A stretch of 56,466 nt of DNA from Clostridia bacterium (GTDB lineage: Bacteria; Bacillota; Clostridia; Christensenellales; CAG-1252), in NCBI GenBank assembly GCA_017961365.1, contig JAGCXI010000035.1, positions 1 through 56,466 of the forward strand. Direction: 5' to 3'. Below the pieces are notes generated by a model. That model ran no database searches, was not told the origin of the DNA, and saw only the letters and a program-made list of their open reading frames with translations. Positions 1 through 56,466 of this stretch are shown here, piece after piece. How positions within the stretch are numbered: position 1 is the first letter of the stretch; every line of letters begins with the position of its first letter. A program made the translations under genes and the position numbers.

Positions 1-79
1 CTTATAGCTTTTGACATTTAGTTCGCTCGTTTTTTTGCCGCGCTCCTTGCGAGCGCCTTTCTCTCTATAGCGCGCGTGA
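1..79. other. short intergenic edge with a small hairpin
   Basis: No gene is seen between the window edge and the stop codon of the citrate-synthase-like gene. GCGCTC (41-46) can pair with GAGCGC (52-57) across a 5-base loop. Read on plus it is followed by CTTTCTCTCT, and read on minus it is followed by an A-run, so it is a poor terminator for the minus-strand operon and at best a weak one for an unseen plus-strand gene to the left. Confidence 0.3.
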
Positions 80-1480
80 TCAACGCCTGCGCTCCGAGAT
101 CTTCACGAACTGCGCATAGCGCTCGGCGTCCGCGTCGCGCACGAGATCATCCAGCTCTCCGTCGCTCATCGCCGCCACTCTTCCGCCGGCATACATCTCG
201 TCCACTCTCGCCTTGACAGCCGCCACGATGGGATCACTTTTCACAACTTTTGCCTCCTCGGGAAGCGAATAGCTGTTATTGATCCAATAGGCGATGCCCG
301 CGAGTCCGCTGTTATTATCCACGCAGACCATCGGCGGACGATGCAAGACCTTGGTTGTATTGAAGATATTATAGATCTCCTCGTCCTTCATGAGGCCGTC
401 CACATGGACGCCCGCTCTCGTCACATTGAAGTCTCTGCCCACGAAAGGCGTGCGCGGCGGGATCTTATAACCGATCTCACGCTTGAAATACTCCGCGATC
501 TCGGTGATGACCGAAAGGTCCATCCCGTCCGTCGTCCCTTTCAAGGAAGCGTACTCGATCGCCATCGCCTCCAAGGGACAATTCCCCGTCCTCTCGCCGA
601 TGCCGAGAAGGGCGCAATTCACCGCCGAGCAACCATAGAGCCACGCGGTGGCGGCATTCGTCACCACTTTATAGAAATCGTTATGCCCGTGCCACTCCAT
701 CTGCTCGCTCGGGACCTCGCCGTAACGCCACAAGCCGTAAATCGTCCTCGGGACGCTCCTCGGAAGAGAAGAGCCGGGATACGTGACGCCGTAACCGAGG
801 GTGTCGCAGGCGCGCACCTTGATGGGGATGCCGCTCTCTTTGGAGAGCTTCATCAGCTCGCGCACGAAAGGCACGACATAGCCATACGAATCCGCCCTCG
901 TGATGTCCTCGAGATGGGCGCGAGGCACGATGCCGCGATCCAGCGCCTTTTTGATGATGGAGAGATATTTGTCCATCGCTTGCGCGCGGGTGAGATGCAA
1001 CTTATTGAAAATATGATAGTCCGAACAGCTGACGAGGATGCCCGTCTCTTTGATGCCCATTTCTTTCACAAGCTCAAAGTCCGAATCCGTGGCGCGGATC
1101 CAGCTCGTGATCTCGGGGAACTCATAGCCGAGCTCCTGACAAGCGCGCACCGCCGCCCTGTCCTTCTCGCTGTAAAGGAAAAACTCGCTCTGCTTGATGA
1201 TGCCTTTCTTGCCGCCGAGGCGATGCATCATCTTATAAAGATCCACGATCTGCTCCACGGTAAAAGGCTGCATGGACTGCTGTCCGTCGCGGAAAGTGGT
1301 GTCCGTGATCCATAAAGACTCCGGCGTATTCATCGGCACGGTGAAGAAATCGAACGCCGTGCGCGGCACGTTCTCATAGTCGAAGAACTCGCGGAAAAGA
1401 TTCGGCTCCGCGACGTCCTGCAACGAGTAGGAATACGTCTGCTCCTGCAGCAAATGCTTGTGGGTGTTATAGAATATCAT
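80..1480 (-). CDS. DRE-TIM metallolyase, probable Re-citrate synthase
   Basis: This 466-residue protein belongs to the isopropylmalate/homocitrate/Re-citrate synthase family, cytosolic enzymes that condense acetyl-CoA with a 2-oxo acid. The family signature DTTFRDGQQS lies at residues 60-69, and the metal-binding HGHND at 263-267. The extended N-terminus before the barrel and the single-barrel length without a C-terminal LeuA regulatory domain resemble the Re-citrate synthases known from Clostridium kluyveri and other anaerobes, which replace ordinary citrate synthase. Substrate is inferred, not seen; homocitrate or isopropylmalate synthase remain possible, but no leucine or lysine-pathway partners are adjacent. 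The start is supported by AGGAGG four bases upstream. It lies 17 bases behind prfA and probably shares its transcript. Confidence 0.75.
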   Translation of the reverse strand: MIFYNTHKHLLQEQTYSYSLQDVAEPNLFREFFDYENVPRTAFDFFTVPMNTPESLWITDTTFRDGQQSMQPFTVEQIVDLYKMMHRLGGKKGIIKQSEFFLYSEKDRAAVRACQELGYEFPEITSWIRATDSDFELVKEMGIKETGILVSCSDYHIFNKLHLTRAQAMDKYLSIIKKALDRGIVPRAHLEDITRADSYGYVVPFVRELMKLSKESGIPIKVRACDTLGYGVTYPGSSLPRSVPRTIYGLWRYGEVPSEQMEWHGHNDFYKVVTNAATAWLYGCSAVNCALLGIGERTGNCPLEAMAIEYASLKGTTDGMDLSVITEIAEYFKREIGYKIPPRTPFVGRDFNVTRAGVHVDGLMKDEEIYNIFNTTKVLHRPPMVCVDNNSGLAGIAYWINNSYSLPEEAKVVKSDPIVAAVKARVDEMYAGGRVAAMSDGELDDLVRDADAERYAQFVKISERRR

Positions 1481-1497
1481 ATAGCCTCCTATCTGCC

Positions 1498-2571
1498 TTA
1501 CGACTCTTCGCTTCCTTTCAGGAGCTCGTTCTGCTCATTCAAAGCGAGCGCTTCGATCATCTCGAGCATATCTCCGTCCAAGAACTGTTCCAAGCTGTAA
1601 AGCGTCATACCAATGCGATGATCCGTCACTCTGCCCTGCGGGTAATTATACGTGCGAATGCGTTCGCTCCTATCGCCGCTGCCCACCTGCGCGCGCCTCT
1701 TCTCGGCGTACTCTTTATCGGCTTGCGAGCGATAATAGTCATACAATTTGGACTTCAAGACCTTCATCGCTTTTTCTTTGTTTTTGATCTGTGACTTCTC
1801 ATCCTGACAAGTCACCACGAGACCGGTGGGGATATGCGTGATGCGGATGGCGCTCTCGGTCTTATTCACGTACTGCCCGCCGGCGCCGCCCGCGCGGTAG
1901 GTGTCGATTTTAAGATCGGCGGGATTGAAATCCGCGTCCACGTCCTCCGCTTCGGGAAGCACAGCCACCGTCGCCGCGGAGGTATGGATCCTGCCCTGCG
2001 ACTCCGTGGCGGGAACGCGCTGAACGCGATGGGCGCCGCTCTCGTATTTGAGCTTGCTGTACGCCCCTTTCCCCGAGACGAGGAAGACGGCTTCCTTCAC
2101 GCCGCCGAGGTCGGTCATATTCATATCCACCTCTTCGGTCTTCCAATGCATACGCTCGGCAAAGCGCATATACATACGCATCAGCACCGCGCCGAAAAGA
2201 CTCGCTTCTTCGCCGCCCGTGCCCGCGCGGATCTCGATCACGACGTTTTTATCGTCATTCGGATCCTTGGGAAGAAGCTGGACTTTAAGGACGTCCTTTA
2301 AACGCTCCATCTCCTTCTTCGCGCTCTCTTTTTCTTCTTCCGCAAGCGCGATGAGATCGGGATCACTCTCCGAAGACAGTAACGCTTCGCATTCTTCCTG
2401 CTCGCGCTCCGCCTTGCAATAAAGATCGTAATTCGCGATGATCTCGGAGAGCGCGGAATGCTCCTTCGCCACCTTCTGCCATTCGTCCTGACGGGCGATG
2501 ACATCGGGGTCGGAGAGCTTCCGATTCAGCTCTTCGTATCGCGCTTTCATCAATTTCAGCTTCTCAAACAT
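1498..2571 (-). CDS. prfA: peptide chain release factor 1
   Basis: RF1 reads UAA and UAG stop codons in the ribosomal A site and triggers peptide release. The 357-residue protein has the usual length. The codon-reading tripeptide PAT is at residues 187-189, within [14 protein letters not shown], which separates RF1 from RF2 (SPF). The catalytic GGQ is at 231-233 within [13 protein letters not shown]. Its first 16 bases overlap the end of the upstream DUF1385-PrmC gene. The methyltransferase that modifies the GGQ glutamine and its substrate are therefore made from one message, probably with translational coupling. Confidence 0.97.
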
Positions 2572-4340
2572 GCCTTCTCCACGATAACGACGCGATCATG
2601 CCCTTCGAGGTCCCGCAGGACCGTACCGCCGCCGAAGATCTCCTTCACGGCTTCCGCTTGATCCCATCCGATCTCCACAAAGAGCTTGCCGCCTTCCGCA
2701 AGATGCGGCGCGACGCTCTCTTTTATCTTCCTGTAATAATCCAGCCCGTCCTCCCCGCCGTCCAAAGCAAGGCGCGGCTCTTTCCGAACCACCGCGTCCA
2801 AAGCGTCGACGGTCTCGGAGGGGATATAAGGCGGATTCGCCGTGATGACGTCGAACGCTCCTTCGACGGACGCGAAAAGATCACTCTTCACGAAGATGAC
2901 ATTCGCGCCGAGCGCCTCCGCATTCTCTTTCGCAAGCGCAAGGGCTTCTTCGCTGATATCCGACGCCGTGACGGAGGACCCCCTCTTCAAAGCGAGCACG
3001 ACGGCGATGGCGCCGCTCCCCGTGCAAATATCCAATATCTTCTCTTCCGGATTCGGCTTGAGACCGAGCACGGCTTCCACGAGCACTTCGGTGTCCCCGC
3101 GGGGAATAAGCGCGCGAGCGTCCGTCTTCATCTTCACGCCGTAAAACTCCGTTTCGCCGAGCACGTACTGCATCGGCTCGCCGTCGCGAACGCGACCTGC
3201 CGCCGCCACGACTTTCTCTTTCGCCGCGCTCGGAACGCTCTCCAAGAGCGGGAGCTCACTTCGCGAGACGCCGAGATAATATGCGAAAAGCCAGTCCGCG
3301 ACGGTCTCCGCTTCTTCATTCCCTTTCAAGATCGAGAGCACTTCGTGCCGCGCGAGCTTATAATCCTTCGTGATATTGAAATCCCTCGTCGGGATCGTGG
3401 GATCCGCATCCATCTCCTGCACGGTCTTGAACGCCGTCAGAGAGACCTCCAGCATGGAATCATCCGGCTCCCTCGTCGTCAACCTTTGGAAAAGAAGCCC
3501 GGGCGTCTTGAGGACGCGCACGAAAGCATTGTCAAACTTCGCAAGGAACTTCAAGACCTCATAAGACACCCCCGCCACGACGGGAAGGAGCGCAAGCCTC
3601 GTCACGAAACGCAGCAGGAAGGAGAGCATGCCCTTATACTGATCGAAGGTGGGCAAAAACGCCGTGATGATCAAGCTGACAAAGACCGTGATGACGAGAA
3701 AACTCGTCCCGCAACGGTCATGCACGCGCGGCATTCTGCGCGCATTCTCCACCGTGAGCGCTTCGCCCTGCTCGAAGCAGGAGATCACTTTATGCTCCGC
3801 GCCGTGATACATAAAGACGCGTTTGATATCCTTCATACAAGAGACAAGGATGAGATACCCGAGAAGCACGACGAGACGCACCGCGCTCATAATGAGATTT
3901 TTCCAGACATAGAAAATATTCTCAAATCCGGGGATAAGATCGAGGAGCTTCACCACGCCGACAGGCAAGGCGATGAAAAGCCCGATCGCGAAAAGCACGC
4001 CGAGCAGGACGCCGATCACGATCGCAACGTCTACGGCGCTCTTCCCGCTTTTTCCCGCGAGCCAATAATCGAAACGCGTGGGCTCGCTCTCCTCTTCCCC
4101 ATAGACCTCCGCGGAACGCGTGAGGACTTTGGAGCCGACGATCATCATCGAAAAGAAACTGATGAAGCCGCGAAGCACGGGCACTTTCATCCACCATTTC
4201 TTCTCCTGCGAAATGCGAGCGGATTCGACTTCTATCCTGCCGTCGGGCGTGCGAACCGCCGTGGCGACGCTGCGCTCACCGCGCATCATCACCCCTTCGA
4301 GCACCGCTTGTCCGCCGATCTTGGAAACGAATTTTCTCAT
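2556..4340 (-). CDS. prmC: DUF1385 membrane domain fused to PrmC release-factor glutamine methyltransferase
   Basis: Two proteins that are often separate neighbours in Bacillota appear here as one 594-residue chain. Residues 1 to about 310 are a DUF1385 domain (start [20 protein letters not shown], several hydrophobic helices, a conserved YHGAEHK motif). The rest is a full PrmC/HemK module: N-terminal helical part, SAM-binding [13 protein letters not shown], and the catalytic NPPY near residue 490. PrmC N5-methylates the GGQ glutamine of release factors. The frame is open 29 codons further upstream, but ATG at 4340 begins the conserved domain and has GAGAGG just before it, so I use it. The gene follows rpmE and overlaps prfA. 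The fusion would place the methyltransferase at the membrane; what DUF1385 does is unknown. Confidence 0.92.
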
Positions 4341-4423
4341 CTTACCTCTCTTCCGCCGCAACGCTTCGGATGACGGCGGGGACTTATGCAAAGAGCCTCC
4401 GAAAGGTCCTTCGTATAATAATA

Positions 4424-4456
4424 ACAAAAAATGCGTTGCCTTTTTTCAACAACGCA
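4424..4456 (-). terminator. intrinsic terminator after rpmE
   Basis: TGCGTTG (4432-4438) pairs perfectly with CAACGCA (4450-4456) around an 11-base loop, and on the minus strand the stem is followed by TTTTTTGTTATT. It lies 11 bases past the rpmE stop and before the DUF1385-prmC gene. It should end most rpmE transcripts, letting some read through to the methyltransferase and release factor. Confidence 0.8.
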
Positions 4457-4466
4457 CTTCGTTTAC

Positions 4467-4676
4467 TTATTTATTCCTGCCATAGCGGTTGTTGAACTTT
4501 TCGACTCTGCCGCCGGTATCCACGAGCTTCTGCTTGCCCGTAAAGAAGGGGTGGCACTTATTGCAGATATCAACGGAGATGACATCCGTCTTCTTCGTCG
4601 TGCCGGTCTCGAACGTATTACCGCAAGCGCATACAACTTTCGCTTTTCTGTACTCGGGATGGATAGACTCTTTCAT
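4467..4676 (-). CDS. rpmE: 50S ribosomal protein L31, zinc-binding form
   Basis: L31 is a small protein that bridges the two ribosomal subunits. This 69-residue version has the four zinc cysteines of the C+ type: C16 and C18 (CAC) and C38 and C41 (CNKC). The N-terminus [14 protein letters not shown] is typical. It has its own strong promoter (4715-4743), a leader of about 30 bases with GAGGT ahead of the ATG, and an intrinsic terminator just behind it. The order rpmE, DUF1385/prmC, prfA is a common arrangement in Bacillota. Confidence 0.97.
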
Positions 4677-4714
4677 GATTGCGTTACCTCGTAATAATAG
4701 CTTTATGTACTGTC

Positions 4715-4743
4715 ATTATACTTATCTCCTTCTTTTAAGTCAA
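4715..4743 (-). promoter_or_regulatory. rpmE promoter
   Basis: On minus, -35 TTGACT (4738-4743) and -10 TATAAT (4715-4720) are separated by exactly 17 bases. This is a near-consensus vegetative promoter giving a leader of about 30 bases with a GAGGT ribosome site. Confidence 0.88.
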
Positions 4744-4755
4744 CGATTTTTCGGC

Positions 4756-4782
4756 ATAAATTCGAATTTATTTCAATAAATT
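4756..4782. promoter_or_regulatory. overlapping palindromes upstream of the rpmE promoter
   Basis: ATAAATTCGAATTTAT (4756-4771) is a perfect 16-base palindrome. It shares its right arm with a second inverted repeat, AATTTATT-TC-AATAAATT (4765-4782). The site thus holds three alternating half-sites, about 12 bases upstream of the -35 box. It may be an operator or an AT-rich UP element; it does not match the Zur box consensus I know. Confidence 0.45.
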
Positions 4783-4789
4783 AAGAATT

Positions 4790-4806
4790 CTCCGCCTTTT
4801 TCGGAG
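4790..4806 (-). terminator. weak terminator after the FtsX-type permease gene
   Basis: CTCCG (4790-4794) pairs with CGGAG (4802-4806). On minus it is followed by the T-rich AATTCTTAATTTATT. It sits about 37 bases beyond the permease stop, so it may end that operon, although the stem is short and the T-run is broken. Confidence 0.4.
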
Positions 4807-4842
4807 GTCGAAGAGAAAGAAAAGCTCGTCGCAAAAACAGGA

Positions 4843-7176
4843 TCAGAAGAGAAGACGGAAATACGCGCCAAAGTACTTCAGCATATTTTGGATGATGAAA
4901 AGCAGACAAACGGAAGCCACAGCCGCCACGAGAAGGGCGGAAAGCGCAATGACGGCATTTTCAAAGAAAATGATCTTCCTCTTCTCCGAAACGCTCGCGC
5001 CGACTTGCGCCAAAAGTCGAAACTCCCGTTTGCGATCGCGATAAGACGCCAAAGCGTTATTCGCATAGCCGAGGAAGGCGAAGATTACCACGAGCACGTC
5101 AAGCAAGATCAAAACGCGGATATAGGCATTCGCCGCTTCGACATAAGAAGAAAAGAGCTCGACGAAACGGACGACGAAAGCCGAACGCGAATATTTCTCG
5201 GCGAGATCCTGCGTGACCGTCTCTGCGGAAACTTCCGCAAGACAGGCATTCTCCTTGATTCCCAAGCCGGAGAGATCGGTGAAAACGATGGCGAGCGGCG
5301 TATCGAGATAAGAAGCGACCGTAAAGACGGTCTCCACTCCTCCGACTTCCAAAAGGATCGGATCCCCGACGGAGACCCCCGCCTGCATCGCCAATCCCCT
5401 GCCGATGGCAAGACGACGCTCGCCTCGCACGGAAGATACGTCGAGATCAATGGATCCGACGTCCATCGCCACGGCGAAATCCTCGGCGCGGAGCGCGACC
5501 AGCGTCACTTGGCGCGTCCCTTGCGCAAGGGAACATTTTTGCTCGATATAAGCAAGATACGTCTCTTTGACCCCCTCTTCCGCCACGACCTCGGAGCGAA
5601 TGGCTCTGACGTCTTCGGACTCCGCCGAGATCACGACGTCGGCGCGGAAAAGCCGCTCCAAAGAAGAGAGCTGCGCAGCCGTTTTCCCGGAGATCGTCGC
5701 CACCGAAATGACCACCGTAAGCGCGATGACGAGAAGACGCGCGCCGGACTGCGCATGCCGATTCTCCCTTGCGCCCGCCGCCGCGATATAGAGGGCGCCG
5801 ACCGCGCTTTTTTCGGAAAAACGCATTATGAGAGCATTCGCGCCCTTTATCAAAATCGGCATGACCGCGAATAAGAGAGCAAAGAGCGCAATCGCCGCAA
5901 GGATGCCGGACGCCAAAGCTGCCGAGACCGAAGACAAGGCGCTCCAAAGAAAGAGAGCGACAAAGAGTCCGCCCGTGATCAAAACGGGTAAAACCTGCGG
6001 CTTGCGAACGGAGGAAGAGGACTGCATCATTTCATAAAGAGGCATCTTCCCCACCCGCCAAACGGGGATAAAAGCGGAAAGCAATGCGAGCAATACGCCG
6101 AAGAGGACGCCGAGAGACGCCGTGCCGAAGGTGATCGAGACAGGCGCGCTCGCCGTACCGATCATCAAATTCATCAACGCGGCAACGCCGTAACTCGCCG
6201 CGACGCCGAGAAGGCTTCCGAGCACGGCATAAAGCGCGATCTCCGCGAAAAGATAGAAGAAAAGAGCGCCGGACGACGCGCCTACGCTACGGAAAAGCGA
6301 CGCCAGCGAAAGGCGATTCTTCATCACGAGCGTCACCGCCGTATAGATCAAAATGACGCCGAGAACGGCGACAAGCCCGACAAGCGCGAAAAGCACGGTG
6401 CTTTCATATCGAAGAGTGGTAGCGAGCGCTTCTTCATTGACGGGAGAGGCAAAAGTAAAAGAGGGCGCAAGGCGTCCCAACGTCGCCGCGATCTCCTTCT
6501 CCGCTATGCCGAGCGCTTCTGTCTTTTCTTCGGACAGTTCTATAAAAAAGCGATTTCTGATCCTCACGTCTTCCGGCATGGAAAGTAGCCTTGCCGTCAC
6601 CGTGTCGCTGAGGAGGATATCCGCTTGCAAAAAGGGGCCGCTCTCCTCCGCAATCCCCACGACTTCCACCGTGGACTTTCTCTCGGATCCATAGACGGAA
6701 AGCCCCATCCGATCCCCCGTTTTCACCCCGATCTTCTCCGCAAAGGCGGCGCGCAAGATGACGCCCGTCGCTTTTGAAGAAACGCCGCCGGAGACAAACT
6801 TGCAGTCATTATACTTGAAAAGATCGGAAATGTCCGTCGAATACGCGCGAGCAAAGCTCTCCGTCCCGCCCGTCGCGGTCAGATAAGAATAATAACCGGA
6901 ATGTAAGGTCCCGTAGGCTTCCGTCTTCTCGCGAAGCGTGCGATACTCGGCGGAGTCCTCCGTCGTATAATAAGCGGAAAAAGCATCGGAAAAAGAAGCC
7001 TCCAGAGCGCATTCACCCGCAAGCGCGCGGTAAGACGCCGTCTCCCTTTTCTCCACGGAAACGCGCAGAGAAAATGCGGCGACAAAGACCGCGACGGCAA
7101 GCAAGACCGTCGCGACGATCAAGATGGGCTCCCCCACCTTGCGCTTCACGGAACGCAAAAGGCTTCTTACAAACAT
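4843..7176 (-). CDS. FtsX-like ABC transporter permease
   Basis: This 777-residue membrane protein has one helix near residues 15-37 and a large extracellular region to about residue 255. A cluster of helices follows in the middle, then a second extracellular region (roughly 500-680), and three C-terminal helices. This is the double-FtsX layout of MacB/LolCE-type permeases, which transmit ATP hydrolysis to extracytoplasmic substrates rather than forming a classical channel. The gene overlaps the LolD-like ATPase gene by 10 bases, so the two surely form one transporter. The substrate cannot be told; lipids, peptides or antimicrobials are typical for the family. It is the last gene of the ybaK-ATPase-permease operon. 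Confidence 0.88.
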   Translation of the reverse strand: MFVRSLLRSVKRKVGEPILIVATVLLAVAVFVAAFSLRVSVEKRETASYRALAGECALEASFSDAFSAYYTTEDSAEYRTLREKTEAYGTLHSGYYSYLTATGGTESFARAYSTDISDLFKYNDCKFVSGGVSSKATGVILRAAFAEKIGVKTGDRMGLSVYGSERKSTVEVVGIAEESGPFLQADILLSDTVTARLLSMPEDVRIRNRFFIELSEEKTEALGIAEKEIAATLGRLAPSFTFASPVNEEALATTLRYESTVLFALVGLVAVLGVILIYTAVTLVMKNRLSLASLFRSVGASSGALFFYLFAEIALYAVLGSLLGVAASYGVAALMNLMIGTASAPVSITFGTASLGVLFGVLLALLSAFIPVWRVGKMPLYEMMQSSSSVRKPQVLPVLITGGLFVALFLWSALSSVSAALASGILAAIALFALLFAVMPILIKGANALIMRFSEKSAVGALYIAAAGARENRHAQSGARLLVIALTVVISVATISGKTAAQLSSLERLFRADVVISAESEDVRAIRSEVVAEEGVKETYLAYIEQKCSLAQGTRQVTLVALRAEDFAVAMDVGSIDLDVSSVRGERRLAIGRGLAMQAGVSVGDPILLEVGGVETVFTVASYLDTPLAIVFTDLSGLGIKENACLAEVSAETVTQDLAEKYSRSAFVVRFVELFSSYVEAANAYIRVLILLDVLVVIFAFLGYANNALASYRDRKREFRLLAQVGASVSEKRKIIFFENAVIALSALLVAAVASVCLLFIIQNMLKYFGAYFRLLF

Positions 7177-7832
7177 TTCTCGATCCTGCCGTCCTTGATC
7201 GTGATGACGCGATCTCCGTAGCCCGCCCCGATCTCGCTATGCGTGACTTGCACGATCGTGACGCCGTATTTCTTATTGAGCTCGGCGAGGAGCTCCAAAA
7301 CGTTTTTCGCATTCTCGCTGTCGAGATTTCCCGTCGGCTCGTCAAGGAAGATGACCTCAGGCGAATAAAGCAGAGCGCGCAAAACGGCGACTCTCTGCTG
7401 CTCGCCGCCCGAAAGCGTGGCGGGATAACTGTCCTTGACGGCGTCCAGCTTCATAAAAGAGAGCAATTCTTCCGCTCGCGCTTCATACGCCGCCGTCTTC
7501 TTTCCGTCCAGTCGAATGGGCAAAAAGACATTGTCCCACACGGTCATCGTGGGGATCAGATTAAAGAACTGATAGACATAACCGATCTTCGTGCGGCGCA
7601 TTTTCGCAAGCTCTTTTTCGGAAAGTGCCGTGATCTCCGTCTCGCCGATCCGAACGCTGCCCTCGTCGGGACGCATCACGCCGCCCATAATGCCGAGGAG
7701 GGTGCTCTTCCCGCTTCCGCTCTCCCCCGTGACAGAGAGGAATTCTCCCGACTTCACCGTGAAAGAGAGAGAATGAAGGATCTCCCGTCCGTCGAAACTT
7801 TTCTTTACATTCGATACTATGATATCCGCCAT
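7167..7832 (-). CDS. LolD/MacB-type ABC transporter ATPase
   Basis: This 221-residue cytosolic ATPase powers the FtsX-type permease encoded next to it. The Walker A motif (GESGSGKST) is at residues 36-44, the signature LSGGEQQR follows mid-protein, and Walker B runs into the D-loop as FLDEPTGNLD. The EPTGNLD form is typical of the LolD/MacB/FtsE group. The length is normal. It starts 3 bases after the ybaK stop and overlaps the permease start, so expression is tightly coupled and depends on the ybaK promoter. Confidence 0.95.
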   Translation of the reverse strand: MADIIVSNVKKSFDGREILHSLSFTVKSGEFLSVTGESGSGKSTLLGIMGGVMRPDEGSVRIGETEITALSEKELAKMRRTKIGYVYQFFNLIPTMTVWDNVFLPIRLDGKKTAAYEARAEELLSFMKLDAVKDSYPATLSGGEQQRVAVLRALLYSPEVIFLDEPTGNLDSENAKNVLELLAELNKKYGVTIVQVTHSEIGAGYGDRVITIKDGRIEKCL

Positions 7833-7835
7833 ATT

Positions 7836-8312
7836 TTACCGCCTTTCCACCCTCGTGATATCCGCAAAGGTCGCTCCCGCCACGCCTTCGAAAGAGGCGG
7901 GCGCCGTCTTCAAAAACACGCCGAGCTTGCCCGCGCTCGTATAGATCTCGTCAAAAAGAAGAGCTGTCTCGTCGATCACCGTCCGAAAGAGCTTTTTCAT
8001 CCCGATGGGCGAACAGCCGCCGTGGACATACCCCGTCAAGGGGAAAAGCTCCTTCTGCGGCAACATTTCCACGCTCTTCACGCCGACGGTCTTCGCCGCT
8101 TTTTTAAGATCCAAAGTCTCCGCAACGGGCAAGACGAATACGTAATGATCGAGATCGGAGCCGACGGTCACGAGGGTCTTAAAGACCGATTCCCGCTCCG
8201 CGCCGAGAAGGCGCGCGGCGTCCTCTCCGTTCTTCGGGATCTCGGAAAGAAAAAAGGCTTCGTACGCCCTGCCTTTATCCTCCAAAATACGCATCGCATT
8301 CGTTTTATCCAT
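7836..8312 (-). CDS. ybaK: YbaK/EbsC-type Cys-tRNA(Pro) deacylase
   Basis: The 158-residue protein resembles the YbaK family, which hydrolyses Cys-tRNA(Pro) mischarged by ProRS. Family features are visible: the lysine region FKTLVTVGSDLDHYVFVLP, the GYVHGGCSPIGMKK loop and the DEIYTSAGKLG segment. The frame is open 33 codons further upstream, but that would run through the promoter and into the divergent gene. ATG at 8312 lies exactly where transcription should start from a consensus promoter (8319-8347), so the mRNA is probably leaderless. Its place ahead of an ABC exporter is unusual and gives no functional clue. Confidence 0.88.
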   Translation of the reverse strand: MDKTNAMRILEDKGRAYEAFFLSEIPKNGEDAARLLGAERESVFKTLVTVGSDLDHYVFVLPVAETLDLKKAAKTVGVKSVEMLPQKELFPLTGYVHGGCSPIGMKKLFRTVIDETALLFDEIYTSAGKLGVFLKTAPASFEGVAGATFADITRVERR

Positions 8313-8318
8313 AGATAA

Positions 8319-8347
8319 ATTATAGTCTTGACAGCCCCTTTTGTCAA
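8319..8347 (-). promoter_or_regulatory. consensus promoter of ybaK, leaderless
   Basis: On minus, -35 TTGACA (8342-8347) and -10 TATAAT (8319-8324) both match consensus, with a 17-base spacer. Six bases (8313-8318) separate the -10 box from the ATG at 8312, which puts the expected +1 on the A of the start codon. There is no room for a ribosome-binding site. Confidence 0.88.
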
Positions 8348-8368
8348 TACGGGAGGGAGCAAAATCAT

Positions 8369-8398
8369 TTGACTTTTCTCCGTTAGGAGAAGTAGAGT
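8369..8398 (+). promoter_or_regulatory. promoter of the EamA transporter gene, probably leaderless
   Basis: -35 TTGACT (8369-8374) and -10 TAGAGT (8393-8398) have an 18-base spacer. Only six bases lie between the -10 box and ATG at 8405. An AGGAGA string at 8385-8390 would be 14 bases from the ATG and mostly inside the promoter, so it is unlikely to be a ribosome site. Confidence 0.6.
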
Positions 8399-8404
8399 GT
8401 AGAT

Positions 8405-9352
8405 ATGGCACGAACTTTCGACAAAGTGAAATTCGCGAGATATTCCTGTCTCTTCATCGCCGCGCTCTTATGGGGCATCTCTTTCGTCGTCCAAGCGGTG
8501 GATGCGATCTCCCCTTTCACCTTTACCGCCGTGCGTTCCTTCATCGGCGCCGTCGTGCTTCTCCCCGTCTTCCTCATCATGGACGCGGTCAAAAAGAAAA
8601 AAGGACTTCTCCTCGACAAAACGCCCGAGGAGAAGAAAAAAGAGCGCAAGGATCTCCTCCTCGGCGGACTCGCCTGCGGAAGCGTCATCACCGTCGCCAC
8701 GAACCTGCAACAATTCGGGCTGTCGATGAATCTCGAGGCGGGCAAAGCGGGCTTCATCACCGCGATGTATATCGTCCTTGTCCCCATCATCGGGCTCTTC
8801 CTCGGCAAAAAGAGCAGTCTCATCATCTGGATCTCCGTCGCCCTCGGCGTGGCGGGGCTTTATTTCATCTGCGTAAAGGATTCTTTCTCCGTCAATACGG
8901 GAGACATCTGCCTTATCCTCTGCGCCGTGGCTTTTGCGGGGCATATCACCGTCGTGGATCATTTTGTCTCCAAAACGGACGGCGTCAAGCTCAGCGCCCT
9001 GCAGTTTCTCGTCTGCGGCGTCTTCTCCGCCATCCTCGCCCTCATCTTCGAGCGGGACGCTTTCTCCTTCTCCCTGATCCTCTCTTACTATCGCTCTTTC
9101 CTTTATATGGGCATCTGCTCCTGCGGCATCGCTTACACTTTACAGATCATCGGACAAAAAGATACGAATCCCACCGCCGCCTCTCTCATCATGAGCTTCG
9201 AGGCGTGCTTCTCCGTCCTCGGCGGCTTCCTGCTCCTCGGCGAAAGACTGAGCGTGCGGGAATGGATCGGCGTCGGCATTATGTTCGTCGCGATCCTGCT
9301 GACGGAGTCCAAAGAGCTCTTTCGAAAGACCGCTTCGCCCGAGGGCAAATGA
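8405..9352 (+). CDS. EamA/DMT-family transporter
   Basis: The 315-residue protein has ten hydrophobic segments in two halves, the pattern of EamA (drug/metabolite transporter) proteins. These usually export amino acids, metabolites or toxic compounds. The LLWGISFVVQ start of the first repeat is typical. The second half ends with the characteristic GGFLLLGERLSVREWIGVGIMFVAI stretch split over helices nine and ten. A charged loop of about 20 residues follows the second helix. Substrate is unknown. It is transcribed divergently from ybaK, with about 20 bases between the two -35 boxes, and appears to be a single-gene unit. A second EamA protein is encoded at 38.7-39.6 kb. Confidence 0.9.
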   Translation: MARTFDKVKFARYSCLFIAALLWGISFVVQAVDAISPFTFTAVRSFIGAVVLLPVFLIMDAVKKKKGLLLDKTPEEKKKERKDLLLGGLACGSVITVATNLQQFGLSMNLEAGKAGFITAMYIVLVPIIGLFLGKKSSLIIWISVALGVAGLYFICVKDSFSVNTGDICLILCAVAFAGHITVVDHFVSKTDGVKLSALQFLVCGVFSAILALIFERDAFSFSLILSYYRSFLYMGICSCGIAYTLQIIGQKDTNPTAASLIMSFEACFSVLGGFLLLGERLSVREWIGVGIMFVAILLTESKELFRKTASPEGK

Positions 9353-9366
9353 CAGGGGCGCGCATA

Positions 9367-9396
9367 TTGACGCAAAAGGCGCGAATGTGATATACT
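9367..9396 (+). promoter_or_regulatory. promoter of the orphan lipoprotein gene, very short leader
   Basis: -35 TTGACG (9367-9372) and extended -10 TGATATACT (TATACT at 9391-9396) are 18 bases apart. Ten bases separate the -10 from ATG at 9407, so the leader would be 3 or 4 bases, without a ribosome-binding site. Confidence 0.7.
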
Positions 9397-9406
9397 ATAA
9401 AATGCT

Positions 9407-10723
9407 ATGAAGAAACGATTTCTTTCGCTCATTCTCATCTTGATCCTTTCGGCGAGCCTCGCGCTTGCTCTTTTTTCTTGCAAGGACAAGCCGAGCTCCG
9501 ACCCCCTGCCGGACATCCCTGTCCTTGCGGCGGAAGCCGTGGCGACGGCGCTTCCCGAGAGCGAAGAAAAAGAAGAGATCGTCTCCGCGCTGCTTTCCCT
9601 CCTCGACGCGGCGGAGATCGAAGACGCGGATAAAGCGACTATCCTCCTTCTCGCAAAAGAAAATGACGTCGGCGCGGCGCTGCGCGCCCTTTATACGAAA
9701 GACTTTAACGGCGAAGCGAAGAGCCAAACCGAAAAAGCGCTTTCCCTCATCGCGAATACCGTCAGCGCGGACATCGCGGGCGACCTCTTTTACGCCGTGG
9801 AAATGAGCCGTTCGGAGAGCCTCTCTTACACCCGCGAGGACTGCCGCAAGATCGCCAATCTTTATTTCATCTTTTATCGGGACCTCGGAGAGACCGAGCT
9901 CTCCGCCCTGCTTCAAGGAGATCTTCAAGGACTGAGCGCGCGAAGGGTCAATACCCTTCTCCTCTCCCTTGCTTCCGCCTTGCATTCCATGACGGGCGTA
10001 TCGGAGGGCGGCAAGGAATATCTCCGTGCGCTCGCGCTCACGCTGCCGGAAAAGATCGTCCGAGAGCGGAAGATCGCCTCCGCAACCGCTGCGACGGAAT
10101 ATCTGACGCGGCTCATCAACGCCGTCTTCCGGGCTTACGAGCCTTTCCTCTCTTACGCCGCCGCATTCTCATCGCTCGCCACCGCAGAGACCTTCCTCGG
10201 CGTGGACTACGAGCGCAGAGAAGCCACCCTTTATTACGGCTATCGCTATGAAAGCGCCGTCGCCACCGAGATATCCCGCGAGGATTACGAAGCAAAGCGC
10301 GGCGGATACGACGCTTATTTCCCCATCGAAAAGATCGTGCGAGGCTACACCGAAAACGGCGTCTTCCGCGCCATCTCGGACGAGAAGATCGAGCTTGCGG
10401 AAAAAGCGCAAAAGCTCAACGTGACTTACCTTGCTTACGTCGCGCTGGACGACGCCGAAAAAGAGGCATTTCGCCGTAGCTTGGACGAAGTGCTCACAGT
10501 CCTCAAAGAGGATCAGGTGCTCACCGCCTCTTTCCTCGGAAAATCTCTCCACGTCGATTCCAATCTCGCGTCCCTTGATTTCGACGGACTTTGCGACGCG
10601 CTCCGTCCCCTCTCCGTCTTCAATCCGCGCGACGGGATCACCGACGAGGAACTTGCCCTCGCCCGCAGCGCGGCATCCGCTTTCGAGCGATATATGCATT
10701 CCTATCTGCCGAATATCTATTGA
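9407..10723 (+). CDS. lipoprotein of unknown function
   Basis: I do not recognise this 438-residue protein. The N-terminus MKKRFLSLILILILSA, followed by LFSC, is a lipoprotein signal peptide with the lipid-attached cysteine at about residue 24. The mature part is mostly helical, rich in Ala, Glu, Leu and Arg, with no obvious enzyme motif and few aromatic clusters apart from a short YYGYRYESAV stretch in the middle. It should be tethered to the outer face of the membrane. The gene stands alone between its own promoter and a bidirectional terminator. It could be a helical solenoid or substrate-capture protein, but nothing in the sequence settles that. Confidence 0.8.
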   Translation: MKKRFLSLILILILSASLALALFSCKDKPSSDPLPDIPVLAAEAVATALPESEEKEEIVSALLSLLDAAEIEDADKATILLLAKENDVGAALRALYTKDFNGEAKSQTEKALSLIANTVSADIAGDLFYAVEMSRSESLSYTREDCRKIANLYFIFYRDLGETELSALLQGDLQGLSARRVNTLLLSLASALHSMTGVSEGGKEYLRALALTLPEKIVRERKIASATAATEYLTRLINAVFRAYEPFLSYAAAFSSLATAETFLGVDYERREATLYYGYRYESAVATEISREDYEAKRGGYDAYFPIEKIVRGYTENGVFRAISDEKIELAEKAQKLNVTYLAYVALDDAEKEAFRRSLDEVLTVLKEDQVLTASFLGKSLHVDSNLASLDFDGLCDALRPLSVFNPRDGITDEELALARSAASAFERYMHSYLPNIY

Positions 10724-10770
10724 TCGCGCCGCGTGCTTTCGATCCACGCAAAAACAATATAAAAAAAACG

Positions 10771-10803
10771 AACGGCTCCTTCCGAGAGAAAGAAGCCGTT
10801 TTT
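10771..10803. terminator. bidirectional terminator
   Basis: AACGGCT (10771-10777) pairs with AGCCGTT (10794-10800), with an A-run on the left and TTTTTATTT on the right. It serves the plus-strand lipoprotein gene and the minus-strand MDR gene, which converge here. Confidence 0.8.
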
Positions 10804-10830
10804 ATTTGACCGAAACCGATCCTTTCCGGA

Positions 10831-11805
10831 TCAGCACCGAATGATGATCTTCAGATAATTATTCTCGCTGTCCGCCGCTTCCGTGAAAGCCTCCGGAGCA
10901 CCGAGAAAATCCACCGTCTTATCCACGAGATCATCCACTTTCACCACTTCATTCGCAAGAAGATTGATGGCGGCGTCCATATCGGAAGCGCCGTTATTGA
11001 TCCCAACGACGGAGAGCTGCCTGCCCATAATGGCGGAGATGTCCGCATTCAGCTTGCCGATGAAAGTATCATAGCCGACGATGCCGACTTTGCCCCCTTC
11101 CTTCGTAAGCGAAAAAGCGAGCTGAGGCTGCTGGGAGGAGCGGCATTCGAAGATCGTGCAATCCGCCATCTTGCCGCAAGTGATCTGCTTGATGCGACGA
11201 GCGGCGTCCTGCTTGGAAGAATCGATGCGATAATAGATGCCGAATTCTTCCGCGGCGGCGAGACGCTTCTCGGACTTATCGATGATGATGGGGATGGCTT
11301 GATAATAGATGGCGAGCTGCGCAAAGATGAGCCCCAAGGCGTTCGCGCCCAAAATGGCGACGTACTGCTCGTGCTTGAGATCCAGCTTATCCGTCAGCCC
11401 CGCGGCGATGCCGACATACTCGGCGAAAACGCCCATATCTTCCGTAATGCTTTCGGGAAGAGAATAGACGCATTCCTCAGGCACGACGACAAAATCCGCG
11501 AGATAACCGTCCGTATCCACGCCCATGATCTTCAAGCGTCCTTTCGCATCCTTCATATAAGGAGAAAGCAACACTCTCTCTCCTTTGCGGAAACGGCTGT
11601 CTTCATTCGCTTCGCTGATAAAGCCCGTGGCGATACGTCCCGGGGTGATGGGCAATTTCGCTTTCTCAGAGCCTTCGTAAACGGCGACATCCGCGCCTGT
11701 GAGCCCGAGCTTCGTGACTTTCACTTTTACGTGACCGGGGCGAAGCTCTCCCGTGACTTCCTCCATGGAAAGCGCGCCGGGCGCCGCTATCTTCCAAACT
11801 TTCAT
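10831..11805 (-). CDS. MDR-superfamily dehydrogenase-like protein lacking zinc ligands
   Basis: The 324-residue protein has the overall plan of zinc alcohol/threonine dehydrogenases: GroES-like N-terminal half, then a Rossmann half with YVAILGANALGLIFAQLA as nucleotide loop. The zinc sites are gone. The catalytic Cys of GICGSD is T36 (GLTGAD), the His-Glu of GHE is R57-I58 (PGRIATG), and the four-cysteine structural lobe is absent. It may act as a zinc-independent reductase (as quinone oxidoreductases do) or as a non-catalytic relative. It has its own promoter. The leader contains a small TTGCC-GAAA-GGCAA hairpin right before the AAAGGAG ribosome site. Confidence 0.8.
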   Translation of the reverse strand: MKVWKIAAPGALSMEEVTGELRPGHVKVKVTKLGLTGADVAVYEGSEKAKLPITPGRIATGFISEANEDSRFRKGERVLLSPYMKDAKGRLKIMGVDTDGYLADFVVVPEECVYSLPESITEDMGVFAEYVGIAAGLTDKLDLKHEQYVAILGANALGLIFAQLAIYYQAIPIIIDKSEKRLAAAEEFGIYYRIDSSKQDAARRIKQITCGKMADCTIFECRSSQQPQLAFSLTKEGGKVGIVGYDTFIGKLNADISAIMGRQLSVVGINNGASDMDAAINLLANEVVKVDDLVDKTVDFLGAPEAFTEAADSENNYLKIIIRC

Positions 11806-11833
11806 AGCACTCCTTTGCCTTTCGGCAAGAGAG

Positions 11834-11862
11834 ATTATACCACGTTCTCCTCGAAAAGTAAA
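11834..11862 (-). promoter_or_regulatory. promoter of the MDR gene
   Basis: On minus, -35 TTTACT (11857-11862) and -10 TATAAT (11834-11839) are 17 bases apart. The predicted mRNA begins just before a 5-bp GNRA-type hairpin (TTGCC-GAAA-GGCAA) that abuts AAAGGAG, four bases ahead of the ATG. The hairpin could stabilise the 5' end or limit ribosome access. Confidence 0.75.
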
Positions 11863-11965
11863 GTATTCCTCCCTGCGAAAAGCGACGCCGCGCGCTTCTC
11901 TTTTTTCATAAAGATCCTCACGCCGCCGCGAAGCGGAGAAAAAGCCGCCGCCCGGCGGAAAAATA

Positions 11966-11974
11966 TGATATAAT
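11966..11974 (+). promoter_or_regulatory. extended -10 promoter upstream of the IS110 transposase
   Basis: TGATATAAT is a perfect extended -10 element (TATAAT at 11969-11974). No -35 box is visible at 16-18 bases upstream. Transcription would start near 11981, at the foot of a 10-bp stem. Confidence 0.6.
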
Positions 11975-11980
11975 AAAGGT

Positions 11981-12081
11981 GCGCTCCCGCGATCCGGTTT
12001 TTTTCAATACCTAACGCTTGTCGTTTTTACAGGAGGATACGGCGCGGGAGCGTATGCGGCGGAGATTTTCGCCGCATTTTT
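11981..12081 (+). ncRNA. candidate IS110 bridge RNA or structured leader
   Basis: A unit of about 100 bases lies between an extended -10 promoter and an intrinsic terminator, directly upstream of an IS110 transposase. CGCTCCCGCG (11982-11991) pairs perfectly with CGCGGGAGCG (12043-12052), closing a 51-base internal region with smaller pairings such as AACG/CGTT. IS110-group elements are known to encode a bridge RNA in the non-coding end upstream of the transposase, with loops that choose donor and target. This unit has the right place and a defined end, but is shorter than the roughly 180-base bridge RNA of IS621. It may instead be an attenuating leader. Function is inferred. Confidence 0.5.
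12054..12081 (+). terminator. intrinsic terminator upstream of the IS110 transposase
   Basis: ATGCGGCG (12054-12061) pairs perfectly with CGCCGCAT (12070-12077) around an 8-base loop and is followed by TTTTT. It lies 30 bases before the transposase start, so it would separate the short upstream RNA from the transposase message and keep transposase expression low. Confidence 0.82.
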
Positions 12082-12110
12082 ATCAAAAAAAAACAAAGGA
12101 GGAAAAGAAA

Positions 12111-13313
12111 ATGATATACGTGGGAATAGACGTAGCGAAGGACAAACACGACTGCCACATCGTGCGGGAGGACGGCGAGATCCTTTTGGATAATTACACC
12201 TTTCAAAACGACTCGGAGGGATTTTCGGCGTTTCGGGAGACGGTGAAGCGCCTGCGCAAACGAAAGGAAGAAGTCAAGATCGGCTTGGAGCATACGGGGC
12301 ATTATTCGCAAAATCTCCTCTCCTTCCTAAAGGAAGAGGGCTATACCGTCATCGCCTTAAATCCTTTGACGGTGAATATGTACCGCAAGAGCAAGTCCCT
12401 TCGCAATACGAAGACGGACAAAAGCGACGCGCGCTACATCGCCGAAGTGACGGCGGAGACCGTCGTAGAAAAGAGGCGGCACGTTCTCGCCGACATCTAT
12501 ACACTGAAATCCCTGACGCGATACCGTTACCGCGTCTTAAAGACCCTCCAGACGATGAAGAACCGTTACCGCCGCGTCTTGCAGATCGTCTTTCCGGAAT
12601 TCGAGACCGTCTTCAACGTGAATTATAAGACCACCATCGACCTTCTCGTGAAATATCCTTCGCCGAAGGATATCCTGAAGACGGATAAAGAGGCGCTCGC
12701 AAAGAGTCTCGACAAGCTTTCGCACGGACATTACGGGAAGAAGACGGAGGCGCTCATCGACGCCGCCGCACACACCATCGGCGCGGCGAACGCGGGCGAC
12801 GCTTTCGAACTGAAACACCTCGCGAAACAGATCTCTTTCCTGCAAGAAGAAGTGGACGTCCTCGAGGAACGGCTGGAAACGATCCTTCGCCGCCTGCATA
12901 CGCCCATCCTCTCCATCCCCGGCATCGGGATCAGCACCGGCGCCGCCATCCTCGCCGAGATCGGAAATATCAAGAACTTCGAGACTCCTTCCAAGCTCCT
13001 TGCTTACGTCGGGAGCGAGCCCACGATCTATCAATCGGGCAAATACCTCCTCACCCGCACGCCGATGGTGAAGAAAGGCTCGAAATACCTCAGAAACGCC
13101 ATCTTCCAAGCCACCAAAGCCGCCTACATCACAGACCCCGTCATGCGCGCTTACATCGACAAAAAGCGTGACGAGGGGAAACATTTCTTCGTCGCCCTCT
13201 CGCACGGAATGAAGAAAATGACCCGCATCATCTTCGCCGTGCTGAAAAGCGGAAAAGACTACCAAGCGCCGAAAGGGACGGCGATAAACGCCGAATGCGA
13301 AACGGAAGATTAA
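12111..13313 (+). CDS. IS110-family transposase
   Basis: The 400-residue protein has both IS110 domains. The RuvC-like DEDD domain shows D7 (VGIDVAKD), E60 (GLEHTG), D103 and D106 (KTDKSDARY). The C-terminal Transposase_20 domain begins near residue 265 with SIPGIGISTGAAILAEIG and includes the conserved QSG serine (S309, likely nucleophile) and KKGSKYLRNA. A coiled-coil stretch joins them. The gene looks intact. AAAGGAGG sits before the ATG at 12111; the frame is open further left but crosses the terminator. These enzymes are guided by an RNA encoded in the element and leave no inverted terminal repeats. The element lies between convergent or non-overlapping host genes and breaks none that I can see. 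Confidence 0.93.
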   Translation: MIYVGIDVAKDKHDCHIVREDGEILLDNYTFQNDSEGFSAFRETVKRLRKRKEEVKIGLEHTGHYSQNLLSFLKEEGYTVIALNPLTVNMYRKSKSLRNTKTDKSDARYIAEVTAETVVEKRRHVLADIYTLKSLTRYRYRVLKTLQTMKNRYRRVLQIVFPEFETVFNVNYKTTIDLLVKYPSPKDILKTDKEALAKSLDKLSHGHYGKKTEALIDAAAHTIGAANAGDAFELKHLAKQISFLQEEVDVLEERLETILRRLHTPILSIPGIGISTGAAILAEIGNIKNFETPSKLLAYVGSEPTIYQSGKYLLTRTPMVKKGSKYLRNAIFQATKAAYITDPVMRAYIDKKRDEGKHFFVALSHGMKKMTRIIFAVLKSGKDYQAPKGTAINAECETED

Positions 13314-13315
13314 AA

Positions 13316-13342
13316 AACGCTACGATACACGCAGCGCTTTTT
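13316..13342 (+). terminator. probable terminator after the transposase gene
   Basis: AACGCT (13316-13321) can pair with AGCGCTT (from 13333, one bulged base), followed by TTTTT. It lies a few bases past the transposase stop codon and just before the convergent flavodoxin-like gene. Confidence 0.5.
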
Positions 13343-13358
13343 ATTTCTTCAAGGAAAA

Positions 13359-13805
13359 TCAGTCAAAGAAGACTTGCAATTTTTCCATTTCTTCAGGGTA
13401 TTTCTTCGGCTCTTTCAGGACGACGATCTTCGAGGAGGGAAACTCTTTTCCCAGCCGTTCGACCGCCTTTGGCGCCGCGCCGCCACCCGCATAGAGGACG
13501 AAGGAGAGTTCCTTCCCTTTCAAGGCTTCCAGCACCGAATTGATGGGAGAAGAGATCCTGCCATTCCAAACGGGAGAGCCGACGATCACTAGGTCATATC
13601 CTTCGAGAGAACTGTCCCATTCAAAGAGAGGATCCTTATGCTTGATCGCCGCCAAGAAACCGCCCGTCAGCATTCCCAAAAGGAAAGACTTCGGAAGGGG
13701 CTTCTTCGGGGTGACTTTGCGGATCTCCGCCCCCTTCTCGCGAAAGCGCTCCGCGACGAGATCCCCATTCCCCGTATAAGAATAATAAATAAAAAGCGTT
13801 TTCAT
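13359..13805 (-). CDS. flavodoxin-like protein
   Basis: The 148-residue protein begins MKTLFIYYSYTGNGDLVAER, a flavodoxin-type FMN phosphate loop (consensus S/T-x-T-G-x-T, here with D in the last place). A second flavin-contact region reads VIVGSPVWNGRISSPINSVL, and a later one VLYAGGG. Such proteins carry electrons or act as small FMN reductases in the cytosol; the partner is unknown. The ATG at 13805 has AAGGAGG four bases upstream and starts the conserved fold, so I prefer it to a start 15 codons earlier. The gene has no operon neighbours: the IS110 element converges on one side and a gene-free repeat region lies on the other. Confidence 0.85.
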   Translation of the reverse strand: MKTLFIYYSYTGNGDLVAERFREKGAEIRKVTPKKPLPKSFLLGMLTGGFLAAIKHKDPLFEWDSSLEGYDLVIVGSPVWNGRISSPINSVLEALKGKELSFVLYAGGGAAPKAVERLGKEFPSSKIVVLKEPKKYPEEMEKLQVFFD

Positions 13806-13970
13806 AGTCCTCCTTCCGCCATGCGTGCGAACCACTCCGACAAAACGCACTCACGGGCGAAATCACGTTCTTCACATCATGCAATAATAATGAAAAAGAA
13901 CCCAACTAAAACCGCCAAAATATTTCCGCGCGAATGAAGAAGGGGGCAGATGCGAGGCTCGGCAAGCCTT

Positions 13971-14005
13971 GGCGAATGAGTGTACTTCTTGTACGTGATT
14001 TCGTC
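13971..14005. repeat. palindromic repeat copy A
   Basis: An imperfect inverted repeat with GTAC-TTCTT-GTAC at its centre and outer arms GGCGAA / TTCGTC. It shares TGTACGTGAT-type core bases (GAGTGTACTTCTTGTACGTG) with copy B about 180 bases to the right. It looks like a dispersed intergenic element of the REP kind. Confidence 0.6.
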
Positions 14006-14152
14006 AAAGTGCAGACAGAAACAAAGCAAGTGGGTCGCCACCTCCCGTCAGCCCCCGCCCTTGGCGAGCGCGAACGCGCCATTGAGGTTCCCCGAAATAT
14101 CCATGGGGATGTGGGCGCGTAGAACGGTGTAGATACGAGCGCTCACCGAAGA

Positions 14153-14190
14153 GGCGGGTCTGAGCGTACTCCTTGTACGTGATGCCCGAC
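14153..14190. repeat. palindromic repeat copy B
   Basis: The second copy has GTAC-TCCTT-GTAC at its centre and the core GAGCGTACTCCTTGTACGTG, differing from copy A at two positions of the 20. Its outer arms, GGCGGGTC / GCCCGAC, differ from copy A but remain complementary, which suggests selection for the hairpin. It begins 28 bases beyond the ROK kinase stop and could act as a transcript end, although no T-run follows. Confidence 0.6.
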
Positions 14191-14218
14191 GATGAGGCGT
14201 AGCGAAGTAGATGCGCCG

Positions 14219-15175
14219 TTATAGGCGCTCACCTTTAATGGCCAAGGCGAGAGCGCCATATAACCCCGCGTCATTCTTCAAAGCCGCAGCCAGCACTTTC
14301 ACCTTCGGATTCACCCCTGCGCCATAGAGGAGCGCATTCATCTTGCGCGAAACCTTCTTGATGAAATAATCCCCTTGATTACTGATGCCGCCGCCGATCA
14401 AAACGACGTCGGGGCGGAAGATATTCGCGAGAGAAGCGAGACCCTGCGCAACATAGGAAACATAATCCTTGATGACTTTCAAGCCCGCTTTATCCCCTGC
14501 TTTCGCCGCGTCGAAGGGAACGATGCCAGACTCGCCTTTCTCTTTCCAGAGGGAGGCGAGGAGACTATCGGGACGACGAGCTACCATACGCGCCGTCTGG
14601 CGGAGGAGCGCGCTTGCCGAAGCATACGCCTCGAAACAGCCGCGATTTCCGCAGGTGCAACGTTCGCCGCCCATTTTCAGCATAATGTGTCCGCCTTCCG
14701 CGCCTGCGCCGCCGACGCCCGTGATCATCTCGCCATTTGCGACGATACCCGTGCCGACGCCCGTGCCAAGGGTGACGAGGAGGACATTCGAGAGCCCTTT
14801 CGCCGCGCCGAAGAGCGCCTCTCCGAGCGCCGCGGCATTCGCGTCATTCTCCACGAAAACGGGGCAATCAAGATGCTTCCTTACGTCTTGAACGATGGGG
14901 GCATGCTCAAGCTTGATATTATTCGAATATACGATGACACCTTTCTTTCCGTCCACGGTGCCGGGCGTACCGATGCCCACCGCGCGGATCTCCTTCTCCG
15001 CGACGCCGATACGGGAAGCAAGCTCTTTGAGGAAACGCGCGATGCTCTCGCCCATCTCCGCGGAAGTGATGCCGTCCTTTGTCTTGAAACTGTCTTTTAC
15101 GAGGATCTCACCCTGCTCGGTGGCAAGGCAGCATTTGATGCTCATTCCTCCGACGTCTACACCTGCATAGATCAT
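14219..15175 (-). CDS. ROK-family glucokinase or sugar kinase
   Basis: This 318-residue kinase starts with the ATP loop YAGVDVGGMSIK. It carries the ROK zinc motif CTCGNRGCFE, preceded by EGGHIML, and the phosphate-binding LGTGVGTGIV. The catalytic aspartate lies in VENDANAAALGEA. Length and motifs fit glucokinase-type ROK proteins that phosphorylate glucose at C6 in the cytosol, but N-acetyl sugars or fructose cannot be excluded. It lacks an N-terminal helix-turn-helix, so it is not a ROK repressor. It is the last gene of the cdaA-DUF1015-lysC operon, 9 bases behind lysC. Confidence 0.9.
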   Translation of the reverse strand: MIYAGVDVGGMSIKCCLATEQGEILVKDSFKTKDGITSAEMGESIARFLKELASRIGVAEKEIRAVGIGTPGTVDGKKGVIVYSNNIKLEHAPIVQDVRKHLDCPVFVENDANAAALGEALFGAAKGLSNVLLVTLGTGVGTGIVANGEMITGVGGAGAEGGHIMLKMGGERCTCGNRGCFEAYASASALLRQTARMVARRPDSLLASLWKEKGESGIVPFDAAKAGDKAGLKVIKDYVSYVAQGLASLANIFRPDVVLIGGGISNQGDYFIKKVSRKMNALLYGAGVNPKVKVLAAALKNDAGLYGALALAIKGERL

Positions 15176-15184
15176 AACTTCACC

Positions 15185-16495
15185 TCAATTGATAAATTCT
15201 TCGTAGATCGCGTTGATCGCTCTCTCGTAATCGTCCCCTTTCACGGCGACGATGATATTCAGTTCGCTGGAGCCTTGGTCGATCATCTTGATATTCACGC
15301 CAACGCGGGAAAGCGCGGTGAAAAGTCTAGACGCCGTGCCGGGCTTGTACGCCATGCCGTGTCCCACCGTGGCGATCAAAGCGAGATCACTCTGCACCTC
15401 CAAGCGATCGGGGCTGACCGCTTCACGGATGCCGCCGATGAGCTCTTGCATTTTGCCGCCGATCTCGCTGTCCGCGAGGATCAAGGTCATCGTGTCGATG
15501 CCGCTCGGAAGATGCTCGAAACTGATATTCAGATTCTCCAAAACGGAGAGGAGACGGCGGGTGAAGCCGATCTCGTTATTCATCATGGACTTCTCGATGA
15601 GGATGCTGACGAAACCTTTCTTGCCCGCGATGCCCGTGATGAGGCGATCATGCTGCAAGACGCCGGGGAGGATCATCGTGCCGGGATCCTCGGGGTCGAA
15701 AGTATTCTTGATATTGATGGGGATATTCGCCTTGCGCACAGGGAAAATGCTCTCCGGATGCAAGACGTTCGCGCCCATATACGAGAGCTCGCGCAGCTCG
15801 CGATAAGAAAGCTCGGGGATCTTGCGCGGATGATCCACGATGCGCGGATCTGCCGTCAGGAAGCCATTCACGTCCGTCCAATTCTCATAAAGATCCGCTT
15901 TCACGGCGCGCGCCACGATGGCGCCCGTCACGTCGCTGCCGCCTCTGGAGAAGGTGCGGATCTGACCGACGGAAGTGCTCCCATAAAAGCCGGGCATGAC
16001 GACATACTCTTTCTTGAGAAGAATGCGACGCGCAACGTCATTCGTGTACTCCGCATTAAAGACGCCGTTATCCGAAAAGCGGATCACCTCTTTTGCATCC
16101 ACGAAATCATAGTCGAGATAAGCCGCGAGAAGCATCGCGGAGAGGCGCTCTCCTTGCGCCGCGGCATAATCCGCGATGGGAGAAGCGACGATCCCCTCTT
16201 CGATCTCCTTAAAGATCGCTTCGAGATCCACTTTGTCCGTGACGCCGAGGCCTGCGGCGATCTCGACAAAACGCTCTTTGATGGGCGCGAGGAGCGAAGA
16301 GAGCTTCCCTCCCTTCTTACTCTCCGCATAAGCGGTCAATAAGCTGTCCGTGATCTTGATGTCCTTCGCGTGTCTCTTTCCGGGGGCGGAGACGACGACA
16401 TACTTCCTCTCACTGTCCGCGCGGATGATATCCGCCACTCTTTTGATCGTGTCACTCGACGCCATACTGCTGCCGCCGAACTTGCAAACTTTCAT
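15185..16495 (-). CDS. lysC: aspartate kinase
   Basis: Aspartokinase makes aspartyl phosphate, the first step toward lysine, threonine and methionine. The 436-residue protein begins with the nucleotide-binding VCKFGGSSMASSDTI and contains the conserved TFSRGGSDVTGAI. It ends in a pair of ACT domains (from about residue 290) that normally bind the feedback inhibitor. The single-chain length without a homoserine dehydrogenase part fits a monofunctional class III-like enzyme. It is 24 bases downstream of DUF1015. No lysine riboswitch is visible, and none would be expected because the gene is internal to the cdaA operon. Confidence 0.94.
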   Translation of the reverse strand: MKVCKFGGSSMASSDTIKRVADIIRADSERKYVVVSAPGKRHAKDIKITDSLLTAYAESKKGGKLSSLLAPIKERFVEIAAGLGVTDKVDLEAIFKEIEEGIVASPIADYAAAQGERLSAMLLAAYLDYDFVDAKEVIRFSDNGVFNAEYTNDVARRILLKKEYVVMPGFYGSTSVGQIRTFSRGGSDVTGAIVARAVKADLYENWTDVNGFLTADPRIVDHPRKIPELSYRELRELSYMGANVLHPESIFPVRKANIPINIKNTFDPEDPGTMILPGVLQHDRLITGIAGKKGFVSILIEKSMMNNEIGFTRRLLSVLENLNISFEHLPSGIDTMTLILADSEIGGKMQELIGGIREAVSPDRLEVQSDLALIATVGHGMAYKPGTASRLFTALSRVGVNIKMIDQGSSELNIIVAVKGDDYERAINAIYEEFIN

Positions 16496-16519
16496 ATTTT
16501 TCTCCTTATATTCGGTATT

Positions 16520-17746
16520 TTATCGTATCCTTCTGCATTCGAGATAATATCTCTTTTCTTCCGCCTCACCCATCGAGAAAGTCTTCCGCGGCAGGGAACC
16601 GTGTTTCACCACGTAAGGGAAAAGATCGCTCTTCTCCATCACGGGCATAAAGATCGCCACGCCGTCATGAGACGCCGCCACCTCCGACAGATTCGCGTCA
16701 CCGTGGATATAATCCACCGAAACGCCCTCGTGCTTTGCGATATAGTCGTCGATGAAATCCTGCACGGCTTTCACCGCTTCCGCCGCCACTTTCGGGACAT
16801 CTACGCCATACATCTCATCGCGATACAGGACGGTGACGTGTCCTTCGCCCGAAAGCGAGCGTTGCATCTCCTCGATGAAAGGAAGACCCGCTCCGAAGAT
16901 GACGCGATGGATCGCCTCAAAGAGGAGGTCATCCTCATAAAGATTCACGATCTCGACGAGGACGTAACGCGCGGGATGATCGCGGCGCTCTTCCTCCGAG
17001 AGCGAAGGCTTGATCTCCTCCCAAAGGAGCTTCGCCGTCGCCACGGAATGATTTCCGTCTCCCACGGCGAAGAGAAAGGGCTTCTCAATGCCGTAACGGC
17101 TCTTCATCCGCGCGGGATCGGCAAGGGCGAGCACGGCGGAACGCACCTTTTCGGCGTCCTTCACGCGATAGCCTTTGATATGCCCGCCGGACATATTGAG
17201 GTCTGTATCATATAAAAGATCTTCCTCCGTCACGGAGGCGAGAACGGGCTCGATCACGGAGCGCTCTTCATCGTCGATGAGAAGCAGCACGTGGGGAAGC
17301 TCCAAGGGGGCGCCGCGGCGGATCTTCAGACGCACGGGAAGGCGCTCTTTCACCGTGGCTTCGGTGGCGCGAATGGGCAGTCCGCCCGTCATAAAATCAT
17401 AAGAATCGAGATCGACGGCGGCGATGAGCCCCACGCGGCGATGCCCGTAGGACGTGACCCTATCCGTCAGAATGAAATCATTCACCTCGCGGAAGATCCC
17501 CTTTCGAAGATAATCCGTCATATGTAAATTGATGGAGCGAATGCGCTCTTCCATATCCCCCCTTTCGAGATAATACTCGGGGAAAATGATATGCAAAGCA
17601 CTGACCTCTCCGCAATGATCGCGAAGCTTCTGCCAATACTCGCCTTGCGACGTAAACTGATCGCAAGCGATGACCGCCCATTTCTCCAGATCCACATCCT
17701 CTTTCGGCAAAAGCACCCGAGGAACGCGGATGATATCTTCCGTCAT
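16520..17746 (-). CDS. DUF1015 family protein
   Basis: This 408-residue cytosolic protein matches the DUF1015 family (start IIRVPRVLLPKEDVDLEKWA, then ACDQFTSQGEYWQKL; a conserved FAVGDGNHSVATAK). Its function is not established. GDGNHS(V/L)ATAK looks like an enzyme active-site segment, and the family is often found near amino-acid or serine metabolism genes. The start at 17746 overlaps the cdaA stop as ATGA; a longer frame reaching into cdaA is open but would be read in the wrong frame of that gene. The tight overlap with cdaA suggests that the two are made in equal amounts. Confidence 0.85.
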   Translation of the reverse strand: MTEDIIRVPRVLLPKEDVDLEKWAVIACDQFTSQGEYWQKLRDHCGEVSALHIIFPEYYLERGDMEERIRSINLHMTDYLRKGIFREVNDFILTDRVTSYGHRRVGLIAAVDLDSYDFMTGGLPIRATEATVKERLPVRLKIRRGAPLELPHVLLLIDDEERSVIEPVLASVTEEDLLYDTDLNMSGGHIKGYRVKDAEKVRSAVLALADPARMKSRYGIEKPFLFAVGDGNHSVATAKLLWEEIKPSLSEEERRDHPARYVLVEIVNLYEDDLLFEAIHRVIFGAGLPFIEEMQRSLSGEGHVTVLYRDEMYGVDVPKVAAEAVKAVQDFIDDYIAKHEGVSVDYIHGDANLSEVAASHDGVAIFMPVMEKSDLFPYVVKHGSLPRKTFSMGEAEEKRYYLECRRIR

Positions 17747-18597
17747 TTTCTGCCTCCTCTCCCGTAACTGCGCGTATTTCTTCTGCTGATATCCGTAATG
17801 CCGAAAGCATCGTCCAAGGCGTCCATAAGCTTCTCGCCCGTGATATAGCGCTTGATCTCTCCGTTTCTGACAAGACTGATGATCCCCGTCTCTTCGCTGA
17901 CGACGATGGTCAAGACGTCGCTTTCCTCCGTGATGCCGATGGCGGCGCGATGGCGCGTGCCGAGATCCTTGCTGATCGCGGGATTCTGCGAAAGCGGCAG
18001 GAAGCAACCCGCCGCGAGAACGACGTTATTCTTGATGATGACGGCGCCGTCATGGAGCGGCGCATGGGGATTAAAGATGCTCTCCAAAAGCGGCGCGGAA
18101 AGGGCGCTGTTCAGACGAATGCCCGTATCGAGCATATTGGAGGAGATGATGGTCGGACAGACGACGATCAAGGCGCCGATATTATTCTTCGCGAGATTCT
18201 GACAAGCTTTCACGATCTCGCCCGAGGCATAGCGAAGGTCATCTTCGTCTCTGGAATTATGAAGCTTTGCATAGACGTTTTCTTCATTCTGTCCGCCGAC
18301 TTTGGCAAAAAGCAGCTTGAGATCGGACTGATACACCACCGCGCTCGCCACGATAAAAATGACGGCGAGGAAGCGCATGATCTCACGCGTAAAGTAAAGG
18401 GCTTTTAAATCAAAGAGCGCCGTGCAGACGTCCATTCCCACGAAAAGAAGGGTGTACAAGATAAAGAAAAGACCCATCTTATAATTCTTTTTGCGGAAGA
18501 AGAACGCCGCGATCGCGATGATAAAACAAAGCAAGATCACCGCATCCACGATGGAGACCCAGCCGATATTCTTAAAATAATTCGTCAGCAATTCCAT
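17743..18597 (-). CDS. cdaA: membrane-bound diadenylate cyclase CdaA
   Basis: CdaA makes the second messenger cyclic di-AMP from two ATP, controlling potassium, osmolyte and cell-wall balance. The 284-residue protein has three N-terminal membrane helices (about residues 15-35, 42-62, 72-92), then a DAC domain with the active-site DGA (in HDGAVII) and RHR (in GTRHRAAIGI), so it should be active. The usual partners cdaR and glmM are not next to it; DUF1015, lysC and a ROK kinase follow instead. The ATG has GAGGTG about five bases upstream, and TATTAT/TATACT-type -10 sequences lie in the 72-base gap before it. Confidence 0.96.
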   Translation of the reverse strand: MELLTNYFKNIGWVSIVDAVILLCFIIAIAAFFFRKKNYKMGLFFILYTLLFVGMDVCTALFDLKALYFTREIMRFLAVIFIVASAVVYQSDLKLLFAKVGGQNEENVYAKLHNSRDEDDLRYASGEIVKACQNLAKNNIGALIVVCPTIISSNMLDTGIRLNSALSAPLLESIFNPHAPLHDGAVIIKNNVVLAAGCFLPLSQNPAISKDLGTRHRAAIGITEESDVLTIVVSEETGIISLVRNGEIKRYITGEKLMDALDDAFGITDISRRNTRSYGRGGRK

Positions 18598-18669
18598 ACA
18601 CGCACCTCAATATTGCTAAGCTATATCAAGTATAATATACCCCGCGCAAAAAATAAAGCAAAATCCACG

Positions 18670-19920
18670 CTAAAAACGGAAGACGTCGTCCTCATCATCC
18701 GCCTTTGGCGGATCCTGCTTTTTCTCTCCTTCGAACTCCTCGAAAGGACTGTCCTCATCGGGGGCATCCTCCTCCGGCGCGCGGAAAGCGTCTTCCCATA
18801 CGCGCTCTCTTCTGTCCTTCCCTTGCCTGACGATCAAGAGCACGAAAAGCAGAATGACGACCGCCGCCCCGATGAACAAAATGAGATAATACGCAAGCGG
18901 GCTTTGAAGATCCGCGCCGGAGACTTCTTTCTCCGCTTTTTCGAGCGCTGCGGAAAGTCCCTCCCCCGTCACGCCTTTAATGATGACATTCGAGACGGCG
19001 AGAAGCCTCTTCTCCGTCTCCGCTTTGCCGCCGTTTCGCCTGTCGATGGTCTCAAAGGTGTCCTCGCTCGTGCCGACGACGTCTCCCTTCCCTTCATAGC
19101 GATAGACTCCCGTCTTATACGTCCAGGCGCCGCCTACGAAAGAAGCGCAAGGAATATCCTCCGCGAGGAAAGCATGATTTGCGCCGAGGATGCCGAGATG
19201 GGCTTGGAGATAAGTGCCGTCCGAGAAAGTATAGGTGACCGCGCGCTTATAGGCAGGGGGATCGAGGATATCCGCTTTCGCCTCCTCGATGACGCCCTTG
19301 AAATACGTCGCGTGAGCGCGTTTCACATCGTCGCAATAGAGATAATCATAACTGCCCGCGGCGACGCCGTCGAGATTGATATACAAAGCGAGGGTGTCGA
19401 GATCCACGCCGCATTTTTCCACGTTGAAATCGGAGAGCGCCACCCCGCCCCAGAAAGCGATCACGATGTCATAATCACAAGAGAGCGTCGAGAGCGCCGC
19501 GGCGACATACTGCAAAACGCCGACCGAAAGCGCCGCTTCCGCGCCTTCGCCCACGCCATCGCCGCCCGAGGGCTCGAAACAGCCGTAATACGTCCCGATG
19601 AGGACTGTCTTTCCTTTCCCATTGTCCTTAAAGCCGAGGACGTGATTATAATGACAAGTGATCTTGGCGGAAGTATTCGTCGACTCGATCTGATGGACGA
19701 AAGTCGGCGTCTCCACGCGATATCCGAGGGCTTCCAAGAAAGAGACCAGCACGGCGGAAGAGGCTTGTTCCAGATCTCCGCTCAGCGTGCGCGTGGGATA
19801 TAAAGAGGCGAACGCCGCGGCGTATTCATAAGGCAAAGCTTCCGCGGAAGAGACGCCGACGGGCGCCACCGCGAAGAAAAGCACGCTTACGATCAAAAGA
19901 ATAAGCAGAAATCTTTTCAT
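18670..19920 (-). CDS. membrane-anchored M28-peptidase-like protein with lost metal site
   Basis: The 416-residue protein has a signal peptide (MKRFLLILLIVSVLFFAVAP), an aminopeptidase-like extracellular domain, one membrane helix near residue 350 and a highly acidic cytoplasmic tail. The fold resembles M28 zinc aminopeptidases (VLIGTYYG, later LYINLDGVAAG). The expected HxD is Y111/G113, and the GEE motif is replaced by GGVALSD, so zinc binding and catalysis are probably lost. It may be a binding or scaffold protein. It overlaps the upstream membrane-protein gene by 4 bases and ends the long ppa-to-M28 run. Confidence 0.75.
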   Translation of the reverse strand: MKRFLLILLIVSVLFFAVAPVGVSSAEALPYEYAAAFASLYPTRTLSGDLEQASSAVLVSFLEALGYRVETPTFVHQIESTNTSAKITCHYNHVLGFKDNGKGKTVLIGTYYGCFEPSGGDGVGEGAEAALSVGVLQYVAAALSTLSCDYDIVIAFWGGVALSDFNVEKCGVDLDTLALYINLDGVAAGSYDYLYCDDVKRAHATYFKGVIEEAKADILDPPAYKRAVTYTFSDGTYLQAHLGILGANHAFLAEDIPCASFVGGAWTYKTGVYRYEGKGDVVGTSEDTFETIDRRNGGKAETEKRLLAVSNVIIKGVTGEGLSAALEKAEKEVSGADLQSPLAYYLILFIGAAVVILLFVLLIVRQGKDRRERVWEDAFRAPEEDAPDEDSPFEEFEGEKKQDPPKADDEDDVFRF

Positions 19921-20471
19921 AGCGCCACCTCCAAAACCGCGAGCAAGATCGTGACGCCCATCAGCGCGAAAGGCACGACGGAAAGCGCTGTCGCAAGCGC
20001 CTTTCTGTCATAATCATGCGCGAAACGATCCACAAAATACTTCGATCCGATAAAATAAAACACCCAAACGACAAGCGTCTTGATGACGCCGAGGACGGAA
20101 GAAAGGGCGGGAATGAAAAGCTCGGGCAAACCGATGAGCCCGCAGAGCATAAGGCAGAGGAAGGAAAAAGAGAGGACGATCCCCGAATACTCCCCATAGC
20201 GCAGAGGGAAGGGATAAAGCATGCCGCTGCGCCGCGTGAAGATCACGCCCACGATGCGATACGAAAGATAGACCAATACCTTCGCGAGAAAAGCGGAGAA
20301 GAGCACCATCACCACGGACATCGTAATGAGGAAAGTCGTGTGATTCATCCCCATCGTCTCGGCCGCCATGCTCGCGATCGAGAACGTATACGCTACCTTG
20401 GAGAACCAATACGCCGCACCCGTCAAAAAGAGGAGCAGATAAGGATTCGCTTTTTTTAAAACACCGATCAT
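19917..20471 (-). CDS. multi-pass membrane protein of unknown function
   Basis: The 184-residue protein has about five hydrophobic segments and little else. The long loop-poor helices and the YRIVGVIFTRRSGMLYPF segment recall Yip1/YIF1-type membrane proteins, but I cannot support a family firmly. It overlaps holA by 4 bases upstream and the M28-like gene by 4 bases downstream. It and the degenerate peptidase are therefore probably made together and may work together at the membrane. Confidence 0.7.
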   Translation of the reverse strand: MIGVLKKANPYLLLFLTGAAYWFSKVAYTFSIASMAAETMGMNHTTFLITMSVVMVLFSAFLAKVLVYLSYRIVGVIFTRRSGMLYPFPLRYGEYSGIVLSFSFLCLMLCGLIGLPELFIPALSSVLGVIKTLVVWVFYFIGSKYFVDRFAHDYDRKALATALSVVPFALMGVTILLAVLEVAL

Positions 20472-21403
20472 TTTTTCCTCGCTTCGATGGCTTCCGCGAT
20501 CGCGAGATCCATCGCGTTTTCCACGCTTATATTTCCCGTCTTGAAGGCTTCTTCGAGCGCATATAATTTCATCAGCACGGAAAGAAGCTGTCTTTGGCTA
20601 TATTGCGCCGCCGCCTTCTTCGCCTTCTGTAAAGGATAAACCGAGACGCCGAGCGAAGCAGCCAATTCCGCGTCCGGCATGGAGGGCGAAAGCTTCGCGT
20701 CAAGCATCAAACGGACTTGATCCGTAAGGCGGGTGAAGAAAGGCGAATATTCATAAGCATTCCGCGCCAAGGAGGAAAGGACTTCATAGGCGCCTTTATA
20801 GCTCCCGCGGGCGATGGCATCCGTGAAATCGAAGACGCGATAGGAATAAGAGGGCTCGACATAGCGATCCACCATGGCGTCGTCGATCATTCCCAGCGGG
20901 ACGAGCTTAATGAGCTCATTCTTGATACGCGTCATATTCTGCTCGGCGTATTGCACGAGTTTCTTCGCGGCGGAAGGCGCGATGCTGCCTCCCATCTCTT
21001 CCGCGAGACGGGCGACATAGGGCGTGAGCTCACTTTCCGTCAAGACGCCGAAAGAATATTTCTTCGCGCCGGGGACATTCCCCTCGCAGTTATACAGCAC
21101 GAGGACGCCCGTGGGAGAGGGCTCCTCGAGATATTTCACGATCTCTTTGATCTCCGCTTCTTTGAGCTTTCGGTCGCGAATGACCGCGACTTTCCTCTCG
21201 GAGAGCATCGGGAAATTCTGCACCCCCCAGATCGCTTCGTCGACGGGCTGCTCCGAAGAGAGGACGGTCGTATCGAGATCGGAAGAGAGCGCAAGGAGAT
21301 CCTTATACGCCAGCTCCGACCAATATTTATCCTCGCCTTCGATCTGATAAAGCGGAGCGATCTCCCCTCTCGCGATCTGCGCTTTGAATTCGTAATACAG
21401 CAT
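20468..21403 (-). CDS. holA: DNA polymerase III subunit delta
   Basis: The delta subunit of the clamp loader opens the beta sliding clamp. The 311-residue protein shows the HolA pattern: an N-terminal AAA+-like region (LYQIEGEDKYW, no Walker A), a middle part with KYLEEPSPTGVLVLY, and a helical C-terminal collar domain with QVRLMLDAK and ISVENAMDLAI. The start codon follows the DUF1667 stop directly (TAGATG), with GGGGAG nine bases upstream. It sits in an operon with glycerol-phosphate-type oxidoreductases rather than its frequent neighbours comEC or rpsT. Confidence 0.92.
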   Translation of the reverse strand: MLYYEFKAQIARGEIAPLYQIEGEDKYWSELAYKDLLALSSDLDTTVLSSEQPVDEAIWGVQNFPMLSERKVAVIRDRKLKEAEIKEIVKYLEEPSPTGVLVLYNCEGNVPGAKKYSFGVLTESELTPYVARLAEEMGGSIAPSAAKKLVQYAEQNMTRIKNELIKLVPLGMIDDAMVDRYVEPSYSYRVFDFTDAIARGSYKGAYEVLSSLARNAYEYSPFFTRLTDQVRLMLDAKLSPSMPDAELAASLGVSVYPLQKAKKAAAQYSQRQLLSVLMKLYALEEAFKTGNISVENAMDLAIAEAIEARKK

Positions 21404-21760
21404 CTATGCTTTCTCCCCGAAAATAAGATCCGCCGTGGCGATGAGATCCACCCCACTCCCCGCAACGTCTTTTACGACGACTTCGCCCGCTTTGTAGGAA
21501 CGATCCAAAAGCACCTTCGCCGCCGCCTGCAAGACCGCGGATACCTGCGCTTTGCGGAAAGGCTCGGAGGTCTTCACGCTGAGCACGCCGCCCCCTTTCA
21601 CCTTGAGGAGCGTCGTGACCATGCGTTTGGGATCGACGTATTCATTGACGCCGTATTTCTCGCCCCGCGGACAGGTATTTCCCCTGACCTTCACGACGCC
21701 GTCTTGCTCTTCTATCGTAAGCGCGCACCCCATTGGGCACATAATGCAAGTGGTCTCCAT
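21404..21760 (-). CDS. DUF1667 family protein
   Basis: The 118-residue protein starts METTCIMCPMGCALTIEE and contains a later cysteine in GNTCPRGEKYG, a CxxCxxxC...C set that could hold an iron-sulfur cluster or metal. DUF1667 genes regularly follow a GlpA-like and a second FAD oxidoreductase gene, as here, so it is probably a small redox partner or assembly subunit of an anaerobic glycerol-3-phosphate dehydrogenase complex. Two ATG codons are adjacent; the second (21760) has GGAGG at normal spacing and touches the upstream stop as TGATG, so I use it. Confidence 0.88.
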   Translation of the reverse strand: METTCIMCPMGCALTIEEQDGVVKVRGNTCPRGEKYGVNEYVDPKRMVTTLLKVKGGGVLSVKTSEPFRKAQVSAVLQAAAKVLLDRSYKAGEVVVKDVAGSGVDLIATADLIFGEKA

Positions 21761-22995
21761 CATTCCTCCAATGCGACGGAGATATCGCCTTTGATAAGCG
21801 ATTTCTCGATCTCGATCTGTTGCATCTCGCCCGGGGCGAGCACCATCGTCTTCTTCCTTTTCAAAAGTTCGTCGCCGGAGCGCACGACGACGCTCTTCCC
21901 GCGGTACACTTTATTCACGCGGAAATAAAGCCGCACCTTGCCTTCGCCCTTATGGACTCTCTGCGGCAAGACGTAGCGAACGCCTTCCCCCGCCGCTACG
22001 GAGACGCACTCTCCCTGCGAGAGCTTGCCCGCGGCATATTGCGCCGCCGACTTTCCCGCAATGAAGGCTTCCTCGCTGACATTGTCCACGAGATCATGCA
22101 CGTGGAGCACATTGCCCGCGGAGAATATCCCCGAAACGGAAGTCTGCCGATATTCATCCACGACGGCGCCCGCCGTCACCGGACTCATCTCGACGTCCAT
22201 CCCCGTGAGAAGGTCATTCTCGGGAATCAGCCCGACGGAAAGGAGGAGGGTGTCACAAGGAACGTATTCTTCCTTTTCGAGGATCGGCTGCAATTTCTCG
22301 TCCACGGGAGCGATATACACGCCCGTAAGGCGTTCCTTCCCCGTGACCCGCGTCACCGTAGTGGAATAACGAAGCGGGATGTCGTAATCCTGCAAACACT
22401 GCACGATATTTCTTTTCAAACCGCTACTGAACGGCATAATCTCCATCACGAGCTTCACCTTCGCGCCTTCGCTCGTCATGCGGCGCGCCATAATGAGCCC
22501 GATATCGCCGCTGCCGAGGATCACCGCTTCTTTCCCGACGAGGAATCCTCCGACATTGGAGAGACGCTGCGCCATACCCGCCGTATAGATGCCTGCGGGG
22601 CGCGTGCCCATAAGCCCGATCGCGCCTGCGCTACGCTCGCGACAGCCCATCGCAAGCACGATGCTGCCCGCCGAAAGCTCGATGAAACCTTGCGTGGGCG
22701 AGACCGCCGTCACGTTTCTTTCCTCCGTCAGAGAAAGCACCATCGCCTCGAGATACACCGTGACGCCGCGATCCGCGAGCACTTTTTCGCGGAAACGCGC
22801 CGCATATTCGGGACCCGTCAGCTCCTCGCCGAAATAATGAAGACCGAAGCCGTTATGGATACATTGATTCAAGATGCCGCCCAGCCTGACGTCACGCTCG
22901 AGGATCGCGACGGAAGCGCCTTCTTCCCTCGCGCCGAGCGCCGCCGCCATTCCCGCGGGACCGCCGCCTATGATGACTACGTCAAAGTGTTTCAT
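21760..22995 (-). CDS. NAD(P)/FAD-dependent oxidoreductase of the glp-type cluster
   Basis: The 411-residue flavoprotein has an N-terminal FAD loop (DVVIIGGGPAGMAAAL). A second nucleotide-binding loop follows near residue 160 (EAVILGSGDIGLIMARR), then the second FAD motif in GIFSAGNVLHVHDLVD. The GGILNQCIHNGFG segment is typical of the oxidoreductases that sit between GlpA-like and DUF1667 genes. It probably passes electrons from glycerol 3-phosphate oxidation to a carrier such as NAD, but the acceptor is not shown. It overlaps the glpA-like gene by 14 bases and DUF1667 by one base. Confidence 0.88.
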   Translation of the reverse strand: MKHFDVVIIGGGPAGMAAALGAREEGASVAILERDVRLGGILNQCIHNGFGLHYFGEELTGPEYAARFREKVLADRGVTVYLEAMVLSLTEERNVTAVSPTQGFIELSAGSIVLAMGCRERSAGAIGLMGTRPAGIYTAGMAQRLSNVGGFLVGKEAVILGSGDIGLIMARRMTSEGAKVKLVMEIMPFSSGLKRNIVQCLQDYDIPLRYSTTVTRVTGKERLTGVYIAPVDEKLQPILEKEEYVPCDTLLLSVGLIPENDLLTGMDVEMSPVTAGAVVDEYRQTSVSGIFSAGNVLHVHDLVDNVSEEAFIAGKSAAQYAAGKLSQGECVSVAAGEGVRYVLPQRVHKGEGKVRLYFRVNKVYRGKSVVVRSGDELLKRKKTMVLAPGEMQQIEIEKSLIKGDISVALEE

Positions 22996-24427
22996 ATCCG
23001 TCCTTCACCTCGTACGGCGCGATCTCGCTGCCCGCGTCGCCCTTCCTGACCGCCGTCATCGGAATGCCGAGCTCGCGCGAAAGGATCTCCATCACTCTCG
23101 GCTGACAGAACCCGCCTTGACATCTGCCCATTCCCGCGCGCACCCGTCTCTTGACGGCGTCCACCGTCTTTGCGGGGACGGGAGAATGCACGGCGCGAAC
23201 GATCTCCCCTTCCGTCACCTTCTCACAGCGGCAGACGATCCTTCCGAAAGCGGGATCTTCCTTCGCCTTCGCCGCGATCTCTTCCGCGGAAGACTCTCTG
23301 AAACGGAAAGCTTTGGGAAGCGGGATCATCTTCTCCTTCTTCTCAAGCGAAAGCTTCTTCGCCGCTTCTTCCGCCACATATTCGCCGATCGCGGGCGCGG
23401 AAGTCAGCCCGGGAGAACAGATCCCGAGAAGCATATAAAAACCGGGGACTTTCGCAGACTCTTCTATGATGAAATCACCGCCGACCGCCGTGCGCGTGCC
23501 GGCATATACGCGGATCGCCGAGCGAACGTTCACGCCCTTCATCAAGCGCGCCGCGCCTTCCCTCACAGCAAGAAGCCCTTCCGCCGTAACGGCATTGCGC
23601 TCCGCTTCTTCGTGGGGCACTTTGCGCGACGTGGGACCGAGGATCACATTCCCGTCCGCCGTCGGCGCGACAAGGATCCCTTTCCCTCTCTCATCGGGAA
23701 GCGGGAAGACGACGGTGCGCACGACGCCCGCCTCTTTATGATCGAGGATATAATAATCACCTACGGCGTGGGTCTCTTGATAAGGCTCTTCGCCGATGAG
23801 GGCATTCACCTCCGCCGCGCCCGCGCCCGCCGCATTCACGACAAAACGAGCGGCATAGACTTCTTTCTCCGTGCGCACGCTGAAAAGCGCTCCTTCTTTC
23901 GAGAGCGCGATCACTTTCTCCTCAAGGCGCACTTCCGCTCCGTTCGTCACCGCGTGATCCGCAAAAGCGATGGTGAGCTGATAAGGCGAGACGACCCCCG
24001 CCTCCGGCGCATACAGGGCGTATTCTATGTCATCCGCGATATTCGGTTCGAGAGCGCGAACCGCGTCCCTGCCGAGGATCTCCACTTTCACGCCATTCCT
24101 GACGCCGCGATCACGGAGCACTTCGAGCGCGGAAAGCCCCTCCTTCCTCGCCGCCACGAGAGAGCCGACCTTTTGATAAGGCACGTCGAGCTCCGCGGTC
24201 AGAGACGGGAACATCGCCGCTCCTTTTACATTGAAATAAGCCTTCTTCGTGCCCGACTCCGCGTCATAGCCCGCATGCACGATGCCGCTGTTTGCACGGC
24301 TGGATCCGCAAGCGACGTCGGAGGACTTCTCCAAAAGAAGCACTTTCGCTTTATAAGCGGCAAGGCTCCTCAGGACTGCCGTCCCGACGACGCCTCCGCC
24401 GATCACGATCACGTCATAAACATTCAT
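22982..24427 (-). CDS. glpA: GlpA-like FAD-dependent glycerol-3-phosphate dehydrogenase
   Basis: The 481-residue protein has an N-terminal FAD loop (DVIVIGGGVVGTAVLRSL), a DAO-type dehydrogenase core and, from about residue 400, a BFD-like [2Fe-2S] domain with CRC and later CQGGFC cysteines (VCRCEKVTEGEI ... GRCQGGFCQPRV). This is the GlpA layout, oxidising glycerol 3-phosphate to dihydroxyacetone phosphate. Other 2-hydroxyacid substrates remain possible. It starts 2 bases after the ppa stop, without a clear ribosome site, so it is likely translated by coupling. No glpK or glpF lies in the window. Confidence 0.87.
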   Translation of the reverse strand: MNVYDVIVIGGGVVGTAVLRSLAAYKAKVLLLEKSSDVACGSSRANSGIVHAGYDAESGTKKAYFNVKGAAMFPSLTAELDVPYQKVGSLVAARKEGLSALEVLRDRGVRNGVKVEILGRDAVRALEPNIADDIEYALYAPEAGVVSPYQLTIAFADHAVTNGAEVRLEEKVIALSKEGALFSVRTEKEVYAARFVVNAAGAGAAEVNALIGEEPYQETHAVGDYYILDHKEAGVVRTVVFPLPDERGKGILVAPTADGNVILGPTSRKVPHEEAERNAVTAEGLLAVREGAARLMKGVNVRSAIRVYAGTRTAVGGDFIIEESAKVPGFYMLLGICSPGLTSAPAIGEYVAEEAAKKLSLEKKEKMIPLPKAFRFRESSAEEIAAKAKEDPAFGRIVCRCEKVTEGEIVRAVHSPVPAKTVDAVKRRVRAGMGRCQGGFCQPRVMEILSRELGIPMTAVRKGDAGSEIAPYEVKDGYETL

Positions 24428-24429
24428 AA

Positions 24430-24963
24430 TTATTGCTGAATAAATTTCTCCCGATACAAGGTGATCGCTTCGCGAACGATCTCGAGCGCTCTGTCTCTGC
24501 CGAAGATCTCCATCACGGTGGTCTCTTTATGCTCGAGCTGTTTATACACATTGAAGAAGTGGGCGATCTCCTGCACGATATGGGGCGGAAGCTCTCCGAC
24601 GTCACGATAATTATTGAAGGTGGGATCGCGGAAAGGCACGGCGATGATCTTATAATCGAAGGCGCCGCCGTCGATCATCGCCATCACCCCGATGGGATAA
24701 CACTGCACGATGGCAAGGGGCGCGATCTGCTCACTGCAAAGGACGAGGACGTCCAAAGGGTCCTTGTCGTCGGCATAGGTCAAAGGGATGAAACCGTAAT
24801 TCGCGGGATAATGCGTGGACGTATAAAGCACTCTGTCCAAGATGAGCGCGCCCGTGGTTTTATCGAGCTCGTACTTATTCTTACTGCCTTTGCTGATCTC
24901 GATGACGGCGATAAAGTCTTGCGGACTGATGCGTTCGGGATCCATATCACGCCATAAATTCAT
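24430..24963 (-). CDS. ppa: inorganic pyrophosphatase, family I
   Basis: Soluble pyrophosphatase splits PPi to phosphate and drives biosynthetic reactions forward. The 177-residue protein has the family I core: YPANYGFIPLTY, then the metal-binding DDKDPLDVLVL, and later DYKIIAVPFRDP. Length is typical. It is the first gene of a tight run (ppa, glpA-like, FAD oxidoreductase, DUF1667, holA, membrane protein, M28-like protein). It has its own promoter (24996-25024) and a strong AGGAGG seven bases before the ATG. Confidence 0.95.
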   Translation of the reverse strand: MNLWRDMDPERISPQDFIAVIEISKGSKNKYELDKTTGALILDRVLYTSTHYPANYGFIPLTYADDKDPLDVLVLCSEQIAPLAIVQCYPIGVMAMIDGGAFDYKIIAVPFRDPTFNNYRDVGELPPHIVQEIAHFFNVYKQLEHKETTVMEIFGRDRALEIVREAITLYREKFIQQ

Positions 24964-24995
24964 AAGAAAACCTCCTGAAAATCTTCCAATATATT

Positions 24996-25024
24996 ATTTT
25001 AGCACTATAATAAATATATTTCAA
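24996..25024 (-). promoter_or_regulatory. ppa promoter
   Basis: On minus, -35 TTGAAA (25019-25024) and -10 TAAAAT (24996-25001) are 17 bases apart. They give a leader of about 25 bases with AGGAGG. Confidence 0.75.
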
Positions 25025-25071
25025 GAGGTATGAAGCGAATAATCGCATTTTCCCGCCGAAACGCCCGAGAT

Positions 25072-25100
25072 AAAAAAACGTACCGCCCGAAAGCGGTACG
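25072..25100 (-). terminator. intrinsic terminator behind rel
   Basis: CGTACCGC (25079-25086) pairs perfectly with GCGGTACG (25093-25100) around a 6-base loop, and on minus the stem is followed by seven T. It lies about 175 bases past the rel stop. Confidence 0.85.
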
Positions 25101-25174
25101 AGAATCGAGTTAAGCCGGCGCCGGCGCTTTTCAAGGGGTATCTCATTTCTTCGAAAAGACTTTTTTCTTTCGTA
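25075..25174 (-). ncRNA. possible small RNA between rel and ppa
   Basis: On minus, TTCACA (25205-25210) and TACTAT (25181-25186), 18 bases apart, form a plausible promoter. About 100 bases further is a strong intrinsic terminator, and between them lies the self-complementary GCCGGCGCCGGC. No coding frame of its own fits. It could equally be just the 3' untranslated end of rel. No known RNA family is recognised. Confidence 0.25.
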
Positions 25175-25273
25175 CACTGCATAGTATGACGGAAGAAGAA
25201 AAAATGTGAAGCGAAAGTGAGATGCGGCTTTGCCCCTCAGGGCGAAACGTCCGAAAAGCGCTCAATTATGTTT

Positions 25274-27418
25274 TTATCCGCGGACGACGTCCGTGACCGA
25301 CTTGATCTGCATCAGCTTATTTTTCAAAGAAATCAACTCTTCCCTGCCCGCAAGCTCGGCGGTGACCTCGATCTTGACTTTTTTGTCCTTATCCACCGCG
25401 GCGGCGATATGCGTAAGCTCCACGTTCATCGAAGAGAAGAGCTCGGTGACTTTATTGATCGCGGACGTTTCGTCCGCAAAGACGACGAGGGTGACGGAGA
25501 ATTTCCCCGCAACGACGCCGCTCCATTCCGCTTTGATCAAGCGATCATTCTCGAGCTCGGTGACATTCTTACAATCCGCGCGATGCACGTTGATCCCCCT
25601 GCCGCGCGTGACATAGCCGATGATGCGATCTCCGGGAAGCGGATTGCAACATTTGCAGAGATGGACCTGCATCCCGTCCTCGCCGTCGATCAGCACGTTA
25701 TTTCCCGAAGAGGACGGCTTGCGAACGACGGTCTGCTTCGCCTCTTCTTTCGGAATGGTCTGCAGATAACGATGGACGAGCTTATCGATGATCTGTTTGG
25801 GCTTAAGCTCTCCGCATCCCACAGCGGCGAGCACGTCGTCCGCGGAGGAGAAGGACTGTCTTTCCGCCGTCTCATAGATCCAGCTCTCCACCATAAGCTC
25901 CTTCGCGCTGTATCCCGCTTTCTTGCAGGCGGCGATGAGCATATCCCGTCCGATACGGACATTCTCCTCCCGCATCGTTCTTTTGAAATACTGACGGATC
26001 CTCGCCTTCGTGGAGGGCGACGCGACGAAACGGAGCCAATCGCGGCTCGGCTTTGCCGAAGCGGAGGTGATGATCTCCACGATATCCCCCGTTTTGAGCT
26101 TCGTGGAGAGGGAGACGATCTTCATATTGATCTTGCCGCCCGTACATTTATTTCCGACGTCGCTATGGATGGCGTAGGCAAAGTCCACCACCGTGGAGCC
26201 TGCGGGCAGATTGATGACATCGCCGCGCGGCGTAAAGACGAAGACCTCGTCATTGAACATCTCCGTCTTCAAGGCGGCGACGTATTCCTGACTGTCCTCG
26301 ACGTCCGACTCATGGAGCGCCATCACCTCGCGGATCCACTTGATCTTCTCGTCGAGGGTGCGATCCGTCTTCCCGTCTTTATACTTCCAGTGCGCGGCGA
26401 TACCGTACTCGGCAAGGCGATGCATCTCTTTCGTGCGGATCTGCACCTCGAAGGGGGCGCCGAACTCATTCAAAACCGTGGTGTGGAGCGACTGATACAT
26501 ATTCGCCTTGGGCATCGCGATATAATCCTTAAAGCGCCCGGGAAGAGGCGTCCAAAGGGAATGCACGATCCCGAGGACATTATAGCAATCCTTCACCGTA
26601 TCCACGATGATGCGGATCGCCATCAGATCATAGATCTGGTCGATAGAAGACTGCTGCCGCTTCATCTTCCTGTATATGCTGTAAAAATGCTTGGAGCGAC
26701 CGTTGATCTCATAGGGAATGCCGAGCTGTTCGTCGAGCTTTGCCTTCAGCTCTTCGCTGACCTTCCTTACGAAATCATCCCTCTCCTCTTTCTTGGAGGA
26801 GATAAGATCCACAAGTTCGTAATACTCTTTGGGATAAAGATAACGCATGGAGAGATCTTCGAGCTCTCCCTTGATCTGCGACATCCCGAGGCGAGCGGCG
26901 AGCGGCGCATAGATATCCATCGTCTCTTGCGCGATCGCCTGACGGGACTCCTCCGGCTTATAGGAAAGAGAGCGCATATTATGCAGCCGATCCGCAAATT
27001 TGATAATGATGACGCGCACGTCCTTCGCCATCGCAAGGAGCATCTTGCGGAGGTTTTCCGCTTGCGCTTGTTCTTTGCTTTTGAATTGGAGCTTATTCAG
27101 CTTCGTGACCCCTTCGACGAGCATCGTCACCCCCGCGCCGAAGCGCTCTTCCAAGATCTCATGCGTGGCGTCCGTGTCTTCGATGACGTCATGGAGGAAG
27201 CCCGCCGCCACGGTCTCGGCATCCATCCCGAGGTCAAGGAGGATATTCGCCACATGGCAAGGATGAATGATATAGGGCTCGCCCGAGAGCCGGAACTGCC
27301 CTTCGTGCTTTTCTTTCGCGAAGGCAAAAGCCGAGAGAACGAGCTCGCACTGCGTGCCCGAGAAAACGTGCTTGACTTTTTCTATGAGTTCATTCTCGTC
27401 TATCGTGATCTTCGTCAT
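25274..27418 (-). CDS. rel: bifunctional (p)ppGpp synthetase/hydrolase Rel
   Basis: Rel makes and breaks the alarmone (p)ppGpp during starvation. The 714-residue protein has all long-RSH parts in order. First is an HD hydrolase (residues about 25-180, with HDVIEDT and IIKFADRLHNMRSL), then a synthetase with PGRFKDYIA, whose RxKD form marks bifunctional Rel, and FEVQIRTKEMH. A TGS domain (VFTPRGDVINLPAGSTVVDFAYAIH), a helical region and zinc-finger/CC part (CKCCNPLPGDRIIGY) come next, and an ACT domain ends the chain. The hydrolase residues appear intact. ATG follows an extended -10 promoter by only 9 bases, so the mRNA should be almost leaderless. It forms a single-gene unit. Confidence 0.96.
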   Translation of the reverse strand: MTKITIDENELIEKVKHVFSGTQCELVLSAFAFAKEKHEGQFRLSGEPYIIHPCHVANILLDLGMDAETVAAGFLHDVIEDTDATHEILEERFGAGVTMLVEGVTKLNKLQFKSKEQAQAENLRKMLLAMAKDVRVIIIKFADRLHNMRSLSYKPEESRQAIAQETMDIYAPLAARLGMSQIKGELEDLSMRYLYPKEYYELVDLISSKKEERDDFVRKVSEELKAKLDEQLGIPYEINGRSKHFYSIYRKMKRQQSSIDQIYDLMAIRIIVDTVKDCYNVLGIVHSLWTPLPGRFKDYIAMPKANMYQSLHTTVLNEFGAPFEVQIRTKEMHRLAEYGIAAHWKYKDGKTDRTLDEKIKWIREVMALHESDVEDSQEYVAALKTEMFNDEVFVFTPRGDVINLPAGSTVVDFAYAIHSDVGNKCTGGKINMKIVSLSTKLKTGDIVEIITSASAKPSRDWLRFVASPSTKARIRQYFKRTMREENVRIGRDMLIAACKKAGYSAKELMVESWIYETAERQSFSSADDVLAAVGCGELKPKQIIDKLVHRYLQTIPKEEAKQTVVRKPSSSGNNVLIDGEDGMQVHLCKCCNPLPGDRIIGYVTRGRGINVHRADCKNVTELENDRLIKAEWSGVVAGKFSVTLVVFADETSAINKVTELFSSMNVELTHIAAAVDKDKKVKIEVTAELAGREELISLKNKLMQIKSVTDVVRG

Positions 27419-27427
27419 ATATCGATT

Positions 27428-27455
27428 ATTATATCATATCCCTAAAAAGAGACAA
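27428..27455 (-). promoter_or_regulatory. rel promoter with very short leader
   Basis: On minus, -35 TTGTCT (27450-27455) and extended -10 TGATATAAT (TATAAT at 27428-27433) are 16 bases apart. Nine bases separate the -10 from the ATG at 27418, predicting a leader of about 3 bases. Confidence 0.75.
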
Positions 27456-27471
27456 GCTTTTTTTCGCGGTT

Positions 27472-27687
27472 TCAGGATGTTTTTCGCCTAAAAGCAAGGA
27501 CGAAAAGAGCGACAGCCGAAACAAGATAAAAAGCGGAGAGCGCGACGCCCGTCCGAAAACAGAAGACAGGGATCGTTCCCGAATGCAGAAAGGAGAGCAC
27601 GGCGAAAAGCAGGAAGGCGAGAAACACCGCCGCCATAGCCGCTGCCACGATGATAAAGAGCTTCCATTCCCTGCCGAGCTTATTCAA
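27472..27687 (-). CDS. small two-helix membrane protein with TTG start
   Basis: The 71-residue protein consists of two membrane helices (about residues 9-34 and 43-65) with a charged C-terminus. I do not recognise it. The start is TTG at 27687; it is supported by GGAGG six bases upstream and by an 8-base overlap with the end of the GLUG-repeat gene. It is the last gene of the helicase operon. Its size and place suggest a small partner of the membrane-anchored GLUG protein. Confidence 0.6.
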   Translation of the reverse strand: MNKLGREWKLFIIVAAAMAAVFLAFLLFAVLSFLHSGTIPVFCFRTGVALSAFYLVSAVALFVLAFRRKTS

Positions 27688-30016
27688 AATAAACCTCCAA
27701 TGCCTTCATCTCGTCGAGCGAAGCGACTTTCACGGTCTGAAAATCGAGGTTTGAGCCCATTTCCGTCCCTTCGAGCGTCGTCGCGGCGTAAATGTAATTC
27801 ATTCCGCTGAAAAGATCTTGGACGAGGAGGGCGCCCACACCGTGATCCGGCCCCGCTCCCACGTACGCATTCTGCAAAAACAGGATGGGATAGATGCGAT
27901 ACGCGACATAATGCGCGGCGCCGCAGATGCCGCCCGTGAAGGTGTTTTCGTCGCCCGTCGTGACCGCCCCCGTATAGAAGGACTTTTGAATGCTGCCGTA
28001 GCTGCATCCCGCGATCCCGCCGAGATAGACATAAGCTTTCTTGCCCTCTTCCCACTGCGTGACGGAGGCGCTGACATCCGCGATCTGGCGGCAGGCGGAG
28101 ATATCGTTATTTGCGTCGTTTCGCGCGGTGATGCCGCCTGCATAGGCGCTGTCCGACGTGCTGACTGCCGACACCTTCCCGAGCCCGGAGCAGGAAGTCA
28201 CCGTGCCCGCATAGATATCATACGTGCGGTTAATGGCGGTGATCCCGCCCGAATAGGCATAAGCATTCTTTCCTTTCGCGCTGACCTCCGCGTGATTCAG
28301 AGAGGTCGTGATCGCGCCGAAATTCAGTCCGACGACGCCGCCCGCACACGCGGCGGAAAGCTCCTCTTCGGGCGCGGAAAGGCTCGCCGTGCTCTCGATC
28401 TCTCCGTAATTCTCGCAATCCACGACGTTCGTGAAATTATCCTTCGCAATCCCCGCTGCGCAAGCTTCGTCCGTGGAGCTATACGCCGTGATTTTTCCGC
28501 GGGAGAGATTCCCGTACAGCCCGACTTCGGTGAGCGTTGGATTTGCATTCTCCGCACGCTCATTCCGACAGACGATGCCCGCCGCAAAGGCGTATCCGTA
28601 CGCGCCCCGCGCCGTGACGTCTCCTTCATTCTTGCAGTCTTTTACGACGCCCGTATTCATGCATGCGATGCCCGCCGCATATGCCGCGGCAACGGAGGCG
28701 CCCTCCTCGAGGGAAGCCAATGCGATCTCGGAGGTGATGCTCGCGCCATTCACCGAGCGATACACCCCACCCTCATTTTCCGCGACGATCCCCGCCACAT
28801 TCGGATTCCATCTCGAGATAGTCGTGCGCTGCGTAAACTCGACGGAGGAGCCGCATTCCGTGATATTCCCCGCCGCTTTATTGCGCGCGGCGATGCCCGC
28901 CATATCCACCGCGACGGAGGTGACTTTTCCTTGCGCGAAGCAGCCTTTGATCGTGCCCCGATTCTCGCCGACGAACGCCGCGAAATAACTATTGCCGCCT
29001 TCTTCTCCCGTAAATGCCAAGGTGACTACGGCGGTGCTGTCCGATATGATCCCTTCATTCACCGTGGCAAAAAGAGAAAAAACGTTGGTGACGGAGGTTT
29101 CGTCGTCTTCCGCGTTCTCCTCGACAAGAGTGTCCGAGAAAGACTCTTTTGCATAGGAAAGATCCTTGGTCACGACCGAAACGTTCTCCAATTTTCCTAA
29201 GTTTTTTCCGATCACTGCGCGCGCGGGATAGCCCTCCTCCAAGACGAAAGTGACGTCCTTCAAAACGCCCGTGAAGACTTCTGCGAAAGGCGTCGTCAGA
29301 TGAATGATATGATCCCCGCCGAGGATCACGGCGGAGACCTCTTCCGCCGTCGAGGAAAGCGTAAGATCCCTCTCGACGGAGATCGTATCTTCTTCGGACA
29401 AAAGCGAGGTCATCTCTTTCGCATTTCGGACGCGATAAGGATGTTTCGTCGTCCCCAGCCCCGAATACGCCGCGAGAGACAAGCTCAGCGCGAGGGTCAA
29501 AGAAAAGAGCGAAAGCAGGACGACGGCAGAAATTCGGAGGATTTTCTTTTGCAGATAAGGCATCGGTTCTTTGGGCAAGATCAGGGCGTCTCCCTTTCGC
29601 GCGACGCCTTCCCCGAGCCGCGTATAATAAATGCGATGAAGGGCGGGAAGATAACGGTCCGCCGCGGGATAGACGGCGTAAAGCTTTTTCAAAGCGCGCG
29701 GCTTGCCGAGGATCGCGAGCATCTCCAAGGGAGAGACTTCCTTCCCTTGATAATGCCGCAGGGCTTTCCCCGCTTTCTTCATAAAGAGGGCATCCGCCTC
29801 TTCGATACGGTCATAACGGATGCGCACGCGTTCTTTCGAGAGCGCGTCGAAATATCGCCGAACGATGCGACGCGACGAAAAAAGATAAAGCAGAGAAAGG
29901 AGCGGGAAACGCCCGAAGACGGCGGAAAATACCTCGGGGGAAGCGATCTCCCCGAAGCCTTTCGCATCGTCCGCGCGGACGATCTCCAAAAGTCTTTTCT
30001 CCGCCTCGAATCTCAT
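27680..30016 (-). CDS. membrane-anchored GLUG-repeat surface protein
   Basis: The 778-residue protein has a cytoplasmic helical part (residues 1 to about 155), one membrane helix (about 160-182), and then a long extracellular region. This contains a dozen or so GLUG-like units of the form AGI-x-x-x-N-x-G-x-I-x-x-C, for example AGIAARNKAAGNITEC and GGVVGLNFGAI, which should stack into a beta-solenoid. GLUG repeats occur in surface adhesins and protease-associated proteins of gut bacteria. The N-terminal part matches nothing I know. ATG at 30016 overlaps the upstream coiled-coil gene as ATGA; a start 11 codons earlier is possible but inside that gene. Its operon with a helicase is odd. Confidence 0.8.
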   Translation of the reverse strand: MRFEAEKRLLEIVRADDAKGFGEIASPEVFSAVFGRFPLLSLLYLFSSRRIVRRYFDALSKERVRIRYDRIEEADALFMKKAGKALRHYQGKEVSPLEMLAILGKPRALKKLYAVYPAADRYLPALHRIYYTRLGEGVARKGDALILPKEPMPYLQKKILRISAVVLLSLFSLTLALSLSLAAYSGLGTTKHPYRVRNAKEMTSLLSEEDTISVERDLTLSSTAEEVSAVILGGDHIIHLTTPFAEVFTGVLKDVTFVLEEGYPARAVIGKNLGKLENVSVVTKDLSYAKESFSDTLVEENAEDDETSVTNVFSLFATVNEGIISDSTAVVTLAFTGEEGGNSYFAAFVGENRGTIKGCFAQGKVTSVAVDMAGIAARNKAAGNITECGSSVEFTQRTTISRWNPNVAGIVAENEGGVYRSVNGASITSEIALASLEEGASVAAAYAAGIACMNTGVVKDCKNEGDVTARGAYGYAFAAGIVCRNERAENANPTLTEVGLYGNLSRGKITAYSSTDEACAAGIAKDNFTNVVDCENYGEIESTASLSAPEEELSAACAGGVVGLNFGAITTSLNHAEVSAKGKNAYAYSGGITAINRTYDIYAGTVTSCSGLGKVSAVSTSDSAYAGGITARNDANNDISACRQIADVSASVTQWEEGKKAYVYLGGIAGCSYGSIQKSFYTGAVTTGDENTFTGGICGAAHYVAYRIYPILFLQNAYVGAGPDHGVGALLVQDLFSGMNYIYAATTLEGTEMGSNLDFQTVKVASLDEMKALEVYFE

Positions 30017-30720
30017 TTCTTTCTCTTCACGCCCCGATCGGCAGCCCACCTGTCGAGAATGTCGTAAATGTAACTTTCATTTACAGCCTCCCCTTCCGTG
30101 ACCTTCCGAAGAAGTTCGCTCGTGGAAAGGAAGGACGCCGTAAGACTCTCTATGCCGGCATTTCCTTCGCGGACGCCCGCCTCCAGCTCGGTGAAGCGCG
30201 CCCGAATGCCCGTGAGTTTGTCATTATTCTCCGAGAGCGCCGCCGCCACATCTTTATTGATAAATTCCGCCACTTTATTCACCCCCGCGTTATAATTCGC
30301 GACGGTGCGTTCGAGCTCTTTCAAATTATAATTCTTGCGCTTTTCGTCGAGCGTACTTTCCAGCCTGCCGATCTGCTCTTCCGCCTCTCCTTCGAGCTTA
30401 GAGAGCGCGTCCAGCGTGCTTTCCAGCTTCCCGAGCGTTCGGGAAAGGGTCTCGACCTCCTTTTCATAACGCTCGCTCTTGACGAGGAAAGCGTCGATCT
30501 CATGCGCCAAACTCTGCGCTTTCGTCGCCTCGGAAGAAAGGGTCTTATAAATGCGATCGAGATTTCCCGAAACGTCCCCTTCGAAAGCGGCGTTCAGCCT
30601 CTCGATGTCCCCCCGCAGACTGTCGTACGTGTCGGCGAATTCACGCAAATTCTCCGTAACGGGGGTCAAAAGATCTCTGTATTCGCGAAATGATTCGATA
30701 AGTGCTTTAACGTCTTCCAT
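30013..30720 (-). CDS. coiled-coil protein
   Basis: The 235-residue protein is almost wholly helical, with long heptad stretches (for example LESTLDALSKLEGEAEEQIG and LKELERTVANYN) and no membrane segment or enzyme motif. It is probably a cytosolic rod or a bridging factor. The ATG at 30720 touches the helicase stop as TGATG and has AAAGGAG seven bases upstream; the GTG one codon earlier is less well placed. Lying between a helicase and a membrane-anchored protein, it could link the two, but this is inference from order only. Confidence 0.7.
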   Translation of the reverse strand: MEDVKALIESFREYRDLLTPVTENLREFADTYDSLRGDIERLNAAFEGDVSGNLDRIYKTLSSEATKAQSLAHEIDAFLVKSERYEKEVETLSRTLGKLESTLDALSKLEGEAEEQIGRLESTLDEKRKNYNLKELERTVANYNAGVNKVAEFINKDVAAALSENNDKLTGIRARFTELEAGVREGNAGIESLTASFLSTSELLRKVTEGEAVNESYIYDILDRWAADRGVKRKK

Positions 30721-33068
30721 CACTTTGCTCCTTTTGCCTTTTTATTCCTTCTTTTCAAGAGAGAGGAGACCTCCCTCATTTCTCCTTTCAGATGCGCAAG
30801 ATCGCTCTCGATGACGCGCGAGACGATCTTCATCGCCGCCGCATTCCCCTTGAGTTTCTCGAAATGAGACACGACGCGATAATCCAGACGGGCGTCCTCC
30901 CCCGTCGTCGTGGCGTCCACCATCGCGGCGAGGTCAGTTTCGCCCGCAAGCTCGAAATACTCCTTCGCTTGGGCGTGATATCCTTTCTCCCAATACGCGA
31001 CGCCCGCATTCACGTAATCGCCCGCCGAGACGTAATTCTTCCAGATCTCGATATCGAAAAGCACCTTCTTCCGCTCGAGATCATTGATGAGAGAAGCGGC
31101 GGCGTTTTCCGCATTGTCATATTGCCCGAGCTTCATAAATTCGACGGCGCGACGCTTATATTCTTCCTGCTCGACAAGGGTGCTTCCCACCGTTTCTTTG
31201 ATCCGACGGACGGCGTCCTCTGCCCGTACTTCCTCAAAATGCTCTTTGAAGAAGGAAGAAAACTGCGGGATATCCTTTTCTTCCGCCACGAAAAGATGCC
31301 TGCGCGCACGGGAGACACCCACGTAAAAGAGATTGAAATAATAACGATAGAGGCTATTCTCGTCCGCTTTCTTTCGATCGAGTTCGATACGCGCGAGACG
31401 GGCGAATTGCTCCCGATTCGAGGAAAGCACGTTATACAAAACGACGGTGTCCCTCTCCAAGCCTTTGATCTCGGAGACGGTGAGGATCTCCTTTTTCGGC
31501 AGGAGGGCGCGAAGCCGCTCTTTCTCCGCCTGCGAAGCGACCACCACCGTGAAATTATCCGTGACTTCTTTCTTCATCCTCTCAAGGAAATCCCCCGAAC
31601 GGAAATACAGCGCAAAGGAACCTTTTTCCCTTGAAACAGCCTCGGCATCCAAGACGAAGCCATGCACGCCGAAAGTCTCGCGATTCAGCTTTGCGAGCGC
31701 CATGACGATATCCGCGATCTCCTTGCTGTTTCGATAATTATACTTGAGCTCGGAGACTTCTGTGACATCCTTTTTATAGAGAAGATCCTTTAACGCCGCG
31801 AATGAAAAATAAGCGGGATTCACCATCTGCGAAGCGTCGCCCACGCAGAAAAGTTTGATGGCGATATCGCGGAAATAAGCGAGTTGGACGTGGGTGAAAT
31901 CCTGTACCTCGTCCAAGATGACGAGAGAATACTCCGGGTACTTCGTCTCGCGGGACATCTCCTCGCAAGCGGCATTGAGATCTGTTTCGCCGACCTCGGC
32001 AAGATAGTCTTTATACGCCGCGGAAAGGTCATAAACGTACTCCGCTTCCGCGCGGGTGAAAGTGCCTTCCCGCGCGAGGACGTACCCCTCTTTCCCCATC
32101 GCCTCTCCCGTCGCTTTGCCGAAGAGATAGCCATAGATCTCTTTATACAAGACCTCACGCGCAATGGAATGCTTCTTTCCGCGTTGCAGAAGGTTATAAT
32201 TCTTCATCTCCGCCAAAAAGCGACGGAAGGTCTCTTCATCCGCCTTCTTCCTCTCACCGTACTTCTTGCGATAAATATCCTCGAGGAGAAGATAATCCAC
32301 CTTTTCGGAGAGATAAGTGAGGATCCCCTCGATCTGCTCGCGGACGGGCGCGTCCGCGCGCAAAGGCACGCCGATCACCCGCGTCACCGCAAGGAGATCC
32401 GTCGCGTCCAAGCGGATCTTTCCGCCGTCGAGATCGGCAAGAAAGGCGCGCAAACTCTCTGCGAAAGCCTCCGCCTTTTTCCGCACGTCGAGGAGCAAGC
32501 CACGGGAAAAAGTGCTGTACAGCGTACGTCCGCGATAAGAGGAGACCGCAGCGAAAAGGATCTTGTCGATACAAACATTCGTCTTACCGCTACCCGCAAT
32601 GCCCTGTACGAGAAGGTTCTTCCCTTCCGCGCGGACGATCGCATTCTGCTCTTCATTCAAAAGCGGAAGATTCACTTCTTCGCTGAAAGTGCGATAAAGC
32701 TTGCGATCCCGATACGGGGACGCCGCCGTCCTCTCCACGCGCCATTCGTCGAGCCCCTTCAAACGGGGATCGCCCTCATGGGTGACGAGATAAGAACGGA
32801 AAGCATAAAAGATCACCGCCGCTCCGTCTCGAAAAGCGGGCTCGAAGGCGGCGAAAAGCTTCACGTCCTCGGCATAAAAAGAAAAATGTCCTTCCCGAAG
32901 CCCCGCTCGCAACGCGGAGGAAGCAAGATGGGTCAGAAGGACGTTCACATTCGCGAGTTTCGCCGTGGCAAGAGAGAAGTCTTCCGTCTTATATACGGAA
33001 TATTCCGTAAGATACAGCTCGTCGTGATCGACGACGATCTTCTCCGTTCTTCTCGTCTCTTTCGGCAT
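30720..33068 (-). CDS. UvrD/Rep-like superfamily 1 helicase
   Basis: The 782-residue protein has SF1 helicase motifs: Walker A VQGIAGSGKTN near residues 154-164, Walker B LDEVQDFTH near 390, motif III VGDASQMV, the GLERDTVVLYN region and motif VI YVGVSRARRHLFVA. The first 135 residues are a separate domain of unknown kind, and the last 130 or so look like a TPR-type helical repeat (AGVAYWEKGYHAQAKEYFELAGE). It resembles UvrD and HelD distantly but lacks HelD's long N-terminal coiled coil; notably the next gene encodes a separate coiled-coil protein. It starts 9 bases after padR and heads the coiled-coil/GLUG/membrane-protein set. Confidence 0.88.
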   Translation of the reverse strand: MPKETRRTEKIVVDHDELYLTEYSVYKTEDFSLATAKLANVNVLLTHLASSALRAGLREGHFSFYAEDVKLFAAFEPAFRDGAAVIFYAFRSYLVTHEGDPRLKGLDEWRVERTAASPYRDRKLYRTFSEEVNLPLLNEEQNAIVRAEGKNLLVQGIAGSGKTNVCIDKILFAAVSSYRGRTLYSTFSRGLLLDVRKKAEAFAESLRAFLADLDGGKIRLDATDLLAVTRVIGVPLRADAPVREQIEGILTYLSEKVDYLLLEDIYRKKYGERKKADEETFRRFLAEMKNYNLLQRGKKHSIAREVLYKEIYGYLFGKATGEAMGKEGYVLAREGTFTRAEAEYVYDLSAAYKDYLAEVGETDLNAACEEMSRETKYPEYSLVILDEVQDFTHVQLAYFRDIAIKLFCVGDASQMVNPAYFSFAALKDLLYKKDVTEVSELKYNYRNSKEIADIVMALAKLNRETFGVHGFVLDAEAVSREKGSFALYFRSGDFLERMKKEVTDNFTVVVASQAEKERLRALLPKKEILTVSEIKGLERDTVVLYNVLSSNREQFARLARIELDRKKADENSLYRYYFNLFYVGVSRARRHLFVAEEKDIPQFSSFFKEHFEEVRAEDAVRRIKETVGSTLVEQEEYKRRAVEFMKLGQYDNAENAAASLINDLERKKVLFDIEIWKNYVSAGDYVNAGVAYWEKGYHAQAKEYFELAGETDLAAMVDATTTGEDARLDYRVVSHFEKLKGNAAAMKIVSRVIESDLAHLKGEMREVSSLLKRRNKKAKGAK

Positions 33069-33077
33069 ATTTTACAT

Positions 33078-33620
33078 TCAGACGAGGGCTTTCAGCCTCG
33101 CCACAGTCTCGTCGATCCACTTGATCTGGAAGTCATAATACGCGATGGAATAATTCGTGGAATACAGCCAATACGCGGGCTTCGCCGCGGTCTCTTCCAC
33201 CTTTCCGATCTCGGACACCTGCGCCTCGATATCCGCACGCGCTTCGAGGCAGATCTTGCGATAATTCTCAAGAAGATTGATCGCGTGCTCCCGATCCACT
33301 TTCGCGGAGAAGAAAAGCTTCATCAAAAGAGGATTGCGGACGACGCCGAGCTCCGACGCGCTGTCGTCTTTCAGCCAGCGAACGAGCTCCGCATTTCCTT
33401 CCTTGGTGATGCCATAGACCCTTTTATTCGGACGGGCGTCTTGCTCCACCTTCGAAGAACGCACCCATCCGATCTCTTCCATCTTGTCGAGCTCGCGATA
33501 GATCTGACTCTGATTCGCCACCCAAAAATAACTGAGAGACTCTTGAAAGAGCTTGGAAAGATCATATCCCGAGGACTTACGCAAGGTAAGCAAACCCAAT
33601 AAACCGTGTTTTAACGACAT
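33078..33620 (-). CDS. PadR-family transcriptional regulator
   Basis: The 180-residue protein has an N-terminal winged helix typical of PadR (LKHGLLGLLTLRKSSGYDLSK, then QIYRELDKMEEIGWV and KRVYGITKEGNAEL) and a helical C-terminal dimerisation part ending KWIDETVARLKAL. PadR proteins are usually repressors released by a small ligand. It is the first gene of the operon with the helicase. Its promoter contains inverted and direct repeats over the -10 box, so autoregulation of the whole set is likely. GGGAG lies six bases before the ATG. Confidence 0.93.
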   Translation of the reverse strand: MSLKHGLLGLLTLRKSSGYDLSKLFQESLSYFWVANQSQIYRELDKMEEIGWVRSSKVEQDARPNKRVYGITKEGNAELVRWLKDDSASELGVVRNPLLMKLFFSAKVDREHAINLLENYRKICLEARADIEAQVSEIGKVEETAAKPAYWLYSTNYSIAYYDFQIKWIDETVARLKALV

Positions 33621-33646
33621 AATAAACTCCCGATTTTCGCTTTTGT

Positions 33647-33684
33647 AATACTGTTAGTATATTACACAAGTTAGTATTCGTCAA
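33647..33684 (-). promoter_or_regulatory. padR promoter with operator-like repeats
   Basis: On minus, -35 TTGACG (33679-33684) and -10 TATACT (33656-33661) are 17 bases apart. The inverted repeat ATACT-GTT-AGTAT (33648-33660) overlaps the -10 box, and the half-site GTTAGTAT occurs twice in direct orientation (33653-33660 and 33670-33677). A repressor bound here would block the promoter; PadR itself is the natural candidate. Confidence 0.7.
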
Positions 33685-33768
33685 CCGATTTCCCTTCCTT
33701 TTCGCGATTTCCCAAAGATTTCCACGTCCGCCCTTCTCCCCCGCCCTTTATAATGGAAAGTGGTGCTT

Positions 33769-34731
33769 ATGAAAGGTCTTTTGCGAAATCTCTGTCTCTT
33801 GCTTTTACTCCTCTTTCTCTGCGTTTTTACGGGATGCGAAGGAGCCTTTCTTCGTTCGAGCCTCCTCACGGAGACTTCGGAAGAGATCCTTTTCCAATCA
33901 AATGAAAGCGAGCGCGAAGCGGAAGAGACGCTTTCGGAAGAGGCTCCGATCCCCCCAAAAGAGGATACGCCGATCGACGGCGAAGGAGAGGCTCCGACAA
34001 ATCCGGCGGAGGAACCGTCTCCGCCATTCACGGAGGATCCCCCCGAGGATGAGACGGCGCAGCCCGATCCTTTATACATAGAACCGATCTCGGATTACGA
34101 AAAATACATGGCGGTCTGCGCCGCGGCGAACGTCAATCTGCGCGCGGGACAAGGGACGGACACCCCCATTCTCGGCTGTCTCGGCGTCGGGCGGAGCCTC
34201 CCTCATCTCGAGCGATGCGGAGAATGGTACGCCGTCCTGTGGGAAGAGCGGATCGCTTACGTCAGCGCCGCATACAGCTATCTCGCGGAGACCTGCCGCG
34301 CAACGGAACGCATCATCGAAGCGGGGCTGCAAAAGCTCGGCGCGCCTTATGTCTGGGGCGCGGCGCGGATCTTGAACGGCGAAGGCGAAGAGAGCCCTTA
34401 TTTCACGGGAAAGAGCTTCGACTGCTCCTCTTTTCTTCAATACTGTTTCTACGTCGGCGACGGCGTAAAACTCGGCAATTATACGGGCAGCCAAGCGGAC
34501 TACACCCGCGGGGAGATCATCACGCGCTATTCGGACCTCCGACGCGGCGACTTCTATTTCACTGGAGAGGGCAAGATCTCGCACGTCGTCCTTTACATGG
34601 GCGGAGGGCGTCTCCTGCAAGCCTATAGCGCGAACGGAGGACCCGTCTCCTTCACGACGGACGACAGATGGAAAGGAAAATTCATCTCGGGGCGGCGCGT
34701 GGATCTCTCCGTCAAAGAACAATACGAATGA
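33769..34731 (+). CDS. NlpC/P60 cell-wall peptidase lipoprotein with SH3 domain
   Basis: The protein (about 320 residues) has a lipoprotein signal peptide ending VFTGC, an acidic Pro/Glu-rich linker (about 30-105) and a bacterial SH3 domain (AAANVNLRAGQGTDTPILG). A C-terminal NlpC/P60 domain follows, with catalytic Cys in KSFDCSSFLQYCF and His in ISHVVLYMG. Such enzymes cut peptide stems in peptidoglycan, and the SH3 part binds the wall. I use ATG at 33769. GTG codons at 33760 and 33763 are also in frame. TATAAT at 33749-33754 is only 14 bases before the ATG and has no clear -35. The gene is a single unit. Confidence 0.88.
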   Translation: MKGLLRNLCLLLLLLFLCVFTGCEGAFLRSSLLTETSEEILFQSNESEREAEETLSEEAPIPPKEDTPIDGEGEAPTNPAEEPSPPFTEDPPEDETAQPDPLYIEPISDYEKYMAVCAAANVNLRAGQGTDTPILGCLGVGRSLPHLERCGEWYAVLWEERIAYVSAAYSYLAETCRATERIIEAGLQKLGAPYVWGAARILNGEGEESPYFTGKSFDCSSFLQYCFYVGDGVKLGNYTGSQADYTRGEIITRYSDLRRGDFYFTGEGKISHVVLYMGGGRLLQAYSANGGPVSFTTDDRWKGKFISGRRVDLSVKEQYE

Positions 34732-34762
34732 GATCCCAAGTCCTGTCGGATAACGCATAGAC

Positions 34763-34793
34763 AAAAAGGCAACGAACGATCGTTGCCTTTTTT
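34763..34793. terminator. bidirectional terminator
   Basis: GGCAACGA (34768-34775) pairs perfectly with TCGTTGCC (34780-34787) around a 4-base loop, with five A on the left and six T on the right. It ends the NlpC/P60 gene on plus and the DUF4349 gene on minus. Confidence 0.92.
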
Positions 34794-34824
34794 CGTACCA
34801 TTTTGCCGCGAAAGCTTTTAGATC

Positions 34825-35832
34825 TTATTCCTTCGCCTCTTCCTTATTTGCGGGCGTCTCGGGAGCTTCGGGGAGCGCTTTCGCCGCGGCTCTCGCCTTC
34901 ATCGCTTTTTCCGCCGCCTCCTCTTCTTCCTTACGCTTCGCGCGATAGTCACGCAGTTTCTTAAAGAGCGTGAACGGGACTTTGCGAATGCGGCAGACGA
35001 TAAACTTCACAAGAACGTAGATCCCGAAGCCCACCGCGAGGAGCCCGAGATAAGGCAGGACCGCCACGAGAACGGTCAAGATGCCGCCGAAGACGATGCC
35101 GATGCTCTTCCCGCTGCCGAAGAAGACCTCTCCGAGCTTCTCCCAATAGCTCGCTTTTTCCTCTTCTTCATAGTCCCCTTCGCTGTATAAAGTGACGTTC
35201 ACCGTGCTGTAGTCCGCCTCTTTTTTATAATCGGTCAAGACCTTGGAATAATTGTCGATCTGACGGGAGACGTCCAAGATCCGCTCGGTGATATCCACTT
35301 TCTCCGCAAAGGTGGTCGCCTCGGCGAGGAGGGCTTCCAACGTGGCTTTCTTAAATTCCAACGCTTCTTTCTCGCTCTCCGCATTCACGTAACGATCCGT
35401 GATATCCACGGTGGACACTTCTTTTCTTTCCACCTTCCCCGTGCCTTCTATCTCGTCGAGGAAGTCATTCAGCTTCGGCGTGGGGACGCGGAAAGAATAT
35501 TCGTACACACCGGAGGAATGCTCATCGGAATGAGACTCATAGCCCGCGACCGCAGTCAGCGCCGCGCGCATCTTCTCGGCGGACGCCGTGTGATCCGTCA
35601 CCGTAAGAGCGATATCCACCGTATAGACGATGAGGCGATCCTCCGTCACGATGATACGGCTCGTCGAGGACGCGCCGCTGACCTTATTGGACAAGGCATA
35701 TTGCTTATTGGGCGCGCTCACCGCTCCGTCTTCTTCCGAGATCCCTTCCTTGGCGCTACACGCCGCAAAGGCAAGAAGGACGGAAAGAAGGAGCAATGCG
35801 ACGACTACGACACGAAAAACTTTCGATTTCAT
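34825..35832 (-). CDS. DUF4349 lipoprotein
   Basis: The 335-residue protein has a lipoprotein signal peptide (AFAAC, lipid cysteine about residue 25). It then has a DUF4349 region with two strand-rich parts (RLIVYTVDIALTVTD and YEYSFRVPTPKLNDFLDEI) around a coiled-coil-like stretch (residues about 150-205). One membrane helix near residue 250 and a charged, Ala/Glu-rich cytoplasmic tail end the chain. The family's role is unknown. The arrangement (outside lipid anchor, outside domain, inward helix) would hold both ends at the membrane. Upstream are an extended -10 (TGATATACT, TATACT at 35860-35865) and AGGAGG six bases before the ATG. It is a single-gene unit. Confidence 0.85.
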   Translation of the reverse strand: MKSKVFRVVVVALLLLSVLLAFAACSAKEGISEEDGAVSAPNKQYALSNKVSGASSTSRIIVTEDRLIVYTVDIALTVTDHTASAEKMRAALTAVAGYESHSDEHSSGVYEYSFRVPTPKLNDFLDEIEGTGKVERKEVSTVDITDRYVNAESEKEALEFKKATLEALLAEATTFAEKVDITERILDVSRQIDNYSKVLTDYKKEADYSTVNVTLYSEGDYEEEEKASYWEKLGEVFFGSGKSIGIVFGGILTVLVAVLPYLGLLAVGFGIYVLVKFIVCRIRKVPFTLFKKLRDYRAKRKEEEEAAEKAMKARAAAKALPEAPETPANKEEAKE

Positions 35833-35859
35833 AATGACCCTCCTGTTATTTCTATAAAG

Positions 35860-35868
35860 AGTATATCA
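35860..35868 (-). promoter_or_regulatory. extended -10 promoter of the DUF4349 gene
   Basis: On minus, TGATATACT is an extended -10 element; no good -35 is seen. It gives a leader of about 20 bases with AGGAGG (35839-35844). Confidence 0.5.
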
Positions 35869-35917
35869 TATCACGAGCGCGAGATACGCCCGCGAAAGAA
35901 AAATTTATCCGAAATTT

Positions 35918-35945
35918 AAAAAAGCGGCGAGCCGAAACCCGCCGC
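35918..35945 (-). terminator. terminator of the amino-acid ABC importer operon
   Basis: On minus, GCGGCG (35940-35945) pairs with CGCCGC (35924-35929) and is followed by TTTTTTAAATTT. It lies just past the ATPase stop. Confidence 0.85.
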
Positions 35946-35951
35946 AAAAGA

Positions 35952-36875
35952 TCATTTATTTCGAGAAGCAAGGAATGCCTTGGTCTTCTCGCTCTTCGGA
36001 TTCCCAAAGACTTCCTCCGGCGTGCCCGCCTCTTCGATGACGCCATTCGCCATAAAGATGATCTTATCCGCCACGTCCCGCGCAAACTCCATTTCATGGG
36101 TCACGACGATCATCGTGGTGTCGCTGTCCTTGAGCTCTCGAATGACTTTCAGGACTTCGCCCGTCAGCTCGGGATCGAGCGCGCTCGTCGGCTCGTCGAA
36201 GCAAAGGATATCGGGATTCATCACCAAAGCGCGGGCAATGGCGACGCGCTGTTGCTGCCCGCCCGAAAGCTCACAGGGATAATTATCCTTCTTTTCGAGG
36301 AGGCCCACTCTTTCGAGAGTGGAAAGAGCTTTTTCTTTGATCTCTTCCACGTCCCGATAATCAGGCTTTCCGTTCGCCGCGTATTTTGCCTCTGCCGCCG
36401 CGATCTCTTCCGCGGAAGACGCTTTTTTCAGGGCACGAGCTTTCTCTTTCTCCGCTTTCTTCGCCGCGCGGAGATCGCTCTTGAATTGGAGCGTGGGCGC
36501 AAGCGTCAGATTATTGATCACCGACTTATGCGGAAAAAGATTAAAATTCTGGAAAACCAGCCCGAAATGGAGCCTTTTTACACGAAGGAGCTTGTCATTA
36601 TGTTTAAGCTTCTTTTTCGCCGTCTGTTCCGCAAGCCCGTCATAAAGCACCTCTCCATTCACCGAGATGGTGCCTTCATCCGAGAATTCGAGGAAATTCA
36701 AGCAACGAAGAAGCGTCGTCTTGCCGCTGCCCGATGAACCGATGATGACAACGACTTCGCCCTTCGCCACCGAGAAATCGATGCCTTTCAGGACCTCCGT
36801 CTCGCCGAACTTCTTTTTGATCCCTTTGACTTCGAGAATAGTCTCGGGCGCACTCTTTATCATTTCTTCCGACAT
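35952..36875 (-). CDS. polar amino-acid ABC transporter ATPase with charged insertion
   Basis: This is the GlnQ/HisP-type ATPase of the importer encoded here: Walker [10 protein letters not shown] (46-54), Q-loop [11 protein letters not shown], signature LSGGQQQR (203-210), Walker [13 protein letters not shown]. At 307 residues it is 50-60 longer than usual. The extra length is a Lys/Ala/Glu-rich stretch at about residues 131-176, between the Q-loop helix and the signature, in the helical subdomain that faces the permease. AGGAGG precedes the ATG by seven bases. It is the last gene of the importer operon. Confidence 0.93.
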
Positions 36876-36887
36876 ACGCTTTCCTCC

Positions 36888-37538
36888 TTACACCTTGTAA
36901 TAACTCATCTTCTTCTCGATAAAGCCGAAGAGAAGCGTGAGGAGACCGACGAACACAAGGTAGAAAATACCTGCTACAAGGAGCGGGATAATGATATTCA
37001 CCGCATAGGTCCCCGTGAAATTCTTCGCCACGCGGATGATCTCGATGACCGCTATGGTATTCGCAAGAGAGGTATCTTTCACAAGCGTAATGATCTCATT
37101 GCTCATCGGGGGAACGATGCGCTTAACCACCTGCGGCAGGATGACATGGAAGAAGGTCTGCCCTTTGCTCATGCCGAGTACGGCGCCCGCTTCATACTGC
37201 CCTCTCGAAATGCTCTCGATCCCGCCCCTGTATATCTCCGAAAAGTAACATGCGTAATTGATGGAAAACGCAATGATAACGGCGATCATCGGTTCGGTAA
37301 CGGTGAAAAGCCCGATGAGTCCGGGACCGTAACAGACGATCAATAATTGCAACATAAGAGGCGTGCCGCGAATGACCCAAACAAAGCCGCGAATGAAATA
37401 CTTCAACGGCTTAAATCTCGACATCGAGCCAAAGGCAACAATAAGTCCCAAGGGGATCGCTATGACCAGCGTCAGCGCGAAGATCTCGCACGTGACAAGG
37501 AAGCCCGATCCAAGATCAAATAAAAGTGCCTTAAACAT
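36888..37538 (-). CDS. polar amino-acid ABC transporter permease
   Basis: The 216-residue membrane protein has about five helices. It carries the HisMQ/GlnP-type signature with EAGAVLGMSKGQTFFHVILPQ, the EAA loop that contacts the ATPase. Only one permease gene is present, so the channel is probably a homodimer. AAAGGAG precedes the ATG. The substrate-binding protein gene is upstream, across a hairpin, and the ATPase gene is 12 bases downstream. Confidence 0.94.
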   Translation of the reverse strand: MFKALLFDLGSGFLVTCEIFALTLVIAIPLGLIVAFGSMSRFKPLKYFIRGFVWVIRGTPLMLQLLIVCYGPGLIGLFTVTEPMIAVIIAFSINYACYFSEIYRGGIESISRGQYEAGAVLGMSKGQTFFHVILPQVVKRIVPPMSNEIITLVKDTSLANTIAVIEIIRVAKNFTGTYAVNIIIPLLVAGIFYLVFVGLLTLLFGFIEKKMSYYKV

Positions 37539-37558
37539 TTTTCTCCTTTAACACAAAT

Positions 37559-37588
37559 AAGTTAGCCTCGTTTTCACAAGGCTAACTT
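37559..37588 (-). promoter_or_regulatory. intercistronic hairpin after the binding-protein gene
   Basis: AAGTTAGCCT (37559-37568) and AGGCTAACTT (37579-37588) form a perfect 10-bp stem with a 10-base loop. No T-run follows on minus, so it is not a classical terminator. In ABC importer operons such a hairpin commonly protects the binding-protein mRNA and lowers expression of the later genes. Confidence 0.7.
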
Positions 37589-37617
37589 GCGCATTATCTT
37601 TTGAATAAAGATTTGTA

Positions 37618-38493
37618 TTATTCTTCTTCGCCCTCGAAATAATTCATCGGAGCAAAGATGGTGTAACCGATCGTGATCTTTCCTTTCTTCTGGATCGCCG
37701 CGGTCGCACCGTCGGTGGGAAGGGTATAGTCTTTGGTGAAGCCGTTGTAAAGGTTCGAATCCAAGGAATACTTCTCAGCAAGGTTCTTCGCAGTGCCGTT
37801 ATCGAAACACTTCTTCAAGGCATAGTTCAGAGCATCTCTGAGGTTGCTCTTCTCTTTCACCGCAACGGCATAATACTCGACCTCGACATCTTCGAGCGAA
37901 ACGATCGCCAAAGAATCCTTGTATGCGCCTTTCGCGGAAGAGATGTACTCGCTCGCCATCGTAAGATCGATCACGCCGAAATCATACGTGCCGGCGGTAA
38001 CAGCGGTAAAGACGTCAAGCTGCTTGCCGAGCTGGGAGCATTCCACACCCAACACATCTTCAATAACGCTTTGGCCCGCAGAGGATGCCTCGGCGCAACC
38101 CTTCTTCCCCGCAAAGCTCGCATTGGAAGCATAAAACGCGGCATTCGCTTTCTTCACGACAGCGACTTGCTTATTCTCCATATAGAACTCCGTGAAATCC
38201 AAACCTCCGATCTGCTTATTGTCTCTGTCCGGATCGATGTAACCATTGTCTCTGGCCTCGGTATACGTGAAACCGTTCCACACAACGTCGATCGCGCCCG
38301 ACTCCAACATCGTCTCCTTGGAATCCCAATCGATCTCAACGAACTTCACTTTCAGCCCAAGCTCACTTGCCACAGCTTCCGCAAGCTCGGTATCGAAACC
38401 GACAAGTTTCTTATTGGAGCAGCCTGCAAACACTGCTACGCAGCTCACGATGACCGCAAGCACCAAAATGATCGCAATAATACTCTTTTTCAT
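37618..38493 (-). CDS. amino-acid ABC transporter substrate-binding lipoprotein
   Basis: The 291-residue protein has a lipoprotein signal peptide (MKKSIIAIILVLAVIVSC..., lipobox FAGC) and a periplasmic-binding fold of the SBP_bac_3 type (LVGFDTELAEAVASELGLKV at the ligand-binding start, IDVVWNGFTYTEAR). It should capture a polar amino acid outside the membrane and hand it to the permease. The residue set does not reveal which one. ATG at 38493 has AAAAGGAGA upstream; a GTG seven codons earlier overlaps that site and is rejected. It is the first gene of the operon, under a near-consensus promoter. Confidence 0.93.
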   Translation of the reverse strand: MKKSIIAIILVLAVIVSCVAVFAGCSNKKLVGFDTELAEAVASELGLKVKFVEIDWDSKETMLESGAIDVVWNGFTYTEARDNGYIDPDRDNKQIGGLDFTEFYMENKQVAVVKKANAAFYASNASFAGKKGCAEASSAGQSVIEDVLGVECSQLGKQLDVFTAVTAGTYDFGVIDLTMASEYISSAKGAYKDSLAIVSLEDVEVEYYAVAVKEKSNLRDALNYALKKCFDNGTAKNLAEKYSLDSNLYNGFTKDYTLPTDGATAAIQKKGKITIGYTIFAPMNYFEGEEE

Positions 38494-38540
38494 TCTCTTT
38501 ATTCTCCTTTTCACTCTCGCCGAAAATTCAGCGTGGTCAC

Positions 38541-38569
38541 ATTATAACACAGGAAATTTTAGTTGTAAA
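38541..38569 (-). promoter_or_regulatory. promoter of the amino-acid importer operon
   Basis: On minus, -35 TTTACA (38564-38569) and -10 TATAAT (38541-38546) are 17 bases apart. The leader is about 40 bases, with AAAAGGAGA. No riboswitch fold is seen in it. Confidence 0.85.
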
Positions 38570-38649
38570 GCGATTTAGCGTGTTAAAGTGAAAAATTTTT
38601 GTTTTTCTTTTTTTGCGAAAAAGACGCCTATCGCGCGAAACTTTTAAAA

Positions 38650-39555
38650 TCAAATGGGATCTTTTCGCGAAGGAGAAGGAAGGTTCAGGACGATGATCGC
38701 GCCGAGGACAAAGACGATGCCCAGGATCTTCGCAAAGTCATGCGTCTCGCCGAAGAAAGCGATCCCCACCACCGCGGCGACAAGGGGCTCCACCGCCACG
38801 AGGATCGCAGAGCGGGAAGGCTCCACCCTCTTCAAGCCCCAAGTATAGAAGAAATACGGCAAGACCGTGGAGACGACGGCGATGGCGACGCACCATATCC
38901 AAAGCGAAGGCGTACCCGACAAGACGGAAAAGAGCCCTTTTACATCCGAAGCGGGCAAGGCGGCAAGAAAGGCGAAAACGAAAGTATAGGTCGTGACGGT
39001 CAGTGTGTCGTACTTACGCAGACCGAAAGCGCCGAAGATGGTGTATAAAGCGTAAAAAAGTCCCGAAAGGATCCCCATGAGCGCCACGAAAGGCTCGAGC
39101 CGAGCGCCGCTGCCCGTCACGCCCGAAACCAAGAGACAGCCGATGAAAGTCATGGCAAGCGCGATGATCTTCTCCGGGCGTATCTTCTCCTTAAAAAGAA
39201 GAGCGGAGAGCACCATAACGAAGATGGGCGACGTATAAAGCAGGACAACGGCGACGGAGGCTTCGGAATGAATAATCGTATAGAAATAAAAATAATTGAA
39301 AAGAAAGACGCTGACAACGCCCGTCCCGAGGAAGATCCAGACGTCACGCAGACGAAACCCAAGCTTTCGCGGAGAAGAAAGGAGCGTAACGACGAGGAAA
39401 AGCGGCGCCGCGATGAAAAGACGCACAAAACAGATCTGCATGGCGGTGAGCCCCGCCGCAGAGAGCTTGCGGATGAAAATGCTGATGACGCCCCACAGAA
39501 CGCCTGCCAGAAGGATGGAGAGCGGAGGGAGCACGCGCGAGAACTTCTCTTTCAT
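38650..39555 (-). CDS. EamA/DMT-family transporter
   Basis: The 301-residue protein has ten hydrophobic segments in two EamA repeats (LLAGVLWGVISIFIRKLSA opening the first; SRSAILVAVEPLVAAVVGIAF and the final FVLGAIIVLNL closing the second). It is a metabolite exporter or uptake carrier of unknown substrate. The LEPFVALMGILSGLFYALY midpoint is typical. ATG at 39555 lies 9 bases after a TATAAT box, so the message would have almost no leader; a TTG ten codons earlier lies inside the promoter and is rejected. It shares only the family with the EamA protein at 8.4 kb. Confidence 0.9.
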   Translation of the reverse strand: MKEKFSRVLPPLSILLAGVLWGVISIFIRKLSAAGLTAMQICFVRLFIAAPLFLVVTLLSSPRKLGFRLRDVWIFLGTGVVSVFLFNYFYFYTIIHSEASVAVVLLYTSPIFVMVLSALLFKEKIRPEKIIALAMTFIGCLLVSGVTGSGARLEPFVALMGILSGLFYALYTIFGAFGLRKYDTLTVTTYTFVFAFLAALPASDVKGLFSVLSGTPSLWIWCVAIAVVSTVLPYFFYTWGLKRVEPSRSAILVAVEPLVAAVVGIAFFGETHDFAKILGIVFVLGAIIVLNLPSPSRKDPI

Positions 39556-39564
39556 TTCCTTTTC

Positions 39565-39593
39565 ATTATACAATCTCTTTTGCAAATACTCAA
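39565..39593 (-). promoter_or_regulatory. promoter of the second EamA gene, very short leader
   Basis: On minus, -35 TTGAGT (39588-39593) and -10 TATAAT (39565-39570) are 17 bases apart. Nine bases separate the -10 from the ATG. AAAAGGAA lies in that gap but would be mostly upstream of the transcript start. Confidence 0.7.
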
Positions 39594-39612
39594 TTTTTTT
39601 GACGGCGAATCA

Positions 39613-39641
39613 TTGCTATTTTGCCCTTGATGTGATATGAT
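39613..39641 (+). promoter_or_regulatory. tRNA-Arg promoter
   Basis: -35 TTGCTA (39613-39618) and extended -10 TGATATGAT (TATGAT at 39636-39641) are 17 bases apart. Transcription would start about 45 bases before the tRNA. Confidence 0.6.
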
Positions 39642-39693
39642 ATCCTGCGTAACGGGCTTGGGCGCTCCCCTTCCCGCAAAGTGTCATCTATAT

Positions 39694-39768
39694 GCTTCCG
39701 TAGTTAAATGGATATAACAGCCCCCTCCTAAGGGGCCGTTGTGGGTTCGATTCCCGCCGGGAGTACCA
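39694..39768 (+). tRNA. tRNA-Arg (anticodon CCU)
   Basis: A complete cloverleaf can be drawn. The acceptor GCTTCCG pairs with CGGGAGT, using two G-U pairs. The D arm is GTTA/TAAC, the anticodon stem GCCCC/GGGGC with loop CTCCTAA (anticodon CCT, reading AGG), and the T arm GTGGG-TTCGATT-CCCGC. The 3' CCA is encoded at 39766-39768. An intrinsic terminator follows at once. The 3' end is duplicated 300 bases downstream. Confidence 0.96.
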
Positions 39769-39774
39769 AAAAGC
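39753..39774 (+). repeat. direct repeat, copy 1 (tRNA-Arg 3' end)
   Basis: A 22-base segment beginning CCCGCCGGGAGTACCA, covering the tRNA's 3' end and the first bases of its terminator, recurs perfectly at 40053-40074. Such repeats are typical of att sites made when an integrase inserts an element into the 3' end of a tRNA gene. Confidence 0.85.
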
Positions 39775-39797
39775 AGTTCCGAATGAACTGCTTTTTT
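39772..39797 (+). terminator. tRNA-Arg terminator
   Basis: AGCAGTTC (39772-39779) pairs perfectly with GAACTGCT (39785-39792), then a run of T to 39797. Confidence 0.9.
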
Positions 39798-40052
39798 GCG
39801 TATGAGCGGCGGGAATCGAATAGGGAGCCACTCGCTCGGCGAGTGCTTTGCGCAAGCAAAGTGAAAGTGCTATGATGCACTTTCAGCGGGTAGGCCCGTA
39901 CAGACGGGGATTCCCGCCGGGACATCCTTATTCACTCCCGGCGATGAATCTCACCCAAGGGTTCACGGCTTCGCCCCTCCCGGTCGCAATTACAAATTGC
40001 TCCCCGCTTTGGCTACCGACAGCGCACTGTGCTGTCGGCTTAACGCGTCGCG
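39798..40052. other. gene-free segment with a hairpin cluster between tRNA 3'-end repeats
   Basis: No gene is supported. Five perfect stem-loops follow one another: CACTCGC/GCGAGTG (39829-39845), CTTTGC/GCAAAG with a GCAA loop (39846-39861), GAAAGTGC/GCACTTTC (39863-39884), GCAATT/AATTGC (39986-40000) and CCGACAGC/GCTGTCGG (40016-40038). Fragments of the tRNA T arm are present too: GATTCCCGCCGGGA at 39909-39922 and, inverted, CGGCGGGAATCGAA at 39807-39820. The segment looks like the remnant of an integrated element or a structured RNA. Confidence 0.65.
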
Positions 40053-40074
40053 CCCGCCGGGAGTACCAAAAAGC
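40053..40074 (+). repeat. direct repeat, copy 2 (tRNA-Arg 3' end)
   Basis: This is a perfect second copy of the 22-base tRNA-Arg 3'-end segment, exactly 300 bases from copy 1. It too leads into a terminator hairpin, and both terminators are followed by AATCGAATAGGG (39814-39825 and 40108-40119), so the duplicated unit extends well beyond the 22 bases. Confidence 0.85.
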
Positions 40075-40097
40075 CTCAAAAGAGGCTTTTCTTTTTT
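40068..40097. terminator. terminator behind the duplicated tRNA end
   Basis: AGCCTC (40072-40077) and GAGGCT (40082-40087) form a stem with loop AAAA, with an A-run on the left and TTTTCTTTTTT on the right. On minus it also serves as terminator for the surface-protein operon whose last stop is at 40123. Confidence 0.85.
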
Positions 40098-40122
40098 ATC
40101 GTTAGGAAATCGAATAGGGGCT

Positions 40123-40707
40123 TTATCCTGCGATCAGAAGCATCGCCTTTACGACCATATCGTTTAAGGAATAACCTCTGACGAAGCCGAGCGAGATCGG
40201 GAAGAGCAGGAGGAGAATGAGGCTCGAAAAGACGATGAGCGTCACGGCACCGCATTTCCCTCCCCTGCTCGTCAATTTATGCGCATGGAAGGAAGCGATG
40301 ACGATCATCGCCACAAGAATCGCAATGATCGCATATGGCGAAAAGATAAACCAAATGAGATATCCGAGCAAGACGATGGCAAAGCGTATCACAAAAATCC
40401 CGACCAACGCAACAGCTCCCCCTATAAAGCTTATATTGTCTTTACTTTTAGCCGCTCCAACCCCAACAAGGATCACTGCCGTCAACATTGCAACGACGAT
40501 AGAGACCGTAAAAGGAACAGAAGTCCCCTTCCCGTCGGGGCTTGAAATAAAGGCAGAGAAACCCACGTGAGGGATAAACCTCGTCATGATGAGAAAAGGC
40601 AGATTTAAACGCGCCGAGATGAAGGTTATAAACGCCGCCGCGGCGAGCGCGGAAGCAACGGTGATGAAAATGCGAATATATCTCTTCCTATTCGCAAGAC
40701 TTTTCAT
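40123..40707 (-). CDS. multi-pass membrane protein of unknown function
   Basis: The 194-residue protein has about five membrane helices and short loops, with a lysine-rich start (MKSLANRKRYIR). I recognise no family or catalytic residue. It begins 5 bases after the HExxH membrane-protein gene and is the last gene of the surface-protein operon, so it is likely a partner of the proteins encoded upstream, for example in export or assembly. Confidence 0.75.
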   Translation of the reverse strand: MKSLANRKRYIRIFITVASALAAAAFITFISARLNLPFLIMTRFIPHVGFSAFISSPDGKGTSVPFTVSIVVAMLTAVILVGVGAAKSKDNISFIGGAVALVGIFVIRFAIVLLGYLIWFIFSPYAIIAILVAMIVIASFHAHKLTSRGGKCGAVTLIVFSSLILLLLFPISLGFVRGYSLNDMVVKAMLLIAG

Positions 40708-40712
40708 TTTGC

Positions 40713-41549
40713 TTACTTGCGATGAAGCAACTTATTGATCGCCGTGATGAGAAGTCGAATAACGAGCGCGACGAGCACGGAGATCATCGCGAACATAATG
40801 GCGAGAAGATAGACGCACATCACATAGATCGCCGCGGAAGTCATCGCTCCCGTCACGACGCGCATCGCTTTCATGCTGATGACGCCCACGATGATGGGCA
40901 CGATGGCGAAGATGGCGATCACCAAGATAAGACCGAGCTTCGCGCCCTCAATGTCCGGCTTACTGAGGCGCATATGGATCGCGATCATACAACCCAAAAG
41001 GAGCATCACCCACCAAGTCCAAGTCTTGAAATTCTCTACGGCGAACATCTTCCTGAAGAAGCCCGCGAATCCTTTGCCGATCAAGGGAAAATAGTCGCTC
41101 ATATTATAAGCGCCGCCGCTGAGGAGCTTCATCGCCACCGTTAAACTCGTAAAAGCGGGACGCACCAAAAGGAAAAGAAGCAGGAGCAGGATGCCCGATC
41201 CGAAGATGATGGGACCGACGCCGATAAAGAACTGCCCTATCTTTTGATAAATGTTTTTGGGATTATACGAATGTGTGACATAGCCGAGCGTGCCGTCATC
41301 CGAACTGGCTTGGAAGAGCTTGATCTCCGTGATCTTATGCGCGAAAACGAGGCAAAAGAAAGCGTGACCGAGCTCGTGGATCGGCGTGCCGATGACTGCC
41401 GTGGCGACGCAGACCGCATGGCTCTTCGTCCCGACGAAACGATAAAAAAGCGTATTCAGGCAGGCGATGATGACACCCGTCAAGATCACGGCTCCCACCC
41501 AAAACAAGACCTGCATCAAAGCCGCAACCAATATTTGTCCGAAATCCAT
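40713..41549 (-). CDS. M50-like membrane metalloprotease homologue with HELGH motif
   Basis: The 278-residue membrane protein has six or seven hydrophobic segments. The zinc-protease motif HELGH lies at residues 58-62 (GTPIHELGHAFFCL), at the end of a helix as in M50-type and M50B-like proteins. A clear third ligand (NPDG-type) is not visible; D in NMSDYFPL is a candidate. It may cut membrane-spanning segments or precursors, possibly of the repeat proteins encoded just upstream, or it may be inactive. It lies 87 bases after the LRR gene and 5 before the small membrane-protein gene. Confidence 0.75.
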   Translation of the reverse strand: MDFGQILVAALMQVLFWVGAVILTGVIIACLNTLFYRFVGTKSHAVCVATAVIGTPIHELGHAFFCLVFAHKITEIKLFQASSDDGTLGYVTHSYNPKNIYQKIGQFFIGVGPIIFGSGILLLLLFLLVRPAFTSLTVAMKLLSGGAYNMSDYFPLIGKGFAGFFRKMFAVENFKTWTWWVMLLLGCMIAIHMRLSKPDIEGAKLGLILVIAIFAIVPIIVGVISMKAMRVVTGAMTSAAIYVMCVYLLAIMFAMISVLVALVIRLLITAINKLLHRK

Positions 41550-41636
41550 TTTCTCACTCCTTTCCTTCGCCTCTCCTTACGGACGGCAAAGGGACCTTTC
41601 ACCTTCGTATTTTCGCTTCCCTTTCATGAAAAAGCA

Positions 41637-44600
41637 TCAATTATAGTAATAATTTGAATAATTGGAATAACGATCATAGTTCGTTAAGTCCCTATTATCC
41701 TCCAGATTGGAATAAGAATTCGCCATAACGCTATAATACGTGCTGACGAAAGCCATGCTCTTTCTGATCTCATTCCACGCCTCATGCGTGCCGCCGTAAT
41801 AGATCTGCATATCCGTGCGATACGAGCAGTCATAGAAAGCGAAGGTCCCGAGCTTTTTCACGGAAGACGGGAGCGCGATGGCGCTCAAACTGTCACAATT
41901 ACGGAACGCCGAGCTTTCGATGGTCTCAAGCCCTTGATTAAAGATCACGCAATTCAGATTCAAGCAATACGCAAACGCCTTACGATAAATGACTTTCACA
42001 TTGCTTCCGAAAGTCACGCGGAGGAGCCCGCTGCATTCATAGAACGCCCTCTCCCCTATCTTTTCAACGGAATTCGGAATGGCGACCGCAGTCAGAGAAT
42101 AACACCCCGAGAAGGCGGAACGAGAGATCGAGCGGAGGGAATTCGAGAAAGTGACCATACGAAGATTTCCGCACTGATAGAAAGCGCAGGTGCCGATGCT
42201 CGACGCATTCGAGAGATCGAAGGTCGTCAAAGAATCACAGGCACGGAAAGCATTGCTCGGGACTTTCTCCACGGGTTGCAGATATTTGACAGTCAGAAGG
42301 TTGCGCGCCTTGCGATAAGCCGATTCGGCGATGGAGGACTGATTCGTGACCGTCACCGACTGGATCCAAGACACGCCCTTCGTGCCGAGGAGATAAGAAA
42401 GCGGCTTGGGCGATTTTTCCTTGCCGATACGGTTCACGACCAAGCTGACAAGATCCGGACAATTCGCAAAAGCGTATTCCTTGATTTTCGTGTCCGATCC
42501 GTCGATCGTGACCGACAAAAGACGGCTCTTCTCGAATGCGCTTTTCCCGATGACCTTTAAAGCTTCCGTCCCCGTGAAATAATCAATCGAAGTGTCATAG
42601 AAGGCATAGTTCCCGATCTCCGTAAGCTCTCCGCATTCGAAATCGGAGAAATACGTACAATCGCGGAAGGCATCCTTCTTAACGACCGTCACGTTCCTGC
42701 CCACGACGGAGCAAAGGGAGGTACAGCCGGAGAAAGCCTTCGCGGGGATGGTCGTCTGCTCATCCGAGAGCGTCATGGAGACAAGGCTCGAACAGCCGGA
42801 GAAACAGCCTGCTTTCTTGATGGGACGAATGATCTCCAAGCGTCCGATATAGCGCCTGCTCTCCCCGAACACTTTTTTCATCGTGCGATCCAATTCGTAA
42901 ATGCTGACGTCATAGAGGTTGTCGCACTCGGCGAAAGCCTTCTTCCCGATCGAAAGATCGGTGGCGGCGGTAAGATCGACGGAAAGGAGATCCTCCGCGT
43001 CGCGGAAGGCATTCTTCCCGATGTCGTGAAGATCCGCACTCGCTTTATAAGAAAGAATGCCGGACTCACGGAAAGCATCCGCCTTGATCAAGGTGACCAT
43101 CGCTTCGCAAGGGACTTTATCCAAACTATAACAGCGGAAGAAAGCTTTCTTGCCGATGCTTGTCACGCCGTTCAAGGTCAAACGCGAGAGGAAGAAACAC
43201 TCGCCGAACGCTTCATCCGGAATGGTCTCGACGGGCGACTCCAGAACAAGATCCGTCAAATAATAACATCCGTTGAAAGCCCCTTTCGCAAGCTCTGTCT
43301 GCGAGAAGATCGAGATGGAAAGGACATTCGCGCGGCTTTCGCCGAAAACCGTCTCCATCGTAGAAGGCTTTCCTTTGGTGTAAAGGCGGCTGAGCGACAC
43401 GGAAGTGAGATCATCACACCGGTCGAAAGCGCCCTCCCCGCAAGAGAGTTCTTCATGCGTGAGAGATACGCTCGTCAATTCGGAATTTGCAAAGGCGCCC
43501 TCGCCGATATAAGCCAAAGAAGGCAGATCCGACAAACGACGAATGGCGGTGTCCCGATACGCATTTTTCTCGATGCGCTCCACCGCGTCAAACGAGACAG
43601 AAGAGAGCCATTCGCAGCCGCGGAAAGCCTCCTCTTTCACGACAGTGACGGCGGGCGCTTCCACGGAGGTAAGCGCAGTGCAGCCCTTAAAGGCGCGCGC
43701 GGGAATGACCGTCTGATCTTCCGCAAGATAGACGGAACATAAGCTTTCGCACCCCTCGAAGCACCCTTCTTTCTCGCATTTTCCGCTGAGACCGACGGCG
43801 GTGATGATATCCTTCGTCGAGCCGAAGATATCCTCCATCGTGGCATGGGATTTTTGCGAGCCCAAATACGCCAAAGAAACGGAGGACAGCTGCTTACAAT
43901 CGGTGAAAGCTTTCCTGCCGAGCTTGGCGTCAAAGGACTCGGAAGTATCAAGCGTCGAGAGGTCGGATGCGGCGAAAGCCCTGTCCCCCACCTTCTCCAA
44001 CGCCGCGGTGCCGATAAAGGCGGTGACGCCCGTATACGAGAACGCCTCCGCGCCCACTTCGACCAAAGTGTCCATGCTCGGCACGCTTCTCAGGTTCTCA
44101 CAGCCATAGAAAGCGCCCGTGCCGATGCGGAGCAGATTCACGGCGTCCACGATCGCAAGCGCGGCGCAGTCCTTGAAGCAATACTTGGGGATCTCTTCGA
44201 TCCTCTCTCCGAGCACCACTTTATACAAAGAGCCGCATCCTTCGAACGCCGACGTCGCCAAAGACGCCTGATCCGTCACGTAGACCGTCTCCACCGACGA
44301 AACGGAAGAGCCCAATACGGACTTCAACGTGCGCGGAGACTTGTCCGAACCGATCGCGGCGCAACGGAAGGAAGCAAGCATCGGGCAGTCTGCGAAGACT
44401 TGCTTGCCGAGCGTCAGGCTCGGATCCATAATGCTCGCCGATTTCAGATATTGACAGCCCGCGAAAGCCTTGTCTCCGATCTCGGTGACGACCGAGCCCG
44501 AAGCATAAGACTCAAGCGCGGTATTCGCAAACGCCTCTTTCCCGATGGTGGTGATCCCCGCGAAGGAGATATCGCGGAAATTGGAACAATTCTTAAAGCC

Positions 44601-47237
44601 CGCCTCTTCCACCTTCGTGATGGTATTACAAGAGAGAGAGACCAAGGACTCGCAGTCTTTAAATCCGTCCTTGACGACCACCATTTCCGCAGAGTCGAGG
44701 ATCGTGATCTTGCGGAGGGTCTTCTTGCCTTCCGCAGAGATGAAATATCCCATATCCTTGAAAGCGCCGATCTCATCCCCGATGAAAGGAAGAGTGATGG
44801 CGTCGAGCGCGCCGCATCCGTAAAGGATCCCTTTCTCGATGCGGGTCACCGTGCCGCGAAGCTTCATGTCGGAAAGACTTTCGCAATTCTCGAAAAGCTT
44901 CTTGGGGAGCGTCGAATCGGAAAAGACGAGATCCACCCTTTCCAAGCTCTCGCAGGAGGAGAAAGCTCCCTTCCCGATCTCGAGCGAAGGCGCGAGCGAA
45001 GCGCAGCGCAACTCACGAATAAAAGCGCAATTCGCAAAAGCATAATCGCCGATCGAGACATAACGATCGAGATACGCCTTGGAAGACGCCGTGCCGTAAA
45101 AGGCTTTATCTCCCACCTCACGCGCGAAAGAGACCTTCTGCGCGGCATCCAAACAGGCACAATCTTTAAAGGCGCCGTCTCCGACGATCGAGACATTCTT
45201 TCCGCCCGTCAGCTCCTCGAGAACAAGGCATCCCTTAAAGCAATACGCGGGGATCTCCGTCGTAGCGGAATGCAGCTTCACGGTGGTCAAAGCGTCGCAA
45301 TTTTCAAAAGCATGCGCGCCGAGCGTAACTTCCGAGGAAGAAAGATCCACAGTCTCCAACGCATCGCAATTTCGGAAGGCATTCGCGCCGACCGTCTTGC
45401 AATTCGCCCCTCCGAAAAAGCGCTGAATTTGATTCGGCAAGAGGAAGGAATTCGCCGCGACGCCGATGATCTCATAATCCTCATAGGTCTTGGGGAGCGA
45501 GACCTCCGTCAGACTCCTATCGAAGAGACCCGCGACGACCATCGTATGATCCGCGCGACGATTATAATAATAAGACTCGTCATAAGCGTCATAACGCCCC
45601 ATGAAATAACAGCCCGTGACCAAAAGCAGGAAGGTGATGATCCCGAGGGAGCACGCCCATCTGCGGCCTTTGCCGCATTTTTTCCCATAATCGCTCTTCT
45701 TGTCGCGCTTCTTTCCGTAGGGGCGGTCATACGCCTTATTTCGACTGACGACGCCGCATATCGTGATATACGTCACGACGAGCAAGGTCACGAGCGCCGT
45801 CAAAGCAAGCTGACCGATGAGCTGATCGATCAAGGTGTAACGATAGATCCCATATACGGCGAGAAGCCCCGCAAAGAAGAAGAAGGAGAAAGTGACGGGC
45901 GCTTTGCGAAGCGCGCTTTCTTTCTTATTCAACTTCGCGATCTCCTCTTCCGCCAAGGTGTCCAAAAGAAGCCCGAGGAGGACTCGGCTCATATCGAAAA
46001 GAAGTGCTTCGTCGGGCATCTCCTCGATGCAGCTCGCGTTGTCGGCAAAATCCTGCAAAAGACCGCTGAGCTTCGGATCTTTCCTATAATCCTTGCCGAG
46101 ATCCGCGGCGTCGAGATTATAAAGATCCCACGCCGTCTTCACCTCCTTCCCCTCGGACAAAGAAGAGGCATTCTTCTGTATATAACGCACGTACTCGCAG
46201 AAGAATCTCAACGCCTGCTTCGCGCCGACGCTGCGTCCCACGTCCGCAAAACCTGTCTTCTCGGACTTATTCGAAACGTCGAAATGACCCGTCTTGAGAT
46301 CAAAATTACATTTTGCTTTTCCCGCGGACTTAAAAAGGAACTTGGGGAGGGTATAATTCGGATAAACGAGACGATCGCCTTCGAGATCTACGCGGAAAGA
46401 CGCGTACTTCTTCAAAGCGGTGTAATCTCCGAGAGAGATATACGAAGAAAAGATCTTCTCATAATCCACGTTCTTTTTCCCGATCGCGCTCTCGATGACG
46501 GCGACGCGCGAAAGGATCTTGTCCCATTTGATGGGGCGGAACCAAGATTTATCCGTGCCCGGATATTTGACATTCTTGCTGACGATATATTTATCGTAGA
46601 AAGCTTCTTTCTTCTTTTTCCAAAACTCTGCGAAAAGTTCTTTTCTCCGCGCCGCGCGCTCCTGCGCCGCTTCGATCTCGCTGACCAGCTTACGAACGAA
46701 GAGGAGGACGTCCACCTTCTCTTCCCTGTCATCGCCTTTGAGACCGAATTCGTCCGCGATGCCGTCGCTATAGAAATTCGTCGCCGCGATCTTCTCTTTT
46801 ACCTTATTACAAGCGGTTTTGAGAACCTTTTCGCAACTATAATCCTTCGCGTCGTCCAGATCATGCAAAAAAGCGAAAAGAAGCATCTTGGCGTCATAGC
46901 CGATCTTGTCATGCTCTGCGGCTTTGGGCAAAGTGTCTCCGTACTTCGCGGAAACGCAATAATCCGTCGGCTTCCTCAGGATCTTCGCCTTATACGCCAG
47001 ATAGTCAAGAGCGGAAGTGTCCAACGCTGCGATGCCGACGGAAGGATCCCACGTCCCGCCTATCTTCTCTTCGACGGCGGCGCAATACGCCTCAAAGCTG
47101 TCATACAGCGGGCGAAACATCGTCTCGCCCTTATCCGTAAGAACGATCTTGGAGTCATAGAGCCAATGATCCGGCCTTCCGAGAGAATGCCAGACGGCTC
47201 TTTCCGACCATTTTATTTCTGTATCACCTATTCCCAT
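41637..47237 (-). CDS. membrane-anchored LRR_5 (BspA-like) surface protein
   Basis: The 1,866-residue protein has a cytoplasmic, charged helical region (residues 1 to about 445), three membrane helices (about 448-466, 474-496, 527-546) and then an extracellular stretch of some 1,300 residues. This is built of BspA-type leucine-rich repeats with the recurring IG-x-x-AF-x-x-C-x-x-L. A variant linker with L/F-G (for example METVFGESRANVLSISIF, MEDIFGSTKDIITAVGL) recurs five times at roughly 170-190 residue intervals, so the array is organised in super-repeats. Such proteins bind host or bacterial surfaces. No LPxTG is present; anchoring is by the helices. GGAG lies ahead of the ATG, 22 bases after the giant gene. 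Confidence 0.88.
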   Translation of the reverse strand: MGIGDTEIKWSERAVWHSLGRPDHWLYDSKIVLTDKGETMFRPLYDSFEAYCAAVEEKIGGTWDPSVGIAALDTSALDYLAYKAKILRKPTDYCVSAKYGDTLPKAAEHDKIGYDAKMLLFAFLHDLDDAKDYSCEKVLKTACNKVKEKIAATNFYSDGIADEFGLKGDDREEKVDVLLFVRKLVSEIEAAQERAARRKELFAEFWKKKKEAFYDKYIVSKNVKYPGTDKSWFRPIKWDKILSRVAVIESAIGKKNVDYEKIFSSYISLGDYTALKKYASFRVDLEGDRLVYPNYTLPKFLFKSAGKAKCNFDLKTGHFDVSNKSEKTGFADVGRSVGAKQALRFFCEYVRYIQKNASSLSEGKEVKTAWDLYNLDAADLGKDYRKDPKLSGLLQDFADNASCIEEMPDEALLFDMSRVLLGLLLDTLAEEEIAKLNKKESALRKAPVTFSFFFFAGLLAVYGIYRYTLIDQLIGQLALTALVTLLVVTYITICGVVSRNKAYDRPYGKKRDKKSDYGKKCGKGRRWACSLGIITFLLLVTGCYFMGRYDAYDESYYYNRRADHTMVVAGLFDRSLTEVSLPKTYEDYEIIGVAANSFLLPNQIQRFFGGANCKTVGANAFRNCDALETVDLSSSEVTLGAHAFENCDALTTVKLHSATTEIPAYCFKGCLVLEELTGGKNVSIVGDGAFKDCACLDAAQKVSFAREVGDKAFYGTASSKAYLDRYVSIGDYAFANCAFIRELRCASLAPSLEIGKGAFSSCESLERVDLVFSDSTLPKKLFENCESLSDMKLRGTVTRIEKGILYGCGALDAITLPFIGDEIGAFKDMGYFISAEGKKTLRKITILDSAEMVVVKDGFKDCESLVSLSCNTITKVEEAGFKNCSNFRDISFAGITTIGKEAFANTALESYASGSVVTEIGDKAFAGCQYLKSASIMDPSLTLGKQVFADCPMLASFRCAAIGSDKSPRTLKSVLGSSVSSVETVYVTDQASLATSAFEGCGSLYKVVLGERIEEIPKYCFKDCAALAIVDAVNLLRIGTGAFYGCENLRSVPSMDTLVEVGAEAFSYTGVTAFIGTAALEKVGDRAFAASDLSTLDTSESFDAKLGRKAFTDCKQLSSVSLAYLGSQKSHATMEDIFGSTKDIITAVGLSGKCEKEGCFEGCESLCSVYLAEDQTVIPARAFKGCTALTSVEAPAVTVVKEEAFRGCEWLSSVSFDAVERIEKNAYRDTAIRRLSDLPSLAYIGEGAFANSELTSVSLTHEELSCGEGAFDRCDDLTSVSLSRLYTKGKPSTMETVFGESRANVLSISIFSQTELAKGAFNGCYYLTDLVLESPVETIPDEAFGECFFLSRLTLNGVTSIGKKAFFRCYSLDKVPCEAMVTLIKADAFRESGILSYKASADLHDIGKNAFRDAEDLLSVDLTAATDLSIGKKAFAECDNLYDVSIYELDRTMKKVFGESRRYIGRLEIIRPIKKAGCFSGCSSLVSMTLSDEQTTIPAKAFSGCTSLCSVVGRNVTVVKKDAFRDCTYFSDFECGELTEIGNYAFYDTSIDYFTGTEALKVIGKSAFEKSRLLSVTIDGSDTKIKEYAFANCPDLVSLVVNRIGKEKSPKPLSYLLGTKGVSWIQSVTVTNQSSIAESAYRKARNLLTVKYLQPVEKVPSNAFRACDSLTTFDLSNASSIGTCAFYQCGNLRMVTFSNSLRSISRSAFSGCYSLTAVAIPNSVEKIGERAFYECSGLLRVTFGSNVKVIYRKAFAYCLNLNCVIFNQGLETIESSAFRNCDSLSAIALPSSVKKLGTFAFYDCSYRTDMQIYYGGTHEAWNEIRKSMAFVSTYYSVMANSYSNLEDNRDLTNYDRYSNYSNYYYN

Positions 47238-47259
47238 TTTGCTTTATTCTCCTGCTGTA

Positions 47260-50200
47260 TTATTGCGGCACGACGAAGCTTGTCGCGGGATTCGTAATCG
47301 AGATGTTTTGAGTGCCTTTCGTCGAGACGCGAACATACCAAGTACCGGGGTTTTGGAAGACATAACTCTCCGGCTGTGTCGTAGACTGCCAATTCACCGG
47401 ATCCGAATAATAAACGAAATTCAAGAGCGCGATAATATTCGGATCGGAAGAGACGGCGGCTTTGAGATCATCCTCCGTAGCGTAAGACCGATTCTCTCCG
47501 ACGTAATGCGAATTCGGGATGTCCAAAGTCAATTGCTTCATCGTAACGAAACACGAACCGTTACCTTCGTAATTTCCGGAGGTATTACTGCAACGCCAAT
47601 CGAATGCCTTCTGTCCCCCGATTTTAAAGGTCACTTCGGGATATTCCGCGTCTCCGTTATAGAGAATGACGTCGGAAAGAGCCTCACCGTCCACAAGCAA
47701 GCGGAACTTATAACTTGTGCTGCCCGCGAAGACGATGCCCGTCGTCTCTTCATAGTCTTGCCAACCGGACACCTCATCGTCTCCTGCTCTCAAGTACTGC
47801 AAGGTAAGTCCGTCATTCAAGGAGAGCGTTCTCGGATTGATCGTCCATTCGATCTTCGCCGTGCGCTTGTAATTCGTCAAGGCATTGATCTTATTGTCCC
47901 CCGCTTCGAAGAAATAATTCTCTGTCGTCAATTTGACATAACCGTCATATTGACCTGCGTCTTGCTTCGTCAGATCGACCGTATCGATATAATTCGCAGC
48001 GTCCGCAACGTCGATGGTATATCCGATGGTTCGATTCGTTCCGTTATAGGTGCATTCTATGGTTCGATTCGTTTCATTATAGGTGAATCCTGTGATCGTC
48101 ACGCTGAGGGTGACTGCCTTCGGATCGATATACCAATACACTGTCGCCGCATGCGCGTCGTCCTTCAAATCATCCACGCCCGTGCCTTTCACGAAGCAAT
48201 AATCCGACGAAGTCAAAGTCACGGTCGCAGTATAGGGCGAGGAAGAAGCATTCACTTCCGCAAGACCTTCTTCCGTGATGTAATTCTTCGCATCCTCAAC
48301 GTCCAAATCATACGTGATCTCCCTTTGCGCATTCTTCGCGTACTCAAATCTCTTTGCGGAGGTCACGGCAATCGTGACGGGTTTCGGATCGATGGACCAA
48401 GAATAGGTCGTCTGCGTGCTAATGGTGTAATACGCGGCTTGATCGGGCTTTAAAGTGACCTGCACTTGATAATTGCCGGCATGCGTCGCCGCATCGCCCG
48501 ATATCGTACAAACGCCTTTCTTATCGGCATTCGACGAATTCGTTACGGACACGCCGATGGTCTGCTCCGTTCCGGAATACAAATCGTTCGCACGAGCATC
48601 ATTGAAGACGACAGTCAGTTTCGCCTTTTCGATCGACCAACTGAATTCTTTTTCGTCTCCGCCCCCAATGAAGCGATAATTGCTCGTCAGCGTGAAGGTC
48701 GCCGTATACTCACCGATATCCTTCTCCTGGATCGCGCTTGTGCTCTCGAAAGTCGCCGTGGAGGGCGAGAGCGTATACTCCAAAGTGATATATGCGCCCG
48801 TGTACTCATACTTAAACTTCGTCACATCCAAGGAGACTTCACACTTCGCGATCGTCCAAGCGAAGCTCTTCTGATAGATCGGCTCGCCTTGCGCCGTCCA
48901 ACCGAAGCAATAATTATTCTGATTCACAGCCTTAATGGTCGCATATGCCGTATAGCTGCCTGCGTCGGTCGCTTGATTCCCCGATACGTCGAAAAGGTCG
49001 GACGCTTCGAAAGCATAGGTCTTCAATTCATTGCTATAGGTCAGATTTTGTCCCGCTTTCGGCGTGGCAGTGATCTCCGCTTTCTTGATCGTCCAAGGCG
49101 CAGAGGCTTTATCTCCGCTCTTGCTCCAGCCCGAAGGATAGCTCGCGATCGTATAATTCGCGCTCGCCGGCGACACTTCCGCCGTATAGGAATTTGCCAC
49201 CGTACCCGTATTTGCGCTGACATTGATGGAGCTTGCGCCCGCATTGGAAACCACGGTGAAAGTCTTCTGGGATCCGTTATAGGTAAATTCGGAGCCGGAA
49301 GGACCGACGCTGAGGGTGATGCCCCAAGGCGCAATGGACCAGCCGAGGCTTACGCTCGTCATGCTTCCCGCGAAGGTATAGTTCGTCTGATATGCGCTCT
49401 TGATCTCCACGGTCGCCATATACTCGGTGCTTGCATTCGTGCCGGTATTCCCCGTGACGGAGGTCACTTTCCCGCTGTCCGCGGCTCTCTCGCCCGTCAC
49501 GTTGATCTCTTTCGTCTGCGAACTGCCGTTATAGGTCAGCGAAGAAGATCCGAGCGCTGCCGTAAGCGTCCTCTTGGCGATATTCACGGTATGAATCGCC
49601 GAGCTCTCGAGCACGTAATTCGCCCAACTGCCGGCATCCGCATCCACCGTGATGACATATCCGCCTTCCTTATGATCCACCGCGCTGAAATCGATCTGCA
49701 CCTGCGAACCGGAATAATTCTTCACGCCCGCATCCGCCGTGACCGAAACGCGACCCTGCAAGGACGCGGCGCTATGCGCGCATATATTCTGCACGGAGAT
49801 CGTCAGCTGATTCGTATTTCCGTAAGTGCAATTCGTATGATCACTCGTCGTCCCGAAAGAAATGGTGACGGGGCGTTTCGTGATCTCCCAGGTCAAGTCT
49901 GTCTCGCCTCCGTAAGCGTAATTCGCGGCATTGCTGAGCCCCGAGACTACGATATGATAAACGCCGACATTCGTCTCGCTCTGCGTCGTATTCGCCCCGA
50001 AGGTGATCTCATTACGATCGAGCGCCACCCCGTCAAAGAGGATGGTCGGCGTATGCGCAACGCCGTCATAGACAATGCTGTCGTCGCCCGTCTTCAACGT
50101 GACGGAGGAGACATTCTTCTTATTCACCGTAAAGACGGCTTTACTTCCCGTCACCACCGCATAGTTCGCGCAGAGCTCGGAGATCCCGACGGTGTACGTG

Positions 50201-53200
50201 GCGGCATTCGTCGCCCTGAACTGCACGGTCAGTCTCGACTCTCCCGCGTCATAACCGATGGAGCCCAAGGTCACGCCCGAAGGCAAGGAGAACTTGCTCG
50301 CCGCGCCCGTTTGAATGGCGGAGAGGTCTCCCTCCGAAACGCCCTCGATGGCAAGCGTAAACGTGAGCAAACTATTCGCATAGGTCTGCGCCTCCAAGGT
50401 CTGATCCACGGAGATGGTCTTCGCCTTGATCTCATAAGCATAGGAAGCGCCCGAGGTGATCTCGTAATTCCCATTGGAGAAGGAAATGCTCGCCGTATAA
50501 GAGCCTGCATTCGTCTTTTTGTCATTCGTGACGGTCGCGCCGACGTTATCCGCGCCGTAGACGCCGAACAAACCGGGCGTCGCGACGTATTGTCCGCCGT
50601 TATAGATCACGGTGGGCTTCCCATCTTCGATCGCCACCGCGCCGGAGAGGGTCCATTCGATCGTGACCTGCGCAGGCGAAATGCTCCAAGACCAGCGGCT
50701 CGACGTCTCGTCCAATACATAGTTCTTATTCACGTCCGCAGAGGTCAAGGCGGCAACCGCTTGATAGCCCTCCGCGCGTACGTTCATTTTGGAATAATCA
50801 TTCGAAGCGGAAAGCTCGGGCGTCTCGCCGTTCTGCGCGCCCAAAGCGACGACAGGGGTCAAGGTGACGGTCGTCCCGTCATAGACGTAAGAAGCGGCAG
50901 CCGCAGCCTCGTTCTTTTTCCAAGCGACGGTCAGCGTCCTCTTCGAGATCGTCCAAGTCCAAATCTTCGTCGCCGCGTCAAGGTCGTAATTCTTATTCAC
51001 GTCCGCGGAAGTGAACGCCGCGACCGCTTCATAGCTCGTCGTCCTCGCGTCCTTCGCGGCGAATTCATTCGTAGCGGCAAGCACGGGTGTCTCGCCGTTC
51101 TGCGCGCCCGAAGCGACGACGGGGGTCAAGGTGACGGTCGTCCCGTCATAGACATAAGAAGCGGAAGCCGCAGCGTCGCTCTTTTTCCAAGCGACGGTCA
51201 GCGTCCTCGTGGCGATGCGCCATTCGCAAGTGGGCGCAGAGGTCGGAAGCTTGTAATTATTTTGCGCCGCGCCCGAGATCCCCGTGACAGTCGCCGTGTA
51301 CGAGGTGCTCGCGTCGGTCTTATTCGCATTGTCATAGAGGAAAGTCACCGTATCATTCCCCACCACGTTCAAAGCGACGGCGGAGACGGAACGCTCCGTC
51401 CCGTTATAGACGTAATCTCCGGTTTGATAAAGATCGCCGCTGTCATTCTTCCAAACGAAGCCTTCCAACGTGCGTTTCGCGATCGTCCAATTCTTTAAAA
51501 GCGTCGCGGAAGCGATCCCCTCAATCGTATAATTCGGATTCGAGAGAGCGACAAGCGTCGTCGTATAATCGCCCGCGTTTCTGCAAGCGCCGCTATACGA
51601 ATAAACGCAGCCGACGTCGTCCGTCCCCGCATTCGTCGGGCGAGCGATATAAGCATTTTGATGTGCGCTCCCGTCATAGATCCGATCATAGGAAGTGTCG
51701 GAGAGCACCCATTCGAAGGCGAGTTTCTTCGGCGCGATGCTGAACGTATCCCCCCAAGAATACTTGCCGCCATTCTCCGTATCCTCATAATGGGCGGACT
51801 GCACCGCATAATTCGGATCGAGGCATTCCACGGCGATCGAGAAAGACACGACCGTCCGATACGAGAAGGTGAAGATCTCTTTATTCTCGGCAATGATCGC
51901 CTCGAAAGAGCGCTCTAAGGGCGTATCGAGCGTGCGATCCGCCTCCACCGTTACTTTGATATTCCCTGTCTTCCATTCGGAATTGCAATCCTTATTCTGC
52001 ACGCCCGTGAGGGTCAAAGTGGCGCTGATCATGTCGCCCGTATAAGTATTCGCGAGATTATTCCAAGCATAGGTGATGGTCGCAGGGATGATATGCCATT
52101 CTCTCGTGGCGTCCGCATCCCCCGCCAAAACGTAGTTCGCGTCCGTGAAGCTCGCCACCGTCGTCTCGTAGTCTCCTACATTCGTCCTGCGGTTGCCCTT
52201 CCCTGTGACATAACGCACTTCGGGGGCGTCCGCCGCCGCGGCAAGCACCCAATCTCCCGTCTCGGGATCAGAAACGTATTTCACCGTGGCGGCGCTCACG
52301 CTTGCCGTCACGTTCTGTTCCGCGCCCGTATAAGACGGAGAGTATCCGTTCGTCTGCGTCCAGACCAATGTCTTCACTTGGATGGGCGAGATCTCCAAAG
52401 AGGTCATCGTCTCCGAAATGATGTAATTATTCATCAGAGCGGAATCACCGAATCCGCTGACGACGAGCTCATACACCTCGGCGTCCACAGCCTGCACCGT
52501 AAGCAGATACTCGCTCGCGGCGCCCGCGGCGGCGAGGAGCTTATGCGTTTTGCCGTTCTCCGTAATATTCCAAGCGAAACAGTCTTGATCGACCTGCGCT
52601 TCTTCTCCGTGCTCGAAGCCGGAGATCCTAAGCGTCGCCGCCTGCACGGAGCCATCATAGGTGGCGGAGAGATCATTCGGCGTGACCGTCAAGGCTTTCT
52701 TCGCGATGCGCCAAGACAAAGTCACCGTCTCCTGCGACGCGACGTAATCATGGCTTTCCACATTGCCGACCACATTCGTGACGGCGTCGATCGCCGCCGT
52801 ATAGACGTCGGCGTTGAGCTTCTTCACATCGCGCAAAGTGAGCGCCAAAGCGTCTTTCTCGCCCGTCGCGGCATTCATGCAAAGATCCGCCGCATCCGCG
52901 CTCGGATAGACCTCTTTATTCGTGCCGTTATACGTGAAAGCCGCATCGTAATAAGGCGTGAGATGCGCATTATCGACATACCAGCCGAAGGTCAGCGTCT
53001 TGGGGGTGATCGTATAAGTCCTCACCTCGTCCGCCGCCGCAAGCTCGTAATTATCGAGGCTCATCGTGAGATCCAAAGCATACGTCGCCGCGCGGATGAT
53101 CTTGATGTCGAGGCGATATACGGAAAGATTTCCCGGCGTGAAGCTGCCCGCGCAAGCGAAGTCCACGGCGTTCGCCGCAACGTGACGGAAAAGATCCGCC

Positions 53201-56200
53201 GTGATATTCTCCACGTCATTCCCCTTGAAACCTTCCACAGAGAGGATAAACGTGCGATAACTTCCGTCATAGACGGAAGAGTCTGCGTCCACATAGTCGA
53301 TCCAGCTCTTCGTGAGCCTTTGCTTGTCGATCGTCCAATTGCAGTTCACTTTATTATCGGGGAGAGAATCTATCGTATAGTTATTCGCCGCCGAACCCGT
53401 GATGCCCGTGATCGTGATGCGATACTCGCCCGCATTCGTGAAGTCCACTTTATCTCCCGCCACGCCCGTACGCGTGCCGCCTTGATAAAGGAAGCTGATC
53501 TGATCTCCTTCTTCGACCTCCGCCACCGCTCTTATGGTCTGCGGCGCGGCGCTGTAAGTCGTATGAAGGACGCCGCCGCTGAAGGCATAATCGCCCGTCG
53601 ACTCCCAATTCACCGTGACCGCTTTCTTCGCGATGGTCCATTCCGTAGAAAGGTTATTTCCACCCGTCAAGGTGTAATTATCATTTCCGAGAGAGATGGC
53701 TTGGGCGGTATACGTGCCGGCGTTGATGGCGGAAGCGGCGTCATTGCAACTCACTTCGCAGACATCCCGCACGCCGTTTCTGCTGCAGATATTCTTGACC
53801 GCGACGCTGACATATTTCCAAGTCTTATCATAAGTGGTCTGCGTATTCGTCCAGACCAGCTCGACGGGGCGCTTCGTGATCGTCCAAGAGCAAGTCTCCT
53901 TGCCCTCTTCCGTGAAGACATATTCATAATACTCCGCGAGCGCATCGGGAAGCGCTTGGATCTTCGCCACGTACGTGCCTTGATCCGTCCCCGAGACCTG
54001 TCCTTCGAGGGCGATGGTATTCGCCTTGATATCCGCGGGTACGCCGTCGCCGTATTCCGCCACCATCCTATGCTCCGCGCCGTTATAGACCGTGGTGAAA
54101 TTTCCGTAATCGCCCGTGCCGTCCAGTCTCCAACGAATGGTGACGGGGCATTTCACGATGGTGTATTTCGAGCTGATCGCTCTCTTTTGATAGTTCGGAT
54201 CGACGGCGCCGTTCTTCAGGATGGAAAGATAAGTGGAGACGGAATAGCCCTGCTTATTGACGGCGCGCTGACCGTTTCCGCTATACGCGGGCGCATCCGC
54301 CGTGAGTCCGCTCACAGCCAAAGGCGCGCCCGGCGTCCAAGTGACTTCTACGCTCTTGGGAAGACCGTCATAGACGTACTCCATCTCAAGGAACCGAATA
54401 TTGTATTTATTCTTGAGTCTCTCGAAATACTCGACGTCTTTCTCGAGATCTTTCTGCATCACGGAGATCGTGACGCTCGCGGCGCCCGCGGAAGTCTGCT
54501 CCGTGAGCTCGTCATTCCCGGAGGTGGCGAGGACAGAGAAGGCGTATACGCCCGATTTCACGACATCCTTCGTGAGAAGCGTGAAGGTGACGAGCCCCGT
54601 ATCTTCGGCATAGCCACAGGTGAAAACGGCGAAATCGGGATTCGTGACATTCTCCATCGCACAGCTGCCCGCGAGGTTCGGATCGTATTTCAGCTCGAAA
54701 GAACCCGTCGTCTCCTCGGCGCCGAAAGACGTCGCAAGCTCATTGGGCGTAAAGGACCATCTGACCTGATAACGATTGGTCTTATTCAGAGCGTGATCCA
54801 AGCTATACGAGGCATAAAGCGTATTATTATCGTCATACTCGAAGGACTTAAAGGTGGAATTCAATGCCTCCTCTTCCCCATTTGTTTCGAGCTTGAGCTG
54901 CGTCCTTACGCCGAGGAAATCCAGCTCCCAAACCGGCGTAAGCGTGACGGAATCACGGAAAGAAAGCGTCTTGAGATAATTCGTGTCAAGGCTGTAATGC
55001 TCGCTGTCCGCGCTGTCATAACAATACCACTTGAGATCTTGATATCCCTCTCGCTCATACCCTTCATAGGTGGGCAGGTCGAAATTATTTACGTCCTCAC
55101 CCACGATGAAGTCGGTCTTCAGCCCGGGCGTCTCAATGGGCACGTAATAAGAGCCCCATTGATAGGTGACGCTGCAGACTTTCGCCCAGCGGGCGTAAAG
55201 CGTGGTGTCCTTCGGGAAGACGGCGCTGTAGGTCTCGGCGGCAAACTGCACGAGAGAGCCGCTCTCGGTCTCCCAACCGCGGAAAATATAACGCTCGCCC
55301 GAAGCGGGGTCCGTGAAGACCATCTCGGAATTATAGAAAGTCTTATCCGTGATGAAAGCATTCGTGGAAGGCATCAGATCCGCCAACATAAAGGTGCGGA
55401 GCTCCGCCACGCCGCTGACGAGATCGAGGATCTTGCTCGGGACGAAGAGCCCGTCCATTCTCGACTCGAAATTCACAAGCACTTTCTTGTCAAGATTATC
55501 CACCGTGAGATTTTCACGGATCTCGGGATAGGTCTGACGGATATAATTGTATTTTTCCTGCATCTTGTCCGTATCGCGCGGATCTTCGTTATCATTGATG
55601 ATGGTGATCTCGAGATCGTCCTTCTTGAAAGCATCCTCAAAGACGATGACGGCGTCCGACTCCGAAGAAAGGGAAAGCGTACGGAGAGAGGACGTGACGA
55701 TGGACGTGCCGAAATAAATATTGCCGTTTTGGGCAAAAAGCTCCACAGACTCGAGGTTCTCACTGACGATGCCCTCTTTTCCGATGGATTCGACGGACTT
55801 CGGAAGCGCGATGGCGCGAATATTATTCCCGACGATGGCGCGATCTCCGATCTCGCGAATGTTCGACGGCGCGTCCTCCGTGTCCTCGAAGATCACTTCG
55901 TCGATCTCTTTCGCGCTCGTGAAGAGCTTATTGCGCACGGTCTCGGAATCCAAAGCGCCTTCCAAGATCTTCGTGACCTTGAGCCCATTGAATTCGGAAG
56001 GGACGAAGACTTTCTTGCTCTGTCCCCAATAAATGCCTTTGACGTAATACTCCGTGCCGTCCGCGCTCTTTTCATACATAATATTTCTGTATTGGAGGCG
56101 ATCATTGCGATAACGCGTATGCATGACTGCGACGGGGAAAACGACGGAGATGAGCTGAATGACGACCACGATGATAAGGAAAGCGAAATACGTCTTCGTA

Positions 56201-56466
56201 CCCGTCTTGAACTTATCTTCCGAACAATCGTAATTATGTAACGCCACGCGGAACTCGATCTTATCCCACCATTGATAGACCAAAAGAATGGTCAAAAGCT
56301 GACAGACCCACACCGCCGCAAGATCGATCCTGAGATACGCGCCGATGGAGGCGAAAACGAAATTCGCCGCGGTGAGCGCGATCCAGAGCAGATTCAACAC
56401 AAGCAACATCGCGCGGATCCCCGAAGCGGGATTTCCTGCGTTTGCCTTGACGTTATGCGGGAAATA
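47260..56466 (-). CDS. giant membrane-anchored MBG-type repeat protein, 5' end outside the window
   Basis: The frame is open from the stop at 47260 to the right edge (at least 3,068 codons). The first ATG inside (56409) has no ribosome site and falls at the start of a membrane helix, so the true start is beyond the window. Near the N-terminus are two or three membrane helices, then an LRR-like part and two InlB-B-like modules (for example YIFRGWETESGS ... TLYARW). About two dozen domains of 80-100 residues follow, joined by W-T-I-x-K-R-x-L-T-V-x-W linkers, as in MBG/YDG-type adhesin repeats (Y-N-G, Y-D-G starts). There is no C-terminal sorting signal. Probably a long surface adhesin. Confidence 0.88.
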   Translation of the reverse strand, partial: YFPHNVKANAGNPASGIRAMLLVLNLLWIALTAANFVFASIGAYLRIDLAAVWVCQLLTILLVYQWWDKIEFRVALHNYDCSEDKFKTGTKTYFAFLIIVVVIQLISVVFPVAVMHTRYRNDRLQYRNIMYEKSADGTEYYVKGIYWGQSKKVFVPSEFNGLKVTKILEGALDSETVRNKLFTSAKEIDEVIFEDTEDAPSNIREIGDRAIVGNNIRAIALPKSVESIGKEGIVSENLESVELFAQNGNIYFGTSIVTSSLRTLSLSSESDAVIVFEDAFKKDDLEITIINDNEDPRDTDKMQEKYNYIRQTYPEIRENLTVDNLDKKVLVNFESRMDGLFVPSKILDLVSGVAELRTFMLADLMPSTNAFITDKTFYNSEMVFTDPASGERYIFRGWETESGSLVQFAAETYSAVFPKDTTLYARWAKVCSVTYQWGSYYVPIETPGLKTDFIVGEDVNNFDLPTYEGYEREGYQDLKWYCYDSADSEHYSLDTNYLKTLSFRDSVTLTPVWELDFLGVRTQLKLETNGEEEALNSTFKSFEYDDNNTLYASYSLDHALNKTNRYQVRWSFTPNELATSFGAEETTGSFELKYDPNLAGSCAMENVTNPDFAVFTCGYAEDTGLVTFTLLTKDVVKSGVYAFSVLATSGNDELTEQTSAGAASVTISVMQKDLEKDVEYFERLKNKYNIRFLEMEYVYDGLPKSVEVTWTPGAPLAVSGLTADAPAYSGNGQRAVNKQGYSVSTYLSILKNGAVDPNYQKRAISSKYTIVKCPVTIRWRLDGTGDYGNFTTVYNGAEHRMVAEYGDGVPADIKANTIALEGQVSGTDQGTYVAKIQALPDALAEYYEYVFTEEGKETCSWTITKRPVELVWTNTQTTYDKTWKYVSVAVKNICSRNGVRDVCEVSCNDAASAINAGTYTAQAISLGNDNYTLTGGNNLSTEWTIAKKAVTVNWESTGDYAFSGGVLHTTYSAAPQTIRAVAEVEEGDQISFLYQGGTRTGVAGDKVDFTNAGEYRITITGITGSAANNYTIDSLPDNKVNCNWTIDKQRLTKSWIDYVDADSSVYDGSYRTFILSVEGFKGNDVENITADLFRHVAANAVDFACAGSFTPGNLSVYRLDIKIIRAATYALDLTMSLDNYELAAADEVRTYTITPKTLTFGWYVDNAHLTPYYDAAFTYNGTNKEVYPSADAADLCMNAATGEKDALALTLRDVKKLNADVYTAAIDAVTNVVGNVESHDYVASQETVTLSWRIAKKALTVTPNDLSATYDGSVQAATLRISGFEHGEEAQVDQDCFAWNITENGKTHKLLAAAGAASEYLLTVQAVDAEVYELVVSGFGDSALMNNYIISETMTSLEISPIQVKTLVWTQTNGYSPSYTGAEQNVTASVSAATVKYVSDPETGDWVLAAAADAPEVRYVTGKGNRRTNVGDYETTVASFTDANYVLAGDADATREWHIIPATITYAWNNLANTYTGDMISATLTLTGVQNKDCNSEWKTGNIKVTVEADRTLDTPLERSFEAIIAENKEIFTFSYRTVVSFSIAVECLDPNYAVQSAHYEDTENGGKYSWGDTFSIAPKKLAFEWVLSDTSYDRIYDGSAHQNAYIARPTNAGTDDVGCVYSYSGACRNAGDYTTTLVALSNPNYTIEGIASATLLKNWTIAKRTLEGFVWKNDSGDLYQTGDYVYNGTERSVSAVALNVVGNDTVTFLYDNANKTDASTSYTATVTGISGAAQNNYKLPTSAPTCEWRIATRTLTVAWKKSDAAASASYVYDGTTVTLTPVVASGAQNGETPVLAATNEFAAKDARTTSYEAVAAFTSADVNKNYDLDAATKIWTWTISKRTLTVAWKKNEAAAAASYVYDGTTVTLTPVVALGAQNGETPELSASNDYSKMNVRAEGYQAVAALTSADVNKNYVLDETSSRWSWSISPAQVTIEWTLSGAVAIEDGKPTVIYNGGQYVATPGLFGVYGADNVGATVTNDKKTNAGSYTASISFSNGNYEITSGASYAYEIKAKTISVDQTLEAQTYANSLLTFTLAIEGVSEGDLSAIQTGAASKFSLPSGVTLGSIGYDAGESRLTVQFRATNAATYTVGISELCANYAVVTGSKAVFTVNKKNVSSVTLKTGDDSIVYDGVAHTPTILFDGVALDRNEITFGANTTQSETNVGVYHIVVSGLSNAANYAYGGETDLTWEITKRPVTISFGTTSDHTNCTYGNTNQLTISVQNICAHSAASLQGRVSVTADAGVKNYSGSQVQIDFSAVDHKEGGYVITVDADAGSWANYVLESSAIHTVNIAKRTLTAALGSSSLTYNGSSQTKEINVTGERAADSGKVTSVTGNTGTNASTEYMATVEIKSAYQTNYTFAGSMTSVSLGWSIAPWGITLSVGPSGSEFTYNGSQKTFTVVSNAGASSINVSANTGTVANSYTAEVSPASANYTIASYPSGWSKSGDKASAPWTIKKAEITATPKAGQNLTYSNELKTYAFEASDLFDVSGNQATDAGSYTAYATIKAVNQNNYCFGWTAQGEPIYQKSFAWTIAKCEVSLDVTKFKYEYTGAYITLEYTLSPSTATFESTSAIQEKDIGEYTATFTLTSNYRFIGGGDEKEFSWSIEKAKLTVVFNDARANDLYSGTEQTIGVSVTNSSNADKKGVCTISGDAATHAGNYQVQVTLKPDQAAYYTISTQTTYSWSIDPKPVTIAVTSAKRFEYAKNAQREITYDLDVEDAKNYITEEGLAEVNASSSPYTATVTLTSSDYCFVKGTGVDDLKDDAHAATVYWYIDPKAVTLSVTITGFTYNETNRTIECTYNGTNRTIGYTIDVADAANYIDTVDLTKQDAGQYDGYVKLTTENYFFEAGDNKINALTNYKRTAKIEWTINPRTLSLNDGLTLQYLRAGDDEVSGWQDYEETTGIVFAGSTSYKFRLLVDGEALSDVILYNGDAEYPEVTFKIGGQKAFDWRCSNTSGNYEGNGSCFVTMKQLTLDIPNSHYVGENRSYATEDDLKAAVSSDPNIIALLNFVYYSDPVNWQSTTQPESYVFQNPGTWYVRVSTKGTQNISITNPATSFVVPQ
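50660..51211 (-). repeat. tandem near-duplicate 267-base units within the giant gene
   Basis: Two neighbouring modules encode TLTVAWKK...ASYVYDGTTVTLTPVV and TSADVNKNY, with nearly identical DNA at a spacing of exactly 267 bases (CAAGCGACGGTCAGCGTCCT at 50921 and again at 51188), which is 89 residues. The other modules of the protein are far more divergent, so this pair arose by recent duplication or was homogenised. Outer limits are approximate. Confidence 0.8.

Follow-up and report, generated by a model that had tools for sequence, protein, structure and literature searches.

Our analysis of a 56,466-nucleotide stretch of a Clostridia bacterium contig (the window) shows that an IS110-family recombinase with an intact active site and a short RNA encoded just upstream of it make up one chromosomal unit, present in single copy and inherited jointly. 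We are highly confident, independently of any argument about its target, that this is a domesticated bridge-RNA system with one loop, and alignment with mobile relatives shows the predicted RNA to correspond to the target half of a bridge RNA, with a terminator replacing the donor half. We further posit, leaning slightly towards this reading, that the domesticated recombinase and its one-loop RNA may together act as an invertase of surface-gene pairs.

The unit opens with an extended −10 promoter element, TG-A-TATAAT, read from the sequence at 11966–11974 (this and the following features all lie on the plus strand), where 11974 is the last base of TGATATAAT; in all ten RNA-bearing genomes the −10 reads TATAAT, once TATACT, with unchanged spacing. 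The one-loop guide RNA is assigned to 11981–12081, its 5′ end inferred from the position of the −10. Its closing stem, a perfect 10-bp helix evident in sequence and fold, pairs a 5′ arm CGCTCCCGCG (11982–11991) with a 3′ arm CGCGGGAGCG (12043–12052) around an interior of 51 bases (11992–12042). Within this interior we recognize a putative left guide CAATAC with a CT core (12005–12012), aligned with the left guide of the relatives’ target-binding loops, an apical hairpin AACGCTTGTCGTT (12013–12025) predicted by the fold and found also in the relatives’ target and donor loops, and a putative right guide TTTACAGG with the AG core complement (12026–12035), at the position of the relatives’ right guide. 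An intrinsic terminator (12054–12081) follows where the relatives carry their donor-binding loop; its hairpin (12054–12077) has 10 pairs and a 4-base loop, continues into TTTTAT, and the unit ends about 30 bases upstream of the recombinase start codon. The fold of 11978–12085 reaches −47.9 kcal/mol against −31.2 ± 3.6 for shuffled sequences (z −4.6; 0 of 200 as good), and an Rfam search returned no family matching the RNA. The sequence-only reading from which we started had described the extended −10, the 10-bp stem with its 51-base interior and the intrinsic terminator ahead of an IS110-family gene, and its coordinates are correct. It had also noted a repeated AACGCT, as a hint too short to prove donor pairing. 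The string does occur at 12013–12018 and 13316–13321, but both are hairpin arms, the first the 5′ arm of the apical hairpin and the second part of a terminator-like hairpin at the 3′ end of the recombinase gene (13314–13343, read from sequence); with the relatives’ version of the apical hairpin present in target and donor loops alike, donor pairing by this string is ruled out.

The recombinase gene (12111–13313) encodes a 400-residue DEDD/serine recombinase of the IS110 family, assigned by domains, alignment with IS621 and fold matches. Its DEDD_Tnp_IS110 (PF01548, 133 bits) and Transposase_20 (PF02371, 74 bits) domains score above the curated cut-offs, as does NF033542 (211 bits against a cut-off of 140). 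The catalytic residues D7, E60, D103, D106 and S309 correspond to D11, E60, D102, D105 and S241 of IS621, and all five are invariant among 11 aligned proteins. A profile search and Foldseek, the latter queried with a predicted model (mean pLDDT 77, pTM 0.59), agree that the nearest solved structures are IS621 and ISCro4. A longer protein was considered and rejected, the frame being open upstream through the RNA in the window but not in every genome.

Both partners are present once per genome in 10 of the 13 genomes of the genus. A DNA search found the RNA always preceding the same gene, with matching promoter, stem, loop and terminator in nine further genomes; the host names in the records of these loci are uncultured Clostridia or Christensenella, and several are ruminant-derived. 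The covariance analysis proposed as a check in the sequence-only reading bears the structure out: both the closing stem and the hairpin of the terminator vary in sequence among the ten RNAs while their pairing is kept, with paired changes in both stems, counted on each genome’s own predicted fold, a procedure that leans toward structure, between sequences that plainly differ (a MAFFT alignment of the ten RNAs misplaced the stems, and the individual folds were used for the counts). Between these stems the loop, CAATACCTAACGC-NN-GTCGTTTTTAC(G)(A/G)GGAGGATACGG, is near-invariant, while the proteins differ by up to 33%. The window RNA is a real RNA gene.

In nine genomes the unit shares its left neighbours (ybaK, EamA, p438, ADH) and its right neighbours (Fld or ROK, AspK, DUF1015, DisA) as far as the contigs extend; downstream of DUF4364 the genomes vary too widely for an empty-site comparison. 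At one locus (G009, L050:3228–5451) the orientation of both ADH and the recombinase gene is reversed against that of the adjoining genes, beside a foreign flank on a short contig, reflecting either a rearrangement or an assembly error. The three genomes without the recombinase (G001, G002 and G010) have an intact, contiguous locus and fall in two places in a tree of five neighbour proteins (G002; G001 with G010), so that an ancestral gene with at least two losses is the simplest history. The recombinase tree matches this tree in its main groups, and pairwise dN/dS values of 0.045–0.118 establish that the recombinase is under purifying selection. Around the unit we could recognize no LE or RE resembling the relatives’ ends, nor the defined ends and copies at different places that mark an IS110 insertion sequence. 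The earlier label of an IS110 transposase holds for the protein family, by domains and IS621 alignment, but not for an insertion sequence: because the unit is single-copy, syntenic and vertically inherited, element ends and insertion targets are not definable for it, and a mobile element with definable ends is ruled out by the synteny.

The closest mobile relatives lie at loci L051, L072, L073 and L074 (51–53% identity) and L052 (42%), and in each a two-loop bridge RNA precedes the gene (that of L073 was folded). They have a CT core, an LE that starts with CGTATAAT (CGTATTAT in L052) and an RE that ends with TAGTTAG. In the first loop, the 3′ arm carries the right target as its reverse complement, with 7, 8, 7, 7 and 5 contiguous right-guide matches in L051, L072, L073, L074 and L052, always best against the element’s own flank; these runs of 5–8 matches validate the right-guide position. 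Identity between the 5′ arm and the left target is seen in L074 (7) and L052 (8) but not in L051, L072 or L073. The second loop holds the donor guides. Against this anatomy the window’s GGTTTTTTTCAATAC-CT-AACGC..GTCGTTTTTACAGG-AG-GATACGG aligns with GGTTCAGTCATAC-CT-AACGGTATTTCGTTTGATGGG-AG-AGTCC of L074, so that left guide, apical hairpin, right guide and CT/AG core of a target-binding loop all have a counterpart. A donor-binding loop does not, the terminator standing in its place, and searching by similarity to the RNA gives one match per genome. The suggestion that this might be a reduced bridge RNA is borne out by the part-by-part correspondence with the relatives’ target-binding loop and the missing donor loop. 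The one-loop RNA shares with the two-loop elements of Clostridia MAGs (L051, L072, L073, L074) the apical hairpin AACG..CGTT, the target-loop anatomy and a promoter just before the RNA; proper to those elements are the donor loop, LE and RE, varied genomic places and guides that match their own insertion sites.

Applied to the window RNA, the guide rule taken from the relatives predicts a site that reads TTTACAGG-AG-GTATTGAAAA on the gene strand. At full length this site is absent above chance from the genomes searched: the 18-nt pattern with up to three mismatches gave 10 matches in 13 genomes, no more than the control, and a 13-nt degenerate pattern likewise gave no excess. The shorter WCAATRCCTCC matched 29 times against 9 in the control, as expected of a pattern containing the ribosome-binding GGAGG, and these matches had no gene starts in common. 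Among the 13-nt matches, six lie at the starts of orthologues of one gene, which is why we singled out its family of surface-protein genes, a choice made post hoc from lists without overall excess over control. A perfect 13-nt match inside an ABC-transporter gene (G003 C95:6122) was set aside as chance. Counted as outer + core + inner nucleotides, the family’s sites match the guide over 7+2+5 in G006, 4+2+5 (twice) and 3+2+5 in G000, 3+2+5 in the promoter copy and 1+2+5 in the silent copies of G003, and 0+2+5 in G008, where the outer half CGAGA differs from the clade’s guide CGAGG by a single G-to-A (4–5 nt if this is allowed). The contiguous match amounts to 14 nt in G006, a length for which we estimate about 0.009 exact matches per such genome, and to 11 nt at the silent sites of G000. 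CAGG occurs in the RNAs of G000 and G006 and in their non-promoter sites, a suggestive guide–site covariation in too few cases. We infer that the start of this surface-protein gene family, with the core just before the ATG, is the best chromosomal target found, and pairing of the one-loop RNA’s guides with a real target appears partly supported.

The product of the family is a secreted protein that begins MKKRLLITSIVMMLVVAVALSTATYAWFTSN, in our reading a SipW/TasA-like signal; Pfam and NCBIfam searches returned no family for it. On the gene strand the putative site reads CAGG-AG-GTATT, with the AG/CT core just before the ATG; in the C8-type convergent pair of G000 the putative AG core lies in AGGAGGTATT. 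Exact identity among the G000 copies sets in 1–5 nt outside the predicted core and extends inward, with unrelated sequence further out, and in G003 it sets in 1 nt outside the core. Shared sequence starts 17–19 nt before the ATG in G000 and 14 nt before it in G003, and exact identity runs 44–92 nt into the gene, beyond what a crossover at the core alone causes, so that gene conversion would act too. The silent copies of G003 read GTG-AG-GTATT and TAG-AG-GTATT, which places the identity boundary at the core even without a ribosome-binding site, and their flanks are themselves related repeats (about 79%). A silent surface gene of G003 C95 (L179:5900–6846, minus strand) has an in-frame stop after residue 174, which might fit an unexpressed copy. 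At the gene start of G008, a 16-bp perfect palindrome (ACCTTCTCGAGGTGGG...CCCACCTCGAGAAGGT, L180:1483–1540) abuts the predicted core. The window itself holds two repetitive, surface-protein-like minus-strand reading frames of 1866 and 3049 residues (41637–47237 and 47260–56409).

Convergent pairs of these genes occur in the recombinase-positive G000 (C8), G003 (C95) and G008 (C120), and a single gene with a conserved promoter in the recombinase-negative G001, G002 and G010. The G008 pair occupies the position of the single gene that precedes an ABC-transporter operon in G010 and G001, G008 being the only genome in which the right flank, traced via this operon, is informative. In 6 of the 10 recombinase-positive genomes the family is absent or present only at a contig end, and the association of recombinase and pair consequently rests on three genomes against three. 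In G000, G003 and G006, contigs stop 54–72 nt from the shared start, as short-read assemblies do when they break at repeats or mixed orientations. Convergent pairs with shared starts, a layout that may reflect Piv-type inversion, stand in three genomes; all the genomes analysed are draft MAGs, in which assembly errors are possible.

We hypothesize that the recombinase binds the one-loop RNA and that each complex would recognize the starts of genes in the one secreted surface-protein family. Two recombinase dimers, each carrying a one-loop RNA, would engage a pair of gene-start sites lying in opposite orientation, and strand exchange at the AG/CT core would invert the segment between them, either flipping a convergent pair or moving another gene body behind the promoter. 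The outcome would be phase variation as with Moraxella Piv, here with an identifiable guide RNA. With like sites on both partners one loop would suffice; an IS110 that transposes joins a target to a different donor and so requires two. IS621 recombines in trans when its target and donor loops are supplied separately, and donor–donor recombination occurs while target–target recombination does not, because the target hairpin falls short of RuvC (PMC11208158); since the target and donor hairpins are nearly alike in the present subfamily, this obstacle may not hold here. Programmed IS621 can invert DNA (PMC11208160), and Piv is an IS110-type enzyme turned host invertase (PMC11187229). Counting against inversion by the one-loop complex, right-guide pairing is poor at the silent sites of G003, with 1 nt beyond the core, and in G008. 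We regard the full proposal, a host-owned RNA-guided DNA invertase that has one loop as both sites are alike and serves phase variation of secreted surface proteins, as evenly balanced.

The boundaries and pairs on which this proposal leans could in part have other origins. It is possible, though we think it unlikely, that the surface pairs recombine by homologous recombination, gene conversion or another recombinase, and that the one-loop recombinase acts on some other target, chromosomal or, as a defence, on invading DNA. The shared repeats of about 100 nt are long enough for homologous exchange and could mimic part of the pattern, predicted sites show no genome-wide excess, and right guides differ between clades, with poor matches at the G003 and G008 sites; yet in two genomes the 5′ boundary of identity coincides with the predicted core, the single-gene state is found in both lineages that independently lost the recombinase, and no other recombinase gene lies in the surface-gene loci examined. 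Rather less probable is a domesticated RNA-guided DNA-binding regulator whose one-loop complex would occupy gene starts and repress expression with no recombination, comparable in function to TldR. Five catalytic residues invariant under selection, unlike those of the nuclease-dead TldR, speak against it, and it leaves the convergent pairs and the identity boundaries near the core unexplained, although a single loop, a conserved guide and a predicted site over the ribosome-binding region would suit a regulator, and RNA-guided regulators derived from transposon nucleases exist (PMC13418256).

An RNA acting by itself, with the recombinase merely its neighbour, seems improbable. Such an antisense or leader RNA could control translation, CAAUACCU of its left arm being complementary to AGGUAUUG of the mRNA start, or its terminator, 30 nt upstream of the recombinase start codon, could attenuate the recombinase gene; but the right arm, being same-sense with the mRNA, is unable to pair with it and still fits the site (14 contiguous nt in G006), and each segment of the RNA has its counterpart in the target loop of a bridge RNA. 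That the unit is an ordinary or decaying IS110 insertion sequence is hardly tenable: the protein family fits, but a single copy at a constant position across divergent genomes, purifying selection and the missing LE, RE and donor loop do not.

The domesticated one-loop system shares with IS621 and ISCro4 (PMC11208160, PMC11208158) the RuvC DEDD and Tnp serine recombinase, the RNA upstream of the gene and a loop built of left guide, apical hairpin, right guide and CT core; it differs in having one loop rather than two, its own terminator, no LE or RE, immobility and 400 instead of about 326 residues. Piv of Moraxella (PMC11187229 and references there) is likewise an IS110-type DEDD enzyme, with which the host inverts surface-protein genes, the role we propose here. 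It belongs to the short IS492/IS621 branch (315–330 residues), whereas the window recombinase is of the long type (395–455 residues), and its arrangement differs in that our gene pairs lie on other contigs and do not adjoin the recombinase gene; no guide RNA for Piv is described in the literature covered. TIGR-Tas (PMC12045711) likewise uses an RNA guide and has a fold that is distantly related (Foldseek E about 1e-3), but the window protein scores 22 bits against the NCBIfam TIGR_Tas cut-off of 100, and its RNA is a single unit and no tandem guide array. In the literature searched (preprints not covered), we found no domesticated IS110 and no RNA-guided invertase, and bridge recombinases are known there solely from mobile elements whose RNAs have two loops. 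TldR, a regulator domesticated from TnpB, is a working parallel only, as a transposon-derived RNA-guided protein kept by its host. TldR proteins are nuclease-dead and belong to an unrelated nuclease family, whereas the active site of the window recombinase is intact. Gut bacteria of one genus retain an enzyme that no longer jumps together with half of its guide RNA, and the pair may flip surface-protein genes. A one-loop version maintained by vertical descent would mean that the halves of the bridge RNA have already been split in evolution. It would point to a more compact tool for inverting or excising DNA between two like sites, and it opens to testing the old question of whether Piv-type invertases of the IS110 family are RNA-guided.

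Some mobile relatives show variation of their own. The elements at L072, L073 and L074 (RNA upstream of 2102 or 6001) have near-identical donor loops and ends and differing target loops; the right targets of these insertions start with CTCC, the complement of ribosome-binding sites, and among the three the left guide fits its own flank in L074 only. At L079:5600–5930, an IS110 element of 53% identity from a Clostridiales MAG carries about four target-loop-like modules, including a 110-nt duplication (97%), followed by just one donor loop, and its RNA is possibly a bridge RNA with several targets.
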